Origin: Microbacterium oxydans
Lineage (GTDB): Bacteria > Actinomycetota > Actinomycetes > Actinomycetales > Microbacteriaceae
Assembly (NCBI RefSeq): GCF_026559675.1
Contig: NZ_CP092891.1
Span: forward strand, 496,001 to 560,000
Length of the DNA: 64,000 bases
Reading direction: 5' to 3'
This document shows positions 1 to 64,000 of the stretch, piece after piece; the stretch's first letter is position 1, and each line of letters starts with the position of its first letter. The notes beneath the pieces were generated by a model. The model was given only the letters and a program-made list of their open reading frames with translations, made no database searches and was not told the origin of the DNA. The translations under genes and the position numbers were made by a program.

Positions 1-2
1 GG

Positions 3-611
3 TACTTCGCCCGGCTGTGGCGGCTGCCCCTCGCCTGGGCGCTCGCCGTCGTCTTCGGGGCATCGTCGACGATGGCCTACGTCTCCTTCGCCTGGATGCC
101 GACCATGCTCGTCGACATCGGCGGCGTGACCCCGGCGACGGCGGGCTTCCTGCTCTCGCTGTTCGCGCTGATCGGTCTGCCGTGCTCGCTGCTCGTGCCG
201 ATCCTCGTCGTGCGCTTCCAGGCGACCCGTCCGCTCTTCTTCGTGGCGGTCGGTGGCGGACTGGTCGGTCTCGCCGGGCTGCTGCTCGCGCCGACCGTCG
301 CGCTGCCCCTGTGGGTGAGCATCTTCGGTCTCACGGCCATCATGTTCCCGCTGAGCCTCGTGCTGCTCAGCATCCGGGCCCGCACACCCGAGAGCGCCGT
401 CGCGCTGAGCGGATTCGTGCAGAGCATCGGCTATGCCATCGCCGCGACCTTCCCCCTGCTGATCGGACTCCTGCACGAGACGACCGCGGGATGGCAGGTG
501 CCGCTCCTCGTCATCGCGGGTGTGCTGATCGTCGCGATCCCCGCCGGCATCGTCGCTGGTCGGCGCCGCACGGTCGAGGACGAGTGGGAGCACCGGCACG
601 GTCGCTGGTGA
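3..611 (+). CDS. MFS transporter, CynX/NimT-like (5' truncated by window edge)
   Basis: This is the C-terminal part of a major facilitator superfamily permease; the reading frame is open from base 3 to the stop at 611, so the real start lies upstream of the window. The visible ~200 residues hold about six hydrophobic helices with short Arg-containing loops (RFQATRP, RARTPES), and the protein ends in a basic/acidic tail after GRRR. The pattern FAWMPTMLVDIGG followed by a PCSLLVP helix resembles the second half of CynX/NimT-type anion or nitroimidazole permeases. The substrate cannot be told. It converges on the lipoprotein gene that ends at 662. Confidence 0.8.
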   Translation, partial: YFARLWRLPLAWALAVVFGASSTMAYVSFAWMPTMLVDIGGVTPATAGFLLSLFALIGLPCSLLVPILVVRFQATRPLFFVAVGGGLVGLAGLLLAPTVALPLWVSIFGLTAIMFPLSLVLLSIRARTPESAVALSGFVQSIGYAIAATFPLLIGLLHETTAGWQVPLLVIAGVLIVAIPAGIVAGRRRTVEDEWEHRHGRW

Positions 612-661
612 GTCCGCGAGGCGAGCCCGCGATCGCATGACCCCGCCGGTGCCCCGTCGTC

Positions 662-1174
662 TCAGTCGGCCATGCGCTCCCCGGCAGGGGAGAGCACCCA
701 CCAGATGCCGCCGACACCCTGCCCGTTGACGTCGCCGGCCGCGGCGTCGCCCGCGAAGTAGTAGAGCGGCCAGCCGTTGAGGGTCACCTGCTGGGAGCCG
801 TCCGCCGTGGTGATGGTGCCGACCTCGCCGGTCACGCCCTGCACCGCGGGCGCGTCGCCCTCGGTGGTCAGCGGCGGCCAGTTGGTGAGGCACTCGCCGG
901 TGCAGGAGCTCTCGCCCGAGCCCTGCGTGTCGGTGTCGAACATGTAGAGCGTCTTGCCGTCGGCGTCGACGACGATCTCGCCGAGCGTCGAGTCGGCGAC
1001 CATCAGCGTGGTGGCGCCGGATGCCGCGCTCTCACTGGGCGCGCTCGACTCGGACGACTGTCCGTAGGCCCCGCCCGAGCCGCCGGAGCCTCCGCCGGGC
1101 GATGAGCATCCGGCGACGGCGAACGTCAGGAGCAGGGCGGCGACCGCCGCGGTCTTCGAGACTCTCGAGAGCAT
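662..1174 (-). CDS. Secreted-repeat lipoprotein (COG4315-like)
   Basis: A 170-residue predicted lipoprotein. Residues 1-22 form a signal peptide ending in the lipobox AVAGC (Cys23), followed by a Gly/Ser-rich linker. Two copies of the Y-x-F-D/x-x-D type motif of the 'secreted repeat' lipoprotein family are visible (TLYMFDTDTQG near residue 95 and PLYYFAGD near 140), with a Cys pair in SSCTGEC. The start has a good ribosome site (AGGAGG, 7 nt upstream). It has its own ECF-type promoter overlapping the end of the anti-sigma gene, so it is probably a regulon member. Members of this family are commonly found near ECF sigma/anti-sigma genes; their biochemical role is unknown. Confidence 0.85.
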   Translation of the reverse strand: MLSRVSKTAAVAALLLTFAVAGCSSPGGGSGGSGGAYGQSSESSAPSESAASGATTLMVADSTLGEIVVDADGKTLYMFDTDTQGSGESSCTGECLTNWPPLTTEGDAPAVQGVTGEVGTITTADGSQQVTLNGWPLYYFAGDAAAGDVNGQGVGGIWWVLSPAGERMAD

Positions 1175-1216
1175 GGTGAAACCTCCTGTGCAGGACCGCG
1201 GGTGCGGTCAGGGGGT

Positions 1217-1243
1217 ACACGAGAGGCGGCGGTGAAAGGTTCA
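1217..1243 (-). promoter_or_regulatory. ECF sigma-dependent promoter of the lipoprotein gene
   Basis: Reading the minus strand: TGAACC (1238-1243), a 14-bp spacer, then CTCGTGT (1217-1223). The same two boxes with the same spacing occur twice upstream of the sigma gene and DUF2231 gene. The first three bases of the -35 box are the TGA stop codon of the anti-sigma gene. Transcription would start about 35 nt before the lipoprotein ATG. Confidence 0.75.
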
Positions 1244-1933
1244 GGGCGCGTCGACGGATGACCGCATGAGCACCTCGCCGGAGTCGACCGAGCGGATCTC
1301 GACCGTGGAGATGTCCGACGCCGGGAGCTCGGTACCGGCGCTCAGGCGCGCGGTGGTGCCCGGATGCGCCCGCCACGTCGACAGCACGCTCTCGGTGCCG
1401 TCCTGCGCCACCACGACCAGCGCGTACGCCCAGCCGTCCGCCGGGGCATGACCTCCGGCGCCGTATGTGCACGTCATGTCGATCCGGGTGCCCCAGGCGA
1501 CGTCGGTGAGGCCGACGGTGGCGGTGAGCGGGGCGTCGATCAGCTGTTCCAGGGCGACCGTCGTCGTCGGCGGACGGAGCTGGGCCGACACGAGCGGCAC
1601 GGCCACGGCGGCGACGACGATCGCCGCGGCGGCCGCGGTACCGGCGACCCACGCCCGACGGCGGCGACGGGCGCGCTCGGCGGCGAGGGAGAGCACGTGC
1701 GCGCGGTGCTCGGGTGCCGGAGCCTCGGCATCCGTCGCCCGCAGCAGCGATTCCGCCCGCTCGGGTGCCACCCGGGAGAGGAGGCCCGGCATCGGCGCCA
1801 CCTCCGCGATGGCGGCACGGCACTCGGCGCACTGCGAGAGGTGCGCTTCGAACTCGGCGCGGTCGGCGGCGCTGAGGGCTCCGAGGACGTACGCGGCATC
1901 CCACTCGGCGTATCGCGTGTGGTCGGCGTTCAT
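1241..1933 (-). CDS. Zinc-type anti-sigma factor (RskA-like)
   Basis: A 230-residue membrane anti-sigma factor. The N-terminal cytoplasmic domain carries the zinc anti-sigma signature H-x3-C-x2-C (His31, Cys35, Cys38), followed by an Arg-rich segment, one transmembrane helix (about residues 93-115, WVAGTAAAAAIVVAAVAVPL) and an extracytoplasmic RskA-like C-terminal domain. Its ATG overlaps the TGA of the sigma gene in the 4-nt ATGA arrangement, so the two are translationally coupled. By analogy with RskA/SigK pairs it would hold the sigma factor inactive until the outer domain is cut by regulated proteolysis. Confidence 0.9.
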   Translation of the reverse strand: MNADHTRYAEWDAAYVLGALSAADRAEFEAHLSQCAECRAAIAEVAPMPGLLSRVAPERAESLLRATDAEAPAPEHRAHVLSLAAERARRRRRAWVAGTAAAAAIVVAAVAVPLVSAQLRPPTTTVALEQLIDAPLTATVGLTDVAWGTRIDMTCTYGAGGHAPADGWAYALVVVAQDGTESVLSTWRAHPGTTARLSAGTELPASDISTVEIRSVDSGEVLMRSSVDAP

Positions 1934-2436
1934 CGCGTCACTCCCTTCTCCTGCAGTCCGAGTCGCAGCGCGCGGAGGCCGTAGTGCAGCCTCGACTTCA
2001 CGGTCCCCTCGGGGACCGTCAGCTCCTCGGAGATCTCGGCGACCGTGAGGCCCCGGTAGTACGCGCGGATGACGACGTCTCGGTGGGCTTCGGAGAGCGC
2101 CGCGAGCGCCTCCTCGATCAGGATCGCGTCGAAGATCGCGTCGGTGGCGTCGCGCACGGCGGACTCCGGCGGCTCGTCCATCGCGACCTCCCGGCGATGG
2201 TGGGCGCTGCGCGCCTCGTCGACGACCAGATGCCGGGCGACCGTGTACATCCAGGAACGCGTGGACTCCGGATCGTCGGCGAGGATGCGCGGGGTCCGCC
2301 AGGCACGCAGCAGGGTCTCCTGGACGACGTCATCCGCTCCCGCCCGATCTCCGGTGAGGTGCACGACGTAGCGCCAGATCGGCGCCGCATGCGCGTCGTA
2401 GAGCGCGCCGAGACGTGCCGCGTCATCCCTCGGCAT
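1930..2436 (-). CDS. ECF RNA polymerase sigma factor (SigK-like)
   Basis: A 168-residue extracytoplasmic-function sigma factor. Region 2 (YDAHAAPIWRYV...DDVVQETLLRAW) occupies about residues 10-75 and region 4 with its helix-turn-helix (GLTVAEISEELTVPEGTVKSR) about 125-160. The start at 2436 was chosen because AAGGAGGTG sits 5 nt upstream; an upstream in-frame ATG lacks this. The gene is the first of an operon with its anti-sigma factor. A promoter with the same boxes as those of the lipoprotein and DUF2231 genes lies 30-56 bp upstream, which predicts autoregulation. Assignment to the SigK subgroup rests on the RskA-like partner and is less certain than ECF membership. Confidence 0.9.
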   Translation of the reverse strand: MPRDDAARLGALYDAHAAPIWRYVVHLTGDRAGADDVVQETLLRAWRTPRILADDPESTRSWMYTVARHLVVDEARSAHHRREVAMDEPPESAVRDATDAIFDAILIEEALAALSEAHRDVVIRAYYRGLTVAEISEELTVPEGTVKSRLHYGLRALRLGLQEKGVTR

Positions 2437-2465
2437 CCGCCACCTCCTTCGGTTCCTCTCCGGAG

Positions 2466-2492
2466 ACACGAGACAGGCGGGCAGAAGGTTCA
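2466..2492 (-). promoter_or_regulatory. ECF promoter of the sigma/anti-sigma operon
   Basis: Minus strand: TGAACC (2487-2492), 14-bp spacer, CTCGTGT (2466-2472). This matches the lipoprotein promoter in both boxes and spacing. It lies back to back with the plus-strand copy, their -35 boxes forming the palindrome GGTTCA-TC-TGAACC at 2487-2500. Confidence 0.75.
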
Positions 2493-2494
2493 TC

Positions 2495-2521
2495 TGAACC
2501 CTCGACGCGTCGATCCCGTGT
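2495..2521 (+). promoter_or_regulatory. ECF promoter of the DUF2231 gene (leaderless)
   Basis: TGAACC (2495-2500), 14-bp spacer, CCCGTGT (2515-2521), one base different from the two other copies in the -10 box. The ATG at 2529 begins 8 nt after the -10 box, where transcription should start, so the mRNA is predicted to be leaderless; no ribosome site precedes the ATG. Confidence 0.7.
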
Positions 2522-2528
2522 CCTGAGT

Positions 2529-2978
2529 ATGGACCTCTTCGAGATCGCCGGGCTCCCCCTGCATCCGCTCATCGTGCACGCGGTGGTCATCCTCGTGCCG
2601 CTCACGGCGCTGGCGTTGATCCTGGGCGCGTTCCTCCCCGCTGCGCGGAAGAGGCTCGGCATCGTGACGCCGCTCGCCGCCCTCGTGGTGCTCGTGCTCG
2701 TGCCCATCACCATGCTCGCGGGTGAGGCGCTGGCGGAGCGGGTCGGTCCGGTGCCGGCGGTGCTCCATCACGCCGACCTCGGTCGACTGCTGTGGCCGTG
2801 GACGCTCGCGATGTTCCTGGTCGCGGCGGTGCAGTGGTGCTGGTACCGATTCGGCGCGGGGCCGCGCCGGGCGGCGCGGTGGATCGTCGCCGTGCTCGCG
2901 GTCGTGAGCGGCGTGGGCAGCACGGTGATGGTCGTGCTGATCGGCGAGGCCGGTGCCCGGGCGGTCTGGGGCGGATGA
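2529..2978 (+). CDS. DUF2231-type integral membrane protein
   Basis: A 149-residue protein with four predicted transmembrane helices. It opens with the family signature GLPLHPLIVHAVVILVPL (residues 8-25), in which the two His residues suggest metal or redox-cofactor binding; another HH lies at about residue 79. No enzymatic activity is established for the family. It is divergent from the ECF sigma gene and carries a matching promoter, so it is probably part of that regulon. It converges with the LacI gene, leaving only 3 bp between stop codons. Confidence 0.85.
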   Translation: MDLFEIAGLPLHPLIVHAVVILVPLTALALILGAFLPAARKRLGIVTPLAALVVLVLVPITMLAGEALAERVGPVPAVLHHADLGRLLWPWTLAMFLVAAVQWCWYRFGAGPRRAARWIVAVLAVVSGVGSTVMVVLIGEAGARAVWGG

Positions 2979-2981
2979 GGG

Positions 2982-4016
2982 CTAGCGCGCCGAGCGCGGC
3001 GGTGCGGTGGACGAGCGCACGACGAGCTGCGGATCGGTCGACGGCACCTCCCCGACGGCCTCCTGTCCCTCGATCTGGGCGATGAGACGGAGCGCGGCCG
3101 CACGACCCATGGCCTCGAACGGCTGCCGGACGGTCGTGAGCGCGGGGGAGGCGTAGGCGGCGAGAGCGATGTCGTCGACGCTCACCACGGAGACGTCCTC
3201 GGGAACACTGCGCCCGGCCTCGTGCAGCGCGCGGATCAGTCCGAACGCCATCTCGTCGCTGCTGACGAACACGGCCGTCGCCTCGGGGATCGCCGCGATG
3301 GTCCGACCGGCGCGGTAGCCGGACTCGGGGGTCCAGTCGGCGGGGATCACCGGCGGGGGGACGATGCCCCGGTCGCGGAGCGTCTGCTCCCACGCCTCGC
3401 TGCGCTGCTGCGTCTCGGTCCAGTACTCGTCGCCCGAGACGTGCCACACGGTCGGGTGCCCGAGGTCGAGGAGGTGCTCGACGGCGAGACGGGCGATCGC
3501 GCGCTGATCCACGGCGAGCGGCGCGTCCTCGTCGAGGGAGGTGCGCTCGCTGCGGGTCGCGGGCGTGCGCTCGGTGCGCGCGCGCATCGCCGGGCTCTCG
3601 AGCTCGACCGGGACGCCGAGGATGATGCCCTCCGCCCCCTGACGTTCGAGTCGGTCGAAGGCCTCCAGGAAGGCCTCGACGGACGCGTGGTCGGCGACCG
3701 CGGCCGTCGACACGGTGTAGCCGTTCGCAGCGGCAGCCTGCTGGATGCCGACGCCGAGGGCCGCCGACGAGTACCGGTCGGTGGAGACGACGATCACGCC
3801 CAGCACCCGGGTGCGCCCGGAGGCGAGCGACGCGGCGGCGGCGTGCACGCGGTAGCCGAGCTCCTCCACGGCCGCGAGGACGCGCCGGGCGGTGTCGGGG
3901 CGCACGTTGTCCTGCCCGGACATGACGCGGGAGACGGTCTGCGTGGAGACACCGGCTAGCTGGGCGACGTCGACCTGGCTGGGGGCGCGGTCGTCTCTCG
4001 GGCGGCGAGGTGACAT
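2982..4016 (-). CDS. LacI-family transcriptional regulator
   Basis: A 344-residue repressor-type regulator. The N-terminal helix-turn-helix (VDVAQLAGVSTQTVSRVMSG, residues about 15-34) and hinge helix (LASGRTRVLGVIV) are followed by a periplasmic-binding-protein-like sensor domain. The start at 4016 gives the usual LacI N-terminus; the frame stays open further upstream but that part has no family resemblance. It is divergent from the GH35 gene. The operator-like dyad at 4080-4093, repeated before the GH101 gene and the ABC operon, makes it the likely local regulator of all three. The effector is probably a sugar released from Gal-GalNAc glycans (inference). Confidence 0.9.
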   Translation of the reverse strand: MSPRRPRDDRAPSQVDVAQLAGVSTQTVSRVMSGQDNVRPDTARRVLAAVEELGYRVHAAAASLASGRTRVLGVIVVSTDRYSSAALGVGIQQAAAANGYTVSTAAVADHASVEAFLEAFDRLERQGAEGIILGVPVELESPAMRARTERTPATRSERTSLDEDAPLAVDQRAIARLAVEHLLDLGHPTVWHVSGDEYWTETQQRSEAWEQTLRDRGIVPPPVIPADWTPESGYRAGRTIAAIPEATAVFVSSDEMAFGLIRALHEAGRSVPEDVSVVSVDDIALAAYASPALTTVRQPFEAMGRAAALRLIAQIEGQEAVGEVPSTDPQLVVRSSTAPPRSAR

Positions 4017-4079
4017 GTGGTCAATGGTAGCGATCAATCGGCGGAAAACCAGGAGGCGGCGAGAAGTGTGATGCGATAA

Positions 4080-4093
4080 TGTGAACGCAAACA
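4080..4093. promoter_or_regulatory. LacI-type operator upstream of GH35 gene
   Basis: TGTGAACGCAAACA, the reverse complement of TGTTTGCGTTCACA, an imperfect dyad centred on CG. It overlaps the last base of a -10-like GATAAT (4075-4080) pointing toward the GH35 gene and lies 64 bp before the regulator's own ATG, so it could control both directions. Confidence 0.7.
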
Positions 4094-4110
4094 CTCGTGC
4101 TTGGAGCGCT

Positions 4111-5931
4111 ATGCCTGACCTTCTCGCCTCGGCTCTCGACGGCTCTTCCGTCGCTACCGGAGCCCCGGCCGCCGCGTCGTCGATCGGCGCGCCCACCCTG
4201 ATCTGGCGCGACGGGGAGATCCTTCGCGACGGCGTCTCCCACCGCATCCTCGCGGGGTCGATCCACTACTTCCGGGTGCATCCCGACCAGTGGGAGGATC
4301 GCCTCCGTCGACTCGCCGCGATGGGCGCGAACACGGTCGACACATATGTCGCGTGGAACTTCCACGAGCGCGTCGAGGGCGACGTGCGCTTCGACGGATG
4401 GCGCGACATCGAGCGCTTCGTCCGTCTCGCCGGCGACATCGGTCTGGACGTGTTCCTCCGACCCAGCCCCTACATCTGCGCCGAGTGGTCCAACGGCGGC
4501 CTCCCGTCCTGGCTCTCCGGCCGGGTCGCGGCGCTGCGCACCAGCGACCCCGACTTCCTCGCGGCGGTCGACGCCTGGTACGACGAGCTGATCCCCCGAC
4601 TCGTCCCGCTGCAGGCCTCCCACGGCGGACCGATCGTCGCGATCCAGATCGAGAACGAGTACGGCTCCTTCGGCAGTGACGCCGCCTACCTCGCGCACCT
4701 GAGGGAGGGTCTCCGTCGCCGCGGGATGGTCGAGATGCTCACGACCGCCGACGGCATCACCGGCGACATGATCGAGCACGGCAGCGTTCCCGGCGCGATG
4801 GCCACCTTCACCTTCGGGACCGGGGTCGCGAGGGCGGTGGAGCTGCGCCGCGAGGGTGACGCGCTGATGTGCAGCGAGCTCTGGGGCGGCTGGTTCGACC
4901 ACTGGGGTGAGCGCCACCACGTGCGCTCCGCCGCGAGCACCGGGGGCACGATCGCGGAACTGCTGGCGGCGGGCGGATCGGTGAGCCTCTACATGGCCCA
5001 CGGAGGGACGAACTTCGGTCTCTGGAACGGCGCGAACCACGACCAGGTGCTGCAGCCGACGGTCACCAGCTACGACTCGGATGCACCGATCGGCGAGGAC
5101 GGAACGCTCAACGAGAAGTTCCACGCGCTCCGCGCCCTGTTCGCGCCCTTCCATGCCGCCGAGCTTCCGGCTGTTCCCGCTGCTCCGCGGCGGCAGGGTG
5201 CGGCGACCGCGCCACTCGAGCCTCGGGCCGCTCTGCTGGAGCTGGTCGCGACGCTTCCCGTGACCGGCGACGTCTCGCCGAGGCCGCGCACGTTCGAGGC
5301 GCTCGGCGCCGAAGACGGCCTGGTCGCCTATGAGGCGGACGTGTCGTTCCCCGCCGACGCGATGCTCACGATCGACGGACTGCACGACCGCGCCGTCGTG
5401 TTCCTCGACCGACAGAAGCTCGGGGTCCTGGAGCGGGACCGCGACACGTCGCTGGCGCTGCCGGTCGACGGTGGAGCGGGTCGACTCACGATCGTCGTCG
5501 AGAGCCTCGGGCGCATCAACTACGGCCCGTACACCGGCGAGGGCAAGGGCATCATGCGCGGCGTGATGATCGGACGTCGACTCGTCAACGGATGGACGCA
5601 TCGCCTCGTGCCGCAGGATGCTCCCGTGCCGGTTCCGGGTGGGTCCGCGGATGCCTCCGACGGCGTCGCCGTCGCCTCCTTCGGAATCGCGGAACCGCTC
5701 GACGCCTGGCTCGCCTTCCCCGGCGGGTCGAAGGGGATGGTCTGGCTGAACGGCTTCCTCCTTGGCCGGTACTGGAAGGTCGGTCCGCAGGAGACGCTCT
5801 ACGCGCCGGCGCCGCTCTGGAGGGTCGGCCGCAACGAGATCGTGGTCCTCGACACCGACTGCCTCGGGTCGACCGTCGAGATCCGCGAGGAGCCGTCCTT
5901 CGGCGACACCGAGGAGTTCATCGGCTCCTGA
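4111..5931 (+). CDS. Beta-galactosidase, GH35 family
   Basis: A 606-residue glycoside hydrolase of family 35. It removes terminal beta-linked galactose. The TIM-barrel domain (about 35-350) shows the family motifs SIHYFRVHPDQWEDRL, TYVAWNFHE, RPSPYICAEWSNGGLPSWL, the probable acid/base Glu in IENEYGSFG and the probable nucleophile Glu in CSELWGGWFDHWG; beta-sandwich domains follow, ending with the GRYWKVGPQETLY motif. There is no signal peptide, so it should act in the cytosol on an imported disaccharide. ATG 4111 is preferred over GTG 4081 because GGAG lies 5 nt upstream. A LacI-type operator lies just upstream. Confidence 0.93.
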   Translation: MPDLLASALDGSSVATGAPAAASSIGAPTLIWRDGEILRDGVSHRILAGSIHYFRVHPDQWEDRLRRLAAMGANTVDTYVAWNFHERVEGDVRFDGWRDIERFVRLAGDIGLDVFLRPSPYICAEWSNGGLPSWLSGRVAALRTSDPDFLAAVDAWYDELIPRLVPLQASHGGPIVAIQIENEYGSFGSDAAYLAHLREGLRRRGMVEMLTTADGITGDMIEHGSVPGAMATFTFGTGVARAVELRREGDALMCSELWGGWFDHWGERHHVRSAASTGGTIAELLAAGGSVSLYMAHGGTNFGLWNGANHDQVLQPTVTSYDSDAPIGEDGTLNEKFHALRALFAPFHAAELPAVPAAPRRQGAATAPLEPRAALLELVATLPVTGDVSPRPRTFEALGAEDGLVAYEADVSFPADAMLTIDGLHDRAVVFLDRQKLGVLERDRDTSLALPVDGGAGRLTIVVESLGRINYGPYTGEGKGIMRGVMIGRRLVNGWTHRLVPQDAPVPVPGGSADASDGVAVASFGIAEPLDAWLAFPGGSKGMVWLNGFLLGRYWKVGPQETLYAPAPLWRVGRNEIVVLDTDCLGSTVEIREEPSFGDTEEFIGS

Positions 5932-5944
5932 TCCGGAGCGTACA

Positions 5945-5980
5945 GAGAGCCGTCCCGCACGTGTGTGCGGGACGGCTCTC
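5945..5980 (+). terminator. Strong hairpin terminator after GH35
   Basis: A perfect 16-bp GC-rich inverted repeat (5945-5960 and 5965-5980) with a GTGT loop, 13 bp after the stop codon. A T-rich stretch (CGTCGTCTCTT) follows. Confidence 0.85.
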
Positions 5981-6010
5981 GTCGTCTCTTCGTGGGTGAC
6001 TTTCGGCCAA

Positions 6011-6024
6011 TGTTTGCGCTCGCG
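6011..6024. promoter_or_regulatory. LacI-type operator 1 upstream of GH101
   Basis: TGTTTGCGCTCGCG shares TGTTTGCGCTC with the operator at 15172. It lies 55 bp from operator 2, about five helical turns, with a possible promoter (TTGATA 6037-6042, TATTGT 6061-6066, 18-bp spacer) between them. This spacing would allow looping by a tetrameric repressor (inference). Confidence 0.65.
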
Positions 6025-6065
6025 CGCCGATAGTGCTTGATATATCGTCTCCGCTCCTCATATTG

Positions 6066-6079
6066 TGATAGCGCAAACA
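6066..6079. promoter_or_regulatory. LacI-type operator 2 upstream of GH101
   Basis: TGATAGCGCAAACA carries the conserved half CGCAAACA. It begins at the end of the putative -10 box, where a bound repressor would block transcription start. Confidence 0.65.
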
Positions 6080-6160
6080 TCGCCGGAGATCGTCGATGAT
6101 CACCTGCGACGCATCGGGGCGTCAGTGCTCCCGGGCGTCGCTCCGACCGAGAGGCAAGAC

Positions 6161-9100
6161 GTGTCGAAACCCTCCCGACCGCCCCGCGCTGCCGTCGCCC
6201 TCAGCTCCGTGCTGGCGACGGCGCTCGCATTCGGCGGCATGCTCGCCCAGGCGCCATCCGCCCAGGCCGCGGATCTCATTCCGGTGCCCAAGACCGACTA
6301 CCGCCTGCACGCGGTGTCGAGCGAGTCGGACCCCTATCCGGCTCCTCCGTCTCTCGACGGCACGGCCCTCGGGGCGTTCGACGGCGACTTCGCGACCCAG
6401 TGGACGTCGCGGTACGCGGCCAGCGCCCCGTTCCCGCACTGGATCGTCGTGGATCTGCAGCGGTCGCTTTCGGTGAAGGCCCTCGACTACTCGGTGAAGA
6501 GAGGGCAGGGAGTCGCCGCCAAGACCGTCGAGGTGTATGTGACGGACGACGCCGATGTCGCGCGGACCTCTCCCGCTGACGGCGGGTGGGGTGCGGCCGC
6601 GGGAGCGGCGACGTTGCACGCGCCGACCGCGAACGACGAGAAGCAGCGCATCACGCTCGACACCGCGAAGGACGGTCGCTACGTGGCCCTGCTCGTGATC
6701 GACGCGCAGGGGACCACCGGCGGCGGGGCCGGCGAGATCGAGGTCCTCTCCGACGAGCAGCTGCCTCCCATCGTCACCGAGCCCGAGGTTCCCGACACCG
6801 ACGAGACCGTCGAGATCGCCGACGGCGGGACGACCGCCGTCGTCTCGACGGAGTTCCCCCGCATCGCGGCGTATCGCCTCGGGAGCGAGAGCATCGGCGG
6901 TCAGCGCACCTCGGCGAAGACCTGGTCGGTGAACGGGGCCACCTACGCGTCGGAGACCACGTCGACGGCTTCGGCCACCGGCGTGGACTACGTGTCGAAG
7001 CTGACCGGGATCGACGTCACCGTGCGCAGCAGCATCCGGGTCGCGAAAGACGGAACCATCGGGTTCGAGGTCACGGCCGTCGACGGAACCGCGACCGTGA
7101 CCACGCTCGGTCTCCCGGACAACGCCTTCCTCTCCGCGAGCGCCGCGGATGCCGGGTCGGCACTCGACCGGACGGTGATCAGCCCCGACAGCACGAAGAA
7201 CGCCGACGAGCACATCGCCGTGAACGCGTCGACGGCGACCGGACAGAAGGGGGCGGCCTTCGCCTTCCTCGGCAACGGCGCGCTCGTCGGCAGCGTGATC
7301 ACCAACGCGACGACCCAGGCATCCGGGGGCACCGCCTCCTGGAACACGCGCCTGACCACGCGGGTGACCGAGGCGGCGGGACGCACGGCGGAGATCGGTT
7401 CCAGCGCGTGGCTGATCCATCCGACCACCGCCGTGGACAGCCGGGTGACCACGTACGCCCTGCCGAAGGTCACGGTTCTCCTCGCCGCCGATCGGAACGG
7501 CGACGACTCGGTCGACTGGCAGGACGCGGCGATCCGGTACCGCGAAGTCGACACCCCGCGTCTCGGCGCCGATCGGGTGGCCGAGCGCGTGGTCAGCCGT
7601 ATCCCCTTCAACTTCGCCTCCAGCGCCACGAACTACTTCGACCTGGTGCTCGACAACACCAAGCGGATCGCGAACCAGACCGACGGTCTCGGACAGTGGG
7701 TGCTCAACAAGGGCTACGGCAGCGAGGGCCACGACTCGGCGAACACCGACTACGGCGGGAACTACAACGAGCGCGCCGGCGGCCTCTCCGACCTCAACAA
7801 CCTCGTCGACGAGGGCGCGAAGCTCAACGCCGACATGAGCGTGCACGTCAACGCCACGGAGATGTACCCGCAGGCGAACGCGTTCGACTCCGCGATCATC
7901 GACGGTGCCGCCCCCTACAAGCCGGGGTGGAACTGGCTCGACCAGTCGTACTACATCAACCAGCAGGCCGACCTCGGCACCGGGCGGGTGCTCGATCGCT
8001 TCCAGCAGCTGCGCGACGAGGTGCCCGGCCTCAGCGGCGTCTACATCGACGTGTACTACTCCAACGGCTGGGTCGCCGAGGAGCTCGCGGACGAGCTGAA
8101 CGGCATGGACCTCGAGGTCGCGACCGAGTGGGGTGACAAGTTCGTCGACAGCACGGTCTGGTCGCACTGGCCGAACGACCTGGCGTACGGCGGGAAGGAA
8201 AACAAGGGCATCAACTCCACCATGGTGCGCTTCATCCAGAACGGGCAGGCCGACGTCTGGAACGACGACGCCCTGCTCGGACAGCAGCGGCTGATCGACG
8301 CCGAGGGCTGGGTCGGCAACCGCAACTGGGACGGCTTCGTCGACAACATCTGGAAGCAGAGCCTGCCCACCAAGTTCCTCCAGCACTTCGACCTGCTCAC
8401 GTACCGGGCAGGCGCCGAGGCGACGCTGACGGATGACGTGGCGGTGCGCATGGACGGGAGCACCAGAGTCGTCACGATGGACGGGGCGACGGTGCTGCGC
8501 GGCGACTCGTACCTGCTGCCGTGGCAGTCGCTGGACTCGAATGAGGACTCCGGCTCGCCGGTCGACGCCGACAAGATGTACTTCTACTCCGCAACGGGAG
8601 GCGAGAAGACGTTCGGTCTCACCGACGCCTTCCGCGGCAACACCGCCTTCGACGTCTTCGAGCTCGGTGACCAGGGGCGCGTCAAGGTCGGCACGGCCGA
8701 CGCGACCGGCGGCGAGCTCACACTCAGCGGTGACAAGGGCACGGCCTACGTCGTGGTGCCGCAGGGCGGCGCCCAGCGCGCAGCCGTCGAGTACCACGAC
8801 GCCGGCCTCGACGACCCGGGGTTCAACTCCGGTTCGCTCGATGTGTGGAACCCCCGGGGCGATGTGACGATCGAGCGCACCGACCTCGGCAGCGCGAAGA
8901 ACGAGTCGCGCGGCGACAACATCGCCGTGTTCGGTGCAGCCGCGTCGTCGATCTCCCAGCGGGTGACCGGGCTGGAGCCGGGCGAGCGATACGCCTTCTC
9001 CGCACAGGTGCAGATCGATCCGACCGCGACCCGCGACGTGAGCGTCTCGGTCGATACCGGCTCAGGTGCCGCCACCCGCACGTGGAACCTCTCCCCGACG

Positions 9101-11347
9101 TACAACTACATGCGCGCCGATTCCAAGGCGGGCCAGTACTACCAGCGCGGTTCGACCTCGTTCCTGGCTCCGGCATCCGGCGAGGTCACGGTGTCGATCG
9201 GTGCGGTCGCGGGGGAGTCGAAGGTCCGCATCGACAACGCCCGTGTCGCGGCCGACACCACGTCGCCGTTGGCGGCCGGCACGGTGTACTCGAACGACTT
9301 CGAGGGCGACGAGGCGGGCTGGGGGCCGTTCGTGAAGGGCGACGCCAACGGCATCGACGACCCGCGCACGAGCATCTCCCGTCGTCACGACCCGTACGCG
9401 AGCAGTGACTGGCGCAACACCGCCAAGCCGTTCGATGCGGGGCCGCTGGCCGGGCTCGCGGTGGACACGACGCTGACCGGCGACCACTCGCTCATGTCGC
9501 ACTCCGAGAACAACGGGGTCGTCTACCGCACCGATCCGACGCTCGTCCCGCTGCAGGCCGGGCACTCCTACCGCATCGGCTTCGACTACCAGGTCGGCGC
9601 GAGCGGGGCGTACCGCTGGTTCACCGGGACGGATGCCGTTGCGGGTGGCAAGGTCACCTCGACCACGCTCAGCCGCACCGGGATCACGCAGGCGCTGGAG
9701 ACGGCCGAGTTCTCGCAGGACGTGATCGTCGGATGCGGCGACTACACCTGGGTCGGCCTCGAGCGGGTCGGCGGACCGGACGTGGACTTCGTGTTGGACG
9801 ACTTCACCGTCACCGACCTCGGCCCCACGACCGGCGGCACGCCCTGCGCGACCGTCTCCGGCGAAGCAGGCGTCCTGAGCCCGGGTGCGCAGACCGCGTT
9901 CACGACCACCTTCACCAACAGCGAGTCCCTCGCCGTCGAGAACATCGGCGTGCAGCTCGAGGTGCCGGAGGGCTATGTGGTCGAGGTCGCCGACGGCTCG
10001 TCGAACCTGTTCGCGGAGGTCGCGGCCGGTGACAGCGTGAAGACCACCTGGCTGGTCACCGCGCCCGCGGCGGCCGCCGGCTCGACCGTCGGGATCGGGA
10101 TCGCCGCGACGTACCTCGCGGACTGCGATGTGCGCACGGTCACCACGACGCAGGAGGTGTCGGTGTCGAAGCGAGCCCGCATCCCCAACGCGCAGATCTC
10201 CGCAGCGGCGAGCTCCGAGGAGACGTCGGGCGAAGACGGCGCGGCCGCGAACATGCTCGACGGCAACGCCGGCACGTTCTGGCACAGCCGGTGGAGTTCG
10301 GCCGCCACGTCGTATCCGCACGTGCTGACATTCGACCTCGGTGCTGCCGAGCAGGTCGACGGCATCTCGTACCTGCGCCGCGGCGCCAACCAGAACGGAC
10401 CGATCAAGGGGTACGAGGTCGCGGTGTCGACCGACGGACAGGCGTACACACCCGTCGCCTCGGGTGAGTGGAAGAACGTCGCCGAGTGGCAGGACGTGGA
10501 CTTCGCGGAGACCACGGCTCGCTACATCCGGGTCACCGCCACGTCGTCGATCTCGGGCACGCAGTTCGCCGCCGTCGCCGAGATGGCCGTGTACGGCTCG
10601 TCGGCCGCGCAGGGCGGGCATGCCGCCGAGAAGCGTCCGGCCGATGACCTGAGCGCATGCAACCCGGAGATCGACCCGAAGCTCGGGCTCGATGCCGACT
10701 CGGTGCGCGCCGGGGAGACGGTGGGCATGGCGCTCACCGGCTTCGCGCCGCGATCGACCGTCTCGGTGTGGCTCGACGACGTCAAGCTGACGGATGCCGC
10801 GGTCGACGCGAAGGGTGCCTTGACCACACGTCTGCTGATCCCGGCGAATGCCTCGGTGGGGAAGCATCGCGTGATCGTGCAGGACGCGTCGAACGCCGAA
10901 CTCGCCAGCGCGCCGTTGAAGGTCAAGAAGGCGAAGCCGGGGAAGAAGGCGACCGTCACGGCATCCATCGGCTCGGTCGTCGCCGGGTCGAGCGTGACCG
11001 TGCAGCTGAGCGGATTCGAGCGTGACGCGCTGGTGCAGCTGTGGCTGCACTCCGAGCCGGTGCGCCTCGGTGAGGTGACCGTCTCGGCCGACGGCGATGC
11101 CGTGGCGACCGTCACGATCCCGGCGGCGACGCCGGCGGGTGCGCATGCGCTCGTCGCGACGGACGCCCTGGGCGTCGAGCTGGCGAGGGGTGACCTCGCG
11201 GTCACGGCGGCGCCCGGGACCGGGAGCGGGGGAGACCTCGCGACGACCGGCGTCGACGGAGCCGTCTGGGCAGGGGCGGCGCTCGCGGCCCTGGCCGCGA
11301 TGGGCCTCGGCCTGACCCTGTGGATGCGGAGACGCCGCCACAGCTGA
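6161..11347 (+). CDS. Cell-wall-anchored endo-alpha-N-acetylgalactosaminidase, GH101
   Basis: A 1728-residue secreted enzyme predicted to release the Gal-beta-1,3-GalNAc disaccharide (core 1 O-glycan) from Ser/Thr of glycoproteins. Order: signal peptide (1 to about 36, ending AQA/AD), F5/8-type carbohydrate-binding domain (about 36-165), beta-sandwich, GH101 barrel (about 470-790), two galactose-binding-like domains, a NEW3-like domain, a second F5/8-type domain (about 1330-1470), two Ig-like repeats, then LATTG (1693-1697), a hydrophobic helix and RRRR. Asp630 in YIDVYY and Glu656 in ATEWG fit the family's nucleophile and acid/base. LAxTG suggests a class E sortase. GTG 6161 was chosen for the signal peptide. 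Two operators precede it. Confidence 0.92.
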   Translation: MSKPSRPPRAAVALSSVLATALAFGGMLAQAPSAQAADLIPVPKTDYRLHAVSSESDPYPAPPSLDGTALGAFDGDFATQWTSRYAASAPFPHWIVVDLQRSLSVKALDYSVKRGQGVAAKTVEVYVTDDADVARTSPADGGWGAAAGAATLHAPTANDEKQRITLDTAKDGRYVALLVIDAQGTTGGGAGEIEVLSDEQLPPIVTEPEVPDTDETVEIADGGTTAVVSTEFPRIAAYRLGSESIGGQRTSAKTWSVNGATYASETTSTASATGVDYVSKLTGIDVTVRSSIRVAKDGTIGFEVTAVDGTATVTTLGLPDNAFLSASAADAGSALDRTVISPDSTKNADEHIAVNASTATGQKGAAFAFLGNGALVGSVITNATTQASGGTASWNTRLTTRVTEAAGRTAEIGSSAWLIHPTTAVDSRVTTYALPKVTVLLAADRNGDDSVDWQDAAIRYREVDTPRLGADRVAERVVSRIPFNFASSATNYFDLVLDNTKRIANQTDGLGQWVLNKGYGSEGHDSANTDYGGNYNERAGGLSDLNNLVDEGAKLNADMSVHVNATEMYPQANAFDSAIIDGAAPYKPGWNWLDQSYYINQQADLGTGRVLDRFQQLRDEVPGLSGVYIDVYYSNGWVAEELADELNGMDLEVATEWGDKFVDSTVWSHWPNDLAYGGKENKGINSTMVRFIQNGQADVWNDDALLGQQRLIDAEGWVGNRNWDGFVDNIWKQSLPTKFLQHFDLLTYRAGAEATLTDDVAVRMDGSTRVVTMDGATVLRGDSYLLPWQSLDSNEDSGSPVDADKMYFYSATGGEKTFGLTDAFRGNTAFDVFELGDQGRVKVGTADATGGELTLSGDKGTAYVVVPQGGAQRAAVEYHDAGLDDPGFNSGSLDVWNPRGDVTIERTDLGSAKNESRGDNIAVFGAAASSISQRVTGLEPGERYAFSAQVQIDPTATRDVSVSVDTGSGAATRTWNLSPTYNYMRADSKAGQYYQRGSTSFLAPASGEVTVSIGAVAGESKVRIDNARVAADTTSPLAAGTVYSNDFEGDEAGWGPFVKGDANGIDDPRTSISRRHDPYASSDWRNTAKPFDAGPLAGLAVDTTLTGDHSLMSHSENNGVVYRTDPTLVPLQAGHSYRIGFDYQVGASGAYRWFTGTDAVAGGKVTSTTLSRTGITQALETAEFSQDVIVGCGDYTWVGLERVGGPDVDFVLDDFTVTDLGPTTGGTPCATVSGEAGVLSPGAQTAFTTTFTNSESLAVENIGVQLEVPEGYVVEVADGSSNLFAEVAAGDSVKTTWLVTAPAAAAGSTVGIGIAATYLADCDVRTVTTTQEVSVSKRARIPNAQISAAASSEETSGEDGAAANMLDGNAGTFWHSRWSSAATSYPHVLTFDLGAAEQVDGISYLRRGANQNGPIKGYEVAVSTDGQAYTPVASGEWKNVAEWQDVDFAETTARYIRVTATSSISGTQFAAVAEMAVYGSSAAQGGHAAEKRPADDLSACNPEIDPKLGLDADSVRAGETVGMALTGFAPRSTVSVWLDDVKLTDAAVDAKGALTTRLLIPANASVGKHRVIVQDASNAELASAPLKVKKAKPGKKATVTASIGSVVAGSSVTVQLSGFERDALVQLWLHSEPVRLGEVTVSADGDAVATVTIPAATPAGAHALVATDALGVELARGDLAVTAAPGTGSGGDLATTGVDGAVWAGAALAALAAMGLGLTLWMRRRRHS

Positions 11348-11360
11348 CCCGCTGACGCAG

Positions 11361-11391
11361 AACGGCCCGGAGGATCCTCCTCCGGGCCGTT
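11361..11391 (+). terminator. Hairpin terminator after GH101
   Basis: A perfect 14-bp stem (11361-11374 and 11378-11391) with a 3-nt loop, 13 bp after the GH101 stop codon. Confidence 0.8.
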
Positions 11392-11431
11392 CCGCGTCCC
11401 CCGCCCCCCACCGCGTCCCCCGCGCTGCTGT

Positions 11432-11509
11432 CGAGAGCACGGGACCTCGCCGAGTGCACGGGCTGTCTCCGTGTGCGTGCCGTGCACTCGTCGACACCCC
11501 GTGCACTCG
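11432..11509. repeat. 78-bp four-unit palindromic module, copy 1
   Basis: Units of 11 bp at 11432 (CGAGAGCACGG), 11451 (CGAGTGCACGG), 11480 and 11499 (both CCGTGCACTCG): two direct units 19 bp apart, a 29-bp step, then two inverted units 19 bp apart. Copies 2 and 3 have exactly the same geometry. No credible gene lies in 11392-11771; this region holds two modules and a terminator. Confidence 0.8.
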
Positions 11510-11595
11510 CGGAGCTTCGTGCCCAGAGCTTCGTGCGCCCGGGCTCCGGTGGCGCGGGGTATGCCCGTGAGGCTGCCGGGCGTCTTCACGGTCGT

Positions 11596-11673
11596 CGAGA
11601 GCACGACACCTCGGCGAACGCACGGCGGGTCCCCGTGATTGTCCCGTGCACTCGCGGACACCCCGTGCACTCG
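11596..11673. repeat. 78-bp four-unit palindromic module, copy 2
   Basis: Units at 11596 (CGAGAGCACGA), 11615 (CGAACGCACGG), 11644 and 11663 (both CCGTGCACTCG). Every unit is exactly 164 bp from its counterpart in copy 1. Confidence 0.8.
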
Positions 11674-11691
11674 CGGACACCCCGCACGCAG

Positions 11692-11726
11692 ACGTCCGCC
11701 CTCGGCGGAGTGCCGAGGGCGGACGT
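11692..11726 (-). terminator. Terminator of the sugar ABC operon
   Basis: A perfect 15-bp inverted repeat (11692-11706 and 11712-11726) with loop GGAGT, about 45 bp beyond the permease stop codon on the minus strand. Confidence 0.7.
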
Positions 11727-11771
11727 GGGGCCGGCGGGGACCGACGGGTGTGGGGTGGGAGGAGGAGCGGG

Positions 11772-12692
11772 TCAGCCCTTCACGGCGCCGGCGGCGAGGC
11801 CGGAGCGCCAGTACTTCTGCAGGGCGAAGAACAGCAGCACGAGCGGGATGACCCCGAGCAGGGCACCGAGCATCACCGCGCCCTTGTCCGGGGCGAAGTA
11901 GCTCACCATGCCGTAGAGCCCGAGGGTCACGGGCTTCAGATCCTGACTCGAGATCATCATGAGCGGGAGCAGGAAGTTGTTCCACGTCGCCACGAAGATG
12001 AACAGGAAGATGGTCACCATCGCGGGACCCAGCAGGCGCATCACGATCGTGAAGAAGATGCGGGCCTCGCCGGCTCCGTCGATGCGGGCGGCCTCGAGCA
12101 GCTCGGTCGGGACGGATGACTGCGCGTAGACCATGCCGAGGAAGACGCCGAACGGCGAGACCGCCGAGGGGATGATGATCGCCCAGACGGTGTTCGTCAG
12201 TCCGAGGGCCTGGAACTCGATGTACAGCGGGACGGTCAGCAGTGCCACGGGGAGCAGGAGGCCGGCCATGATGACGCCGACCGCGATGCGCTTGCCGGGG
12301 AAGGCGAACTTCGCGATCGCGTAGCCCGCCATCACGGCGAACAGGGTGCCGATGACGCCGGCGCTCACGGAGTACAGCATCGAGTTGCCGACCCACCGCC
12401 AGAACAGCCCCTGGGTCCAGTTCATCAGGCTGTCGTAGTTGGTGTCGAGGTTCCAGCCGGCGAACCAGAAGCCGAAGGTCGAGGTGAGATCGGTGTTGTT
12501 CTTCGTCGAGGCGACGATGAGCCAGTACACCGGCACCAGGAAGTACAGCGTCGCGACGACGAGCGCGATGATGCCGAACGCACGCGTGACCGGGGTCGGG
12601 GCGATCGAAGGCGGCGGAGCATCCGCGTCGGGCGTCCGGCGGGGGCGTCGACGTGTCGATGCCTCGGTGGTGATGAGGCGCGTGGTGGTCAT
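11772..12692 (-). CDS. Carbohydrate ABC transporter permease (MalG-type)
   Basis: A 306-residue inner-membrane permease with six predicted helices. It carries the EAA-loop motif that contacts the ATPase (EAARIDGAGEARIFFTIVMRL, starting near residue 196) and ends in a short cytoplasmic tail (YWRSGLAAGAVKG) typical of the MalG/CUT1 group. A Pro/Arg-rich cytoplasmic N-terminus precedes helix 1. Its ATG overlaps the stop of the partner permease by 4 nt. It is the last gene of the binding protein-permease-permease operon, whose proposed cargo is the disaccharide released by GH101. No ATPase gene is present here, so a shared MsmK-type ATPase elsewhere is expected. Confidence 0.9.
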   Translation of the reverse strand: MTTTRLITTEASTRRRPRRTPDADAPPPSIAPTPVTRAFGIIALVVATLYFLVPVYWLIVASTKNNTDLTSTFGFWFAGWNLDTNYDSLMNWTQGLFWRWVGNSMLYSVSAGVIGTLFAVMAGYAIAKFAFPGKRIAVGVIMAGLLLPVALLTVPLYIEFQALGLTNTVWAIIIPSAVSPFGVFLGMVYAQSSVPTELLEAARIDGAGEARIFFTIVMRLLGPAMVTIFLFIFVATWNNFLLPLMMISSQDLKPVTLGLYGMVSYFAPDKGAVMLGALLGVIPLVLLFFALQKYWRSGLAAGAVKG

Positions 12693-13666
12693 GCGTCGCC
12701 CTTCCGGCGCTGCAGCAGCGCATACACGATCGCGAGCACACCCGCGATCAGAGCCATGAGCAGGGAGTAGGCGGATGCCGGGCCGCTGCCGGACGGCGAG
12801 ATCTCGCCCATCATCGTGTTGTAGGTGAGCATCATGGGCGTGAAGTCCTTGCCCATCCACGAGTTCGCTGCCTGCAGCACCACCGGCTCGTTGAAGAGCT
12901 GGATCGTGCCGATGATCGACAGCAGCACCGCGAGGAGAGCGGCGCCCCGCACCAGCGGCACCTTGATCCGCATCGAGATCTGGAAGCCGGATGCTCCGTC
13001 GAGGCGCGCCGCTTCGTAGAGGTCGCGCGGAACGGCCTGCAGTGCCGACAGGAAGATGAGCATGTTGTAGCCCGTGTAGGTCCACGTGGTCATGTTCGCC
13101 ATCGAGAAGAGGATCGTGCCCGGTGCCATGAAGTCGGTGCCCTCGGGGAGGAACGGGAGGAAGGGCGAGACCTCCGGCGTGTAGAGGTAGAGCCACATCA
13201 TCGCCGCGATGATGCCGGGGACCGCATACGGCAGGAAGAAGGAGAGCCGGAACAGCGTGGGGCGGCGCACGATGAACGAGTCGAGCAGCAGGGCGAGTCC
13301 GAGGGCGACGAGGATCATCACGGGGATCTGCAGGGCGGCATAGAGGACGACGCGTCCCATGCCGGTCCAGAAGGCGCCGTTCGTCGCGGCGGTGACGAAG
13401 TTCTCGAGCCCGACGAACGTGTCGACGAGTTCTCCGCCGCCGTACAGTCCGTCGCCGGAGGGGACCTGAGCGAAGAACGACGATCGGATCGACACGATGA
13501 TCGGCACCAGGAAGACCAGGACGAAGAGCACGGCGAACGGCGTCATGAACAGCCAGCCGGTGAGGCCCTCGCGTCGGGTGCCGAACCGGCGTCTGCGGGT
13601 GGGATCCGCGGGGATGCGCGGGGTCGGCGCCGGTGCCGTGCCTCGCGTCTCGGTCACTGTGACCAT
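12689..13666 (-). CDS. Sugar ABC transporter permease (MalF-type)
   Basis: A 325-residue permease with six predicted helices and the EAA motif EAARLDGASGFQISMRIKVPL near residue 215. The start at 13666 has GAGAGG about 8 nt upstream and is preferred over a longer frame that begins 39 bp earlier. It is coupled to the MalG-type gene by an ATGA overlap and follows the binding-protein gene after a 90-bp gap containing a hairpin. The pair should form the membrane channel of the importer. Confidence 0.9.
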   Translation of the reverse strand: MVTVTETRGTAPAPTPRIPADPTRRRRFGTRREGLTGWLFMTPFAVLFVLVFLVPIIVSIRSSFFAQVPSGDGLYGGGELVDTFVGLENFVTAATNGAFWTGMGRVVLYAALQIPVMILVALGLALLLDSFIVRRPTLFRLSFFLPYAVPGIIAAMMWLYLYTPEVSPFLPFLPEGTDFMAPGTILFSMANMTTWTYTGYNMLIFLSALQAVPRDLYEAARLDGASGFQISMRIKVPLVRGAALLAVLLSIIGTIQLFNEPVVLQAANSWMGKDFTPMMLTYNTMMGEISPSGSGPASAYSLLMALIAGVLAIVYALLQRRKGDA

Positions 13667-13690
13667 GGTGTCGCCTCTCGCTGTCAAGAC

Positions 13691-13728
13691 GACGGCGGAG
13701 TGCACGATTGCGCGTGCACTCCGCCGTC
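13691..13728 (-). terminator. Intra-operon hairpin between binding protein and permeases
   Basis: A perfect 16-bp inverted repeat (13691-13706 and 13713-13728) with a 6-nt loop and no T-run. A hairpin here would lower permease mRNA relative to the binding protein, a common arrangement in ABC importers. The stem contains GAGTGCACG, as in the 78-bp modules. Confidence 0.65.
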
Positions 13729-13756
13729 GATCATCTGATGATGTCCGCTCGTCGAC

Positions 13757-15079
13757 TCACTTCGCGACCGGCAGGCCGAGGTCCTTCAGGGAGGCGACGG
13801 CCGTGTCCTGGGCGGTGGTGAAGATGTCGGCGACCTTCGCGGTGCCGGCGACCGCCGCGGCGGCGGTCTCGTTCATCTTCGACAGCGTCGAGAAGCCGGG
13901 AGCGTAGGGGAAGTCCGGGTTGAGGTTCTCCGTCGCCGTCCCGAGCTCCGCGAGCACGTCCTGGCCGCCGAACTGGCGGAGCATCTTCTCGGGGGTCTTC
14001 ACGTCGCCCTTGGCGGCGACGACGAGGCCCTGCGACGCGAGGTCGTCGACCTGGGTGTTGAACCAGTCGTTGAACTCCATGGCTTCGGCGGGGTGCTCGC
14101 AGCCCTTCATCACCGAGACGCCCGAGCCGCCGTCGGGGCCGCTCATGGCACCGGCGCCGAAGTCGGCGAGCTGGGCGACGCGCCACTGGCCCTCGGCCGG
14201 AGTGCCGTCGAGCGAGTCGAGGAGGAATCCGGCCTCCCATGCCGCGCCGACGTGGCCGATGAGGCTGCCGTCGTTGAGCGCGGCCGTGAAGCCCTCACCC
14301 CAGCGCTCGGTCGCGAGGGTCTGCTTGCCGTCGAGGAGGCCCTGCCAGAATGCGGCGACGCGCTCGGAGCCTGCGCCCTCCGCGTCGACCTTCCACTCGT
14401 CGCCCGCCGTGCTGAACCAGGTGTCGCCGGCCGCAGCGGACTGAGCGGAGAGCCAGTTCTGCGCCTCGTCGGGCGTGAAGGCCGTCACGTACTTGCCGGC
14501 GGCGGCCGCCGCGGCGGAGTCGGCCGTCAGGTCGTCGAGGGTCTTCGGGGCGTCGAGGCCCAGCGCCGTGAACTCGGCCTCGTTGTAGAAGTAGACGAGG
14601 GGGCCGGTGTCCTGCGGGAGGCCCACGATCGCGTCGCCCACCTTCATGCCGCTGAACGCTCCGGCCGAGAAGTCGTCCTCGTACTTCTTGGCCTCGTCCG
14701 CGACGTCCTGCAGCAGTCCCTTGACGAACAGCTGCGGCACCTCCGAGTAGCCGGTCTGTGCGAGGCAGGGTCCGTTGCCGGCCTTCACGTCGGTCTCGAG
14801 CTTGAGGATCATGTCGCTCGACTTGCCGTCGAACTTCGTCGCCTTCACCTGGATGTCGGGGTGATCGGCGTTCCAGCGGTCGACGATCTCGGACGCGGGC
14901 GTCATCCCCTCGCCGTCGGGGAGACGGTGCAGGTACTCGATCGTGATGGGTTCGCCGTCGGTTCCGCTGGCACCGCTGCCACCGGAATCGCCGGATGAGC
15001 AGGCCGCGAGGCCGAAGGCCGACACCGCTCCCACCGCGACGATCGCGGCGGTGCGGGTGAAGCGAGGGGTGATTGCCAT
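13757..15079 (-). CDS. Sugar ABC transporter substrate-binding lipoprotein
   Basis: A 440-residue extracellular solute-binding protein of the CUT1 type. Residues 1-26 are a signal peptide with lipobox GLAAC (lipidated Cys27), then a Gly/Ser linker and the two-lobed binding domain (about residues 45-430). ATG 15079 was chosen because GAGGAG lies 6 nt upstream. It heads the importer operon. A match to the LacI-type operator lies 93-106 bp upstream, so the operon probably responds to the same sugar as GH35 and GH101. By comparison with bifidobacterial systems it may bind Gal-beta-1,3-GalNAc; this is inference. Confidence 0.9.
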   Translation of the reverse strand: MAITPRFTRTAAIVAVGAVSAFGLAACSSGDSGGSGASGTDGEPITIEYLHRLPDGEGMTPASEIVDRWNADHPDIQVKATKFDGKSSDMILKLETDVKAGNGPCLAQTGYSEVPQLFVKGLLQDVADEAKKYEDDFSAGAFSGMKVGDAIVGLPQDTGPLVYFYNEAEFTALGLDAPKTLDDLTADSAAAAAAGKYVTAFTPDEAQNWLSAQSAAAGDTWFSTAGDEWKVDAEGAGSERVAAFWQGLLDGKQTLATERWGEGFTAALNDGSLIGHVGAAWEAGFLLDSLDGTPAEGQWRVAQLADFGAGAMSGPDGGSGVSVMKGCEHPAEAMEFNDWFNTQVDDLASQGLVVAAKGDVKTPEKMLRQFGGQDVLAELGTATENLNPDFPYAPGFSTLSKMNETAAAAVAGTAKVADIFTTAQDTAVASLKDLGLPVAK

Positions 15080-15171
15080 GCTGTTCTCCTCTTTGAGGTC
15101 ATGTTCTGCGGATCGTCCAGCGGGGTCTGGTGCCGAGGCGCCGTCGATCACATGCACATCAAATCACAGAA

Positions 15172-15185
15172 TGTTTGCGCTCACA
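15172..15185. promoter_or_regulatory. LacI-type operator upstream of ABC operon
   Basis: TGTTTGCGCTCACA, the best dyad of the four (halves TGTTTGC and GCTCACA). It lies between the divergent binding-protein gene and the isomerase-like gene and could control both. Confidence 0.7.
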
Positions 15186-15312
15186 ACTGGGAAATGAGGT
15201 TCAAAACACTTCAATTCAACACCATTGAGGGAGCGCTGACATAGTCTGTTCCCCACGCGTTGACCACGGATCCGTGGCCGTGCCGCGATCGCCCGGAGAG
15301 GACCACCCGCCG

Positions 15313-16137
15313 ATGCCGCTCCGTCCGCTCGTCCTGATGAACGACTGGGTCTCCCCGATGCTGCCGGGGGCGCTGATCGATGCCGCGCTCCGCGACGGAT
15401 ACGACGGTGTCGAGCTCTGGTGGCCGTCGGATGAGCCTGCCCGGCGTGAGCTCGGGGCGGCCGTCCGGGAGACGGGTGCGGCCGTCTCCGTGCTCGTCGG
15501 GAGTGCCGCGGTCGACCCGACCGGGCACCGCCGGGAGCTCGAGCTGCAGCTGGAGGGAGTCCGGGCCGCGGGCATCGACCCCCTGCACGTCACCCTGCAT
15601 GCCGGACGGGATCACTGGAGCGGGCGAGAGCTCGACGCGCTCGCGGAATGGGTGGTGGGCGAGCGCGAGCGGACGAGGCTGGACATCCTCGTCGAGACGC
15701 ATCGCGCGCGGATGCTGCCCACGGCGCATTCCTCGGCGCGACTGCTCGCGCGGCATCCGGGACTCCGTCTGACGCTCGATGCCTCGCACTGGGTCGCCTC
15801 CGCCGAGTCGCTGCTGCAGGATCAGACCGAGGCGGTCGCGCTGGCGATCAGCCGCACCGACCACATCCACGCGCGCTTCGGCCATCCGCAGTCTCCGCAG
15901 ATCGACGAGCCGCGCGATCCTCGGTGGGCGCCGGCGGTCGAGGCGCACCTGGCGTGGTGGGATCGGGTCGTGGAACGGCAGCGGGAGGAGGGGCGACGAC
16001 CCACATTCCTCGCCGAGTTCGGACCGGCCGACTACGCGACGATCGATCCCCGGACAGGACGGCCCCTCGTCGATCCCGCCGAGCTCAACCGGTGGATCAA
16101 AGACCTGATCCGAGAGCGGTACGCCGACCGAGGATGA
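15313..16137 (+). CDS. Sugar phosphate isomerase/epimerase-like TIM-barrel protein
   Basis: A 274-residue protein of the xylose-isomerase-like (AP endonuclease 2) fold. Conserved features are GYDGVELWWP near the N-terminus, HVTLHAG, ILVETHRAR, LTLDASHW, and the barrel-end metal ligands in HIHARFGHPQ and FLAEFGP. Such enzymes isomerise or epimerise sugars or their phosphates using a divalent metal. ATG 15313 gives the expected N-terminus; a GTG at 15274 would add 13 residues. It is divergent from the binding-protein gene and shares the operator region, so a role in catabolism of the imported sugar is likely. The substrate is unknown. Confidence 0.8.
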   Translation: MPLRPLVLMNDWVSPMLPGALIDAALRDGYDGVELWWPSDEPARRELGAAVRETGAAVSVLVGSAAVDPTGHRRELELQLEGVRAAGIDPLHVTLHAGRDHWSGRELDALAEWVVGERERTRLDILVETHRARMLPTAHSSARLLARHPGLRLTLDASHWVASAESLLQDQTEAVALAISRTDHIHARFGHPQSPQIDEPRDPRWAPAVEAHLAWWDRVVERQREEGRRPTFLAEFGPADYATIDPRTGRPLVDPAELNRWIKDLIRERYADRG

Positions 16138-16189
16138 CCACCCGACGCACCCGAACGGCTCTTCTCGACCTCCGTCCGGGCACGACGAA

Positions 16190-16212
16190 ACACCCGCACG
16201 TCGTGCGGGTGT
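16190..16212 (+). terminator. Hairpin terminator after isomerase-like gene
   Basis: A perfect 10-bp stem, ACACCCGCAC paired with GTGCGGGTGT, with loop GTC. Confidence 0.7.
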
Positions 16213-16230
16213 GACGAACCGATCAGGCGG

Positions 16231-16416
16231 TCAGGCCTTTTCTAGTTCGTCCTCGTCTTCGTCGGCATAGTCATCGGCCCACTTGTCGACGTATGCGTCT
16301 TCGTCGGTCGGGTGACCTAGCTCGCGCTCGAGAGCGGAGTAGTTCACCGACGGACTGTACGCCTTGAGTTCGCGGGCGATCTTGGTGTGTTTCGCCTTCT
16401 GACGGCCACGGCCCAT
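16231..16416 (-). CDS. DUF3073 domain protein
   Basis: A 61-residue, highly charged cytosolic protein. The N-terminus MGRGRQKAKHTKIARELKAY is the hallmark of the actinobacterial DUF3073 family, followed by a segment containing SALERELG and an acidic tail (DDYADEDEDELEKA). The basic start and acidic end suggest nucleic-acid or ribosome association, but no function is known. It is a single gene divergent from the universal stress protein gene, with GAGGGGG about 8 nt before its start. Confidence 0.9.
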   Translation of the reverse strand: MGRGRQKAKHTKIARELKAYSPSVNYSALERELGHPTDEDAYVDKWADDYADEDEDELEKA

Positions 16417-16564
16417 GCGCGAGACCCCCTCACGAGTTAAGCTGCGGGCGGTGAGGCCCGAGGCATTTCACGACACCGGCCTGAAGCCGGTAAGAGTAGC
16501 ATTCAGAATAGCACGCGGGTAAGACCCTCTGGCTGAGGCCAGGCTGGTGAAGGGAACGATCTTC

Positions 16565-17107
16565 ATGACCGACAGCACCTCCACTCCGTCCGATGAAGCC
16601 GCACAGAACGCGGCGCTGCAGAAAGCCGTCATCGTCGGCATGCAGTTGGACCAGGATCGACACGTGATCGACGAGGCCGTGCGCTACGCGCGACTGCTCG
16701 GCGCGCCGCTCGTGGTCGCCCACGTCGACGTCACGCGATTCGTGACCTACGAGGATCCGGACGGCTACGTGCACTCCGCTCCGATCGACATCAACTTCGA
16801 TGCCGGCGCGGCGGAGTTCGAGGCCGTCGAAGCGGCGGCCGCAAAGCTGCTCGAGGGGACCGACGTCACGTGGACCGCTCGCCAGCTCGTCGGCGACCCC
16901 GCTCTGGCGATCAAGCAGCTCGCCACCAAGCTCGACGCGCAGCTGATCGTCGTCGGCACGCGCAAGCGCGGTATCGGCGAATCGATCAGGGAGTTCTTCA
17001 CCGGCTCGGTGGCGGCGCGGTTGGCGCACCGTCAGCATCGCTCGGTCCTCGTGGTCCCGCTCGGCGAGTCGGTGCCGGACGAGCAGAAGGAGATCTGGCC
17101 GGAGTAG
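16565..17107 (+). CDS. Universal stress protein (UspA family)
   Basis: A 180-residue single-domain Usp. The core begins AVIVGMQLDQDRHVIDEAVRYARLLGAPLVVAHVD. Near residue 130 it carries the ATP-binding pattern G-x2-(R)-G-x9-G-S (GTRKRGIGESIREFFTGSV), which marks the nucleotide-binding subclass. The start at 16565 is preferred over GTG 16547 because it gives a normal length and AAGGGA lies upstream. Single gene, closed by a very strong terminator. Confidence 0.88.
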   Translation: MTDSTSTPSDEAAQNAALQKAVIVGMQLDQDRHVIDEAVRYARLLGAPLVVAHVDVTRFVTYEDPDGYVHSAPIDINFDAGAAEFEAVEAAAAKLLEGTDVTWTARQLVGDPALAIKQLATKLDAQLIVVGTRKRGIGESIREFFTGSVAARLAHRQHRSVLVVPLGESVPDEQKEIWPE

Positions 17108-17123
17108 CGGCAACCGCTCTCAG

Positions 17124-17174
17124 GCACGAGAAGAGGCCCCGTCGGCTGTTCGCCGACGGGGCCTCTTCTCGTGC
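17124..17174 (+). terminator. Very strong hairpin after Usp gene
   Basis: A perfect 23-bp inverted repeat (17124-17146 and 17152-17174) with loop TGTTC, 16 bp after the stop codon. Confidence 0.88.
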
Positions 17175-17302
17175 GCTCACCGCATCTGGATGATGATGCC
17201 GTGTCTCCGCGCGGCGGGTGCGGGGAGCGGAGTGGCCGGTCCCTCACCCCTGTCCTGTGCCGCCGATGGGCTGACGTGCGCGGAACCGGATGGGGCTTCG
17301 CC

Positions 17303-17331
17303 CTCCCGCCGCGGGGGTACCGCGGCGGGAG
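17303..17331 (-). terminator. Terminator of the PadR operon
   Basis: A perfect 12-bp stem (17303-17314 and 17320-17331) with loop GGGTA, about 10 bp beyond the PadR-gene stop on the minus strand. Confidence 0.7.
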
Positions 17332-17340
17332 TCGGGGTGG

Positions 17341-17967
17341 TCATGACGCGGCGTTGCTCAGGGCGACCGTCACTCCGCGTGCCGCGGTGTCGAGCGCCGT
17401 CTCGAGTTCGGTGACCACGAAGGGCGACAGCGTGCCGCCCTTCGCGAGGTGGGTGCGCAGGTCGGTGCGCACCCGGGCACGGAATGCGTTGATGACGGCA
17501 TCCGCTCGGTGCATCTCCTCGCGGCTGACGAGGCGCGAGTCGTCGGTCGCCGAGCGCGGCCGGTTCTTCGCCGCCGTGCGCTCGCCCTTCTCGGCCGCGG
17601 CGAGATCGGCTCGCAGGCTCTTCATCGCGTCCTGGACGCTCTGTCGGACCTCGCTCGCGATCAGTCGCACGGAATCCGTGAGCCCCGCCTCGATGCCGGC
17701 GAGGTCGCCCTCACGCGATGCGAGTTCGGCGCGTCCGGCCTCGGTGATCGCGTAGATCGTGGTGCGGCCGTCGACGGTCTTGCTGACCAGGCCCTCCTCC
17801 TCGAGCTTCGCGAGCCGCGGGTAGATGGTGCCGGCGCTCGGGGTGTAGGTGCCGCCCGTGCGATCGGTCAGGGACTGGATGATCCCGTAGCCGTGCTGCG
17901 GCGCCTCGGCGAGCAGGGACAGCAGGTAGAGGCGGAGGTCGCCGTGGGAGAAGACTGCCGGGCTCAT
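17341..17967 (-). CDS. PadR-family transcriptional regulator
   Basis: A 208-residue regulator. The winged-helix PadR domain (DLRLYLLSLLAEAPQHGYGIIQSL...TPSAGTIYPRLAKLEEEGLVSKT, about residues 10-75) is followed by a long C-terminal helical region rich in Arg/Lys/Glu (about 90-190), longer than in minimal PadR proteins and probably used for dimerisation. It is the second gene of an operon with a DUF4097 protein, joined by an ATGA overlap. Two ATATATCG-type palindromes in the operon promoter point to autoregulation. Confidence 0.9.
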   Translation of the reverse strand: MSPAVFSHGDLRLYLLSLLAEAPQHGYGIIQSLTDRTGGTYTPSAGTIYPRLAKLEEEGLVSKTVDGRTTIYAITEAGRAELASREGDLAGIEAGLTDSVRLIASEVRQSVQDAMKSLRADLAAAEKGERTAAKNRPRSATDDSRLVSREEMHRADAVINAFRARVRTDLRTHLAKGGTLSPFVVTELETALDTAARGVTVALSNAAS

Positions 17968-18803
17968 GCTTCCCACTCCGCGTCTTCGGTGATCGATGCC
18001 GGCGTGCGGCGGAGAACCGTGACTCCACCCGAGACGGAGTTGGCGCGCAGGTCGACGAACCGACCCGCGAGCTCGCCGGTCGTGCCGGTGTAGTTGCTGG
18101 GACCCGACGTGCTGCGCTCGACACCGTCGATGAGCAGACGTCCGCTCAGCGACCGGATGACGTAGTTCGCCGCGAGGGACTCGTCGAGGCGCACCGTGGT
18201 GCCGCCCGAGACCGAGTTGATGTTGATCGTGTTCACGTCGCCCGCGGCGTCCACCAGGGTGGAGCCCGAGACGATGTCGACGGTCGCTCGGCGCACCGCG
18301 CCCGTGACGGCCACGTCGCCCGAGACGCTGTTCGCGCTGATCGAGCCGGTGAGGCCGCGCACCTGCACGTCGCCCGAGACGGAGTTGACCGTGAGGTCGC
18401 CGATCAGCGTGTCGACGATGATGTCGCCGGACACGGTGTTGAGACGGGCGTCGTTGCGGAGGCCCGAGACCAGCGCGCCGGCGCTGACGACGCCGAGGTT
18501 CAGAGCGATCGAGCGGGGGACCGCGACGCTCACCTCGGCACGGGGGCCGCCGGAGCCGAAGTTGCGGAACACCTCGAGGAAGTTGTCCCAGCCCAGCTGC
18601 GGGTGGTCGATCTCGACCTCGCCGTCGTGGGACTCGATGCGGAGGTCCTTGGTGGTGACGCCGTGCACCTCGATGCGGATGCCCGGTTCGTCGTGGGCGA
18701 TGATGTCCACCTGTCCGCCGACCAGGCCCACCTTGAGGCGGCTGACGGACTCGATGTCGATGACGCGTTCCTCGCCCGGGGCGATGAGCCACTTCTCGGT
18801 CAT
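17964..18803 (-). CDS. DUF4097 family beta-helix protein
   Basis: A 279-residue protein without signal peptide or membrane helix. It contains at least five copies of the motif NSVSGDV/NTVSGDI/NSVSGGT about 17-25 residues apart (residues about 125-260), the repeating rung of the right-handed beta-helix of the DUF4097 (adhesin-like) family. ATG 18803 has GGAGAA about 8 nt upstream. It is co-transcribed with a PadR regulator, an arrangement often seen for this family in Actinobacteria; a sensor or envelope-stress role has been suggested for relatives but is unproven. Confidence 0.85.
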   Translation of the reverse strand: MTEKWLIAPGEERVIDIESVSRLKVGLVGGQVDIIAHDEPGIRIEVHGVTTKDLRIESHDGEVEIDHPQLGWDNFLEVFRNFGSGGPRAEVSVAVPRSIALNLGVVSAGALVSGLRNDARLNTVSGDIIVDTLIGDLTVNSVSGDVQVRGLTGSISANSVSGDVAVTGAVRRATVDIVSGSTLVDAAGDVNTININSVSGGTTVRLDESLAANYVIRSLSGRLLIDGVERSTSGPSNYTGTTGELAGRFVDLRANSVSGGVTVLRRTPASITEDAEWEA

Positions 18804-18827
18804 GTGTGCTTCTCCTGTGTCGATGGT

Positions 18828-18879
18828 CACGATATATCGTGTGTCGCAAGCATAACACGATATATCTCGATGTTGTCAA
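18828..18879 (-). promoter_or_regulatory. PadR-controlled promoter
   Basis: Minus strand: -35 TTGACA (18874-18879) and -10 TATGCT (18849-18854), 19-bp spacer. A perfect 14-bp palindrome CACGATATATCGTG lies at 18828-18841 between the -10 box and the gene. A second copy (CACGATATATCTCG, two mismatches) at 18856-18869 fills the spacer, centres 28 bp apart. Both are good candidates for PadR binding. Confidence 0.75.
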
Positions 18880-18892
18880 GAGGTGCGGCCGC

Positions 18893-18942
18893 GATACGAG
18901 AAGAGGCGCCCCGGCGGTACGCGGGACGCCTCTTCTCGTATC
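18893..18942 (-). terminator. Terminator of the Tat-exported protein gene
   Basis: A 16-bp perfect stem (18893-18908 and 18927-18942) enclosing a GC-rich loop, just beyond the stop at 18955 on the minus strand. Confidence 0.75.
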
Positions 18943-18954
18943 TCGGACTCCGAT

Positions 18955-19539
18955 TCAGATCGGGACCACCGGCGAATACTCCACAGCCACGGTGACCGTG
19001 TTGTTCCCGGTGTCCGGGTCGGGCGAACCCGCCGGTGCCACGAGCGTGACCGTGTAGGGCTGTGCGTCCGTGACCCACACGCCGTTGTTGATCGTGGCGA
19101 ACGTGATGAGGAGGGGTTCCGTCGTGCCGTTCGCGGGGATCCCGAGCGGGAGGGTGAACGTCGCCGTCGCCACGTTTCCGTCGATGGTCACCGGGGTGCG
19201 GGGAGCGTTGATTCCGTCCATGGTCGCGCTCGGGTCGCCGAGCAGGCGGGAGTCGAACGTCACGATCAGGGTCGCCCCCGCGGGTGTGCGCTCGGTGCCG
19301 ATGGTGGTCACGTCGAATCCCGGCGGGATCGTCAGGACGTAGGCCTCCGTCGCGCCGGGGTCATTGGCGCCGATGGTGGTCCCGCCGTTCCGGGCGGTGA
19401 GCAGCAGGTCGCCCGTCGTGCTGGCGGCCGCGAGTGGCGTGGCGGCGGCGACCGCGACGACCGGCAGGGACCACGCGGTCGCCTTCAGCACGGTGCGGCG
19501 GCTCGGCCCGTTCGAGGATGGGCGGACTGTGTCGGACAT
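18955..19539 (-). CDS. Tat-exported protein of unknown function
   Basis: A 194-residue protein. Its N-terminus carries a twin-arginine signal (SRRTVLKA, residues about 13-20), a hydrophobic stretch and an AAA/AS cleavage-like region near residue 40. The rest is Thr/Pro/Gly-rich beta structure (DLLLTARNGGTT, then TGNNTVTVAVEY at the end), reminiscent of DUF11/CARDB-like adhesion domains. The start at 19539 has GGAGGAG about 7 nt upstream; an upstream in-frame start would bury the signal. No catalytic motif is visible. Single gene, divergent from the MerR regulator. Confidence 0.75.
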   Translation of the reverse strand: MSDTVRPSSNGPSRRTVLKATAWSLPVVAVAAATPLAAASTTGDLLLTARNGGTTIGANDPGATEAYVLTIPPGFDVTTIGTERTPAGATLIVTFDSRLLGDPSATMDGINAPRTPVTIDGNVATATFTLPLGIPANGTTEPLLITFATINNGVWVTDAQPYTVTLVAPAGSPDPDTGNNTVTVAVEYSPVVPI

Positions 19540-19641
19540 GGTTTCGCTCCTCCGGTGCGGGTGCCCCGATTCCCCCCGGGGCGTGTGCGTGTGCGTCCAG
19601 GCTAGACGAGCGATGACGGATGCGCAGGAAAATCCGCGCGC

Positions 19642-19672
19642 TTGACCTTGACGCAACGTCAACTTCTAGAGT
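19642..19672 (+). promoter_or_regulatory. MerR-type promoter with 19-bp spacer
   Basis: -35 TTGACC (19642-19647) and -10 TAGAGT (19667-19672) are separated by 19 bp, the overlong spacer typical of MerR-activated promoters. The spacer holds the dyad TTGACGCAACGTCAA (19648-19662). A short direct repeat of the type ACGACAAC follows in the leader (about 19673-19703). Autoregulation by the downstream gene is expected. Confidence 0.8.
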
Positions 19673-19718
19673 CGACAACACGACAACACGACAGCACGAC
19701 AACAGAGAGGAGGACGCG

Positions 19719-20498
19719 GTGGCGAATCGTGACTGGTCCATCCAGGAGATCGCGCGCCTCGCCGGGACGACGAGCCGGACGCTGCGTCACTACGACGACA
19801 TCGGACTGCTGCCGCCCTCGCGCATCGCGCACAACGGCTACCGCCACTACGACGAGGCCGCACTCGTACGGCTGCAGCGGATCCTCCTCCTGCGGGAGCT
19901 CGGACTCGGACTGCCGCAGATCGCGGAGGTCCTCGACCGGGAGCGCGGTGAGGCATCCGCCCTCGAGACCCACCTCGCGCTGCTGCGCGAGGAGCAGACC
20001 AGGCTGGCGCGGCAGATCGCGTCGGTCGAATCGACCATCACCGCATTGAGAGGAGGTGAGAACCTCATGGCAGAGAACATGTTCGACGGCTTCGACCACA
20101 CCCGGTACAGGGAGGAGGTCGAGGACCGTTGGGGCAAGAAGGCCTACGCCGACAGCGACCGTTGGTGGCGGGGGATGACGGATGCGGAGCGCGCCGACTG
20201 GCAGCAGCGCGTGTCCGACCTCGGACGCGACTGGATCGCTGCGGCGGAGAGCGGCATCGACCCGGCATCCGCCGAGGCTCAGGATGTCGCGCGACGCCAC
20301 GTCGAGTGGCTGACCGGCATCCCGGGCACACCGGCGGCCGTCCCCGGTGGCGACGTCAAGGCGTACGTGATCGGGCTCGGTGAGATGTACGTCGCGGATC
20401 CGCGTTTCGGCGCGAACTACGCGACGTCGTCCGGCGGCACCCACGGCGCGGAGTTCGTCCGCGACGCGCTCCGCGTGTATGCGGAGGGGAACCTGTAG
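19719..20498 (+). CDS. MerR-family regulator with TipAS antibiotic-recognition domain
   Basis: A 259-residue TipAL-like activator. The N-terminal MerR helix-turn-helix (SIQEIARLAGTTSRTLRHYDDIGLLPPSR, about residues 6-34) is followed by a coiled coil (about 75-110) and a C-terminal TipAS domain (about 120-255; FDHTRYREEVEDRWG...WWRGMTDAERADW), which in TipA binds thiopeptide antibiotics. GTG 19719 has AGAGGAGG upstream. A second strong ribosome site and in-frame ATG at 20067 would release the ligand-binding domain alone. Its promoter has MerR architecture. Confidence 0.9.
   Translation: MANRDWSIQEIARLAGTTSRTLRHYDDIGLLPPSRIAHNGYRHYDEAALVRLQRILLLRELGLGLPQIAEVLDRERGEASALETHLALLREEQTRLARQIASVESTITALRGGENLMAENMFDGFDHTRYREEVEDRWGKKAYADSDRWWRGMTDAERADWQQRVSDLGRDWIAAAESGIDPASAEAQDVARRHVEWLTGIPGTPAAVPGGDVKAYVIGLGEMYVADPRFGANYATSSGGTHGAEFVRDALRVYAEGNL
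20051..20069 (+). promoter_or_regulatory. Internal ribosome site and in-frame start for a free TipAS domain
   Basis: AGGAGGTGAG (20051-20060) lies 6 nt before ATG 20067, which is in frame with the MerR gene (codon 117). Translation from it would give a 143-residue protein starting MAENMFDGFDHTRY. Dual products from internal initiation are established for Streptomyces tipA. Confidence 0.75.
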
Positions 20499-20503
20499 TC
20501 GCC

Positions 20504-20680
20504 GGGGCGTTTCGTTTCGTCGCTGCGCTCCTCGCTCGACGACCGGGGGTGGGGCGTTTCGTCTCGTCGCTGCGCTCCTCGCTCGACGACCGGGGGTGGG
20601 GCGTTTCGTCTCGTCGCTGCGCTCCTCGCTCGACGACCGGGCAGGTCTCGGTCGTTGAGCGAGCGGAGCGAGACGAAACG
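20504..20680. repeat. REP-like palindrome cluster, three direct copies and one inverted
   Basis: Three tandem copies with a 47-bp period start at 20504, 20551 and 20598. Each reads GGGGCGTTTCGTYTCGTCGC and ends GCTCGACGACCGG. An inverted copy at 20650-20680 (GGTCGTTGAGCGAGCGGAGC and onward) closes a large potential hairpin. The rest of the 20499-20716 gap shows no gene. Confidence 0.85.
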
Positions 20681-20716
20681 CGCCTCCGGTCGCACGCGCG
20701 GGCGTAGTGTCGTGCC

Positions 20717-21091
20717 ATGGCCCACCGTCGGGAGCGCAGGAACGCCGCGCCGCTGTTCGCCGCCGCGGCCACGGCCTACGCCGTGAACTGTGGGCTCGGC
20801 ACCGCCGTCGCCGCGCGCCTGATCGACACCAGCCGCTTCCGGTGGTTGCATCACGCGCTGTACATCGCGACGTGTGCGACCACCGCCGCGGCTGTCATCG
20901 GGGGCTGGACGCGCGGCGCAGGAACTTCCGGTCGCCGTGCCGCGCTCGGCCTGCTGCCGGCCGCCGCGCCCCTCGCCGCGATCCCGTACCTCGGCAGCCA
21001 CGGCCGCCGGCATCCGCTCACGGCGCTCGCCGCCGCCCCCTTCATCGTCGCGGGGGCCATCCTCGCGCGCCGTCCCGCCGACCGGAAGTGA
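20717..21091 (+). CDS. Small integral membrane protein, unknown
   Basis: A 124-residue Ala-rich protein with three to four predicted helices and an Arg-rich start ([11 protein letters not shown]) that should stay inside. No family is recognised. A TAGTGT just before the ATG and no ribosome site hint at a leaderless mRNA. It lies 4 bp before the nitroreductase gene and is probably co-transcribed with it. Confidence 0.6.
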
Positions 21092-21095
21092 CCGC

Positions 21096-21899
21096 ATGGA
21101 ACTGCTCGATGCCATCCGCCGCCGCAAGACCACGAACGGGCCGTTCCTGCCCGACCCGGTGTCGGAGGATCACCAGCGCATCCTCCTCGAGGCCGCGGGC
21201 CGCGCACCCTCGCAGCTGAACAGTCAGCCCTGGCGGTTCGTCGTGATCGAGAGTCGCGACACCATCGAGACGATCGCGCGCATCTCCGGCGAGAGCATGA
21301 CCGAGGCGATGTCGAACGGCACGTTCTTCGAGCGGTACAAGCCCTACTTCCGTTTCAGTCAGGCCGAGATGGACGAGAAGCGCAGCGGGATGCTGTTCGA
21401 CAAGCTGCCCGCAGCCCTCCGGCCGTTCACGAGCCAGGTGTTCACCAAGCGCGGCCAGACGCTGATGAACACGTTCGGGGTGCCGAAGACTCTCGGTGCC
21501 GAGAACCGGAAGCTCGTCGCCGGGTCACCGCTGCTGCTCGGCGTCATGCTCGACCGCAGCGAGTATCGACCCGGGCAGCTCTCGTCGTTCTACTCGGTGT
21601 TCAGCATGGGTGCGGCGATGGAGAACGTCTGGCTGACGACCGTCGAGCTCGGCATGGGCATCCAGTTCATCTCGTTCCCGATGGAGGTGCCGGGGCGCTG
21701 GGACGAGATCGTGCAGCTCCTGCGGGTGCCGGACGACCTCGAGCTCATGGCCGTGTACCGCCTGGGCTACCTGCCGCCCGAGCAGCGCCGCCCGGCGATC
21801 GACTGGTCGAGCAGTCAGCGCCGTCTCGCCTCGCAGTACGTCTTCCGCGAGACCGGCGACACCCCGCAGCAGGGGTGGGACGCCCCGCTCGGCGGCTAG
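21096..21899 (+). CDS. Nitroreductase family protein
   Basis: A 267-residue FMN-dependent oxidoreductase. The N-terminus [22 protein letters not shown] and the segment [19 protein letters not shown] contain the FMN-phosphate contacts typical of the nitroreductase fold. The central region ([18 protein letters not shown]) is an insertion seen in larger family members, and [24 protein letters not shown] matches the C-terminal FMN-binding part. These enzymes reduce nitro compounds, quinones or similar acceptors with NAD(P)H; the substrate is unknown. The 3' end overlaps the convergent FAD oxidoreductase gene by 4 bp. Confidence 0.88.
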
Positions 21900-23428
21900 T
21901 CCGGGCGCCCGTCGCGGGGCAGGGGGCGGAGATCGCGCAGTGCCGGGCCCTCCAGGCGCGTGCCGTCGGGGGCGAAGCGCGACGCGTGCAGCGGGCAGTC
22001 CCACGTGCACTCGGCGTCGTTCCAGTCGAGCACGCCGCCGAGGTGCGTGCACACCGCGCTGACCGCACGGGTGACACCGTCGACGGTGGAGACGCCGACC
22101 GGGCGGCCGGCACGGTTGGCCACCACGCCGGCGCCCTCCTCGGGGCGGGGGACCGGGACCGCCCGGGACTCCGCCTCGGTCCACCCCGAAGCGAGCGCCG
22201 CGGCGACCTTGCCCCCTTCCACGGCGCCGCGGCCGAGGTCGGCGGGCACGGTCAGGCGCGTGCCGATCGTCGTCATCCATCTGGGGCGTTCACGTCGCGG
22301 CGTGCTGAGGATCTCGGCGGTCAGGCGCAGGGCGGCCGCCGGGGCGTTGGAGAGCCCCCACTTGGCGTAGCCGGTGGCGAAGCGGATGCGGCCGAGACCG
22401 CGCGGCATCGCCCCGACGAACGGGATGAGGTTGTGCGACTCGTAGTCCTGCGCCGACCAGCGGTGCGTCTCCTCGGCGTCGGGGAACCAGCGTCTGGTCC
22501 AGGAGACGAGGTCGTCGACCGCGGCCGCCTCGCTCTCCGAGCGTCCGACCGGATGGCCGTTGCCCCCGACGATGAGCTGCGCGGTGCGGCCGGGGCCATC
22601 CGCCTCTGACACCGGACGGATCGACCTCGTCGGGCCGTCGACGGAGAGGAAGGTGCCTTCGATCGCGTCGCCGGGCACCCGGAACGAGACGCAGTACGAG
22701 CGCTGCCCGTGGGTCTTCGTGAAGTAGAGGCCGCGGTCGGTGATCGGCGTTCCGGTGGCCAGCACGATGTGCGGGGCGAACAGCGGGCCGTCCGCGGTCT
22801 CCACACGCGCCTCGGGGAGCGCGTGCACCCCCGTGACGCGGATGCCGGTGTGCAGCGTTCCGCCCGACGTCAGCAGCTCGCCGGCCAGGGCCCGCGTGAC
22901 GCGCACCGGGTCGATCGCGACCTGGTCGTCGAGCACCACCGCGCCGGCGTTCGGGAACGGAGACTCCTCGACCTCTCGCGATGAGAGGATGCGCGTCGGC
23001 AGCCCCGCCTCCCGTGCCGCGTCGTGCTGCGCCCGCACGGTGTCGAGTCCGTCGGCGGTCTGCGCGTAGGAGTGGTCGGCATGCCGCGTGTAGGGCACGC
23101 CCGCCGTGTCGGCGAACCCCGTCAGCCAGTCCATGCCCTCGCGGTTCGCGTCGACGTACGCCCGCACGAGCGAGGCGGGGTGGTGTCGGCGGATCACGGC
23201 GAGACGCTGCCCCTGCAGGAGCGACAGCTTGCCGGTGTTGCCGCCCGTCGCGAGCTCGGCGACCGCCCCCGCATCGATCACCGCGACGTCGAGGCCCGCG
23301 CGGGTGAGCATGACCGCCGTGCTCAGGCCGGTGATGCCGGCCCCGACGACGATGACGTCATGCCGGGCACCGGGCTCGAAGGGCGCGCCGACCGGCTCGT
23401 CCTGGGGGATCTTCCACAGGGGTCTCAT
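21896..23428 (-). CDS. FAD-dependent oxidoreductase with C-terminal Rieske domain
   Basis: A 510-residue fusion. Residues about 20-400 are a DAO-type FAD domain with the dinucleotide fold [21 protein letters not shown] and the motif [17 protein letters not shown]. Residues about 420-510 are a Rieske domain whose 2Fe-2S ligands are seen as C-T-H-x16-C-P-L-H. Proteins of this build act in oxidation of amines or unknown small molecules, with the cluster passing electrons to or from FAD. The ATG at 23428 is the only Met before the FAD motif; its ribosome site is weak. Confidence 0.9.
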
Positions 23429-23505
23429 GACGGCAGTCAACGCCCCGCTCGATCGCGCGCCCACCGCCTTGACATTCGCGTGCCGCGCTGGCACGGACGG
23501 ATACA

Positions 23506-23889
23506 GTGGCAGGCGTGAAGCTGCGCCGCGTCCTCCTCGTCGCCCTCGGCGGCACGATCGGCACGGCGGCACGGCTCGGACTGGGGCTCCTGCTGCCCGA
23601 CGCGGGCGGCATCCCGGTCGCGGTGCTCGTCGCGAACGTCGTCGGCGCTCTGCTGATCGGCATCCTCGCCGCGCGTCTGCCCGCATCGACCGACCTCCGA
23701 CTGCTGCTCGGCACCGGCGTGCTCGGAGGTTTCACCACCTACAGCGCCTTCATGACCGGGACCGTCGCGCTCTGGACGGACGCCCCGCTGCTCGCCGTCG
23801 CCTATGCGGTGGGCAGCCTGGTGCTCGGTCTCGCCGCCGCGGCGCTGGGTCTTCGTCTCGGTCGGCCGCGCGCCGGAGCGGCCGCGTGA
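23506..23889 (+). CDS. crcB: Fluoride channel subunit FluC/CrcB (first of pair)
   Basis: A 127-residue four-helix protein of the Fluc fluoride-export family. The family signature GGFTTYSAFMTGTV appears around residue 80, and VANVVGALLIGILAARLP carries the conserved Asn. Single Fluc proteins dimerise in antiparallel fashion; Actinobacteria often carry two diverged genes forming a heterodimer, as here. The start is uncertain: GTG 23506 or GTG 23515. The next gene overlaps it by 4 nt. No fluoride riboswitch was recognised upstream. Confidence 0.9.
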   Translation: MAGVKLRRVLLVALGGTIGTAARLGLGLLLPDAGGIPVAVLVANVVGALLIGILAARLPASTDLRLLLGTGVLGGFTTYSAFMTGTVALWTDAPLLAVAYAVGSLVLGLAAAALGLRLGRPRAGAAA

Positions 23890-24245
23890 ACCCGCTCCTG
23901 TTCCTCGGCGCGGCGCTCGCCGGGGGAGTGGGCGCCGTCCTGCGGTACCTCGTGGACCTCGGAGTGGCGCGCCTGGCCGGACGCCGCTTCCCCTGGGGCA
24001 TCCTGCTCGTGAACCTCACCGGCTCGTTCGCCCTCGGCGTCGTCACCACCGCGCTGCCGGATGAGGCGTTCCTCCTGGGCGCGGGACTCCTCGGCGGGTA
24101 CACGACGTTCAGCACCGCCATGCTCGACACGGTCGCCCTGTGGCGTGACGGCGAGCGTCCCGCGGCAGCGTTCAACGCGATCGGGATGCTGCTGCTCGGG
24201 CTGCTGGCGGCGGTCCTCGGGCTCGCGCTGGGCGCCGCGCTCTGA
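23886..24245 (+). CDS. crcB: Fluoride channel subunit FluC/CrcB (second of pair)
   Basis: A 119-residue partner of the preceding gene. It has four helices, the Asn-bearing motif LLVNLTGSFALGVV and GGYTTFSTAMLDTV near residue 70. GTG 23886 overlaps the upstream stop as GTGA, so translation is coupled and a 1:1 heterodimer is likely. Confidence 0.9.
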   Translation: MNPLLFLGAALAGGVGAVLRYLVDLGVARLAGRRFPWGILLVNLTGSFALGVVTTALPDEAFLLGAGLLGGYTTFSTAMLDTVALWRDGERPAAAFNAIGMLLLGLLAAVLGLALGAAL

Positions 24246-24274
24246 GCCGCTCCCAGCGTCCTCACAATCCGGAA

Positions 24275-24296
24275 ATGTACAAACGTACATGTACAG
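24275..24296. promoter_or_regulatory. TetR-type operator upstream of the efflux operon
   Basis: Perfect inverted repeat ATGTAC-AAAC-GTACAT (24275-24290) followed by a third half-site GTACAG (24291-24296), ending just before the first possible ATG of the regulator gene. Confidence 0.75.
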
Positions 24297-24314
24297 ATGT
24301 CCCGGGGGTGCTCG

Positions 24315-24902
24315 ATGGTGGATGGATCGCGTCGACGACGTGACCCTGAGGCGCGCCGTCGGGAGATCGTGACCGCCGCCGCCGAGCTCATCGTCGAAGT
24401 GGGCGCCGAGGCCGTCACTCACCGCATGGTCGCCGCTCGCGCGGGAGTCCCTCTCGGCGCGACCACCCAGTACTTCGACACGCTCGACGACCTCCGCACC
24501 GCGGCTTTCCGAGCGCTCGCGGAGGAGGTCGACACGCGCCTCGACGGCGTCCGTCAGACCATCACCGAACGCGGTGACACCCCCGACGTGATCGCCGCCC
24601 TCGTGTTCGAGAGCCTGCACGACGCGCATGCGGTCCAGGCCGACCGCGCCGTGGTCACCGCCGCCGTGCACGACCCGCGTCTGCGCGAGCTCGCCCGCCA
24701 CCTGTCGGATCGTCTCGTCGAACTGCTCGAGCCGACCTATGGCGAAGAACGGGCCCGAGCGGCGATGATCTTCATCGACGGCGTCATGTGGAACGTGCAC
24801 ATCCGCGACGACCGTCTTGCACAGTCCTTCATCGAGTCCGCACTGGCGCGGATCCTCGGAGACTCCGTCTCCACTCCCTCCGCAGCGACAGCCACACCCT
24901 GA
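24315..24902 (+). CDS. TetR-family regulator of the RND pump
   Basis: A 195-residue repressor. Its N-terminal helix-turn-helix (RREIVTAAAELIVEVGAEAVTHRMVAARAGVPLGATTQYF, about residues 15-55) is followed by a ligand-binding helical domain. ATG 24315 has GGGGGTG about 5 nt upstream; ATG 24297 is an alternative. Only 16 bp separate it from the RND gene, so the two form an operon, and the GTAC-rich palindrome upstream is a plausible autoregulatory site. Confidence 0.88.
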   Translation: MVDGSRRRRDPEARRREIVTAAAELIVEVGAEAVTHRMVAARAGVPLGATTQYFDTLDDLRTAAFRALAEEVDTRLDGVRQTITERGDTPDVIAALVFESLHDAHAVQADRAVVTAAVHDPRLRELARHLSDRLVELLEPTYGEERARAAMIFIDGVMWNVHIRDDRLAQSFIESALARILGDSVSTPSAATATP

Positions 24903-24918
24903 CACCGAGGAAACCGCC

Positions 24919-27900
24919 TTGTCGAAACTCGCCATCCTGAGCCTGAAGAACCGTGCGCTCATCGCCCTGATCACCATCGTCGCGGCGGTGTTCGGCGGGC
25001 TCGCGCTCACGAACCTCAAGCAGGAGCTCATCCCCTCGCTCGAGCTGCCCGCCCTCGTCGTCATGACGACCTACCCCGGCGCGTCGCCCGAGGTGGTCGA
25101 GAACGACGTGTCGACACCCGTCGAGGCGGCGATCCAGGGCGTGCCCGGGCTCGAGTCGACCACCGCGACCAGCACCACCAACGCCTCGATCGTGCAGGCG
25201 ATGTTCGCCTACGGCACCAACCTCGCCACCGCCGAGCAGAAGATCCAGCAGGCGATCAACCGCATCTCCTCGCAGCTGCCCGAGGATGTGAGTCCGCAGG
25301 TGCTCTCGGTGTCGATCGACGACTTCCCGGTGATCCAGGTCGCGGTGACCGGATTCGAGGACGCCGACAACGCGCAGGCCGAGCTGGAGTCCGTCGCGAT
25401 CCCCGAGCTCGAAGACGTCGACGGCGTCAACGCCGCAGAGATCGTCGGCGGCGTGGGCCAGCGCATCAGCATCACGCCCGACACCGCGAAGCTCGCGGCG
25501 GCAGGGCAGAGCTCGCAGGCGATCAGCACGGCCCTGCAGCAGAACGGCACCCTGTTCCCCGGTGGCGACATCACCGCGGACGGCCAGACGCTCACGGTGC
25601 AGACCGGTGCGAAGATCACCTCGGTCAAGGAGATCGCGGCGCTCCCGCTGGTCGGAACCGACGTCACCATCGGCGACGTCGCCACGGTCGTGCAGGAGTC
25701 CGATCCCGTCACGTCGATCTCCCGGGTCGACGGCAAGGACGCGCTCTCGATCTCGATCACGAAACTCCCCGCCGCGAACACGGTCGAGGTGTCGAACGGC
25801 GTCATCGCCGCGCTCGACGAGATCGGCAAGGCATTCCCCGACGCCGAGTTCACGGTGATCTTCGACCAGGCGCCGTTCATCGTGCAGTCGATCGAGACGC
25901 TCGCGACCGAGGGCCTGCTCGGCCTGGTGTTCGCGGTGATCATCATCCTGATCTTCCTGATGTCGATCCGATCGACCCTCGTCACGGCGATCTCGATCCC
26001 GACCAGCGTGCTCATCACGTTCATCGGGTTGCAGGCGTTCGGATACTCCCTCAACGTGCTCACACTCGGCGCGCTCACGATCGCGATCGGTCGAGTCGTC
26101 GACGACTCGATCGTCGTGATCGAGAACATCAAACGCCACTACGTCGGCGATGCCGACAAGGGTGATGCGATCCGCCTCGCGGTGCGCGAGGTCGCCATGG
26201 CCATCACGGCATCCACGATCACGACGGTCGCGGTGTTCCTGCCGATCGTCTTCGTCGGCGACATGGTCGGTGAACTGTTCCGGCCGTTCGCCATGACCGT
26301 GACCATCGCGATGGTCGCCTCGCTCCTGGTCGCCCTCACCATCGTCCCGGTGCTCGCCTACTGGTTCCTCAAGCCGGGCAAGGAGCTCGTCGACGAGCAC
26401 GGCAACGTCATCGACCCGGAGCACCCGGATGCGCCGCCGACGCAGCTGCAGCGCGTCTACCGGCCCATCCTCGGATGGACGCTGAAGCACTCCGGCCTCA
26501 CCGTGATCCTCGCCGTCGTCGTGCTCGGCGCCACGCTGGCCGCTGCCCCGCTCATGAAGATCAACTTCCTCAGCGACTCCGGTCAGAACACCATGACCGT
26601 CACGCAGGACCTCGGTCCCACCGCGAGCCTCCAGGCGAAGTCGGATGCCGCGGTCTCCGTGGAGGACGCGCTGCTGGACATCGACGGCATCGAGCACGTG
26701 CAGGCCTCGATCGGATCGAGCGGCTCCGCGCTGCGCGATGCGTTCTCGGGCGGTGCCGGCATCACCTACTCCGTTCTCACGGACGGCGACGCCGACCAGG
26801 AGAAGCTCCGTGCCGACGTGCAGGACGCGATCGACGGCCTCGGCGACGACGTGGGCGAGGTGTCGGTCGCGGCCTCCGCGGGCTTCGGCTCCAGCGACAT
26901 CGAGATCACGGTCACGGCCTCGAACGCCGACGACCTGCAGACCGCGACGAGCAGCCTCGTCAAGGAGCTGGACGGTCGTGCGGGCGTCGGTCAGGTCACG
27001 GACAATCTCGCCGCCGCGCTGCCGTACATCGCCGTCGTGGTCGACCGTGAGGCGGCCGCGCAGCGCGGTCTGTCCGAGGTCGCGGTCGGCTCGATCGTCT
27101 CGAACACCATGCGCCCGCAGCAGGCCGGGTCCGTCGAGATCGACGACACCGCGCTGACCGTCTACATCGTGTCGCCGAACCCGCCGACCACGGTCGACGC
27201 GCTGAAGCAGCTCGCGATCCCGACGCCGACCGGCATCGTGCAGCTGCAGGACATCGCGACCGTCGAGCAGCAGAACGGCCCGACCTCGATCACCACCGAG
27301 CAGGGTCGCCGCACCTCGACGATCACGGTGCCCCCGGCATCCGACAACCTCGCCACCGCCACGCAGTCGGTAAACGAGGCGCTCGCCGCGGTGGATCTGC
27401 CCGACGGCGCCTCGGCCGAGGTCGGCGGCGTCGCGTCGCAGCAGGCGGACTCGTTCTCCCAGCTCGGCCTCGCGATGCTCGCGGCGATCCTGATCGTCTA
27501 CGTGGTGATGGTGGCGACGTTCAAGTCGCTGCGCCAGCCGCTGCTGCTGCTCGTGTCGGTGCCGTTCGCGGCGACCGGGGCGATCCTCCTGCAGATCGTC
27601 ACGGGTGTGCCGCTGGGCGTCGCCTCGCTGATCGGTGTGCTGATGCTCATCGGCATCGTGGTGACGAACGCGATCGTGCTCGTCGACCTCGTGAACCAGT
27701 ACCGGGAGAAGGGTCTGTCGACCATCGACGCGGTGAAGGCCGGTGGGGAGAAGCGTCTGCGACCGATCCTCATGACCGCGCTGGCGACGATCTTCGCGCT
27801 GACCCCGATGGCGCTCGGCATCACCGGGCACGGCGGGTTCATCTCGCAGCCGCTCGCGATCGTCGTGATCGGCGGTCTGATCTCCTCGACCGTGCTGACG

Positions 27901-28131
27901 CTCATCGTGCTGCCGACGCTCTACAACCTCGTCGAGGGCGCCAAGGAGCGGCGACGTGCCCGCAAGGCGGGTGGCCCGGACGCCGAGGGGGCTGCGAAGC
28001 CGGATGCGCCGGTCGGACCGGACGCCTCCGGCGCTGCCGTCGCCTCCGCTCAGCCCGTGCTGGTGGACGCGTCGGGCCTGCCGCACGCCCCGCAGCTGAC
28101 GCGGCGCGAGATGCGCGAGCGCGGGGAGTAG
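24919..28131 (+). CDS. RND-family efflux transporter (AcrB/HAE1-like)
   Basis: A 1070-residue proton-driven exporter with the full AcrB layout: helix 1, a large porter loop (about 35-335), helices 2-6 (about 340-530), a second loop (about 560-850) and helices 8-12. The proton-relay Asp pair of helix 4 is present (Asp395-Asp396 in GRVVDDSIVVIEN). The start is TTG 24919, with GAGGAA 6 nt upstream. No membrane-fusion or outer-membrane gene accompanies it, as expected for a Gram-positive cell. It is the second gene of a TetR operon, so it probably exports a toxic compound sensed by that regulator. Confidence 0.92.
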   Translation: MSKLAILSLKNRALIALITIVAAVFGGLALTNLKQELIPSLELPALVVMTTYPGASPEVVENDVSTPVEAAIQGVPGLESTTATSTTNASIVQAMFAYGTNLATAEQKIQQAINRISSQLPEDVSPQVLSVSIDDFPVIQVAVTGFEDADNAQAELESVAIPELEDVDGVNAAEIVGGVGQRISITPDTAKLAAAGQSSQAISTALQQNGTLFPGGDITADGQTLTVQTGAKITSVKEIAALPLVGTDVTIGDVATVVQESDPVTSISRVDGKDALSISITKLPAANTVEVSNGVIAALDEIGKAFPDAEFTVIFDQAPFIVQSIETLATEGLLGLVFAVIIILIFLMSIRSTLVTAISIPTSVLITFIGLQAFGYSLNVLTLGALTIAIGRVVDDSIVVIENIKRHYVGDADKGDAIRLAVREVAMAITASTITTVAVFLPIVFVGDMVGELFRPFAMTVTIAMVASLLVALTIVPVLAYWFLKPGKELVDEHGNVIDPEHPDAPPTQLQRVYRPILGWTLKHSGLTVILAVVVLGATLAAAPLMKINFLSDSGQNTMTVTQDLGPTASLQAKSDAAVSVEDALLDIDGIEHVQASIGSSGSALRDAFSGGAGITYSVLTDGDADQEKLRADVQDAIDGLGDDVGEVSVAASAGFGSSDIEITVTASNADDLQTATSSLVKELDGRAGVGQVTDNLAAALPYIAVVVDREAAAQRGLSEVAVGSIVSNTMRPQQAGSVEIDDTALTVYIVSPNPPTTVDALKQLAIPTPTGIVQLQDIATVEQQNGPTSITTEQGRRTSTITVPPASDNLATATQSVNEALAAVDLPDGASAEVGGVASQQADSFSQLGLAMLAAILIVYVVMVATFKSLRQPLLLLVSVPFAATGAILLQIVTGVPLGVASLIGVLMLIGIVVTNAIVLVDLVNQYREKGLSTIDAVKAGGEKRLRPILMTALATIFALTPMALGITGHGGFISQPLAIVVIGGLISSTVLTLIVLPTLYNLVEGAKERRRARKAGGPDAEGAAKPDAPVGPDASGAAVASAQPVLVDASGLPHAPQLTRREMRERGE

Positions 28132-28158
28132 CCGCACAGGCGGACAGCTCCTGCGCTC

Positions 28159-28252
28159 GGTCGTCGAGCGAGCGGAGCGAGACGAAACGTGGTGCCCGTG
28201 TTCGCGGGGGCGGCACGTTTCGTCTCGTCGCTGCGCTCCTCGCTCAACGACC
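28159..28252. repeat. REP-like inverted pair between the RND and aldose epimerase genes
   Basis: An inverted copy (28159-28190) and a direct copy (28215-28252) of the GGTCGTTGAGCGAG palindrome family face each other across a 24-bp spacer. The direct copy provides the last codons and stop of the minus-strand epimerase gene. It may act as a bidirectional terminator between these convergent genes. Confidence 0.8.
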
Positions 28253-29149
28253 GGGGATGAACGTGATGCCCCAGTGCAGGGTCCAGGTCTCGTCGGGGCC
28301 GAGGCGGCGGACGCCGAGGCCGCTGTTGAAGGCATCGGCGGGTGCGGTCATCGGCTCGATCGCGACCGCGAGGGGCTGACCGGGATACGCGGGCGTGGTG
28401 TACACCTGCACGTAGTCGAAGCCCTCGCCCTGCCACAGGGTCACGCGCCGACCGTCGGGCGCGGTGAGCGAGTGGCGCACGCGGCCGTCGGTGTCGCGGG
28501 CGAGGTCCGTGAAGCCGGTGTCGAGGGTCACGTCTCCGAGGCGGACCCCGTCGCGCAGCGCCGCCTCGACCGGGCGGGTGCCGGTCGGCAGCATCCGCTC
28601 GTCGGTGACGAACGCCGTCTCGGCGGGAACCCGCAGCACGAGGTCGTGCGGATCGACGTCGCCGATCGTCACGAACGGGTGGGTGCCGAGGGCGACGGGG
28701 GCCGGAGTGGTCGAGCGGTTGGTGAGCTCGTGCGTCACCTCGATGCCGTCAGCGGTGAGCGCGTAGGTCACGCTCGTCTCGATCAGGTACGGGTAGCCGG
28801 TCTGCGGCACGATCGTCGCCCGCAGCACCGCCTCCGTGTCGGTGTGCGACACCTCGTACGCCGTGAACCGCAGCAGGCCGTGGCTGGCGTTGTTCAGCTT
28901 CGGCTCGGTGATCGCGAGCGCGCGCGGGGTGCCGTCGTCGTCCCAGCGCCCGTCCCGCACCCGGTTCGGCCATGGCGCGAGGATCACGCCGGAGCAGGCC
29001 GGCGTCGGCTGGTCGACGGGATAGGGCGGCACGAGGTCGACACCGCCGATGCGCAGCGACCGCAGGGATGCGCCGACCTGGGCGATCTGCGCGGTGGCAT
29101 CGCCGAGCTGGAGGTGGATCTGGGCGCCGGTGGGGGAAGCGGTACTCAC
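28244..29149 (-). CDS. Aldose 1-epimerase (galactose mutarotase) family protein
   Basis: A 301-residue enzyme that interconverts alpha and beta anomers of hexoses. Motifs include ILAPWPNRVRDGRW (with the substrate-binding Asn-Arg), NNASHGLLRF (conserved His), ALGTHPFVTIG (catalytic-type His) and VAIEPMTAPADAFNSG (catalytic Glu). Two GTG starts are possible; 29149 fits the family length, and a TACGAT lies 6 nt before it, suggesting a leaderless mRNA. The C-terminal residues Pro-Gly-Arg and the stop codon lie inside a REP-like repeat. Confidence 0.85.
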   Translation of the reverse strand: MSTASPTGAQIHLQLGDATAQIAQVGASLRSLRIGGVDLVPPYPVDQPTPACSGVILAPWPNRVRDGRWDDDGTPRALAITEPKLNNASHGLLRFTAYEVSHTDTEAVLRATIVPQTGYPYLIETSVTYALTADGIEVTHELTNRSTTPAPVALGTHPFVTIGDVDPHDLVLRVPAETAFVTDERMLPTGTRPVEAALRDGVRLGDVTLDTGFTDLARDTDGRVRHSLTAPDGRRVTLWQGEGFDYVQVYTTPAYPGQPLAVAIEPMTAPADAFNSGLGVRRLGPDETWTLHWGITFIPGR

Positions 29150-29208
29150 CTCGTCATCGTACGGCCACCCCTGCGTCGGCACTCTCTCAGGTGTCTCGGG
29201 TAGTATCG

Positions 29209-29431
29209 GACGGTCGGCTTCGGACACCCGCGCATTGGCGTGGACGTTTTCTGTGTATGAAGTGTGAGTCCAGGGGCCGATGGTGAGCGTCGCTCGACGC
29301 TAATCAACCATCACATGAATGGCCCCGGCCGCTGACAGTCCGGAACCCCGCTGGTCGAGTCCGACCACGCGCAGGGTGCTCGCGCGTGCGCGCGGCGCTG
29401 TTCTCGTGCGAGAACACAGGAAGAAAACGCA
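29209..29431 (+). other. Long structured 5' leader of the DEAD-box helicase gene
   Basis: More than 200 bp without a gene precede the helicase ATG. Nested hairpins are visible: GATGGT (29279-29284)/ACCATC (29307-29312) enclosing AGCGTC/GACGCT; TGGTCG (29352-29357)/CGACCA (29362-29367); and TGTTCTCG (29399-29406)/CGAGAACA (29409-29416) directly before the ribosome site. No clear -35/-10 pair was identified. Cold-inducible RNA helicases often have long regulated leaders; that role here is inference. Confidence 0.5.
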
Positions 29432-31684
29432 ATGCCGAAGAACAAGAAGCCCCGCGGCGGACGCCCCTCCGCGAATTTCGAGCCGCGCTACGGCGCGAAG
29501 AAGACCTCCTTCCACGACCGTCACAACGGTGCTCCGGCCCGTGACGGCGCGCGCGACGAGCGCGGTGGACGCGCGGATGCCGGCGACCGCCGCACCGCGT
29601 CCGCCGGCGGCTACGACCGTCGTCCCGGCAGCCGCAGCGCCGGCCACCGCGGCTACCGCCCGGCCGAGGCCGAGTCCGGTGCGCCCAAGCAGCGCTGGGG
29701 TGCGTCGGAGCGCGCCGGCCGCGACGAGGCCCGGGGCATCCGCAACCGCGCGGAGTCCGGACGTCGCGAGGCCCCGCACCACCGCAACGACGAGCGCTCC
29801 GAGCGTCCCCGGTACAACGACCGGCCCAGCGGCGGCGGCCGCTTCGACGACCGTGCCCGTCGGGATGACCGTGGCGGACAGCGCCCGACCGGTCCCGGCA
29901 CCTACCGCGACGAGCGCGGCGGCGACCGCCCCCGGTACAACAACGATCGCGGTGCCGGCACCCAGCGCCAGGGCTTCCGCGACAACGACCACCGCGACGG
30001 TGGACGTCCGGTTCGTGACGATCGGCGTGGTGCCGAGCGTCCCCGGTACAACAGCGACCGTGGCGCCGAGCGCCCTCGGTACAACAGCGACCGTGGCGGC
30101 GAGCGTCCCCGGTTCGACCGCGACGAGCGTCCGCGTCGTGACGACCGCGGCGGCGACCGCACCCGGTCGAACGATCGCGGGACCGAGCGCCCCGAGCGCT
30201 CCTACGACGCCGACCGCGCACGCCGGGCTTTCGACCGCGACCGCACGCAGCGTTCGTATGAGGGCGGCCGTGACGAGCGTTCGCGTCCGTCGACCGGTGG
30301 CGCGTACCGCACCGAGCGTCCGCGCCCGCTGACCTCCGACACCCGCGGGCGTCCGGCGCGCAACGAGCGCCCGAGCCGGAACGACTGGAACGCCACCAGC
30401 CGTCCTGAGTCGACCGGTGCGAAGTTCACCCCGGGCGACGATGTCGTGCACGAGCGCCTCGAGGCGAAGTCCGTCGCGGCTGTCGAGGTCGACGGTGTGA
30501 CCTTCGGCGACCTGGGCCTCGGCTCGAACATCGTCGAGACCCTCGTCGGCATGGGCGCGGCCACGCCGTTCCCGATCCAGGCCGCCAGCATCCCCGCCGT
30601 CCTCGCCGGACGTGACGTCCTCGCCCGCGGCCGCACCGGCTCGGGCAAGACCATCGCCTTCGGCGCTCCGCTCGTCGAGCGCGTGCTGCAGTCGCAGGCC
30701 GGCAAGCGCCGTGAGTTCGGGCGGTCGCCGCGCGCGATCATCCTCGCTCCGACGCGTGAGCTCGCGCTGCAGATCGACCGCACGATCCAGCCGATCGCCC
30801 GCAGCGTCGGCCTGTTCACCACGCAGATCTACGGTGGTGTGCCGCAGGGCCGCCAGGTGGGCGCGCTCAAGAAGGGCGTCGACATCGTGATCGGTACGCC
30901 CGGTCGCGTCGAGGACCTCATCAACCAGGGCAAGCTCGACCTCTCCGACTGCCGCATCGCGGTGCTCGACGAGGCCGACCACATGTGCGAGCTCGGGTTC
31001 GTCGAGCCGGTGCAGCGCATCCTGCGTCACACCGCCGACGGCAGCCAGAAGCTGCTGTTCTCGGCCACGCTCGACCGTGAGGTCGCGGCTCTCGTCGACG
31101 AGTTCCTCGTCGACCCGGCCGTCTACGAGGTCGCCGGTGAGGACCAGGAGTCCAGCACGATCGAGCACCGCGTGCTCGTGATCGAGCACCGTGACAAGGC
31201 CGACATCCTCACGTCGCTCGTCGACCGTGCCGGCAAGACGCTGGTCTTCGCCCGCACCCGTGCCTACGCCGACATGCTGGCCGAGCAGTTCGACGACGCG
31301 GGCATTCCCGCCGTCTCGCTGCACGGTGACCTGAACCAGGCCAAGCGCACGCGCAACCTGGAGCGTCTGACCTCTGGTCGCGTGAACGTGCTCGTCGCCA
31401 CGGATGTCGCCGCCCGCGGCATCCACGTCGACGACATCGACCTGGTCGTCCAGGCCGACGCTCCCGACGAGTACAAGACGTACCTGCACCGTTCGGGCCG
31501 TACCGGCCGCGCCGGTCGCTCGGGTCGTGTCGTCACGCTGATCACGCGTCAGCGTCAGCGTCGCATGACCGAGCTGCTCGACCGCGCCGAGATCGACGCG
31601 CCGTTCGAGAACGCGCGCCTCGACGACGACATCATCGAGGAGATCGCCGGTCGCGTGCCGACCGCCGCCGACCTCACGGCCTGA
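29432..31684 (+). CDS. DEAD-box RNA helicase with long Arg-rich N-terminal extension
   Basis: A 750-residue ATP-dependent RNA helicase. Residues 1 to about 340 are low-complexity, rich in Arg/Gly/Asp/Tyr, with repeats of the type ERPRYNSDRG, and are probably disordered and RNA-binding. The core follows: Q motif (FPIQAASIP), Walker A GRTGSGKT, APTRELALQ, DEAD, SAT, the motif V region ATDVAARGIHVDDID and motif VI HRSGRTGRAGR, ending near residue 750 with no C-terminal tail. Most actinobacterial relatives carry the basic region at the C-terminus, so this placement is unusual. Likely roles are ribosome assembly or mRNA decay. ATG 29432 has CAGGAAG upstream. Confidence 0.93.
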   Translation: MPKNKKPRGGRPSANFEPRYGAKKTSFHDRHNGAPARDGARDERGGRADAGDRRTASAGGYDRRPGSRSAGHRGYRPAEAESGAPKQRWGASERAGRDEARGIRNRAESGRREAPHHRNDERSERPRYNDRPSGGGRFDDRARRDDRGGQRPTGPGTYRDERGGDRPRYNNDRGAGTQRQGFRDNDHRDGGRPVRDDRRGAERPRYNSDRGAERPRYNSDRGGERPRFDRDERPRRDDRGGDRTRSNDRGTERPERSYDADRARRAFDRDRTQRSYEGGRDERSRPSTGGAYRTERPRPLTSDTRGRPARNERPSRNDWNATSRPESTGAKFTPGDDVVHERLEAKSVAAVEVDGVTFGDLGLGSNIVETLVGMGAATPFPIQAASIPAVLAGRDVLARGRTGSGKTIAFGAPLVERVLQSQAGKRREFGRSPRAIILAPTRELALQIDRTIQPIARSVGLFTTQIYGGVPQGRQVGALKKGVDIVIGTPGRVEDLINQGKLDLSDCRIAVLDEADHMCELGFVEPVQRILRHTADGSQKLLFSATLDREVAALVDEFLVDPAVYEVAGEDQESSTIEHRVLVIEHRDKADILTSLVDRAGKTLVFARTRAYADMLAEQFDDAGIPAVSLHGDLNQAKRTRNLERLTSGRVNVLVATDVAARGIHVDDIDLVVQADAPDEYKTYLHRSGRTGRAGRSGRVVTLITRQRQRRMTELLDRAEIDAPFENARLDDDIIEEIAGRVPTAADLTA

Positions 31685-31692
31685 TCCTCTCC

Positions 31693-31739
31693 GACGCAAA
31701 AGGCCCCGTCCCGCATCCGCGGGGCGGGGCCTTTGCGTC
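31693..31739 (+). terminator. Hairpin terminator after helicase gene
   Basis: An imperfect, extended stem: GACGCAAAAGGCCCCG (31693-31708) pairs with the arm ending CTTTGCGTC at 31739, with a C/G-rich internal loop. Confidence 0.8.
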
Positions 31740-31792
31740 CCCGCCTCCCGCCGCCCCACCTTTCCGGCCTCCTCCGTCCCCTCCGGCGTCGC

Positions 31793-31870
31793 CGAGTGCA
31801 CGGGATGCTCGCGAGTGCACGGGTTATGCGCGCGAAGGAGTCGTGCGTTCGGCGAGAACCCGTGCACTCG
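31793..31870. repeat. 78-bp four-unit palindromic module, copy 3
   Basis: Units at 31793 and 31812 (CGAGTGCACGG), 31841 (degenerate TCGTGCGTTCG) and 31860 (CCGTGCACTCG) repeat the 19-29-19 bp spacing of copies 1 and 2. The reverse complement aligns best with copy 2 (shared CGAACGCACG at unit 2). It lies between convergent helicase and YaeQ genes. Confidence 0.8.
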
Positions 31871-31911
31871 ACGGGTCGGGAGGGGGAGGGGGACGCGAGC
31901 GCGACTGGGGG

Positions 31912-32451
31912 TCAGGCCAGTGCGTGTGTGTGCACGGCGGAGGTGAGGTTCGTGCCGTTGAGGTCGAGGTAGATCACGCTCTCGGTCACGGTGAGGGTCA
32001 TGGTGTTGCGGCGTTCGATCAGGGCCGCCGCGGAGTCGATGAACCCGGGGTCGAAGCTGTACACGCGGATGTCCTCGCGGCGATGGATGCGCTTGTCCGT
32101 CCACGGCGCCATCACCTTGGCGGGGTCGCGGTGGGTGTACACGACCGTGCGCTCGGCGAGCCTGCTGCCGTAGTGGAGCCGCTCGGCGTCGGGCGCTCCG
32201 ATCTCGACCCACGCGGTGATCAGTCCGGTGAGGTCGCGCACGAGCACCGCCGGCTCCTCGGTCGACGAGATGCTGCCGCCGAATGCGATGCCCTCGGCGA
32301 ACTCGAGCCCGTACGCCAGCACGCGGGTGAGCATATAGGCGTCGGTCTCGGACGGATGCCGGGCGACGCGCAGCGAGTAGTCCTCGTAGACGCCGCGATC
32401 GGTGTCAGCGAGCTGCACCTCGAAAGTGTGGATGGTGGAACCGATCGCCAT
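31912..32451 (-). CDS. YaeQ family protein
   Basis: A 179-residue protein of the YaeQ family, a PD-(D/E)XK-nuclease-like fold of unknown biochemical role. It begins MAIGSTIHTFEVQLADTDRGVYEDYSLRVARHPSET and contains the family stretches MLTRVLAYGLEFAEGIAFG and AWVEIGAPDAERLHYGSR with the conserved acidic residues. ATG 32451 has GGGAG a few bases upstream. It lies 56 bp downstream of the radical SAM gene on the same strand. Confidence 0.88.
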   Translation of the reverse strand: MAIGSTIHTFEVQLADTDRGVYEDYSLRVARHPSETDAYMLTRVLAYGLEFAEGIAFGGSISSTEEPAVLVRDLTGLITAWVEIGAPDAERLHYGSRLAERTVVYTHRDPAKVMAPWTDKRIHRREDIRVYSFDPGFIDSAAALIERRNTMTLTVTESVIYLDLNGTNLTSAVHTHALA

Positions 32452-32507
32452 GCTCCCGAGCCTACGCGGCCGGGGGAGTCGGTCCGACCGGAGGCTGCCT
32501 CGCGGGT

Positions 32508-33557
32508 TCAGAACAGCATCGGCTGCGTCGCGGGCGTGGCGGTCGCCGTCACGGGCGACGGGGTGAACGCCGGTCGGTCGCGCCGCGGGTAGTCGTCTTC
32601 GTGGCGGCCGTCGAGTCCGTGCATGCGGATGAGTGGGCGCGCGCGCTTCGCCAGCCACTGCCGGTACGCCTTCGGCGCTTCCGCGGAGACGCCGGGGTAG
32701 AGCCCGCGGTACGAGGAGACGAGGTCGGGCCGGTGCGCTTCGAGCCACTGGAAGAACCACGGTTTGACGCCGGCGCGGAGGTGCAGCGCTCCGTAGATGA
32801 CGCTGCGGGCCCCGGCCTCCTTGATGCGCAGGAGGGCGCTGTCGATCGCTTCGAGCGAGTCGGTCATGTGCGGCATGATCGGCATGAGGAAGACCGTGAC
32901 CCGGAATCCCGCATCGGACAGTGCGCGCACGGTGTCGAGGCGGGCCTGCGTCGTCGGGGCTCCCGGTTCGATGGTCTTCTGCAGGTCGTCGTCGTACATC
33001 GCGATCGACATCTGCACGTCGACGGGGACCCGCTGCGCGGCCTTCACGAGCAGCGGGATGTCGCGGCGGATCAGCGTGCCCTTGGTGAGGATCGACATCG
33101 GCGTGCCGGACGCGGCGAGTGTCTGGATGATGCCGGGCATGAGCTTGTACCGACCCTCGGCCCGCTGGTACGGGTCGGTGTTGGTGCCGAGCGCGACGGT
33201 CTCGTGCTGCCAGCTCCCCTTCCGCAGCTCCCTCTCCAGCACCTCGACCACGTTCACCTTGACGACGATCTGCGAGTCGAAGTCGGCGCCTCCGTCGAGG
33301 TCGAGGTACTCGTGCGTCCCACGGGCGAAGCAGTACACGCACGCATGGCTGCATCCGCGATAGGGGTTGATCGTCCAGGCGAACGGCATCCGCGAGGCGC
33401 CGGGCACGTGGTTCAGGGCCGACCGCGACAGCACCTCGTGGAAGGTCATGCCGGCGAACTCGGGCGTGGTGACCGAGCGCAGCACGCTCGACCGGTCTTC
33501 GAGTCCGGGCAGCGCGGCGGCATCCGTCTCGCCGAGTTTCTGTCCTTGCCACCGCAT
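32508..33557 (-). CDS. Rv2578c family radical SAM protein
   Basis: A 349-residue radical S-adenosylmethionine enzyme. The 4Fe-4S ligands form C-x3-C-x2-C (RGCSHACVYCFAR, near residue 70), preceded by the NPYRGCSHACVYC context of the spore-photoproduct-lyase-like Rv2578c group. Downstream motifs are VALGTNTDPYQRAEG and ILTKGTLIRRD. The C-terminal 30 residues are Thr/Pro-rich. Its substrate is unknown. The start at 33557 gives MRWQGQKL, the typical beginning of this family. Confidence 0.92.
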   Translation of the reverse strand: MRWQGQKLGETDAAALPGLEDRSSVLRSVTTPEFAGMTFHEVLSRSALNHVPGASRMPFAWTINPYRGCSHACVYCFARGTHEYLDLDGGADFDSQIVVKVNVVEVLERELRKGSWQHETVALGTNTDPYQRAEGRYKLMPGIIQTLAASGTPMSILTKGTLIRRDIPLLVKAAQRVPVDVQMSIAMYDDDLQKTIEPGAPTTQARLDTVRALSDAGFRVTVFLMPIMPHMTDSLEAIDSALLRIKEAGARSVIYGALHLRAGVKPWFFQWLEAHRPDLVSSYRGLYPGVSAEAPKAYRQWLAKRARPLIRMHGLDGRHEDDYPRRDRPAFTPSPVTATATPATQPMLF

Positions 33558-33583
33558 GCATCCATTCGAACAGAAGGACGAGC

Positions 33584-33612
33584 TTAACGCAAGCGACTGT
33601 GCGACCTATCTT
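33584..33612 (+). promoter_or_regulatory. Promoter of the VanY-type gene
   Basis: -35 TTAACG (33584-33589) and -10 TATCTT (33607-33612) with a 17-bp spacer, 20 bp before the ATG. Confidence 0.6.
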
Positions 33613-33631
33613 CGAATGAGAAGATGGACCA

Positions 33632-34561
33632 ATGCCCTTCACGCCGCACGCTCAGCATGCGGCTCCGCGGTCCCCGATCCGCGGGCCCGCACTGCCGATC
33701 GGCGTCGCCGTGACCGCGCTCGGGATGCTGCTCTCGATCGCATCCGTCCCGGCGACGTCGCCGGATGTCCCCGCCATGCCGGAGCCGGTCGCGGTCATGC
33801 AGGTGCCGACCGTGCAGGTGGGGGCCACGACCGCTGCCGACCCGTGCGCGGAGCCGACCGTGCAGCAGTCCCTCGCGAGCGGCGACGACGCGGCGACGAT
33901 CGCGGGCTTCGGGGGCGGCGCGCGCTTCCGCGAGGCCGTGGTCGCCGGCAATGCGCCGTGCATCTCGCTGCGGGATCCGGCGCGTCTCTGGGTCGTCGTG
34001 AACAAGTCCCTGCCCCTCCGGCCGCCGGAGTTCGAGCCGTCCGATCTCGACTCGGTGCCGCTGCAGATGACGACCCCGTCCGGCCGGGTGCGGGTCGACG
34101 TGGCGGCGGCGGTGGGGGCGATGGCCGACGCGGCGGCGGATGCGGGTGTCGGGCGCATCGGTGCGAACAACGGCTACCGGTCCTACGGCCTGCAGGTGAC
34201 GACGTACGACTCCCATGTGAGATCGCAGGGCCAGGAGGATGCGGATGCCGGGTCGGCGCGCCCCGGTCACAGCGAGCACCAGACCGGTCTCGCTCTCGAC
34301 GTGGTCGCGTGCGGCGCGGGCTGCGGCGGGCTCGACGGGTTCGGCGGGACGTCGCAGAGCGACTGGGTCGCGGCGCACGCATGGGAGTACGGGTTCATCG
34401 TGCGGTACGAGCAGGTCGGCACCCCGGTCACCGGCTACGCGCCGGAGCCGTGGCATCTCCGCTACGTCGGCGTCGACCTCGCCGCGGCATATCACGACGG
34501 CGGGTTCCACACCCTCGAGGAGTTCTTCGGTCTGCCGGCGGCACCCGACTACGCCCACTGA
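33632..34561 (+). CDS. D-alanyl-D-alanine carboxypeptidase (VanY, peptidase M15)
   Basis: A 309-residue secreted or membrane-tethered peptidase that trims the terminal D-Ala of peptidoglycan stem peptides. An N-terminal hydrophobic segment (about residues 22-42) serves as signal or anchor. The M15B domain (about 125-300) shows NNGYRSYGLQ, the zinc-binding SEHQTGLALDVV (His and Asp) and the final ligand region EPWHLRYVG. Two Cys pairs (DPC...APC and CGAGC) suggest disulfides outside the cell. The ATG follows a good promoter by 20 bp and a weak ribosome site (GAGAAGATGG). Confidence 0.88.
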   Translation: MPFTPHAQHAAPRSPIRGPALPIGVAVTALGMLLSIASVPATSPDVPAMPEPVAVMQVPTVQVGATTAADPCAEPTVQQSLASGDDAATIAGFGGGARFREAVVAGNAPCISLRDPARLWVVVNKSLPLRPPEFEPSDLDSVPLQMTTPSGRVRVDVAAAVGAMADAAADAGVGRIGANNGYRSYGLQVTTYDSHVRSQGQEDADAGSARPGHSEHQTGLALDVVACGAGCGGLDGFGGTSQSDWVAAHAWEYGFIVRYEQVGTPVTGYAPEPWHLRYVGVDLAAAYHDGGFHTLEEFFGLPAAPDYAH

Positions 34562-34583
34562 CAGCGGTCGGTCGTCGTGTCCG

Positions 34584-34814
34584 TCAGTCGGCGGGTCGTC
34601 TCTCGGCGGCTCGTTCCGCGGTGGGTCGTTCCGCGGTGGCGGCGCGCTGCGGGACGGGCGACATGACCACGAGGAAGAACGCGGCGATCGGCCCTAAGGT
34701 CAGCGTCAGCACGAACCAGGCCAGAGCCGAGCGATTGCGCGTGCGGGCATATCCGCCCGCGAGGAGGGCGACGGTCGTCCACATCGCCGAGATGTACGGC
34801 CACACTTCCTGCAT
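34584..34814 (-). CDS. Small two-helix membrane protein
   Basis: A 76-residue protein with two predicted helices (about residues 8-22 and 32-52) joined by an Arg-rich loop (YARTRNRS), and an Ala/Glu/Arg-rich tail with a repeated TAERP/RAAERR pattern. No family is recognised. It converges on the VanY-type gene, leaving 22 bp between stops. The ATG at 34814 has a modest GGTAGG upstream. Confidence 0.55.
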   Translation of the reverse strand: MQEVWPYISAMWTTVALLAGGYARTRNRSALAWFVLTLTLGPIAAFFLVVMSPVPQRAATAERPTAERAAERRPAD

Positions 34815-35006
34815 ACGCGGAGCCTACCTGCGGCCGGTCGCGCACGCATCGGAGGAAACGTGGAAACGGCTGTTCTGCGGCATCCGACAACCGCGGTACC
34901 CAGTGTCAAGACTTATGGGATGCATTCTCACAACGTCCTGTCCGGGCCGCGTTCTGCGCCGTAGAATCACCGGAGCAACGATGCACGACACGTTCAGGAG
35001 GACGGC

Positions 35007-36170
35007 ATGGAACGCGACATCTACGACGAGGACCACGAGGCATTCCGGGACCTGGTCAAGGACTTCGTCAAGCGCCACGTGACGAACGAGGCGATCGAGA
35101 GGTGGGACGCCGACGGAGAGGTCGACCGCGCCACGATGCTCGCCGCGGGCGAGGCGGGGATCATCGGACTCTCGGTCCCCGAGGAGTTCGGCGGCGCCGG
35201 GATGCTCCAGGACTACCGCTTCCGCGCGATCGTGAACGAAGAGGTCATCGCAGCCGGTGCCGGGTCGCTCGCGGGTGCCTTCGGCATCCAGGACGATCTC
35301 GCCGTGCCGTACCTCGTGCACATGGGCACGCAGGAGCAGAAGGAGAAGTGGCTGCCCCGCATGGCCACCGGCGAGGTGGTCGGCGCTCTCGCGATGACCG
35401 AGCCCGGGGCCGGCAGCGACCTGCGCGGCATCAAGACCACCGCCAAGAAGACCGACGGCGGCTACATCGTCAATGGCGCCAAGACGTTCATCTCATCGGG
35501 CAAGACCGCCGACCTGGTCGTCACCTTCGTCAAGACCGGTGAGGGCAACCGACCCGACGCGTTCAGCCTGGTGCTGATCGAGAACGGCATGGAGGGCTTC
35601 GATCACGGCAAGAAGCTCAACAAGATGGGCTTCCACGGGCACGACACCGCCGAGCTCTCGTTCAGCGACGTCTTCGTGCCCGAGGAGAACCTCATCGGCG
35701 GCAAGGAGGGCATGGGCTTCATCCAGCTCATGATGAACCTGCCGCTCGAGCGCCTGTCGATCGGCGTCGCCGGCGCCGCGGCTGCACAGGCCGCCCTCGA
35801 CTGGACCGTGTCGTACACCAAGGACCGCGAGGCGTTCGGCGAGCGGATCATCGACTTCCAGAACACCCGCTTCAAGATCGCCGACATGGCCACCACGGTC
35901 GACGCGCTCTGGGCGTACATCGATCGCGCGCTGCTCGCCTATTCGCAGGGCAAGCTGTCGGCCGAGGAAGCCGCGAAGGTCAAGTTCTGGGCGACGGAGC
36001 GCGAGTGGGAGGTGCTCGACACCGGTGTGCAGCTGCACGGCGGCTACGGGTACATCACCGAGTACCCGATCGCCCGCGCCTTCCTCGACGCCCGCGTGCA
36101 CCGCATCTACGGCGGCACGAACGAGATCATGCGCGAGATCGTCGGACGGCAGATCGCCGGCAAGCGCTGA
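35007..36170 (+). CDS. Acyl-CoA dehydrogenase
   Basis: A 387-residue FAD flavoenzyme that introduces the alpha,beta double bond into acyl-CoA. Landmarks: VPEEFGGAGM, AMTEPGAGSDLRG (FAD/substrate loop), NGAKTFISSG, KMGFHGHDTAELSFSDVFVP, RFKIADMAT and YGGTNEIMREIVGR. Glu248 in LPLERLSIG sits where the isovaleryl/long-chain group carries its catalytic base. The ribosome site is AGGAGG, 5 nt upstream, and TAGAAT at 34962-34967 is a likely -10 box. Single gene with a strong terminator; chain-length preference is unknown. Confidence 0.92.
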   Translation: MERDIYDEDHEAFRDLVKDFVKRHVTNEAIERWDADGEVDRATMLAAGEAGIIGLSVPEEFGGAGMLQDYRFRAIVNEEVIAAGAGSLAGAFGIQDDLAVPYLVHMGTQEQKEKWLPRMATGEVVGALAMTEPGAGSDLRGIKTTAKKTDGGYIVNGAKTFISSGKTADLVVTFVKTGEGNRPDAFSLVLIENGMEGFDHGKKLNKMGFHGHDTAELSFSDVFVPEENLIGGKEGMGFIQLMMNLPLERLSIGVAGAAAAQAALDWTVSYTKDREAFGERIIDFQNTRFKIADMATTVDALWAYIDRALLAYSQGKLSAEEAAKVKFWATEREWEVLDTGVQLHGGYGYITEYPIARAFLDARVHRIYGGTNEIMREIVGRQIAGKR

Positions 36171-36180
36171 CCTCTCGTCG

Positions 36181-36221
36181 CGCGAAGAGGCCCCGGATGC
36201 CGCATCCGGGGCCTCTTCGCG
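36181..36221 (+). terminator. Strong hairpin terminator after acyl-CoA dehydrogenase
   Basis: A perfect 18-bp stem (36181-36198 and 36204-36221) with loop GCCGC, followed by TTT. Confidence 0.88.
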
Positions 36222-36281
36222 TTTCCGGGCGAATCGTGTCGGGGCATGGACAGGGGTGCTGCCGCCGGGTTGAATCGGGGC

Positions 36282-37379
36282 ATGACGCACTCGCTGGAGC
36301 GGATCCTGGATGACCACGTCGCTCGGGGCACCGCGCCGGGGATCGTCGGTGTGCTCGGCGCCCCGGGCGGGCGGGTCGAGATCGTCACGGCCGGTGACCT
36401 GCGGGCGGACGCGATCGTGCGCATCCAGTCGATGACGAAGCCGATCCTCGCGGTCGCCGCACTGCGCCTCGTGCGGGACGGGCGCCTCGGTCTGGACGAT
36501 GCGATCGAGCGATGGCTGCCCGAGCTCGCGGACCGTCGGGTGCTGCGCTCGCCGGATGCCGCGCTCGATGACGTCGAGGTGGCGAAGACGCCGATCACGC
36601 TGCGGCATCTGCTCACCAACACCTCGGGGTACGACGTACAGGTGGCACCGTCGCCGCTCGCGGAGGCGATGATCGCGAACCGGACGGCTGCGGGACAGGA
36701 GCCGGTGGCGATGGGAGCCCAGGAGTGGCTGGCCGCGCTCGCCGCGTTGCCGCTCGCCTTCGAACCCGGCACCGGATGGCGGTACCACCACTCCTTCGGC
36801 ATCCTCGGCATCCTGCTCTCGCGGGTGGTCGACGGTTCGCTGGAGGAGCATCTCCAGCGGGACCTCTTCAGGCCTCTCGGCATGGTCGACACCGGATACA
36901 CGGTGCCGGTGGCGAAGGCGCATCGCCTCCCTGCGGCGTATCGCCACGAGGAGGGGGCGCTGGTCGAGGTGGAGCCTGCGGCGGGAGGATTCTCGGTCGC
37001 CCCGGCGCCGTTCGATCTCAGCCACTCGGAGCTCGTGTCGACCGCTGCCGACTATGCGGCCTTCGCCGGGATGCTCGCCGCGGGCGGTCGGCATGACGGG
37101 CAGGTGTTCCTCGAGCCGGAGCTGCTCGAGCTGATGCGCACCGACCAAGTCCCGTCGAGCGCGAAGACCGAGGACAGTTTCTTCCCGGGGTTCTGGGAGG
37201 GCACGGGCTGGGGCTTCGGCGTCGCGATGGAGACCGAGGGCGAGAGCGCCGGGCGCTACGGGTGGTCCGGCGGGCAGGGGACGGACTTCTGGATCGATCG
37301 GGATGGCTCGTTCGGGATCGTGCTGAGTCAGGTGGAGATGGGGCCCGAGGTCATGGGGCTGTTCGCGGATACGCGGTGA
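36282..37379 (+). CDS. Beta-lactamase-fold serine hydrolase (class C/esterase type)
   Basis: A 365-residue protein with the penicillin-binding-protein/beta-lactamase fold. The nucleophile motif S-x-x-K appears as SMTKPILA about 48 residues from the start. The second motif is the Tyr in WRYHHSFGILG (Y-x-x-S type), and GWSGGQGTDFW supplies the C-terminal HxG-like segment. There is no signal peptide, which favours a cytosolic esterase or amidase over an antibiotic-degrading enzyme. ATG 36282 was chosen; an ATG at 36246 would add 12 residues without family resemblance. Confidence 0.88.
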   Translation: MTHSLERILDDHVARGTAPGIVGVLGAPGGRVEIVTAGDLRADAIVRIQSMTKPILAVAALRLVRDGRLGLDDAIERWLPELADRRVLRSPDAALDDVEVAKTPITLRHLLTNTSGYDVQVAPSPLAEAMIANRTAAGQEPVAMGAQEWLAALAALPLAFEPGTGWRYHHSFGILGILLSRVVDGSLEEHLQRDLFRPLGMVDTGYTVPVAKAHRLPAAYRHEEGALVEVEPAAGGFSVAPAPFDLSHSELVSTAADYAAFAGMLAAGGRHDGQVFLEPELLELMRTDQVPSSAKTEDSFFPGFWEGTGWGFGVAMETEGESAGRYGWSGGQGTDFWIDRDGSFGIVLSQVEMGPEVMGLFADTR

Positions 37380-37513
37380 GGTGGGCGCTGGGGTGCCTCT
37401 CGGTGGGCGAAGCGCTCTTCGTGGATAAGTGCGAATGTTGTGTGTTTGTGCAGGAGGAGTGACGTGTTGATTTCGTGCAGAATTCCGGGATGGAATCGCG
37501 CAAAGCTTCGAAG

Positions 37514-37542
37514 GTAACGTGTTACTCCGGTTAGAATGAAGC
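37514..37542 (+). promoter_or_regulatory. Dyad and leaderless promoter of the HNH gene
   Basis: Palindrome GTAACGTGTTAC (37514-37525) is followed by -10 TAGAAT (37532-37537) only 5 nt before the ATG, with no ribosome site. The transcript is probably leaderless and the dyad sits in the core promoter, where a regulator could bind. Nothing else was seen in 37380-37542. Confidence 0.55.
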
Positions 37543-38943
37543 ATGTCCACTTTGACCGGGTTGAACGAGGCGATGAGTCGCCTCGCGACCGCGTGGTCGG
37601 GTGCGGAAGATGCCGCCGATCTGTCTCGTGCGCAGTTGATCGCGGTCACGGATGCGATCGGGGTGGTGCAGCGCCGTCTCGGTGCCGTGCAGGTCGCGGT
37701 CGCCGGGCGGATCGCAGAGGAGTCCCGTCCTGCGTTGGGGGCGGAGAGTCTCGCGAAGCAGCAGGGGTTTCGCAGCCCGGCGAAGCTGATCGCCGCGACC
37801 ACCGGGGTGTCGACAGGTGATGCGTCGCGATTGGTGCGCGTGGGAGAGGCCACCGCGCCCCGGGCGGATCTGCTCGGCGTGGTCTTGCCGGCGAAGTATC
37901 CCGCGGTGCGCGAGGCGTTGGACTCGGGGAGGTTGAGCGCCCAGGCGGCGGCGGTGATCATCGCACTGTTGGAGCGATGCCGGGTGGCCGCGGGAGCGGA
38001 GCGCATCGCCGAGGGGGAGCGGATGCTGGTCGAGAAGGCGGCGGGGTTGGCGCTCGATGACGTGCGCAAGCTCGTGGTCCGGGCGGAGGCCTGGCTGGAC
38101 CCGGACGGGGTCGAATCGCGTGAGGAGGAGCGGCGGGGGAAGCGTGCTTTGTCACTGTTCGAGCGGGATGGGATGGTGCATCTGAATGCGGTGCTCGATG
38201 TCGAGTCCGCGGCGCCGGTGGTGACCGCGATCCGGGGGTTCGTGACGGCGGCGTTCGCGGCGCGGAAAGACGGTCCTGACGCGGATGCTCCGGATGCGGA
38301 TCGGCGGACGGTGCCGATGATCCAGGCCGATGCGCTGGCTGTGTTCTGTGCGCACGTGCTGGGGTGTGAGCGGCGGGTTCCGGTCGCGGGGGCGACAGTC
38401 GTGGTGCGGGTGCGGGTGGAAGATCTGGAGGCCGGTACCGGGTCGGCGACGATCGACGGGGTCGATCAGCCGGTCAGCGTCGGGGCGGTGCGGCGGATGG
38501 CGGCCGGGGGTGGGGTCATCCCGTGTGTCCTCGGCGGGGACAGTGAGGTTCTCGATTGGGGCCGGGAGAAGCGGTTGTTCACTCGGGCGCAGCGGTTGGC
38601 GTTGGTGGAGCGTGACGGGGGGTGCGCGATGTGCGGGTTGCCGCCGGAGATGACGAAGGCGCATCACCTCCGGTGGTGGAGACGCGACCGTGGTCCGACA
38701 GATCTGTCCAACGGGGTGCTGCTGTGCGAGACGTGCCATCATCGCATCCACGACAACGGGTGGGAGATCCGCATCGACGCCGGGGCGCCCGGTGGTCCCG
38801 GTGGTCGCGGTGGTGCCGGTGGTCGCGGTGGTCGCGGTGGTTCCCGTGGTCCCGCGCGGGTGTGGTTCCTCCCTCCGTCGTGCGTCGACCCCGCTCGCAC
38901 CCCGCGACTCGGCGGCCGCGCGCGCTTCGACATCGCCGCCTGA
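37543..38943 (+). CDS. DUF222 / HNH endonuclease signature protein (13E12 type)
   Basis: A 466-residue protein with a DUF222 domain (about residues 15-330) and a C-terminal HNH nuclease motif: CAMCGLPPEMTKAHHLRWWRRDRGPTDLSNG and LLCETCHHRIHDNGW, with two CxxC zinc pairs and the catalytic His. Such 13E12-type genes are multicopy in many Actinobacteria; their biological role is unclear. The C-terminus is a Gly/Arg repeat (GGRGGAGGRGGRGG) encoded by repeats of about 9 bp. The stop codon is inside the first unit of a 13-bp tandem array. Confidence 0.9.
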   Translation: MSTLTGLNEAMSRLATAWSGAEDAADLSRAQLIAVTDAIGVVQRRLGAVQVAVAGRIAEESRPALGAESLAKQQGFRSPAKLIAATTGVSTGDASRLVRVGEATAPRADLLGVVLPAKYPAVREALDSGRLSAQAAAVIIALLERCRVAAGAERIAEGERMLVEKAAGLALDDVRKLVVRAEAWLDPDGVESREEERRGKRALSLFERDGMVHLNAVLDVESAAPVVTAIRGFVTAAFAARKDGPDADAPDADRRTVPMIQADALAVFCAHVLGCERRVPVAGATVVVRVRVEDLEAGTGSATIDGVDQPVSVGAVRRMAAGGGVIPCVLGGDSEVLDWGREKRLFTRAQRLALVERDGGCAMCGLPPEMTKAHHLRWWRRDRGPTDLSNGVLLCETCHHRIHDNGWEIRIDAGAPGGPGGRGGAGGRGGRGGSRGPARVWFLPPSCVDPARTPRLGGRARFDIAA

Positions 38944-39095
38944 CGGTGTGCTCTGACGGTGTGATCTGGTGGCGTGGTGCGAGCGCGTGATCTGACAATG
39001 CGGCCTGACAACGCGGCCTGGCGGTGTGGTCTGAGGGCGCGGCGTGGCGGCGTGGTCTGGTGGCGTGGTCTGGTGGCGTGGGCTGACGGCGCGGC
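38940..39095. repeat. 13-bp tandem array, 12 units
   Basis: Twelve degenerate 13-bp units run without gap, e.g. CTGACGGTGTGCT, CTGGTGGCGTGGT, CTGACAATGCGGC. The TGA stop of the HNH gene is bases 2-4 of unit 1. The 38944-39306 gap holds this array and the 7-bp array; no gene is credible there. Confidence 0.85.
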
Positions 39096-39106
39096 CGTGG
39101 TCGGCC

Positions 39107-39239
39107 GCAGAGCGCAGAGCGCGCAACACAGAGCACAGAACACAGAACACAGAACACAGAACACAGAGCACAGAGCACAGAGCACAGAGCACAGAGCACA
39201 GAGCACAGAGCACAGAGCGCCGAGCGCCGAGCGCGGAGC
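39107..39239. repeat. 7-bp tandem array, 19 units
   Basis: Nineteen consecutive heptamers: GCAGAGC twice, GCGCAAC, ACAGAGC, ACAGAAC four times, ACAGAGC eight times, GCCGAGC twice, GCGGAGC. The near-identical central units suggest recent slippage expansion. Purines dominate one strand. Confidence 0.9.
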
Positions 39240-39306
39240 GAGGGGCCTCTGCTCAGACGTCAGATCGCGGAGATCGGGGATCGGTCGCAGAACTCGGAGC
39301 TCTCGC

Positions 39307-39999
39307 TCATTGACGCCGACGGGTTCGGGGCCGTGGCGCGCGTCCGCCGACACCGGCCTTCCGGAGGCGATCGGCGATGAGGATGCCGAGGGCCGTGGCA
39401 CCGACACAGCTCGCCATGGTGATGACGAAGAACAACACCTGCACGGGGAGGGTGAACTCGCCGAGGTTGAACGACGCCCAGGCGAGCGCGGGATATACGA
39501 CGCCGGCGACCACAGCGCCGAGGTAATGCATCCAAGTGCCCCAGTAGCGCCAGAGAACGAACAGGAATGCCAGCTCGGTGAAGGCCGCCCACCACAGATT
39601 CGTCGCCACGCTCCGGAACCCGTACCCCGAGAACGGCACGATCACCAGCCCGGCGAGCAGCCCGACCAGCAAGCCGACCAGCGGTCGCCTCAGCAGACGC
39701 AGGGCGATGACCGAAGGCAACAGCCAGAGTCCCGCCAGCGCGACGCTCACGAAAGGCAACCCGGGGAACAGGATCGTCGACACCCAGTTCGCCGGCGCGA
39801 GGAGCAACCCGCCCGCTACACCGAGCGCCGCGCACGTCAGCAGGATCGCCGTCGGGAACCGGAACCGTCGCCCAGCCGTCGAAGCCGGCACGGCGGCGTC
39901 GGAGCGAGGGACGTCGGAGCGAAGGACGTCAGGGCGAGGGGCGTCGGAGCGAGCGGTGTCGGAGCGGGGGACGTCGCCCTCCGCATCCGTGCCGCTCAT
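39307..39999 (-). CDS. ECF transporter S-component-like membrane protein (second copy)
   Basis: A 230-residue protein with about six helices (residues 48-215), homologous to the protein at 43601-44146 (shared AALGVAGGLL/AAIGVATGIL start and ...LRKAGV end). The YkoE-like form suggests the substrate-binding subunit of an energy-coupling-factor importer. The N-terminal 45 residues are a hydrophilic repeat of the type RSDVPRSDA encoded by 15-bp units. Its ATG overlaps the stop of the siderophore-interacting protein gene. It is the last gene of the operon. Confidence 0.75.
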   Translation of the reverse strand: MSGTDAEGDVPRSDTARSDAPRPDVLRSDVPRSDAAVPASTAGRRFRFPTAILLTCAALGVAGGLLLAPANWVSTILFPGLPFVSVALAGLWLLPSVIALRLLRRPLVGLLVGLLAGLVIVPFSGYGFRSVATNLWWAAFTELAFLFVLWRYWGTWMHYLGAVVAGVVYPALAWASFNLGEFTLPVQVLFFVITMASCVGATALGILIADRLRKAGVGGRAPRPRTRRRQ

Positions 40000-40871
40000 G
40001 CCAGCGGCTCCGCAGCGGCCTCGCGGGCGGCCTTCGAGGCGGGCGAGGCGGCGCCGATCTTCCAGTATCCGCAGAAGCTCACGTCGTTCTTGTCCACACC
40101 GCGCTCACCGACGAGGTGCTTGCGGACTCCGGAGGCGAGCGCCTGCTCGCCCGCCGCGTAGGCGTGGAACGGCGCATCGGGCAGAGCCGTACGAGCCAGC
40201 GTCTCCAGGGCGAGGGTCCCGGGGGCGGAAGCATGGGGCCGCACGATCCACACGACCTCGATGCCAGACGGATGCGGGAACTCGAGCGCATCCTCCTCAC
40301 TCGGCACCTCGATGATCGCCGTGCCGACCGCACTCGCCGGCAGAGACGCGCAGATCGAGGCGATCGCCGGCAGAGCCGTCTCATCACCCACGAGCACGAC
40401 ACGGTCGATACCGCGCTGCGGGTTGAAGGTGAGTCCCTCATCGATGATCAGCACGTGCTCGCCCGGACGGCAGGTCTCGGCCCAGCGCGACGCCGGGCCG
40501 GCCGTGCCGTCGGCGGCAGAGCCGTGCAGCACGAAGTCCACATCGATCTCTGCGCCCGCATCCGCCGTGGCCGGACGGTGAGCCCGCACGCTGTAGTTGC
40601 GCATCACCGGGCGCTCGCCGTCGGGGATGCGCAGGAACTTCAGGTAACCGAACATCTTGTTGGCCTTCGCCGGCACCCGATCGAGCCCGGCGTCACCGCC
40701 GATCGGCAGGAACAGTCTGAACCACTGGTCGAAGCCCATCGGCCGGAACTTCTCGATCTCGCCGCCGCCCAGCGTCACGCGGATCCAGTGGGCGGACAAT
40801 CGCTCTGTCCGCAGCACCGTGAGCTGGATGAGCTCCGTCGTCTCGGGCTTGACCATCTTGCTGAATGCCAT
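39996..40871 (-). CDS. Siderophore-interacting protein (ferric-siderophore reductase type)
   Basis: A 291-residue cytosolic flavoprotein of the SIP/ViuB family. It has the FAD-binding motif RNYSVRAHRP (R-x-Y-S), an FAD/NAD(P)-binding core (GDETALPAI) and the terminal DVSFCGYWKIGAA typical of SIP proteins. These enzymes reduce ferric siderophores to release iron. ATG 40871 gives the family start MAFSKMVKPETTEL. It is embedded between ECF transporter genes, so the transporter probably carries a ferric siderophore. Confidence 0.9.
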   Translation of the reverse strand: MAFSKMVKPETTELIQLTVLRTERLSAHWIRVTLGGGEIEKFRPMGFDQWFRLFLPIGGDAGLDRVPAKANKMFGYLKFLRIPDGERPVMRNYSVRAHRPATADAGAEIDVDFVLHGSAADGTAGPASRWAETCRPGEHVLIIDEGLTFNPQRGIDRVVLVGDETALPAIASICASLPASAVGTAIIEVPSEEDALEFPHPSGIEVVWIVRPHASAPGTLALETLARTALPDAPFHAYAAGEQALASGVRKHLVGERGVDKNDVSFCGYWKIGAASPASKAAREAAAEPLA

Positions 40872-40881
40872 CGGGCGCCTT

Positions 40882-41700
40882 TCAGGGAAGCTGCCAGGGG
40901 AAGAACACGACGAAGATGGCGGCCGAGGCCAGCAACGTCGCCACGGTGAAGACGGTGTCCCGCGTGCGGAACGGGACCAGGTGTCGCTCGGTGCGCGTCG
41001 CGTGCGCGCCGAAAGCCCGGGAGTCCATCGCCAGCGCGACGCGTTCGGCATGACGGATGGCGCCCGCGAGCAGCGGCACGATGTAGCCCCAGCCGCGAGC
41101 GATGCGTGCGAACGGTCCGCGGCCGCCGTGGTACCCGCGCACCCGATGGGCCGCCCGGATGACCGCGAGCTCGTGACCGAACCGCGGGACGAAGCGGAAC
41201 GCCGCCAGCGCGGTGTAGCCGATGCGGTACGGCACCCGCAGCTGCTGCACGGTCGCCCGCACGAGGTCGGGGCCGCTCGTCGTGAGTCCGCCGATGAGCG
41301 CCAGGGCGACGATCGAGCCGAGTCGCAGAGCGGTCGCGAACCCGATCAGGAGCGCGCCGCCGTAGAGCGTCCAGCCGCCGATCCGCACGACCGGAGCGGT
41401 GTCGGCGACGAGTCCGGCATCCACCCACAGTGAGAAGCCGACGCCGATCAGCACCATGCCGGCCGGGAGGGCGAGCAGCAGCAGGGCGAGCAGCCTGCCG
41501 GTGAGGCGGGTGCCGACCAGGATCAGGGCGTAGGCGAGCGCGAGGAAGGCGGCCGGCGTCGCGAGATCCCGCACGAACACGAGCAGCACCATCGCCGGGG
41601 CGAAGCCCGCCACCTTCGCGAGCGGGTTCAGGGCGTAGAGGAACTGTCGACGAGAGGTCGCCGTCATCCGGGCGTAGGGATCGAAGGCGACGGTGCTCAC
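40882..41700 (-). CDS. ECF transporter transmembrane component EcfT
   Basis: A 272-residue membrane protein with about six to seven helices. The Ala-Arg-type coupling motifs that contact the ATPases are visible as AAHRVRGYHGG and AMDSRAFGAH (A-x-R). GTG 41700 overlaps the stop of the ATPase gene as GTGA. It scaffolds the ATPases and an S-component. Confidence 0.88.
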   Translation of the reverse strand: MSTVAFDPYARMTATSRRQFLYALNPLAKVAGFAPAMVLLVFVRDLATPAAFLALAYALILVGTRLTGRLLALLLLALPAGMVLIGVGFSLWVDAGLVADTAPVVRIGGWTLYGGALLIGFATALRLGSIVALALIGGLTTSGPDLVRATVQQLRVPYRIGYTALAAFRFVPRFGHELAVIRAAHRVRGYHGGRGPFARIARGWGYIVPLLAGAIRHAERVALAMDSRAFGAHATRTERHLVPFRTRDTVFTVATLLASAAIFVVFFPWQLP

Positions 41701-43466
41701 GGCGACACCCCGAGACCGGCGGAGGCGAGCACCCGCTGCAGTGCCGGCATGCGGAGCCCCGCATCGGCGAACAGCTGCGCATCCTGGAACAGCTCGGCGG
41801 TCGGGCCGACCGCTCGCACGCGGCCGTCCGCGAGGATCACGACGTGGGAGGTGTGCTCCGCGACGAGCTGCAGGTCGTGCGTCACGATCACGATCGTCGT
41901 GCCCTCGGAGCGCAGGCCGGCGAGCAGGTCGAGGAGCTCGGCGGCCCGCGCCCTGTCCTGCCCGAACGTGGGCTCGTCCAGCGCCAGCACGCGCGGGCGG
42001 GTGATCAGCGCCGTGCCCACGGACAGCCGCCGCTTCTCGCCACCGGACAGCAGGAACGGGTGCACGTCCTTCTTGTGCTCGAGTCCGAACCGCGCCAGCA
42101 TCTCGTCGACGCGCGTCGCGATCTCGTCCTCGGGCACGCGCCGCAGCCGGAGCCCGTGCGCCAGCTCGTCGAAGACCGTGTGTGCGATGAACTGATGCTC
42201 CGGGTTCTGGAACACGAAGCCGATGCGGGCAGCGAGGTCGCGTGGAGAGGCGGTCCCGGGGTCGATGCCGTCCACGACGACCTGGCCCCGCGGCGGCGGC
42301 ACCACGCCCGCAAGCGCCTGGATCAGCGTCGTCTTGCCCGCACCGTTCGCGCCGACAATGGCGGTGAGGCTGCCGGGCTCGAGGTCGAGATCGATCCCGT
42401 GCAGGATCTCGGTGCGCCGCCGTCGGACGGTCAGCCCGCGTGCCAGGATGATCGGCTCGGGGCGTTTCGTCTCGTCGCTGCGCTCCTCGCTCAACGACCG
42501 GGCGTCCCCGCTCGCCCCCACCCCGGTCGTCGAGCGCGCAGAGTGGAACGTGGCGTCGGAGCGCAGGGAGTGAGGCGAGACGTCGGAGGGCACGGAGTGA
42601 GACGAGACGTCCGCACGGGCGAGCGCACCCGCGAGCTCATCCGGCGTCAGCGGCAGCACGTCGAACGCATGACCCTGCTCGCGCAGCCGCAGCGCGGCGA
42701 GCGTCGCCCCGGGCAGCCAGACTCCCATCCCGAGCAGCTCGTCCGCATGGTCGCGGATGACCTCGGCGGCGGGCCCGTCGAAGGCGACCCGGCCCTCGCG
42801 GTCGAGCACGATGGTGCGCGTCACGAAGGCCATGGCTGCATCGAGGTTGTGCTCGACCAGGAGGATGGCGCGGTCCCCGGCGTGCACGACATCTGCGAGG
42901 GCCGCGTAGACGTCGTCGATGCCCTGCGGGTCGAGGTTGGCGGTCGGCTCGTCGAGCACGATCAGCGGCGAACCCATGGCGAGGGCGCACCCGATCGCGA
43001 GGCGCTGTCGTCCGCCGCCGGAGAGGTGGTCCGGGTTGTCGTCGCGACGCTCCCAGAGGCCGACCCGGCGCAGCGCCTCCTCGACCCTGCTCTGCACCAC
43101 GTCGAGGGGGAGCAGCAGGTTCTCGGGGCCGAACGCCACCTCGTCGTACACCGTTCCCGTGACGATCTGCGCATCCGGGTCCTGGAACACCATCGCGACA
43201 TGGGTGCTCAGCGTCGCCGTCTGCGCGCTCGCCGTGTCGATGCCCCCGGCCTCGACCGTGCCGTCCATGCTCGCCGACAGCGCGTGCGGGATCAGCCCGT
43301 TGAGGGCGAGGGTGAGCGTCGACTTGCCGGAGCCGGACGGACCGAGCAGCAGCACGACCTCGCCGGCGTGGATGTCGAACGTGACATCGCGGGGCGAGGG
43401 GTGCGCGGCATCGGCGTGGGTGAGGGAGAGCTCACGCACGCGGATCAGGGGCGCAGATGGGCGCAC
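41697..43466 (-). CDS. ECF transporter ATPase, two fused ABC domains
   Basis: A 589-residue fusion of EcfA-type ATPases. Domain 1 (about 8-240): Walker A GPSGSGKST, Q-loop VFQDPDAQ, signature LSGGGRQRL, Walker B LIVLDEP. Domain 2 (about 345-575): GANGAGKTT, VFQNPEHQ, LSGGEKRRL, VLALDEP. The linker contains a Ser/His-rich repeat (SDVSPHSLRSD) and then RSLSEERSDETKR, encoded by a 39-bp REP-like element inserted in frame (42463-42501). The start is GTG 43466. An iron box lies upstream, and the gene is coupled to EcfT. It should power siderophore uptake. Confidence 0.92.
   Translation of the reverse strand: MRPSAPLIRVRELSLTHADAAHPSPRDVTFDIHAGEVVLLLGPSGSGKSTLTLALNGLIPHALSASMDGTVEAGGIDTASAQTATLSTHVAMVFQDPDAQIVTGTVYDEVAFGPENLLLPLDVVQSRVEEALRRVGLWERRDDNPDHLSGGGRQRLAIGCALAMGSPLIVLDEPTANLDPQGIDDVYAALADVVHAGDRAILLVEHNLDAAMAFVTRTIVLDREGRVAFDGPAAEVIRDHADELLGMGVWLPGATLAALRLREQGHAFDVLPLTPDELAGALARADVSSHSVPSDVSPHSLRSDATFHSARSTTGVGASGDARSLSEERSDETKRPEPIILARGLTVRRRRTEILHGIDLDLEPGSLTAIVGANGAGKTTLIQALAGVVPPPRGQVVVDGIDPGTASPRDLAARIGFVFQNPEHQFIAHTVFDELAHGLRLRRVPEDEIATRVDEMLARFGLEHKKDVHPFLLSGGEKRRLSVGTALITRPRVLALDEPTFGQDRARAAELLDLLAGLRSEGTTIVIVTHDLQLVAEHTSHVVILADGRVRAVGPTAELFQDAQLFADAGLRMPALQRVLASAGLGVSP
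42463..42501. repeat. REP-like element inside the EcfA coding sequence
   Basis: A 39-bp copy of the palindromic repeat, reading CGTTTCGTCTCG at its start and CTCAACGACCGG at its end, exactly 13 codons long and in frame in the linker between the two ABC domains. The adjoining linker DNA (about 42520-42610) looks like degenerate relatives. Confidence 0.85.
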
Positions 43467-43503
43467 GGCGGAGTCCCGGGTCGGCGGATCGTACCCGTCT
43501 AAC

Positions 43504-43522
43504 TTAGCTGAGCCTTACCTGA
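43504..43522. promoter_or_regulatory. DtxR/IdeR-type iron box
   Basis: TTAGCTGAGCCTTACCTGA matches 14 of 19 positions of the actinobacterial iron-box consensus TTAGGTTAGGCTAACCTAA. It lies 38 bp upstream of the ATPase GTG, consistent with iron-dependent repression of the ECF/SIP operon. Confidence 0.75.
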
Positions 43523-43600
43523 ATCGCCATCGAGCCGTCATCGACCAACCGTCAGCCAACCGTCGCCCGGCAATCGACCCGCCGGTGACGCGCACGAGCG

Positions 43601-44146
43601 TCAGCGTCGAGCGACTCCGGCCTTGCGCAGAGCCGTGCCGATGGCGAGGCCGACCGCCGTCCAGGCGATGGGGCCGAGCACCGAGATCGCGAGGTAGAGG
43701 ATCTGCGCCCACAGCGGCATGACGGAGAGATGCGCAGCGAAGAACACGATCACCGCGACGAAGACGCCGATCACCGCGGCGGAGATGAAGAAGCGCCACG
43801 GCCCCCAGGCGCGGTAGCGGGTGAGTGCCGCGACGCCCTCCTGGATGAGGCCGAACAGCAGCGCCGTGCCGATGAACCGCAGCGCCCAGGCCGGGTTGAA
43901 GGCACTCGCGATCAGCGCGGCGAAGACGTGCGTGATCAGCGCGACGAGCGGGAGGCGCAGCACCTCCTGCGCGATGATGCCGGGCAGGACGTGCGAGCCG
44001 AGCAGGAGCCCGTAGAGGAACAGCAGCGGACTCGCCAGCAGCACGGGAGTCAGCCATCCGGCGATACCGGCGAGGATGCCGGTCGCGACTCCGATCGCCG
44101 CGCAGACGAGCAGTACTCGGGTCGACAGGACGGAGGTACGGGCCAC
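43601..44146 (-). CDS. ECF transporter S-component-like membrane protein (first copy)
   Basis: A 181-residue protein with about five to six helices, related along its length to the protein at 39307-39999. It lacks that protein's hydrophilic N-terminus. The start is GTG 44146, with GGAGAG immediately upstream. A 134-bp gap with the iron box separates it from the ATPase gene, so it may be transcribed separately. Two S-like subunits around one ATPase/EcfT set suggest two substrates, or a heteromeric binding unit. Confidence 0.75.
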   Translation of the reverse strand: MARTSVLSTRVLLVCAAIGVATGILAGIAGWLTPVLLASPLLFLYGLLLGSHVLPGIIAQEVLRLPLVALITHVFAALIASAFNPAWALRFIGTALLFGLIQEGVAALTRYRAWGPWRFFISAAVIGVFVAVIVFFAAHLSVMPLWAQILYLAISVLGPIAWTAVGLAIGTALRKAGVARR

Positions 44147-44198
44147 CTCTCCAGCTTACTGTCGACCTATCGGGAGGCAGACCGTGGATAACCCTGGC

Positions 44199-44246
44199 CG
44201 ATCGGCGAAGCGGTACTGACCGATCGACCAGATCTCGGACCGATCG
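44199..44246. promoter_or_regulatory. Three phased CGATCG repeats upstream of the subtilase gene
   Basis: CGATCG cores at 44199-44204, 44221-44226 and 44241-44246 lie in related contexts (CCGATCGGCGA, ACCGATCGACC, ACCGATCGGCGA), 20-22 bp apart and thus on one face of the helix. A -10-like TATGTT at 44260-44265 follows. They look like sites for an unidentified regulator. Confidence 0.55.
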
Positions 44247-44313
44247 GCGAGGGCAGGACTATGTTGGCCGCGGTGTGGCAACGAGGTCGCACCGTGATCA
44301 TCGGGAGCACGAC

Positions 44314-47300
44314 ATGGGTCGAACACCCCTCCGGATGGCAGCAGCCACCACCCTGGCCACGCTGTTCATCGCATCGACGGCCACCACCGGTTACGCGGCG
44401 ACGGAGGAGGTGACGCATCCCGTCCCCGTCGCAGGCACCCCCGGGCACTACATCGTGGTCATGAAGGCCGACCCCCTCGCCAGCTACGAGGGCGACGTGA
44501 AGGGGCTGAAGGCGACGAAGCCGGCCGAGGGTGAGCAGCTCGAGACGCAGTCGCAGGAGTCGCAGCGGTACGTGGAGCACCTCCAGACAGAGCAGACCGA
44601 CCTCGCCGGACAGATCGGCGTCACGCCGGACACCACCTACCAGGTCGTGCTGAACGGCTTCAGCGCCGACCTCACCGGCGCCCAGGTCGACACACTGCGT
44701 GCGTCCAAGGACGTCCTCGGCGTCTATCCCGACGAGATCCGCCACCCCGATGCGCAGACCTCGACCTCCTATCTCGGACTCGGAGACGACCGCAAGGGTC
44801 GCGGCGGCGTCTGGCAGCAGACCGGTGGAGTCGACAAGGCCGGAGAGGGTGTCGTGGTCGGTGTGATCGACACCGGCATCGCCCCCGAGCACCCGTCGTT
44901 CGAGGGCAAGAAGCTCAAGAAGCAGAAGAAGCAGCACAGCCGGCACAAGGGCGGCCAGCCCTACACCGACGGCACTTACGTCTACTTCGACAAGTCCGAC
45001 GGCGGCCAGTTCCGCTCCACGATGGTCGAGGGCCAGGACTGGGACAAGCGCGCCTACTCGTCCAAGCTGATCGGCGGCCAGTACTTCTCCGCGGGAGCCG
45101 CGGCCGCGGGCTTCGACTTCCAGTACGACTACCTCTCGCCGCGTGACGGCGACGGCCACGGCTCGCACACCGCGAGCACGGCTGCCGGCAACTTCAAGGT
45201 CAAGGCGGCCGTCGAGGGCGTCGACTTCGGAACGATCTCCGGCGTCGCACCGGCGTCCAAGGTCGCCGCGTACAAGGCCTGCTACGTCGGACCCGACGTG
45301 ACCATCACGGAGGACGACATCTGCGCGCTGAGCGACCTCGTCGCCGCGATCGACCAGGCCGTCGCCGACGGCGTCGACGTGATCAACTACTCGATCGGCG
45401 GGGGCGCGGCGAGCACCGTGATGTCGCCGGAGGACCTGGCGTTCTTCAACGCCGCGGCCGCGGGCGTCTTCGTCGCTACCAGCGCCGGCAACGACGGTCC
45501 CGACCCGGTCACGGCCGACCACGCGTCGCCCTGGTACACGACCGTCGCGGCATCCACCATCCCGACCTGGGAAGGCACGGTGCAGTTCCCCGGCTTCGCG
45601 CAGGCCGGAGCCTCGGTGAGCGTGCCGTTCGGCAAGAAGGTCACCGGGCCGTCGATCGCGGCGGCGGATGCTGCGGCGGCGGGTGCCGCCGACGCGCAGC
45701 TCTGCCTGCCGGGGACACTCGACCCGGCGAAGGTCGCGGGACACATCGTGGTCTGCGATCGCGGCAACAACGCGCGTGCTGAGAAGTCGCAGGTCGTGAA
45801 GGACGCCGGCGGCAAGGGCATGGTCCTGGTGAACGTGCCGGGCGGGGCCGACTCGCTCGACAACGACTTCCACGCCGTCCCGACGGTGCACCTGGCCGCC
45901 GCGCACCGTGCGGCCGTGCTCGCCTACGTGCAGGGCGGCGTCGACCGTCCGATCACGCTCGTCGGTGCGAACACCACGGGCGTCACCACTCCCACGCCGC
46001 AGATCGCGGGCTTCTCGAGTCGCGGACCGATGCTGGCCGACGGCAGCGATGTGCTGAAGCCGGATGTCGCGGCGCCCGGCGTCGCGATCCTCGCGGCGAC
46101 GAACAACGCCCCGGGGGAGAAGCCGACCTTCGGCATCCTCTCCGGCACGTCGATGGCCTCCCCGCACGTCGCGGGTCTGGGCGCGCTGTACCTCGGCGAG
46201 CACCCGAAGGCGACGCCCGCGGAGATCCGATCGGCGATGATGACCACCGCGTACGACACGGTGCTCCCGGACGGGTCGAAGAACACGGATCCGTTCGAGC
46301 AGGGCGCGGGGCAGGTCGATCCGAAGCGGTACCTGAACCCGGGCCTCCTCTACCTCAACGGGGTGAAGGACTGGGCGGCGTTCCTCGACGGGAAGGGCCT
46401 GTCGGACTTCCCGGGCATCGACCCCATCGACGGCAGCGACCTGAACCAGGCGTCGATCTCGATCGGCTCGCTGGCCAGCGCGCAGACGGTCACCCGTGCG
46501 GTCACCTCGACCGAGAAGGGGGTCTTCACCGCGAAGGCCGCCGTGCCCGGCGTGAACGTGAAGGTCACGCCGTCGCAGTTGACGTTCGACAAGCCGGGGC
46601 AGACGAAGACCTTCACGGTCACGTTCGACAACTCCAGCGCACCCGTCGAGCAGTGGGCCACCGGTTCGCTGACCTGGAAGAGCAAGAAGAACACGGTGCG
46701 CTCCCCGATCGCGGTGTTCCCGGTGACGGCGGATGCCCCGGCCGAGGTGTCGGGCAGCGGCGTCGACGGCAGCATCCCGGTGCAGATCACCCCCGGTCTC
46801 GACGGCGATCTGGCGCTCGACCTCTCGGGTCTCACGCCGTTCGAGCTGCTCACCGACCCGGACAACCCCGTCGCGGGGCACTCGGGCGACGAGAACTCGG
46901 GCGACGCGAACAAGGACGTGGCGTGGATCGTCGACGTACCCGAGGGCACCACGCTCTCGCGGTTCGACCTCGACTCGTCGGATGACGAGGGCAGCGACCT
47001 CGACCTCACGGTGTACCGCGTCGTGGGCCCGGACGACCTGCAGTACTACCAGCGGTGGCAGTCGGCGACCGGTTCGGCGGATGAGCAGGTCACGATCCCC
47101 GCGCCGACCCCCGGGACGTACCTCGTGGTGGCGAACGTGTACTCGACGACGGGACCGATGACGTGGGACATGACCCACGCCGACGTGCAGCCCGATGGAG
47201 CGGGCGCGTTCACCGCGACGCCGAACCCGATCGCCGCGGTCCGCGGCGTGAAGACGAGCTACGAGCTCAGCTGGTCCGGACTCACCGCCGGCACCCGCTA

Positions 47301-47547
47301 TCTCGGGCTCGTGCAGTACGGCGACTCGGCGGTCCGCACCGTGGTGACGGTCGACGTCCCCGCGGCGAAGGCTCCGGCGACGAAGGCCCCGGCGACGAAG
47401 GCCCCGGCGACGAAGGCACCCGAGACGAAGGCGCCGGAGACCCCGGCACCCGAGACGAAGGCGCCGGAGACGAAGGCCCCGGAGACGAAGGCCCCGGAGA
47501 CGGGCGCTCCGGAGACGCCGGCGCCGGGCGGGGAGAAGCGGGAGTAG
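44314..47547 (+). CDS. Secreted subtilisin-like serine protease (S8)
   Basis: A 1077-residue extracellular protease. Order: signal peptide (1 to about 28, ending YAA), inhibitor-I9 propeptide (about 45-145), S8 catalytic domain with an inserted PA domain, a fibronectin-III-like domain (about 700-820), a prepeptidase-type C-terminal domain, then a (P)ATKAPETK repeat tail encoded by 12-15-bp units. The catalytic triad is Asp186 (VIDTGIAPEH), His282 (GDGHGSHTAS) and Ser613 (SGTSMASPH), with Asn in SAGNDGP. There is no sortase motif; the Lys/Pro tail may bind cell wall. ATG 44314 has GGGAG 6 nt upstream. Three CGATCG repeats precede the promoter. Confidence 0.92.
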   Translation: MGRTPLRMAAATTLATLFIASTATTGYAATEEVTHPVPVAGTPGHYIVVMKADPLASYEGDVKGLKATKPAEGEQLETQSQESQRYVEHLQTEQTDLAGQIGVTPDTTYQVVLNGFSADLTGAQVDTLRASKDVLGVYPDEIRHPDAQTSTSYLGLGDDRKGRGGVWQQTGGVDKAGEGVVVGVIDTGIAPEHPSFEGKKLKKQKKQHSRHKGGQPYTDGTYVYFDKSDGGQFRSTMVEGQDWDKRAYSSKLIGGQYFSAGAAAAGFDFQYDYLSPRDGDGHGSHTASTAAGNFKVKAAVEGVDFGTISGVAPASKVAAYKACYVGPDVTITEDDICALSDLVAAIDQAVADGVDVINYSIGGGAASTVMSPEDLAFFNAAAAGVFVATSAGNDGPDPVTADHASPWYTTVAASTIPTWEGTVQFPGFAQAGASVSVPFGKKVTGPSIAAADAAAAGAADAQLCLPGTLDPAKVAGHIVVCDRGNNARAEKSQVVKDAGGKGMVLVNVPGGADSLDNDFHAVPTVHLAAAHRAAVLAYVQGGVDRPITLVGANTTGVTTPTPQIAGFSSRGPMLADGSDVLKPDVAAPGVAILAATNNAPGEKPTFGILSGTSMASPHVAGLGALYLGEHPKATPAEIRSAMMTTAYDTVLPDGSKNTDPFEQGAGQVDPKRYLNPGLLYLNGVKDWAAFLDGKGLSDFPGIDPIDGSDLNQASISIGSLASAQTVTRAVTSTEKGVFTAKAAVPGVNVKVTPSQLTFDKPGQTKTFTVTFDNSSAPVEQWATGSLTWKSKKNTVRSPIAVFPVTADAPAEVSGSGVDGSIPVQITPGLDGDLALDLSGLTPFELLTDPDNPVAGHSGDENSGDANKDVAWIVDVPEGTTLSRFDLDSSDDEGSDLDLTVYRVVGPDDLQYYQRWQSATGSADEQVTIPAPTPGTYLVVANVYSTTGPMTWDMTHADVQPDGAGAFTATPNPIAAVRGVKTSYELSWSGLTAGTRYLGLVQYGDSAVRTVVTVDVPAAKAPATKAPATKAPATKAPETKAPETPAPETKAPETKAPETKAPETGAPETPAPGGEKRE

Positions 47548-47554
47548 GCCGGAC

Positions 47555-47705
47555 CGTTTCGTCTCGCTTCGCTCGCTCAACGACCGGGTCCTCCCTCCCG
47601 GTCGTTGAGTGCGTCGGGGTGTCCTCCCTCCCGGTCGTTGAGCGGGTCGGGGTCCTCCCTCCCGGGCGTTTAGCGACGGAGCGCAGCGAGGGAGACGAGA
47701 CCTCC
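47555..47705. repeat. REP-like cluster after subtilase gene
   Basis: One full copy (47555-47587, CGTTTCGTCTCG...CAACGACCGG) is followed by three units of about 32 bp beginning TCCTCCCTCCCGG, two carrying partial GGTCGTTGAG, and an inverted degenerate copy ending GAGACGAGACC. It may terminate transcription between the subtilase gene and cstA. Confidence 0.75.
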
Positions 47706-47819
47706 GTTCATCGCGCGATCGGCGCCGCTCGTCGCAGCATCCGCTCCGACGTCGTCGTCCGGGGCACGGTTTTCCTAGCGTGGGGGAACGCAATGTCGCG
47801 TATCCCGAGGAGAACCGCC

Positions 47820-50105
47820 ATGACTTCACCTTCGTCGCGCCGCCGCGACGGCGCCGGACTCGTCGACGACGAACCCGTCATCGTCACCGACCCGAAACTC
47901 CCCCCTGTCGCCCTCACCGATGACCACCACGTGAAGGCGAACCGCTGGACCTGGCCGAAGATCCTGATCTGGTCGGCGATCGCCCTGCTGGGTGCCGTCG
48001 CCTGGACCATGCTCGCCATCGTCCGCGGCGAGACCGTGAACGCGATCTGGTTCGTGTTCGCCGCCGTCTGCACGTACCTGATCGGCTACCGCTTCTATTC
48101 GAAGGTGATCGAGAAGTACATCACCCGCCCCGACGACCGCCGGGCGACCCCCGCCGAGGTGAAGCAGGACGGCAAGGACTACGTCCCCACCGACAGGCGC
48201 GTGCTCTACGGCCACCACTTCGCCGCCATCGCCGGTGCCGGTCCGCTCGTCGGCCCCGTGCTCGCGGCGCAGATGGGCTACCTCCCCGGCACGATCTGGA
48301 TCATCGTGGGCGTCGTGCTCGCCGGTGCCGTGCAGGACTACACGGTGCTCTTCTTCTCCATGCGCCGCGGAGGCCGCACGATCGGCCAGATGGCCCGGCA
48401 GGAACTCGGCAAGATCGGTGGCACCGCCGCGATCATCGCCTCGCTGCTGATCATGCTGATCATCGTCGCGATCCTCGCCCTCGTCGTCGTCAACGCGCTC
48501 GGCGAAAGCCCCTGGGGCGTGTTCTCGGTTGCGATGACCATCCCGATCGCCCTCTTCATGGGCGTGTACCTGCGCTACCTGCGCCCCGGCAAGGTCACCG
48601 AGGTCTCGATCATCGGCTTCGTGCTGCTGATGGCGGCGATCATCGCCGGCGGCTGGGTCGCCGGCACCGACTGGGGCCAGGCGATCTTCCACCTCGACCG
48701 CACCACGATCGCGTGGGGCATCATCATCTACGGCTTCATCGCCGCGGTGCTCCCGGTCTGGCTGCTGCTCGCCCCGCGCGACTACCTGTCGACCTTCATG
48801 AAGATCGGCGTGATCGTGATGCTCGCCGGCGCCATCGTCCTGGTGCGCCCCGAGATCACCGTTCCCGCGGTCAGCATCTTCGGCGAGAACGGCATGGGAC
48901 CGGTGTTCGCCGGTCCGCTCTTCCCCTTCCTGTTCGTCACCATCGCGTGCGGGGCGCTGTCCGGGTTCCATGCTCTGATCGCCTCCGGCACGACCCCGAA
49001 GCTCATCGAGAAGGAGCGCCAGACGCGCTTCATCGGCTACGGCGGCATGCTCATGGAGTCGTTCGTCGCGATCATGGCGCTGGTCGCCGCGATCTCGATC
49101 GACCAGGGCATCTACTTCGCGATGAACGCCCCGACGGCGGCGACGGGAGGCACGGTCGAAGGGGCCGTCGCCTTCGTGAACTCGCTGGGGCTGACGGGGG
49201 TGAACCTCACGCCCGAGATGCTCACCGGCACGGCCACGCTGGTCGGTGAGGAGTCGATCGTGTCCCGCACGGGCGGGGCTCCGACCCTCGCGCTCGGCCT
49301 CGCGCACATCATGCAGCAGGCGCTCGGCGGCCAGGCGCTCATGGCGTTCTGGTACCACTTCGCGATCATGTTCGAGGCGCTGTTCATCCTCACCGCGGTG
49401 GATGCCGGCACGCGTGTCGCCCGCTTCATGCTGCAGGACTCGATCGGTGCCTGGTTCCCGAAATTCCGCGACGTCTCGTGGCGTCCCGGCGTCTGGATCT
49501 GCACCGCGATCATGGTGGCCGGCTGGGGAGCGATCCTCATCCTCGGCGTCACCGACCCGCTCGGCGGCATCAACACCTTCTTCCCGCTGTTCGGCATCGC
49601 CAACCAGCTGCTCGCCGCGATCGCGCTCGCCGTGGTGCTGGCGATCGTCGCCAAGCGCGGCCGGAGCTACGTCAAGTGGCTGTGGATCATCGCGCTGCCG
49701 CTCGCGTTCACCGCGGTCGTCACGATCACGGCGTCGCTGTACAAGATCGCCTCCCCGGTTCCGGCCATCGGCTACTGGGCGAACCACTTCCGCTACGTCG
49801 CCGCCCGCGACAGCGGAGACACCTCGCTCGGCGAACCGGAGGTGCTCGACGCGGTCATCCGCAACACGGCCGTGCAGGGCACGCTGTCGATCATCTTCGT
49901 CACCCTCGCGATCATCGTGATGGTGATGGCCGTGATCGTCACGATCAAGGCCATCCGCAACGGCGGTGGGGAGAACACCGAGGACACGCCCGTCGCCTCG
50001 CGCCGGTTCGCTCCGGCCGGGTTCCTGCCGAGCGCCGAGGAGCGCGAGCTCGAGAAGCAGTGGGAGCCGATCCTCGCCGACGACCGCAAGGCGTCGACCC
50101 ACTGA
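47820..50105 (+). CDS. cstA: CstA-family carbon starvation / pyruvate transporter
   Basis: A 761-residue membrane protein with about 16-18 helices. Family motifs include YGHHFAAIAGAGPLVGPVLAAQMGYLPG (near residue 125), VGVVLAGAVQDYTVLFFSMRRGG, GALSGFHALIASGTTPK and FPLFGIANQLLAAIAL. In enterobacteria CstA and BtsT import pyruvate, with peptide uptake also proposed. ATG 47820 has GAGGAG 7 nt upstream; an ATG at 47793 is an alternative. It is followed at once by a YbdD gene and a LytS/LytTR pair, the same set of functions as the E. coli BtsSR-BtsT system. Confidence 0.93.
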   Translation: MTSPSSRRRDGAGLVDDEPVIVTDPKLPPVALTDDHHVKANRWTWPKILIWSAIALLGAVAWTMLAIVRGETVNAIWFVFAAVCTYLIGYRFYSKVIEKYITRPDDRRATPAEVKQDGKDYVPTDRRVLYGHHFAAIAGAGPLVGPVLAAQMGYLPGTIWIIVGVVLAGAVQDYTVLFFSMRRGGRTIGQMARQELGKIGGTAAIIASLLIMLIIVAILALVVVNALGESPWGVFSVAMTIPIALFMGVYLRYLRPGKVTEVSIIGFVLLMAAIIAGGWVAGTDWGQAIFHLDRTTIAWGIIIYGFIAAVLPVWLLLAPRDYLSTFMKIGVIVMLAGAIVLVRPEITVPAVSIFGENGMGPVFAGPLFPFLFVTIACGALSGFHALIASGTTPKLIEKERQTRFIGYGGMLMESFVAIMALVAAISIDQGIYFAMNAPTAATGGTVEGAVAFVNSLGLTGVNLTPEMLTGTATLVGEESIVSRTGGAPTLALGLAHIMQQALGGQALMAFWYHFAIMFEALFILTAVDAGTRVARFMLQDSIGAWFPKFRDVSWRPGVWICTAIMVAGWGAILILGVTDPLGGINTFFPLFGIANQLLAAIALAVVLAIVAKRGRSYVKWLWIIALPLAFTAVVTITASLYKIASPVPAIGYWANHFRYVAARDSGDTSLGEPEVLDAVIRNTAVQGTLSIIFVTLAIIVMVMAVIVTIKAIRNGGGENTEDTPVASRRFAPAGFLPSAEERELEKQWEPILADDRKASTH

Positions 50106-50106
50106 G

Positions 50107-50352
50107 ATGGCCGACACCATGAGTCGGACGGATGCCGCGACCACCCTCCTGCGGACGCTCCTGAGCGCCGCGGGGCGGGCGGGTCGCGGCATCCGCTGGT
50201 ACATCACGAATCTGATGGGCGACAGCGCCTATGCGACGTACGTCGCCCATCAGCGTCGCCAGCATCCGGAGGAGGAGCCGTTGACCGAGCGGCAGTTCTG
50301 GCGGCAGCGGATGGACGATCAGGATCGCAACCCCGGTGCCCGCTGCTGCTGA
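50107..50352 (+). CDS. YbdD/YjiX family small protein
   Basis: An 81-residue protein with the family core YITNLMGDSAYATYVAHQRRQHPEEEPLTERQFWR and a C-terminal Cys-Cys (GARCC). It starts 1 bp after the CstA stop, so the two are co-transcribed; an internal ATG at 50119 is an alternative. YbdD-type proteins accompany CstA transporters and have been linked to pyruvate uptake. Confidence 0.88.
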   Translation: MADTMSRTDAATTLLRTLLSAAGRAGRGIRWYITNLMGDSAYATYVAHQRRQHPEEEPLTERQFWRQRMDDQDRNPGARCC

Positions 50353-50383
50353 GAGCGGGTGGGGCAGTGCCTAGGCTGAGGCC

Positions 50384-51565
50384 ATGACCGACGTCGTTCT
50401 CGCCGCAGGGCTGGGCGTGCTCGGCGGGATCGTCCTCACGGTGCTCCTGCTGCTCGCACGCCGACTCGCCCGCGGAGCCGCCGACCTCGGCAGCGAGGCG
50501 GAGCAGGGAGCACTCACGGCGCTGCACCAGGCGAGCCTCGCGGCTCCTCACCTGCGCGCGGGGCTCGCCGGGCCGGACGTGGTCAAGGCCGCCCGACACC
50601 TGCGGGTGCTGCTCGGCAGTGCGGCCGTCGCGATCGTGAGCGCCGACGACACGGTGGCGTTCGACGGCCCCTCCGACGGGCTGGAGGCCTCCGCGCTCCG
50701 CATCGCCACGCAGGTCAGGGCATCGGGGAGACGGCAGGTGTTCCCGGCGCCGGGAAGGGACCACGAGCTGGGAGCCGTCGGGGCTCCGATCCTCGCCGAC
50801 GGCCGGGAGGTCGGTGTGGTGGTCGCGTTCGCGGCCCCGGTGCGCGCCGCCCTCGTGCGCGCGGCCGAGGAGGTGGCCGACTGGTGCGCCGCCCAGGTCG
50901 AGCTCGGCGGGCTCGATGCATCGCGGACCCAGCTGGCCGAGGCCGAGCTGCGGTCGCTGCGGGCGCAGATCTCACCGCACTTCATCTACAACGCCCTCAC
51001 GGCGATCGCCTCGTTCATCCTCACCGACCCCGCCCGCGCTCGGGAGCTGGTGCTCGAGTTCGCCGACTTCACGCGGTACTCGTTCCGTCGCCAGGGCGAG
51101 TTCACGACGCTCGCCGACGAGCTGGGCAGCATCCACTCCTATCTCGAGCTGGAGCGCGCCCGTTTCGGCGACCGGCTGCGCGTCACGCTGCAGATCGCCC
51201 CGGAGACCCTGGCGACCGTCATCCCCTTCCTCTCTGTGCAGCCGCTGGTGGAGAACGCGGTCCGCCACGGGCTCGAGCCGGGCGAGGGCGGCGGCGAGAT
51301 CCGCATCGCCTCGCGCGACGACGGCACCCACACCGAGATCACCGTCGAGGACGACGGCGTCGGCATGGACCCCGACGGTCTGCGGGCCACGCTCACGGCC
51401 GGCGACGACGGCGTGCACGTCGGCCTCCGCAACGTCGACACCCGGCTCCGTCAGCTCTACGGCGCCGACGGCGGACTGGTCGTCGAGACGAACACCGGCG
51501 CGGGTACCCTGGTGCGCATGCGGGTCCCGAAATCCCAGCCGCAGCACGATCCGGACAACGACTGA
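50384..51565 (+). CDS. LytS/BtsS-type sensor histidine kinase
   Basis: A 393-residue kinase. One N-terminal helix (about residues 5-27), a GAF-like sensing region (about 45-185), then the His_kinase domain with the phospho-acceptor His199 in ISPHFIYNAL and an ATPase domain with VQPLVENAVRHGL (N box) and DDGVGMD (G box). Unlike LytS or BtsS of other bacteria it has a single helix rather than a multi-helix 5TM-LYT sensor, so sensing is probably cytosolic. It is followed 5 bp later by its LytTR response regulator. Pyruvate is the likely signal, judged only from the neighbouring CstA. Confidence 0.9.
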   Translation: MTDVVLAAGLGVLGGIVLTVLLLLARRLARGAADLGSEAEQGALTALHQASLAAPHLRAGLAGPDVVKAARHLRVLLGSAAVAIVSADDTVAFDGPSDGLEASALRIATQVRASGRRQVFPAPGRDHELGAVGAPILADGREVGVVVAFAAPVRAALVRAAEEVADWCAAQVELGGLDASRTQLAEAELRSLRAQISPHFIYNALTAIASFILTDPARARELVLEFADFTRYSFRRQGEFTTLADELGSIHSYLELERARFGDRLRVTLQIAPETLATVIPFLSVQPLVENAVRHGLEPGEGGGEIRIASRDDGTHTEITVEDDGVGMDPDGLRATLTAGDDGVHVGLRNVDTRLRQLYGADGGLVVETNTGAGTLVRMRVPKSQPQHDPDND

Positions 51566-51570
51566 CGATC

Positions 51571-52308
51571 ATGACGAACAGCGCGCCCCTGATCGACGTC
51601 CTCGTCGCGGATGACGAGCGTCCCGCCCTGGATGAGCTCGTGCACCTGCTGCGCACCGACGCCCGCATCGGCGAGATCCTCACCGCATCGTCGGGTGCCG
51701 ATGCGCTGCGGCTGCTGTCGGAGCGGGCGGTGCGGATCGCGTTCCTCGACATCCACATGCCGGGACTCACCGGGACCGAGCTCGCGAGGGCGCTGCTGAC
51801 CCTCGCCGATCCGCCGGCCGTCGTGTTCGTGACGGCCGATGACGCCAAGGCGGTCGAGGCGTTCGAGTTGCGCGCCGTGGACTACCTGCTCAAGCCCGTG
51901 CGGACGGAGCGGCTGCGGCAGGCCGTCGACCGGGTGGTCGAGCTCGGCGACACCGCGGCCTCCGGCGACGACGAGATGCTGCCGGTCACGGTCGGATCCA
52001 CCGTGCGGTTCGTGCGTCGCAGCGACGTGCGGTGGGTCCAGGCGCAGGGGGACTACTCGCGGCTGCACACCGGCGACGGCACGGGGCACCTGGTCCGCAT
52101 CCCGATCTCCGAGCTCGAGGCGCGATGGGCGGATGCCGGATTCCTGCGCATCCATCGCTCCTGGCTCGTGCGCATCGCGGCGGTGACCGAGGCCCGGCTC
52201 TCCGGCCCCGAGCCCGCCGTCTCGATCGGCGGCGCCCCGCTCCCGGTCAGTCGTCGCCTGGTCCCGGCCGTGCGCGACGCGCTGCTGCGCGGCGAGGGCG
52301 CGGGATGA
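51571..52308 (+). CDS. LytTR-family response regulator
   Basis: A 245-residue regulator. The receiver domain (1 to about 120) has phospho-acceptor Asp60 (FLDIHMPG), the DDE triad near the start (VADDERPAL) and Lys in YLLKPV. The LytTR DNA-binding domain follows (about 135-240; VRWVQAQGDYSRLHT, FLRIHRSWLV). Its stop overlaps the next ATG as ATGA, so kinase, regulator, small membrane protein and symporter form one transcript. Confidence 0.92.
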   Translation: MTNSAPLIDVLVADDERPALDELVHLLRTDARIGEILTASSGADALRLLSERAVRIAFLDIHMPGLTGTELARALLTLADPPAVVFVTADDAKAVEAFELRAVDYLLKPVRTERLRQAVDRVVELGDTAASGDDEMLPVTVGSTVRFVRRSDVRWVQAQGDYSRLHTGDGTGHLVRIPISELEARWADAGFLRIHRSWLVRIAAVTEARLSGPEPAVSIGGAPLPVSRRLVPAVRDALLRGEGAG

Positions 52309-52679
52309 CCGAGATCCCGAAGCGCGTGCGCGTGACGGCCGACCTCCCCGATCGGCGGCCGGCGACCTTCACGCGCGGCATCGCGCTACCTGGAGCCCCC
52401 GTGGACGAGGCGGACGCCGTCTACGCGCGGGCGCTCATGCGCAGCCAGCTCCGGCTCGCACTGGGGACGGTCGCGGGGTTCGTGGTCGTGGTCATCGCGC
52501 TGACACTGGCCATCGCGCTCATCCCGGAGATCGGCCGGGTGCTGGTGTGGGGGCTGCCGCTGTCGTGGCTGCTGCAGGCGTACGCGTTCTATCCGATCAT
52601 CGTGGTGTTCGCGGTGCTCTACGTGCGCACGGCCGCGCGCAACGAGCGGCGGTACCGGGCGCTCCGGGATCGCGAATGA
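52305..52679 (+). CDS. Small two-helix membrane protein paired with symporter (DUF485-like)
   Basis: A 124-residue protein with a hydrophilic N-terminus (about 55 residues), two helices and a charged C-terminus (RTAARNERRYRALRDRE). It overlaps the regulator before it and the sodium:solute symporter after it by 4 nt each. The size, topology and place match the DUF485-type partner proteins of ActP/MctP-like symporters, although the sequence signature itself is weak. Confidence 0.75.
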   Translation: MTEIPKRVRVTADLPDRRPATFTRGIALPGAPVDEADAVYARALMRSQLRLALGTVAGFVVVVIALTLAIALIPEIGRVLVWGLPLSWLLQAYAFYPIIVVFAVLYVRTAARNERRYRALRDRE

Positions 52680-54133
52680 ACGCGGTGCTCGACCTGATCG
52701 GGGTCGCGCTCGTCGTCGTCGCGACGCTCCTGATCGGCGTCTACGGGCTGCGCATCTCGCGTACCACGGGAGACTTCTTCGTCGCCTCGCGCACCGTGCG
52801 GCCGGTGTGGAACGCCTCCGCGATCAGCGGCGAGTACCTCTCGGCGGGGACCTTCCTCGGCCTGTCCGGGCTCGTGCTGCTCGACGGCGCCCGCGGATTC
52901 TGGTTCCCGATCGGCTATGCCGCCGGCTATCTGCTGGTCCTGGCGTTCGTGGCGGCACCGCTCCGCCGCAGCGGCGCATACACGATCCCCGACTTCATCG
53001 AGGCCCGGCTGGAGTCGACGTCTGCCCGGCGCGTGACCAGCCTCGCGGTACTGGTGATCGGCTGGCTGTACATCGTGCCGCAGCTGCACGGCGCCGGGAT
53101 CACCCTGCTCGTCGTCGCGGGGCTCCCCGAATGGGTGGGGGCCGTGACCGTCGCGGTGCTGGTGGCCGCCGCCGTCGCCGCCGGCGGCATGCGCGCCATC
53201 ACCTACGTGCAGGCGTTCCAGTACTGGCTCAAGCTCACGGCGCTCCTGGTGCCGGTGGTGTTCATCGCGTTCGCGCTCAGCGGGGGACCGCACGACTTCG
53301 ACCCCGCGCTGGTGTTCCCCGCCGAGGCCGGACCCTCGGGGTTCGACGCGTACGAGACGGCATCCCTGCTGCTCGCGCTGCTGCTGGGCACCATGGGACT
53401 CCCACACGTCCTCGTGCGGTTCTACACGAGCCCGACCGGGGTGTCGGCTCGGCGCACCACCGTGATCGTGATCGGCATGGTCAGCGCGTTCTACGCCGTG
53501 TCGAGCACCATGGGCCTGCTGGCCCGCATCGCCGCCCCCGACCTCGCCGTCCCCGGCATCGCCGACACGGTGGTCCTGCTGCTGCCCTCGCGGGTCTTCC
53601 CCGGGGTGTTCGGCGAGCTGCTGACCGCGCTGATCGTCGCCGGGGCCTTCGCCGCGTTCCTCGCGACCTCGGCCGGACTCGTGGTGTCGCTCGCCGGAGT
53701 GATCAGCCAGGACGTGTTCTCCGGCTCGGTGCGGTCGTTCCGTCTGTCGGCCGTGCTCTGCGCGCTGGTGCCCCTCGCGGTGGCGCTGCTCACGGCACCG
53801 GCCGGTCTCGGGTCGAGTGTCGGCGTGGTGTTCGTGGTGGCGGCGTCGACGCTGTCGCCGGTCGTGCTGCTCGGGGTGTGGTGGCGCGGACTCACCGCCC
53901 GCGGGGCCGTCGCCGGGATGCTGTCGGGCGGGATCGCGGCGGGACTCGCGCTGCTGGTGCATGCGGCGGTCGGGGGCGTCGGGGTCGCGGCGCCCTATCT
54001 CGCGCAGCCCGCCGCGTGGACCATCCCCCTCGCCACGGCGGTCACGGTCGTCGTGTCGATCCTCGACCCGCGGGGGCCGTCGCCGCGTACGGAGCGCTTC
54101 CTGGCCCGGGTGCACACGCCCGAGCGCGGCTGA
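52676..54133 (+). CDS. Sodium:solute symporter (ActP/MctP-like)
   Basis: A 485-residue SSS-family symporter with about 13 helices. Landmarks: GLRISRTTGDFFVASRTV near the start, NASAISGEYLSAGTFLGLSG (sodium-site region), YTIPDFIEARL, GGMRAITYVQAFQYWLK and LGTMGLPHVLVRFYTSP. This pattern is closest to acetate/pyruvate/monocarboxylate symporters. It belongs to the same operon as the LytS-type kinase, giving the locus a second, unrelated transporter for the presumed ligand. A strong hairpin follows. Confidence 0.92.
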   Translation: MNAVLDLIGVALVVVATLLIGVYGLRISRTTGDFFVASRTVRPVWNASAISGEYLSAGTFLGLSGLVLLDGARGFWFPIGYAAGYLLVLAFVAAPLRRSGAYTIPDFIEARLESTSARRVTSLAVLVIGWLYIVPQLHGAGITLLVVAGLPEWVGAVTVAVLVAAAVAAGGMRAITYVQAFQYWLKLTALLVPVVFIAFALSGGPHDFDPALVFPAEAGPSGFDAYETASLLLALLLGTMGLPHVLVRFYTSPTGVSARRTTVIVIGMVSAFYAVSSTMGLLARIAAPDLAVPGIADTVVLLLPSRVFPGVFGELLTALIVAGAFAAFLATSAGLVVSLAGVISQDVFSGSVRSFRLSAVLCALVPLAVALLTAPAGLGSSVGVVFVVAASTLSPVVLLGVWWRGLTARGAVAGMLSGGIAAGLALLVHAAVGGVGVAAPYLAQPAAWTIPLATAVTVVVSILDPRGPSPRTERFLARVHTPERG

Positions 54134-54168
54134 GTCGTCTCGCCCCCGTCCCCGGCATCCCCGTTCTC

Positions 54169-54217
54169 GTCGCACTTTCTGTCGCTCTGAGCGCGCCTCA
54201 GCGACAGAAAGTGCGAC
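54169..54217. terminator. Bidirectional hairpin terminator
   Basis: A perfect 18-bp inverted repeat (54169-54186 and 54200-54217), GTCGCACTTTCTGTCGCT paired with its complement, lies between the convergent symporter gene (ends 54133) and the minus-strand gene ending at 54241. Confidence 0.85.
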
Positions 54218-54240
54218 GGGAGCAGACGCGGGTCAGGGGG

Positions 54241-55365
54241 TCAGGGCTGGGGGGAGCGCAGCGACCACGCCGGCCACCAGCCGTCGGGGAGACGCCCGAG
54301 GACGTCCGCGGCGTCGTCCAGCCCCGTCGCCGGGAGCGACCGGTCGGGTTCTCCGCCACCCGACCGCCTGCCACCACCCGGAATGCGCAGCTCGGTGTGC
54401 AGCCAGCGCCGCTGTCCGACGGGGAAGACCTCCCTCAGCCCTCCCGCGGCGATCGCGAGCAGGGTCTCCTCGAGGTGGTCGGCCACGGACTCCGCGGTCT
54501 CGTCGCACGCGTCGCAGGTGCAGCTGGGAGCGATGTCCCGGAACAGCGCTCCGGCCTCGATGCCGATGGAGTCGGGCGTCGCCGTGAGAGTGATGCTCGC
54601 TCCGGTCGCGGGGCGCAGGCGCCAGACGCGCGCGCCCGTTTCGTCGGACCGTCGGTCGACGTCGACGTCGTACCAGGTCTCGAGATGGTCGACCAGGGCA
54701 GCGACGACGGACATCACCGGGGCGAAGCGCTCCGGATGCGACACCCGCGAGTAGGCGTCATCCGGAGGCGAGCCGCCGGACCAGCGGGACCCGTACTCGA
54801 TCACCCGGCCGGCCTCGTCGACGAACTCGGGGACCGCGAGCGCCGGGCGCGTGAACGGCACTGGGGCGACGACGAAGTCGATCTCGACCTCCTCGCGCGC
54901 GAGGGCGTCGAGCTCTTCGGCGTCGCGGTCCGCCTGCGGCCAGGACGCGAGCGTCTCATCGAACGAGTCTCGCCGCTCCGGATGCTCCACGATCGTCCGC
55001 AGCAGACCGGCGACCGGGATCGACATCATCGAGGTGCCCACTTCCGGTTCACTCGCCATGTGCCACCGCGCCGCCGGATGCGCCAGAGCGATCGCATTCC
55101 CCAGGAACCGTGCCGCGGCCTCCTTCGTCTCGGCAGCATCGAGGAGTTCGGGGTGCGCAGCGACGAAGTCCCACAGTGCGCCGAGGTCGGCGGCGAGGGC
55201 GGCGGGGTCCGCGCCGGTCTCGCGCACGAAGGCCTCGAAAGGTTCGAAGCCCTCCACGAACCGCGCGGGCGGGACCGGCTCGGGACTCGGCCAGATCATC
55301 ATGGCGGATGCCCTGGCATCCGGCATCGGCGCGAGCGCGCCGGGGAAGAGGCCTGACGTCGACAT
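54241..55365 (-). CDS. Conserved hypothetical protein (possibly DUF6226-like)
   Basis: A 374-residue acidic cytosolic protein without signal or helices. The C-terminal part contains CTCDACDET, a Cys-x-Cys-x2-Cys cluster that could bind metal, followed by a helix ending EETLLAIAAGGLREVF; this resembles what I recall of the DUF6226 group. The N-terminal half (about residues 35-160) is helical with no known motif. It lies 5 bp after the pirin gene on the same strand and is probably co-transcribed with it. The function is unknown. Confidence 0.7.
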   Translation of the reverse strand: MSTSGLFPGALAPMPDARASAMMIWPSPEPVPPARFVEGFEPFEAFVRETGADPAALAADLGALWDFVAAHPELLDAAETKEAAARFLGNAIALAHPAARWHMASEPEVGTSMMSIPVAGLLRTIVEHPERRDSFDETLASWPQADRDAEELDALAREEVEIDFVVAPVPFTRPALAVPEFVDEAGRVIEYGSRWSGGSPPDDAYSRVSHPERFAPVMSVVAALVDHLETWYDVDVDRRSDETGARVWRLRPATGASITLTATPDSIGIEAGALFRDIAPSCTCDACDETAESVADHLEETLLAIAAGGLREVFPVGQRRWLHTELRIPGGGRRSGGGEPDRSLPATGLDDAADVLGRLPDGWWPAWSLRSPQP

Positions 55366-55370
55366 CGGGT

Positions 55371-56288
55371 TCAGAGCTTTCGGCTGCGGGGCATGAGCCG
55401 CACGTCGGGGAGCGGAGGGGCGGGGATGCGCACGTCATGCCCGGCCACGATGCCGAAGCGGTCGGACGCCGACTCCCATTCCTCGCGCGCGGCCACGATC
55501 TCGTCATGCGTGCGACCGGCGAAGTTCCACCACATCACGATGTCGTCCTCGAAGGGCTCGCCGCCGAGCAGGAACAGCAGTGCGCCCGCGTCGCTCGACA
55601 CCTCGACCGCATCGCGGGAATCGCCGAGATAGAGCAGCCCGTTGCGATCGAGCGGATGCTGCGCCACCACGGCATCGCCTTCGACGAGCATCAGCGCGTG
55701 CTCCCAGTCGGCGCGCAGCGGCAACCGCACGCGCGAACCGGGCGCGAGCGCGATCTCGGCGCCGACGATCGGGGTGTGCACCGTGGCGGGTGAGCGCACG
55801 CCCGCGAACTCTCCGAGCACGATCGTGGCCTCGGCATCCGTCCCCTCGTCGGCCGGAAGGGGGAGGGTCGGCAGATCGGTGTGCCGCTCGAACCCGGGAG
55901 CACCGTGGCGGGCGGAATCCGGGAGCACGACCCAGAACTGCAGCGCGTCGAGGGGGATCGGCTCCTCGCCGATCGAATACTCCGAGTGCGAGATCCCGTC
56001 GCCCGCGGTCATCAGATTCAGCTGCCCGCGGCGCAGATCGGCGTCGCTGCCGAGCGAGTCGCGGTGGCGGATCTCCCCGACCAGCGGCCAGGTCACGGTC
56101 TGGAGCCCGATGTGCGGATGCGGTTCCACCCGCATCTTCGTGTCGGCCGGCCCGAACCGGTCGAGGAAGCACCAGGCGCCGATGGTCGGCAGGTTGCGGT
56201 GCGGGAGAGCGCGCAGCACGTTCATGCCGCGCACCCCGCCGAGGGGCACCTCGCGCGGCTCCAGGATGAGGCGGTGCGGCCCGATCAT
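55371..56288 (-). CDS. Pirin family protein
   Basis: A 305-residue bicupin. The metal-binding motif of the N-terminal cupin is HPHIGLQTVTW plus the distal GDGISHSEYS (His and Glu ligands). The C-terminal cupin (about residues 175-265) contains EHALMLVEGDA and LFLLGGEPFEDDIVMWWNF. Bacterial pirins include quercetinases and regulators; the role here is unknown. Its ATG overlaps the stop of the GNAT gene by 4 nt. Confidence 0.9.
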   Translation of the reverse strand: MIGPHRLILEPREVPLGGVRGMNVLRALPHRNLPTIGAWCFLDRFGPADTKMRVEPHPHIGLQTVTWPLVGEIRHRDSLGSDADLRRGQLNLMTAGDGISHSEYSIGEEPIPLDALQFWVVLPDSARHGAPGFERHTDLPTLPLPADEGTDAEATIVLGEFAGVRSPATVHTPIVGAEIALAPGSRVRLPLRADWEHALMLVEGDAVVAQHPLDRNGLLYLGDSRDAVEVSSDAGALLFLLGGEPFEDDIVMWWNFAGRTHDEIVAAREEWESASDRFGIVAGHDVRIPAPPLPDVRLMPRSRKL

Positions 56289-56629
56289 TCCGCGCGGCCC
56301 GTCGGGTCTTCGCCGGCGGAACCTCCGTGGCTCGGGGCCGGCTTCGGCCAGCGGATCTCGGCGCCGGGGATCTCGTGCGTCTCGAGGTACGTGGCGATGT
56401 ACGGGCACAGCGGGACGATCGCCTCACCGCGGCCGACGGCATCCGTCAGCGCGGCGGACGCCAGCTTCCCGGCGAGCCCCTGTCCCTGGAACGCCGGGTC
56501 GATCTCGGTGTGGAGGAAGCGGATGGATCCGGGGCGGAGGTCGAAGGCTGCGAAGCCCGCGAGCACGTCTCCCGAGCGGATCTCGTAGCGCGAGTCTTCG
56601 TCGTCGCGGGTCACGGTGATTTCGGGCAT
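56285..56629 (-). CDS. GNAT-family N-acetyltransferase (YjdJ type)
   Basis: A 114-residue small acetyltransferase. The acetyl-CoA loop is seen as FQGQGLAGKL (Q-x-x-G-x-G/A, about residues 50-60) after the beta-strand IRFLHTEIDPAF, followed by VPLCPYIATYLETH, the conserved Cys-Pro-Tyr segment of the YjdJ/DUF1794-like GNAT subgroup. ATG 56629 has AAGGAG 6 nt upstream. It is the first gene of a GNAT-pirin-hypothetical operon. Confidence 0.9.
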   Translation of the reverse strand: MPEITVTRDDEDSRYEIRSGDVLAGFAAFDLRPGSIRFLHTEIDPAFQGQGLAGKLASAALTDAVGRGEAIVPLCPYIATYLETHEIPGAEIRWPKPAPSHGGSAGEDPTGRAE

Positions 56630-56687
56630 CGGCTGCTCCTTCGGACGGGATGCCTCCAACCTACGCCCGCGTGCGGACGGCGGGGCG

Positions 56688-56879
56688 CTACGGAACCGGC
56701 AGTGCGATGTGGCTCACCTGATGTGCGATCGCCGCCCCGATGAGCACGAGCGCGATTCCGCCGGCGGGGAGCCACCAAGTGCTCCGTCCGCGGCGGAGGC
56801 GGATGAGCCCGAGCACGAAGACGGCGAGGAGCACCACGGCGTCGAACACGAGGAATGCCTGCACCGTGTTCCACTGCAA
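56688..56879 (-). CDS. Tiny two-helix membrane protein
   Basis: A 63-residue protein with two predicted helices (about residues 7-26 and 38-56) split by an Arg-rich loop (RLRRGRSTWW). The only in-frame start is TTG 56879. No family is recognised. It follows the 46-residue ORF by 9 bp, so both may lie on one transcript. Confidence 0.45.
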   Translation of the reverse strand: MQWNTVQAFLVFDAVVLLAVFVLGLIRLRRGRSTWWLPAGGIALVLIGAAIAHQVSHIALPVP

Positions 56880-56888
56880 CGTGTAGTC

Positions 56889-57029
56889 TCACTGATCCGG
56901 ACCGCATCCGGCGACGCTGAGCGACGTGAGGAAGATGTCTGCGGCGAAGAAGAGCGCCACGAGGATGTGGATCACCAGCAGCACGACCGCGCCGCCTGTA
57001 TCCGTCGCCCTCGTCCGTTCGCCGCTCAC
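56889..57029 (-). CDS. Tiny single-helix membrane protein
   Basis: A 46-residue ORF with one helix (AVVLLVIHILVALFFAADIFL) and a terminal Cys (VAGCGPDQ). The start GTG 57029 lies inside a 14-bp hairpin, and a TAGAGT 7 nt upstream could make it leaderless. Recognition is by composition only. Confidence 0.4.
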   Translation of the reverse strand: MSGERTRATDTGGAVVLLVIHILVALFFAADIFLTSLSVAGCGPDQ

Positions 57030-57060
57030 GCCGCCCACTCTAGGCGGGCGGCGTGAGCGG
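57022..57060 (-). terminator. Hairpin, probable terminator of the decayed MFS gene
   Basis: A perfect 14-bp stem (57022-57035 and 57047-57060) with an 11-nt loop, about 14 bp beyond the stop of the MFS remnant on the minus strand. It also spans the start of the 46-residue ORF. Confidence 0.6.
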
Positions 57061-57073
57061 TCGGGAGGTCCGG

Positions 57074-57170
57074 TCAGCCGGCGGTCTCCCGCACGGCGGT
57101 CCCGTGCACGTCTTCCCGACTCTTCTTGGGGAAGAGGAAGGTCAGGGCGAGGAAGGCGATCAGCCGCGGT
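57074..57170 (-). pseudogene. C-terminal remnant of an MFS-type transporter
   Basis: About 30 codons with their own stop: a hydrophobic segment (LIAFLALTFLFP) followed by a charged tail (KKSREDVHGTAVRETAG), as at the C-terminus of a multidrug-type permease. No start and no upstream membrane segments remain; it abuts a MarR fragment on the other strand at about 57171. Confidence 0.6.
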
Positions 57171-57173
57171 CCC

Positions 57174-57281
57174 ACGACTCCGACCGAGCTGGGGCACCGT
57201 GTCGAGATCTCGACCGCCGCCATGACCCTCGTCCTCAACCGGCTCGAGGATCGCGGGCACGTGCGTCGGGACCGGCGCGTC
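57174..57281 (+). pseudogene. Internal remnant of a MarR-family regulator
   Basis: About 35 codons read TPTELGHRVEISTAAMTLVL and NRLEDRGHVRRDRR, the recognition helix and wing of a MarR winged-helix domain. The N-terminal dimer helices and the C-terminus are missing; the frame continues into unrelated sequence. No other gene is seen in 57030-57391. Confidence 0.7.
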
Positions 57282-57391
57282 GAAGCGCGGCGCGCGGTGT
57301 GGTCGCGGGACGCTCTGGGTTTTCGCCGGAAGAGCCACTCGCCTGTGGATGAGACGCCGCCCGCGTCGGCGGGGGTCGTTACGCTGGAGGG

Positions 57392-59461
57392 ATGCCGCAG
57401 ACTCCCCGTGACCCGTACGCGGATCTGCCGTACGCCGACGAGCCCTACGACGACGGCTGGGAGTCCTCCGCTCCGCCGGAGCCCATGGACTGGGAGCCGC
57501 AGGGCGCCGGCTACGAGCCGCCGCTCGACTGGGGGCAGGGGCCGGTCACGCCGGTGACCTCGCCGTCCGCCGCCGCGGCACCGGCACCGACCACCCGCCG
57601 GGCGACGCCGAGCCGCTATCCGACCGCGCGCGAGGCGCTGCACACGGTCTTCGGCTACGAGGAGTTCCGCGGCGACCAGGCCGACATCGTGGAGCAGGTC
57701 ATCGCGGGCGGAGACGCGGTCGTGCTGATGCCGACCGGTGGCGGAAAGAGCATCACGTACCAGGTGCCGGCGCTCGTGCGCGAGGGCACCGGGCTGGTGA
57801 TCAGTCCGCTCATCGCGCTCATGCACGACCAGGTCGACGCGCTGCGGGCGAACGGCGTCAACGCCGCGTACCTCAACTCCACGCAGGCGATCGACGAGCG
57901 CCGCGAGGTCGAGCGCGCCTACCTCGCCGATGAGCTCGACCTCATCTACGTCGCCCCCGAGCGGCTCTCCAACGCCCAGACCACCGCCCTGCTGCAGCGC
58001 GGCACCCTCAGCGTGATCGCGATCGACGAGGCGCACTGCGTGTCGCAGTGGGGTCACGACTTCCGGCCCGACTACCTGGCCCTCGGCGACCTGGGCGAGC
58101 GGTTCCCCGGCGTTCCGCGCATGGCACTCACCGCTACCGCGACCGCGGCGACGCACAAGGAGATCACCGAGCGGCTGCGGCTCGACGGCTCCCAGGGGCG
58201 TGCGGAGGCGAAGCACTTCGTCGCGAGCTTCGACCGCCCGAACATCCAGTACCGCATCGTGCCCAAGGTCGATCCGCGCAAGCAGCTGGTGGCGTTCATC
58301 AAGTCGCAGACTCCGGCGAGCGACGACGGCGCGCAGCCGGCGGGGATCGTCTACGCACTCAGCCGCAAGTCGGTCGAGCAGACGGCGACCTATCTCGCTG
58401 CCCAGAGTCTCGACGCGCTGCCGTACCACGCGGGCCTGCCCGCCGAGGTGCGTGCGGCCAATCAGGCCCGCTTCCTCCGGGAAGACGGCGTGGTCATGGT
58501 CGCCACCATCGCGTTCGGCATGGGCATCGACAAGCCCGACGTGCGCTTCGTCGCGCACATCGACCTGCCGAAGTCGGTCGAGGGGTACTACCAGGAGACC
58601 GGGCGTGCGGGTCGCGACGGCGAGCCGTCCGTGGCCTGGATGGCGTACGGGCTCGGCGACGTCGTGCAGCAGCGCCGCCTGATCGACCAGAGCCCCGGCG
58701 ATCGCACGTTCAAGATGCGGATGGGCCAGCACCTCGACGCCATGCTCGCGCTGTGCGAGACGGTCGAGTGCCGCCGTCAGAACCTGCTCGGCTACTTCGG
58801 GCAGGACTCGCAGCCGTGCGGCAACTGCGACACGTGCCTCGACGACACCGAGACGTTCGACGGCCTCGTCCCGGCGCAGAAGCTCCTCTCGACGATCGTG
58901 CGACTCAAGCGCGAGCGCAATCAGGCGTTCGGCGCCGGGCACCTGATCGACATCCTCCGCGGCGCGTCGACGGAGCGCATCCGGCAGCAGGGGCACGACA
59001 AGCTCGCGACCTACGGCATCGGCAGCGACCTCTCCGACCAGGACTGGCGCAGCGTCGTGCGGCAGCTCCTCGCCCGCGGCATCCTGGTCGCGCAGGGCGA
59101 CTACGGCACGCTCGCGCCGGGGGAGCAGGCGGCCGGAGTGCTGCGCGGCGAGACCGCCGTGCCGCTGCGCAAGGACACGATCGGGCGTCCGACCTCGTCG
59201 TCCCGTGCCCGCAAGGCCAGCGCGGCCGATGCCCTGGATGCCGGAGACCGCGGCCTGTTCGAGGCGTTGCGTGCCTGGCGGGCGGAGACGGCCCGCGAGC
59301 AGGGCGTCCCCGCGTACATCGTGTTCGGGGATGCGACGCTGCGCGCCCTCGCGGAGCATCGCCCGGCGTCCCTCGCCGACCTCGAGGGCATCACCGGCAT
59401 CGGCGAGAAGAAGCGCCAGGCGTACGGCGAGGGCGTGCTGGCGGTCATCGCCGCGTCCTGA
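57392..59461 (+). CDS. recQ: ATP-dependent DNA helicase RecQ
   Basis: A 689-residue 3'-5' DNA helicase. After an acidic, Pro/Tyr-rich N-terminal extension of about 70 residues come the helicase motifs: Walker A MPTGGGKS, ISPLIALMHDQV, DEAH, TATAT, the motif V/VI region ATIAFGMGIDKPDVRF...QETGRAGRDG, then the zinc site (CETVECRR...PCGNCDTC), the winged helix and a C-terminal HRDC domain (about 615-689). GGAGGG lies directly before the ATG. The last codons and stop are part of an 18-bp tandem repeat. Confidence 0.95.
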   Translation: MPQTPRDPYADLPYADEPYDDGWESSAPPEPMDWEPQGAGYEPPLDWGQGPVTPVTSPSAAAAPAPTTRRATPSRYPTAREALHTVFGYEEFRGDQADIVEQVIAGGDAVVLMPTGGGKSITYQVPALVREGTGLVISPLIALMHDQVDALRANGVNAAYLNSTQAIDERREVERAYLADELDLIYVAPERLSNAQTTALLQRGTLSVIAIDEAHCVSQWGHDFRPDYLALGDLGERFPGVPRMALTATATAATHKEITERLRLDGSQGRAEAKHFVASFDRPNIQYRIVPKVDPRKQLVAFIKSQTPASDDGAQPAGIVYALSRKSVEQTATYLAAQSLDALPYHAGLPAEVRAANQARFLREDGVVMVATIAFGMGIDKPDVRFVAHIDLPKSVEGYYQETGRAGRDGEPSVAWMAYGLGDVVQQRRLIDQSPGDRTFKMRMGQHLDAMLALCETVECRRQNLLGYFGQDSQPCGNCDTCLDDTETFDGLVPAQKLLSTIVRLKRERNQAFGAGHLIDILRGASTERIRQQGHDKLATYGIGSDLSDQDWRSVVRQLLARGILVAQGDYGTLAPGEQAAGVLRGETAVPLRKDTIGRPTSSSRARKASAADALDAGDRGLFEALRAWRAETAREQGVPAYIVFGDATLRALAEHRPASLADLEGITGIGEKKRQAYGEGVLAVIAAS

Positions 59462-59548
59462 CCCGACGCCGCGTCCTGACCCGACGCCGCGACCCGACCC
59501 GACCCGACGCAGCGGCCCGCCTGACCCGACGCCGCGTCCTGACCCGCC
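59450..59548. repeat. 18-bp tandem repeat at the recQ 3' end
   Basis: GCCGCGTCCTGACCCGAC at 59450 and 59468 is identical; a diverged copy starts at 59486 and another at 59531. The recQ stop TGA (59459-59461) lies in the first unit, so the array runs from coding into intergenic DNA. Confidence 0.8.
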
Positions 59549-59600
59549 GCGAGCCGTTCGGCCAGGCGCGAGCGGCCTGACCCGATGCGGCCGCTGCCGG

Positions 59601-60875
59601 TCAGCGCGCGGGCAGCACGTCGTCGAGGTGCGCACGCAGGTGGGCGGCGACGTCGACGGCGGAGCGGTCGTACAGCCACTGGTACTGCAGGCCGTCCCAC
59701 AGGGCGATCAGCCAGACGGCTTCGTGCGCGGGGTCGCGGTGCTCCGGGAGATCCCCGTCCACCTGGGCGAGGCGGAACAGCTCGGTGAAGTACTCCAGGG
59801 CGTTCGCGAATCGTGACGCGAAGTAGTCATGCGCCGGATGCACGGCGGGTACCGCCTCGCAGGAGAGCACGGCGTACACCTCGATCAGTCCCGGTTCGTC
59901 GCGGGCGCTGAGCTCGGCTCCGTCGGGGATCCCGCGGAGCAGCTCTCCGGCGGAGGCGGCACCGCTGAATCCCTGATTCGCGTCGATGGCGCTGTCGCGC
60001 TCGGTGAGGACGGCGCTGAGCAGCACCTCCTTCGACGGATAGTGGTGCAGCAGCGTCGACTTCGACACCCCGACCGCCGCGGCGATGTCCTTGAGGCTGG
60101 TGTCGCCGTAGCCGTCGCGGGCGAAGAGACGCATCGCGTCGGCGAGGATCCGGGCGCGACGACGTCGTCCGACCGCGTAACCGGGGTCGGTCTCGGGAGC
60201 GACGGTGGTGCGCAGCGCGGGGAGGGGGCCCGCGGGTTCGGAGCCGTCGGCATCGGAGCCGTCATCCGGATCCCGCCACGCGAGCGGCAGCGCCCACAGG
60301 TTCTCGCGTTCCTCGAGCATCTCCACCACATCGACCTGGTCCGGCAGATACTGCGAGAGCAGCTGCAGGCCGTCCCAGCCCGCGGTGTGCCGCACGGTCT
60401 CGCCGGCGACATCGCGGTCCGCGGCGATCACCCCGTGGTGCTTCGCGTCCTCCAGGACGTCGCCGCTCAGCGCGCGCAGTCGGCAGTACCGCTCGCGCAT
60501 CCGCTCGTGTGCGGGGTGGTCGGGGGCCGAGGCCTCCCCCGTGAGCGCGGCGAACAGCTCGAGGTAGCCGGGAGTGCGCGCGTTGCGCTCGGCGAGGGCG
60601 GCGAACACCAGCTCCCCGGGTTCGGATGCCGCCGCGATGCCGCTGAACACGGCTTCGTTCTCGGCTTCGAGTCCGGCGACCACCTCGGCGAGCAGGTCGT
60701 CCTTGGAGGCGAAGTGCCCGAGGAGGCCGGGGTGGCTGACGGATGCGGCGGCCGCGATGTCGCGCAGCGACGTGGAGCGGTACCCGTTGGTGACGAAGAG
60801 GTCGTGCGCGGCGGACAGGATGCGCTGTCGGGTGGCGGCGGCACGGGCGTGCCGCGAGCCGATCATCGTCGTCAT
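59601..60875 (-). CDS. Tandem (double) TetR-family regulator
   Basis: A 424-residue protein built of two complete TetR units. Unit 1: helix-turn-helix RQRILSAAHDLFVTNGYRSTSLRDIAAAASVSHPGLLGHFASK (about residues 15-58) and ligand domain to about 200. Unit 2: RRARILADAMRLFARDGYGDTSLKDIAAAVGVSKSTLLHHYPSK (about 235-280) and ligand domain to 424. Both recognition helices are intact. ATG 60875 follows GGAGGAGG by 5 nt; in-frame GTG 60929 and ATG 60893 are alternatives. It is divergent from the MFS-GH3 operon, with two tandem operator-like repeats between. Confidence 0.9.
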   Translation of the reverse strand: MTTMIGSRHARAAATRQRILSAAHDLFVTNGYRSTSLRDIAAAASVSHPGLLGHFASKDDLLAEVVAGLEAENEAVFSGIAAASEPGELVFAALAERNARTPGYLELFAALTGEASAPDHPAHERMRERYCRLRALSGDVLEDAKHHGVIAADRDVAGETVRHTAGWDGLQLLSQYLPDQVDVVEMLEERENLWALPLAWRDPDDGSDADGSEPAGPLPALRTTVAPETDPGYAVGRRRRARILADAMRLFARDGYGDTSLKDIAAAVGVSKSTLLHHYPSKEVLLSAVLTERDSAIDANQGFSGAASAGELLRGIPDGAELSARDEPGLIEVYAVLSCEAVPAVHPAHDYFASRFANALEYFTELFRLAQVDGDLPEHRDPAHEAVWLIALWDGLQYQWLYDRSAVDVAAHLRAHLDDVLPAR

Positions 60876-60907
60876 CGCATCCTCCTCCCGCATCCTATCC
60901 TCGCTCA

Positions 60908-60948
60908 TTACCAAGCGGTCGACTTTCACTTACCAAACGGTCGAGTTT
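60908..60948. promoter_or_regulatory. Two direct operator repeats and MFS promoter
   Basis: TTACCAARCGGTCGASTTT occurs at 60908-60926 and 60930-60948, 22 bp apart (two helical turns). The second copy contains the dyad CAAAC-GGTCGA-GTTTG. A -35 TTACCA (60930-60935) and -10 TATCGT (60953-60958) with 17-bp spacer point to the MFS gene, so the second operator covers its promoter. Confidence 0.75.
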
Positions 60949-61009
60949 GATGTATCGTCATCCCAGAACCGCGTCGCCCGAAGACGTGCGGTGAATCGAA
61001 AGGACTGTC

Positions 61010-62308
61010 ATGACAGAGCTGTCATCCGCCGCCACTGCGGCCGCGGTCGGCACCACCGGGTTCAAGGCCCCCGGCACCACGCCCCCGAAGACCCCGCGCG
61101 GCTACACGCCCGGCCTCGCTGCCGTGAACTTCGGCGTCTACCTCGCCCTGCTCACGCCGGTCATGGTGTCGATGGCCTTCAAGATCCAGCACATCGATCC
61201 CGTGAACACCGAGGGCAGCCTCGGTCTGGTCATGAGCATCGGTGCGGCGTTCGCCCTCATCGCGAACCCGCTCGTGGGTCGGCTCTCCGACCGCACCACG
61301 TCCCCGTGGGGCATGCGGCGTCCGTGGATCCTCGGCGGCGCCATCGTGGGACTCGGCGGATTCGCCATCATCGGCGTCGCCACCTCCGTCTGGATGGTGC
61401 TGCTCGCCTGGTGCCTCGTGCAGGCGTCGATGAACGCGGTGCTCGCCGCCGCCAACGCCACCCTGCCCGACCAGGTGCCGGTGTCCAGTCGCGGCAAGGT
61501 CTCCGGCATCATCGGCATCACCACGCCCATCGGCATCCTCGCCGGCAGCTTCATCGTCAACTTCCTCCCCGGTGACTTCGAGCGCTTCCTCGTTCCGGCC
61601 GTGATCGCCCTGATCCTGGTGATCGTGTTCGTGCTGACCCTCAAGGACCGCCGCCTCACGGAGAAGCCCGCCGACCGGTTCACGGTCGGCACGTTCTTCG
61701 GCTCCTTCGTCTTCAACCCGCGCAAGCACCCGGACTTCGGCTGGACCTGGCTGACCAAGTTCTTCGTGATGTTCGGCTACGCCGGCATCGCCACGTATCT
61801 CCCGCTGTACCTCATCACCAAGTTCGGCCTCGACGAGCAGGGCGCCGTCGGCACGATCCTCCTGGCCAACCTCGCCTCGATGGCGGCCATGGCGATCTCC
61901 TCGCCGCTCGGCGGGTTCCTGTCCGACCGGATCGGCAAGCGTCGTCCCTTCGTCGCGATCGCCGGCGTGGTCATGGTGGTCGGCCTGGTGATCCTCGCGA
62001 TCGCCCCCGATGTGACGACTGTGATCATCGCGCAGGCGATCATCGGCCTCGGCGCCGGATCCTTCCTCTCGGTCGACCTCGCGCTCGCCACCGAGGTGCT
62101 GCCCAACCCGGCGGACACCGCCAAGGACCTCGGGGTGCTGAACATCGCCAACGCCCTGCCGCAGTCGATCGCCCCCGCCATCGCCCCGGCCATCATCGCC
62201 ATCGGCGCGGCCACGCCGCTCGGCGGCTACACCACCTGGTACCTGTTCGGCGCGCTCGTCGCGCTGGCCGGTGCCGTGCTCGTCTATCGCATCAAGGGAG
62301 TCAAGTGA
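61010..62308 (+). CDS. MFS transporter, probable glycoside/sugar permease
   Basis: A 432-residue permease with 12 predicted helices after a 35-residue hydrophilic N-terminus. The MFS motif A appears as NPLVGRLSDRTTSPWGMRRPW between helices 2 and 3, a form found in the sugar-transporting SLC45/GPH-like groups, and again as SPLGGFLSDRIGKRRP in the second half. GAAAGGA lies about 6 nt before the ATG. Its stop overlaps a possible GTG start of the GH3 gene, so uptake and hydrolysis of a glucoside-like compound are probably coupled. Confidence 0.88.
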   Translation: MTELSSAATAAAVGTTGFKAPGTTPPKTPRGYTPGLAAVNFGVYLALLTPVMVSMAFKIQHIDPVNTEGSLGLVMSIGAAFALIANPLVGRLSDRTTSPWGMRRPWILGGAIVGLGGFAIIGVATSVWMVLLAWCLVQASMNAVLAAANATLPDQVPVSSRGKVSGIIGITTPIGILAGSFIVNFLPGDFERFLVPAVIALILVIVFVLTLKDRRLTEKPADRFTVGTFFGSFVFNPRKHPDFGWTWLTKFFVMFGYAGIATYLPLYLITKFGLDEQGAVGTILLANLASMAAMAISSPLGGFLSDRIGKRRPFVAIAGVVMVVGLVILAIAPDVTTVIIAQAIIGLGAGSFLSVDLALATEVLPNPADTAKDLGVLNIANALPQSIAPAIAPAIIAIGAATPLGGYTTWYLFGALVALAGAVLVYRIKGVK

Positions 62309-62310
62309 CC

Positions 62311-64000
62311 ATGCCCGAGACCACCACCGCACGCCCCTGGCTGGACGCCGACCTGCCCGTCGACGAGCGGGTCCAGCTGCTCCTCGACGCGATGTCCGTC
62401 GAGGAGAAGGCCGGGCTCTTCTTCCACACGATGATCGCGATCGGCGACCTCGACGAGGCCGACCCCACGTTCGCCTCGCCCTCCGCGCGCGAGTTCCTCG
62501 AGAGCAAGCGGATGACGCACTTCAACCTGCTCGGCGCGGCGCCGACCGGTCGGGAGATCGCGGCCTGGCACAACGCGCTGCAGCGGCTCGCGGCATCCAC
62601 CGGCCTCGGCATCCCCGTGACGCTCTCGACCGATCCACGGCACTCGTTCAGCGAGAACCCCGGTGCCTCCATCCTGGCCGGCCCCTTCTCGCAGTGGCCG
62701 GAGACGCTCGGTCTCGCCGCGACGCGCGACGAGGAGCTCGTCGAGCGCTTCGCCGACATCGCGCGGCAGGAGTACACGGCGGTCGGACTGCGCGTCGCGC
62801 TGCACCCGCAGGTCGACCTCGCGACCGAGCCGCGGTGGGCGCGGCAGACGGCGACCTTCGGTGAGGACGCGGAGCTCTCCGGCAGGCTCGGAGCGGCGTA
62901 CATCCGCGGCTTCCAGGGAGAGTCGTTCGGGCCGGGGTCGGTGTCGACCATGACCAAGCACTTCCCCGGCGGCGGACCCCAGAAGGACGGCGAGGACCCG
63001 CACTTCCCGTACGGTCGCGAGCAGGTCTACCCGGGCGGCGAGTTCGAGCTGCACCTGAAGCCGTTCGAGGACGCGCTCGCCGCCGGCACCCGGCAGATGA
63101 TGCCCTACTACGGCATGCCCGTCGGCACCGAGTACGAGGAGGTCGGCTTCGGCTTCAACAAGTCGGTCATCACCGGGCTGCTGCGCGAGCGCTACGGCTT
63201 CGACGGCCTGGTCTGCACCGACTGGGGCCTGATCAGCGACTCGGAGATCTTCGGGCAGCCGTTCCCGGCCCGCGCATGGGGCGTCGAGGACCTCACCCCG
63301 CGCGAGCGGATGAAGAAGGTGCTGGACGCCGGAGCGGACCAGTTCGGCGGCGAGGCCAACCCCGAGCTGCTGCTCGAGCTGATCGCCGACGGCGAGATCA
63401 GCGAGGAGCGCCTCGACGTCTCCGCCCGACGCATCCTGCGCGAGAAGTTCGAGCTCGGACTGTTCGAGAACCCGTTCGTGGACGAGGATGCGGCGGACGA
63501 GATCGTCGGCCGCGCCGACTTCCGCGCAGCGGGGGAGGACGCCCAGCGCGCCTCGATCACCGTGCTCGCGAACGACGGCGTGCTGCCGTTCGCGCGGGGA
63601 GTGAAGCTCTACGTCGAGGGCATCGATGCGGCGGTCGCGGCGTCGTTCGGTCAGATCGTCGAGACGCCCGGTGAGGCCGACCTCGCGGTCATCCGCCTCC
63701 AGGCGCCGTTCGAGGAGCGCGCGACGATGTTCGAGAACTTCTTCCACGCGGGGTCGCTCGACTTCTCCGACGAGGTCGTGGCGCACGTGCGCGAGGTCGC
63801 CGCCGCGGTGCCGACCGTGGTCGATGTGCTCGCGGATCGTCCGCCGATCCTCACGTCGATCGCGGAGGCCGCGGCCGCGGTGACCGTGAACTGGGGAGCG
63901 TCGGGAGCTGCGCTCCTCGATGTGCTCAGCGGCGCCGTGCCGGCGAGGGGCACGCTGCCCTTCGACCTGCCTCGTTCGATGGCTGCCGTCGAGGCCTCCC
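62311..64000 (+). CDS. Glycoside hydrolase family 3 protein (3' truncated by window edge)
   Basis: At least 563 residues of a GH3 enzyme, open to the window end. Landmarks: VQLLLDAMSVEEKAGLFFHT, IPVTLSTDPRHSFSENPGA, HPQVDLATEPRWARQTATFGED, TMTKHFPGGGPQ (Lys-His pair) and the nucleophile Asp304 in GLVCTDWGLISDSEIFG. The C-terminal alpha/beta sandwich has begun (ASITVLANDGVLPF). There is no signal peptide, so it should act in the cytosol on what the MFS permease imports. GTG 62305, overlapping the MFS stop, is an alternative start. Beta-glucosidase or beta-xylosidase activity is likely, but the substrate is unknown. Confidence 0.9.
   Translation, partial: MPETTTARPWLDADLPVDERVQLLLDAMSVEEKAGLFFHTMIAIGDLDEADPTFASPSAREFLESKRMTHFNLLGAAPTGREIAAWHNALQRLAASTGLGIPVTLSTDPRHSFSENPGASILAGPFSQWPETLGLAATRDEELVERFADIARQEYTAVGLRVALHPQVDLATEPRWARQTATFGEDAELSGRLGAAYIRGFQGESFGPGSVSTMTKHFPGGGPQKDGEDPHFPYGREQVYPGGEFELHLKPFEDALAAGTRQMMPYYGMPVGTEYEEVGFGFNKSVITGLLRERYGFDGLVCTDWGLISDSEIFGQPFPARAWGVEDLTPRERMKKVLDAGADQFGGEANPELLLELIADGEISEERLDVSARRILREKFELGLFENPFVDEDAADEIVGRADFRAAGEDAQRASITVLANDGVLPFARGVKLYVEGIDAAVAASFGQIVETPGEADLAVIRLQAPFEERATMFENFFHAGSLDFSDEVVAHVREVAAAVPTVVDVLADRPPILTSIAEAAAAVTVNWGASGAALLDVLSGAVPARGTLPFDLPRSMAAVEAS

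What the first reader, a model, noticed from the sequence alone, without database searches (positions are those of the whole stretch)
2982..16137. Putative O-glycan (Gal-GalNAc) utilisation regulon with a shared LacI operator
Sequence shows a LacI regulator, cytosolic GH35, wall-anchored GH101, a CUT1 binding protein with two permeases and a sugar-isomerase-like protein. Four matches to a TGTTTGC-GYTCACA-type dyad (4080, 6011, 6066, 15172) sit upstream of the three operons. GH101 is known to release Gal-beta-1,3-GalNAc. The inferred route is surface release, ABC import and cytosolic cleavage by GH35, replacing the phosphorylase used by bifidobacteria. No GalNAc kinase or deacetylase lies in the window.
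Basis: partly seen in the sequence, partly recalled or inferred. Interest (0 to 1): 0.85.

Follow-up and report, generated by a model that had tools for sequence, protein, structure and literature searches.

The report
Core-1 O-glycan feeding regulon in Microbacterium
A soil-type bacterium carries a compact, jointly switched gene set that should cut the sugar pair galactose-GalNAc off animal-type glycoproteins, import it and split it inside the cell, a route best known from gut bacteria and here built from a different mix of parts.

Summary
Only two exact TGTTTGCGYTCACA sites exist in the 3.78-Mb genome, both in this locus; two variants precede GH101. Across 295 genomes of the genus the exact dyad occurs 71 times (reversed-pattern control: 1), and 67 of these sites adjoin the same LacI/GH35 pair or the same transporter. 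At GH101 the proximal site is conserved in 19 of 19 sister loci and the pair keeps 55-56 bp spacing in 17.

New points. (1) The binding protein is a full-length relative (56% identity) of the bifidobacterial galacto-N-biose/lacto-N-biose binding protein. (2) GH35's best PDB match is 4mad (BgaC, recalled). (3) A GalNAc-type operon lies 345 kb away; it sits beside the cassette in three sister species and is clustered with GH35 and the transporter in two more. (4) A second GH101 type (about 39% identical) adjoins the same LacI-operator-GH35 unit in 5 of 10 loci. (5) The sugar-isomerase-like gene is not conserved. No biochemistry was possible; phosphorylase absence is inconclusive.

The parts
2982..4016 (-). 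LacI-family repressor (344 aa), divergent from GH35
   Evidence: Pfam LacI + Peripla_BP_3; orthologues 91-97% in 19 of 21 type-A GH101 loci
4080..4093 (-). LacI operator O1 (TGTTTGCGTTCACA), between lacI and GH35, overlapping a putative -10 box (by eye)
   Evidence: Exact match, one of two in the genome; dyad invariant except one central base in 25 of 25 aligned loci
4111..5931 (+). GH35 beta-galactosidase, no signal peptide seen (by eye), predicted cytosolic Gal-beta-1,3-GalNAc hydrolase
   Evidence: PF01301; best of 28 PDB sequences is 4mad, which I recall as BgaC of Bacillus circulans
6011..6024 (+). Distal operator O2 of GH101 (TGTTTGCGCTCGCG)
   Evidence: 2 mismatches; TGTTTGCGC present in 17 of 19 sister loci, 55-56 bp from O3
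6064..6079 (-). Proximal operator O3 of GH101 (TGTTTGCGCTATCACA)
   Evidence: 2 mismatches; TGATNGCGCAAACA present in 19 of 19 sister loci
6161..11347 (+). GH101 endo-alpha-N-acetylgalactosaminidase with F5/8C domains; signal peptide and C-terminal LATTG-type anchor seen by eye
   Evidence: PF12905, 362 bits; aligned to 3ecq (SpGH101) and 2zxq (EngBF); D177 and E203 of the domain invariant in 12 of 12
11772..12692 (-). CUT1 ABC permease 2
   Evidence: Orthologues 88-98% in sister loci
12689..13666 (-). CUT1 ABC permease 1
   Evidence: BPD_transp_1; orthologues 84-99%
13757..15079 (-). Galacto-N-biose/lacto-N-biose-type substrate-binding protein
   Evidence: 2z8d (with 2z8e, 2z8f) 451 bits over full length; 7vfr 470 bits; 225 of 405 aligned residues identical to 2z8d
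15172..15185 (+). LacI operator O4 (TGTTTGCGCTCACA) upstream of the binding protein
   Evidence: Exact match; invariant except one central base in 17 of 17 aligned loci
15229..15242 (+). Second conserved element (GGGAGCGCTGACAT) upstream of O4 with respect to the transporter; function unknown
   Evidence: AGCGCTGACAT invariant in 17 of 17 aligned loci; exact at only 2 places in the genome, the other at a MarR-like/MFS-like gene junction

Best explanation
This is a local LacI-family regulon for catabolism of core-1 mucin-type O-glycans. Surface-anchored GH101 releases Gal-beta-1,3-GalNAc (galacto-N-biose, GNB) from Ser/Thr. A bifidobacterial-type GNB/LNB binding protein with two CUT1 permeases imports the disaccharide. 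Cytosolic GH35 hydrolyses it to galactose and GalNAc. GalNAc then goes through an unlinked operon (SIS deaminase/isomerase, ROK kinase, PfkB kinase, class II aldolase, DeoR regulator, at G000:C1:149433-153914) together with a NagA deacetylase. LacI represses lacI/GH35, GH101 and the transporter from four operators, paired in front of GH101, and is released by an imported sugar or its product. Shown here: gene families, operator specificity and conservation, conserved neighbourhood, and presence and linkage of the GalNAc-type operon. Inferred: binding, inducer, enzyme and transporter specificity, and the assignment of each GalNAc enzyme to its step.
For: Operator specificity: own genome; 42 of 295 genomes, 71 exact sites, control 1; 67 of 71 within 250 bp of a LacI, GH35 or SBP orthologue's start: 64 of 68 in 51 fetched loci plus 3 of 3 in L002, L003, L115. 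Conservation: 25 of 25 at O1, 17 of 17 at O4; 19 of 19 proximal, 17 of 19 paired at 55-56 bp. Transporter. GH35: with the BgaC passages. GH101. Co-occurrence: exact operator in 30 of 32 GH101 genomes and in 30 of 32 SBP genomes; SBP in 22 of 32 GH101 genomes. Second GH101 type beside the same LacI-operator-GH35 unit in 5 of 10 type-B loci. GalNAc-type operon. SIS gene listed for 29 of 32 GH101 genomes and 30 of 32 SBP genomes, against 102 of 267 overall.
Against: No biochemical or expression data. The closest relatives of GH35 and SBP also handle lacto-N-biose, so GNB specificity is not proven. Ten of 32 GH101 genomes show no orthologous SBP (two of these assemblies are 76-77% complete). The GalNAc-type operon has no LacI operator, and 102 of 267 genomes have its SIS gene, so it also serves other purposes. 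The SIS protein is under every NCBIfam cut-off, and AgaS proper is not met. No BNR_2 sialidase was found in the genome, so sialylated core-1 would need partners. The co-occurrence p-values ignore phylogeny.
Confidence: 0.82

Rival explanations
1. The core cassette (LacI, GH35, ABC) is primarily a beta-1,3-galactoside scavenger (lacto-N-biose, GNB or other Gal-beta-1,3 sugars), and GH101 was added later as one of several possible suppliers.
For: 12 of 42 genomes with the exact operator have no detected GH101; in 10 of those 12 the operator adjoins a GH35 and/or SBP orthologue (L134-L136, L138-L140, L142-L145). In two species (L135, L142) the SBP operator faces a GH20 gene instead. The PDB name of 2z8d gives both GNB and LNB.
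Against: In the window's group GH101 itself carries two conserved operators, and the GalNAc-type operon adjoins the GH101-free cassette in three species, which points to GalNAc-containing sugars.
Confidence: 0.3
2. The enzymes act on a non-animal glycan (plant, fungal or bacterial beta-galactoside), and the O-glycan reading is misleading.
For: The genus is environmental, and many GH35 enzymes act on plant galactosides (both recalled).
Against: GH101 with conserved catalytic motif, GNB-type binding protein, GalNAc-type operon, fucosidases near type-B GH101 or its GH35.
Confidence: 0.07
3. The dyad is a generic LacI-family motif and the four sites do not form one regulon.
For: Loose matching is not above chance. 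Other CG-centred dyads occur in the genome, such as the TGGGAGCGCTCCCA pair near G000:C1:454233. Four of 71 exact sites in the genus lie away from the cassette.
Against: Exact sites are confined to this locus in the genome and almost to its orthologues in the genus, 67 of 71.
Confidence: 0.04

Closest known systems
Bifidobacterial GNB/LNB pathway (EngBF GH101, LnbABC/GL-BP transporter, LnpA phosphorylase, NahK)
   Same: Surface GH101 and an ABC transporter with a closely related binding protein (56% identity)
   Different: Cytosolic GH35 hydrolase sits where the phosphorylase would be; LacI regulon; GalNAc probably through an aga-like operon. Phosphorylase not found, but without a working positive control; NahK not searched
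Lactobacillus casei gnb operon (PTS-Gnb, GnbG GH35, gnbE, gnbF)
   Same: Intracellular GH35 specific for beta-1,3 linkages plus GalNAc-6-P deacetylase and GalN-6-P deaminase genes (passages, PMC6109692)
   Different: PTS import with phosphorylated substrate; here ABC import, so unphosphorylated substrate, a kinase needed, and GH101 in the same regulon
Streptococcal bgaC-gadVWEF / aga regulon
   Same: GH35 BgaC next to a sugar importer, and a regulon joining it to GalNAc genes (passages, PMC4694137)
   Different: PTS and AgaR (not LacI); GalNAc genes are under the same regulator there, here in an unlinked operon that ends with its own DeoR gene
LacI-GH35-GH101(-ABC) loci of Leifsonia, Streptomyces and Actinacidiphila
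   Same: Same gene families close together, LacI about 50% and GH35 about 53% identical
   Different: Binding protein only about 34% identical, seen in 4 of 62 loci; different shared dyad, TGTTATCGATGCCA-like

Membership tests
GH101 endo-alpha-N-acetylgalactosaminidase | GH101 catalytic domain | tested here: met
   PF12905 362 bits in the genome scan, cut-off 25
GH101 endo-alpha-N-acetylgalactosaminidase | Catalytic Asp and Glu aligned with SpGH101 | tested here: met
   Aligned to 3ecq; D177 and E203 of the domain invariant in 12 of 12; residue roles and their spacing recalled
GH101 endo-alpha-N-acetylgalactosaminidase | Release of GNB from core-1 glycoprotein | not testable with these tools
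   Needs enzyme assay
GNB/LNB ABC transporter (GL-BP type) | Full-length homology of the binding protein to GL-BP | tested here: met
   451 bits, residues 31-439 of 440, 225 of 405 identical
GNB/LNB ABC transporter (GL-BP type) | Two CUT1 permeases in the operon | tested here: met
   no ATPase gene seen in the locus
GNB/LNB ABC transporter (GL-BP type) | Ligand-contact residues conserved; GNB bound | not tested
   No residue-level test made; binding needs an assay
GH35 beta-1,3-galactosidase (BgaC type) | GH35 domain and nearest solved relative BgaC | tested here: met
   PF01301; 4mad best of 28 PDB sequences; that 4mad is B. circulans BgaC is recalled
GH35 beta-1,3-galactosidase (BgaC type) | Beta-1,3 specificity towards GalNAc | not testable with these tools
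   Needs enzyme assay
Bifidobacterial lnp pathway | GNB/LNB phosphorylase (PF09508) | tested here: inconclusive
   0 of 295 genomes of the genus and 0 of 246 phylum genomes, but nothing rang in any control either
gnb/aga PTS route | Import by PTS | tested here: not met
   The transporter in the regulon is ABC; PTS genes elsewhere in the genome were not searched
gnb/aga route, GalNAc branch | Deacetylase, deaminase/isomerase, tagatose-P kinase, aldolase in the genome | tested here: met
   At family level only: NagA at cut-off; SIS-ROK-PfkB-class II aldolase-DeoR operon. AgaS proper (TIGR02815) not met
Local LacI regulon | Shared operator before each unit, restricted to the locus, conserved with it | tested here: met
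   binding itself not tested

The most novel reading that the evidence does not exclude
Environmental Actinomycetota run a third, independent solution for galacto-N-biose: bifidobacterial-type ABC import, GH35 hydrolysis and an aga-type GalNAc operon. It is held together by a lineage-specific LacI whose operator has been rewritten between genera while the gene set was kept, and it supports feeding on O-glycans of small animals such as nematodes and insects rather than on gut mucin. Three of the closest named relatives (MYb54, MYb62, MYb72) are Caenorhabditis elegans isolates.
Probability: 0.35. Interest if true: 0.75.

Novelty: new variant of a known kind. Interest (0 to 1): 0.55.

Why it matters
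It gives a nearly complete, testable route for core-1 O-glycan use outside the gut, from cleavage to central metabolism. It mixes parts of the bifidobacterial (ABC) and lactobacillal/streptococcal (GH35, aga) routes. The operator is unusually clean for a LacI regulon and lets the regulon be predicted in genomes of the genus. The GH101 and GH35 enzymes, and a GNB sensor built on this LacI, would be useful glycan-analysis tools.

Tried and rejected
Loose counting (3 mismatches) is at chance and was not used as evidence.

Six other 2-mismatch sites in the genome were looked at (gene names by eye). At least two lie inside coding frames, and the others lie at unrelated genes (a dipeptidase-like, a surface-protein-like, a trpE-like and a peptide-transporter-like gene, the last beside another LacI). 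None looks like a GalNAc or glycan gene, so I rejected a wider regulon in this genome.

TIM-barrel gene as a pathway member: rejected for lack of conservation. GNB phosphorylase search: no control rang in two searches, so no absence is claimed. AgaS (TIGR02815): one 35-bit hit in a 636-aa frame, probably GlmS. Sialidase BNR_2: none in the own genome, while 5 of 14 control genomes rang. A first dyad search in other genera with a near-perfect palindrome criterion mostly failed; the shared-word search gave the TGTTATCGATGCCA motif, so that motif was derived from the same loci in which it was then counted.

My gene caller is a simple codon-usage script. It merged or lost lacI in some loci (for example L063, L065, L135, L142, L144, L274, L275); tblastn finds lacI there.

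Full report
WHERE IT IS. The window is G000:C1:496001-560000 of a single-contig 3.78-Mb genome. In the named collection the 18 closest GH101 loci are all Microbacterium (80-99% identity in the catalytic domain, including M. oxydans, M. maritypicum and M. paraoxydans). I therefore take the organism to be a Microbacterium near M. oxydans (inference).

THE OBSERVATION. The genes are as described. The dyad is TGTTTGCGYTCACA. Two sites are exact (4080 minus, 15172 plus) and two are 2-mismatch variants (6011 plus, 6066 minus). A scan of the whole genome with up to 2 mismatches gives 10 sites. The only two exact sites are here; the other six outside the locus all have 2 mismatches, and the reversed pattern gives 4. 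Counting with 3 mismatches in the window is at chance (6 against 4.08), so the strength lies in the exact sites, their place and their conservation.

CONSERVATION. GH101 is found in 32 of 295 genomes of the genus, the own genome included. I fetched the other 31 loci. They fall into a type like the window's (21 loci, L051-L071) and a second type (10 loci, L041-L050) about 39% identical to it over the best match and 51% in the catalytic domain for the five aligned. LacI and GH35 lie upstream of GH101 in the same order in 19 of 21 type-A loci; extra genes are inserted between GH35 and GH101 in two of these, L058 and L060. In the lacI/GH35 spacer of 25 loci (window, 19 type A, 5 type B) the dyad is invariant except for its one central base; upstream of the transporter the same holds in 17 of 17. 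In front of GH101 the proximal site is present in 19 of 19 and the distal one in 17 of 19, always 55 or 56 bp apart. That spacing suggests two repressor dimers on about the same face of the DNA (inference).

REGULON TEST ACROSS THE GENUS. The exact dyad (TGTTTGCGNTCACA) occurs in 42 of 295 genomes, 71 sites in all, against 1 for the reversed pattern. By script, 67 of 71 sites lie within 250 bp of the start of a LacI, GH35 or binding-protein orthologue of at least 55% identity: 64 of 68 in 51 fetched loci, plus 3 of 3 in L002, L003 and L115. The four others are in G011, G067 (148056), G137 (761339) and G141. The operator is present in 30 of 32 GH101 genomes; the two exceptions, G030 and G163, are 76-77% complete. 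It is present in 30 of 32 binding-protein genomes. GH101 and the binding protein share only 22 genomes of 32 each. Fisher p is 5e-29 for the first two pairs and 3e-18 for the third, but these ignore relatedness.

WHAT THE PARTS ARE. The binding protein matches PDB 7vfr/7vfq and 2z8d/2z8e/2z8f, the galacto-N-biose/lacto-N-biose I binding protein, over its full length (451-470 bits). 225 of 405 aligned residues are identical to 2z8d. The next PDB sequence scores only 94 bits. GH35 has 4mad as its best of 28 PDB sequences; I recall 4mad as BgaC of Bacillus circulans. Passages of PMC7329766 report that this BgaC makes Gal-beta-1,3-GalNAc and hydrolyses the product. GH101 aligns with SpGH101 and EngBF, and the catalytic Asp and Glu are invariant across both Microbacterium types (12 of 12 aligned).

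THE MISSING GALNAC BRANCH. Two genomes with diverged binding proteins (67 and 71%) and no exact operator, G055 and G192, carry GH35, a SIS-domain protein, a ROK kinase, a PfkB kinase, a class II aldolase and a DeoR regulator in one run. The transporter directly follows in G055, which also has a NagA-like gene; in G192 it lies about 3.5 kb on. In G055 my caller shows only part of GH35, named by eye. Searching the SIS protein in 267 genomes of the genus gave 102, the window's own included. At G000:C1:149433-153914 lie SIS, ROK, PfkB, class II aldolase and DeoR in the same order (58, 51, 44, 68 and 42% identical to G192), 345 kb from the locus and without a LacI operator. In G067, G119 and G031 the same five genes sit directly beside the LacI/GH35/ABC cassette; lacI there was called by the gene script in G067 and found by tblastn (68%) in the other two. 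NagA is present once at the model's cut-off, and a second NagA-like frame lies below it. The SIS gene is listed for 29 of 32 GH101 genomes; for G253, G280 and G286 I cannot tell whether they were sampled. The step assignments (GalNAc kinase, deacetylase, deaminase/isomerase, tagatose-6-P kinase, aldolase) are inferred from families and context. No NCBIfam model names the SIS protein above cut-off.

MODULARITY. Twelve of 42 operator genomes have no detected GH101; in 10 of them the operator adjoins a GH35 and/or binding-protein orthologue (L134-L136, L138-L140, L142-L145), often as the compact cassette LacI-operator-GH35-permeases-SBP-operator. In two of them the operator before the SBP faces a GH20 gene. 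Type-B GH101 sits next to LacI-operator-GH35 in 5 of 10 loci. Three of the remaining five are cut by contig ends, and in two (L045, L050) the cassette lies elsewhere in the genome. Some type-B loci also bear fucosidases (GH29 by Pfam in L043; GH95-like and GH29-like proteins by eye). So GH101 looks like one supplier module plugged into a GNB-uptake core.

BEYOND THE GENUS. Among 62 GH101 loci of other genera, 21 have a GH35 homologue, 20 a LacI homologue and 4 a binding-protein homologue (about 34%) within the fetched flank. None has the exact dyad. Leifsonia, Streptomyces and Actinacidiphila loci share another dyad, TGTTATCGATGCCA-like: with up to 3 mismatches to TGTTATCGATAACA, 72 distinct sites in the 62 loci against 5 for a rearranged control, 58 of them within 400 bp of the start of one of these genes (one search prints each palindromic site twice: 144, 10, 116). 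That motif was found in these same loci, so the count is descriptive. The gene set seems kept while the operator changed (inference).

COMPARISON. PMC5583593 passages describe GnbPTS with intracellular GnbG, and LnbABC with the phosphorylase LnbP, as import routes for GNB. PMC6109692 passages call GnbG a GH35 enzyme specific for beta-1,3 linkages, in an operon with GalNAc-6-P deacetylase and GalN-6-P deaminase genes. PMC4694137 passages show streptococcal bgaC with a PTS in a GalNAc regulon. The present system resembles all three but combines LnbABC-type import with GH35 hydrolysis and a tagatose-type GalNAc operon. I saw no description of it in the listings of searches (lists capped at 8-20 papers). 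One search (Microbacterium + endo-alpha-N-acetylgalactosaminidase) found a single paper, and its passages name Microbacterium only in a count of taxa (PMC9120202). The library is open-access only.

LIMITS. Everything is sequence-based. GNB against LNB preference, the inducer and any loop between the two GH101 operators are untested. Absence of the phosphorylase is not shown. With no BNR_2 sialidase found, the strain would need unsialylated core-1 or partner microbes. The link to nematodes rests on three named relatives listed among C. elegans isolates (PMC6908608 passages) and is a lead only.

Noticed in passing
window 15229-15242: GGGAGCGCTGACAT, about 43 bp beyond O4 from the transporter gene; AGCGCTGACAT invariant in 17 of 17 loci. 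One half resembles the TGGGAGCGCTCCCA dyad found elsewhere in the genome, so it may be a site for a second LacI-type regulator.
   Followed up: partly
window 15313-16137: Xylose-isomerase-like TIM-barrel gene diverging from the transporter; not found in the 31 sister loci as fetched; in 9 of them a MOSC-like gene (by eye) lies beyond the transporter instead.
   Followed up: partly
L289 (G000:C1:454233): Two copies of TGGGAGCGCTCCCA before a sugar-binding-protein-like gene, possibly a cellobiose-type (CebR-like, recalled) LacI operator pair.
   Followed up: no
L064 and L163 (Microbacterium sp. CBA3102): GH101 matches in two pieces, with a break around 10.93 kb of L064: decay or a sequencing error.
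   Followed up: no
L043 15473-16753; L046 4659-7916 and 15233-18769: Fucosidases (GH29 by Pfam in L043; GH95-like and GH29-like by eye in L046) beside type-B GH101 or GH35.
   Followed up: partly
L135 9428-10948, L142: GH20 hexosaminidase gene facing the transporter across the shared operator in two GH101-free species.
   Followed up: partly
L137, L146: Exact dyad in front of an ABC transporter/GH35-like cluster with only about 40% identity, next to a large GH38-like protein (by eye): possible operator sharing by a paralogous regulon.
   Followed up: no
L178-L205 (Arthrobacter, Leifsonia, Streptomyces and others): TGTTATCGATGCCA- or TGTTATCCATAACA-like dyads upstream of GH101, LacI, GH35 and SBP genes.
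   Followed up: partly
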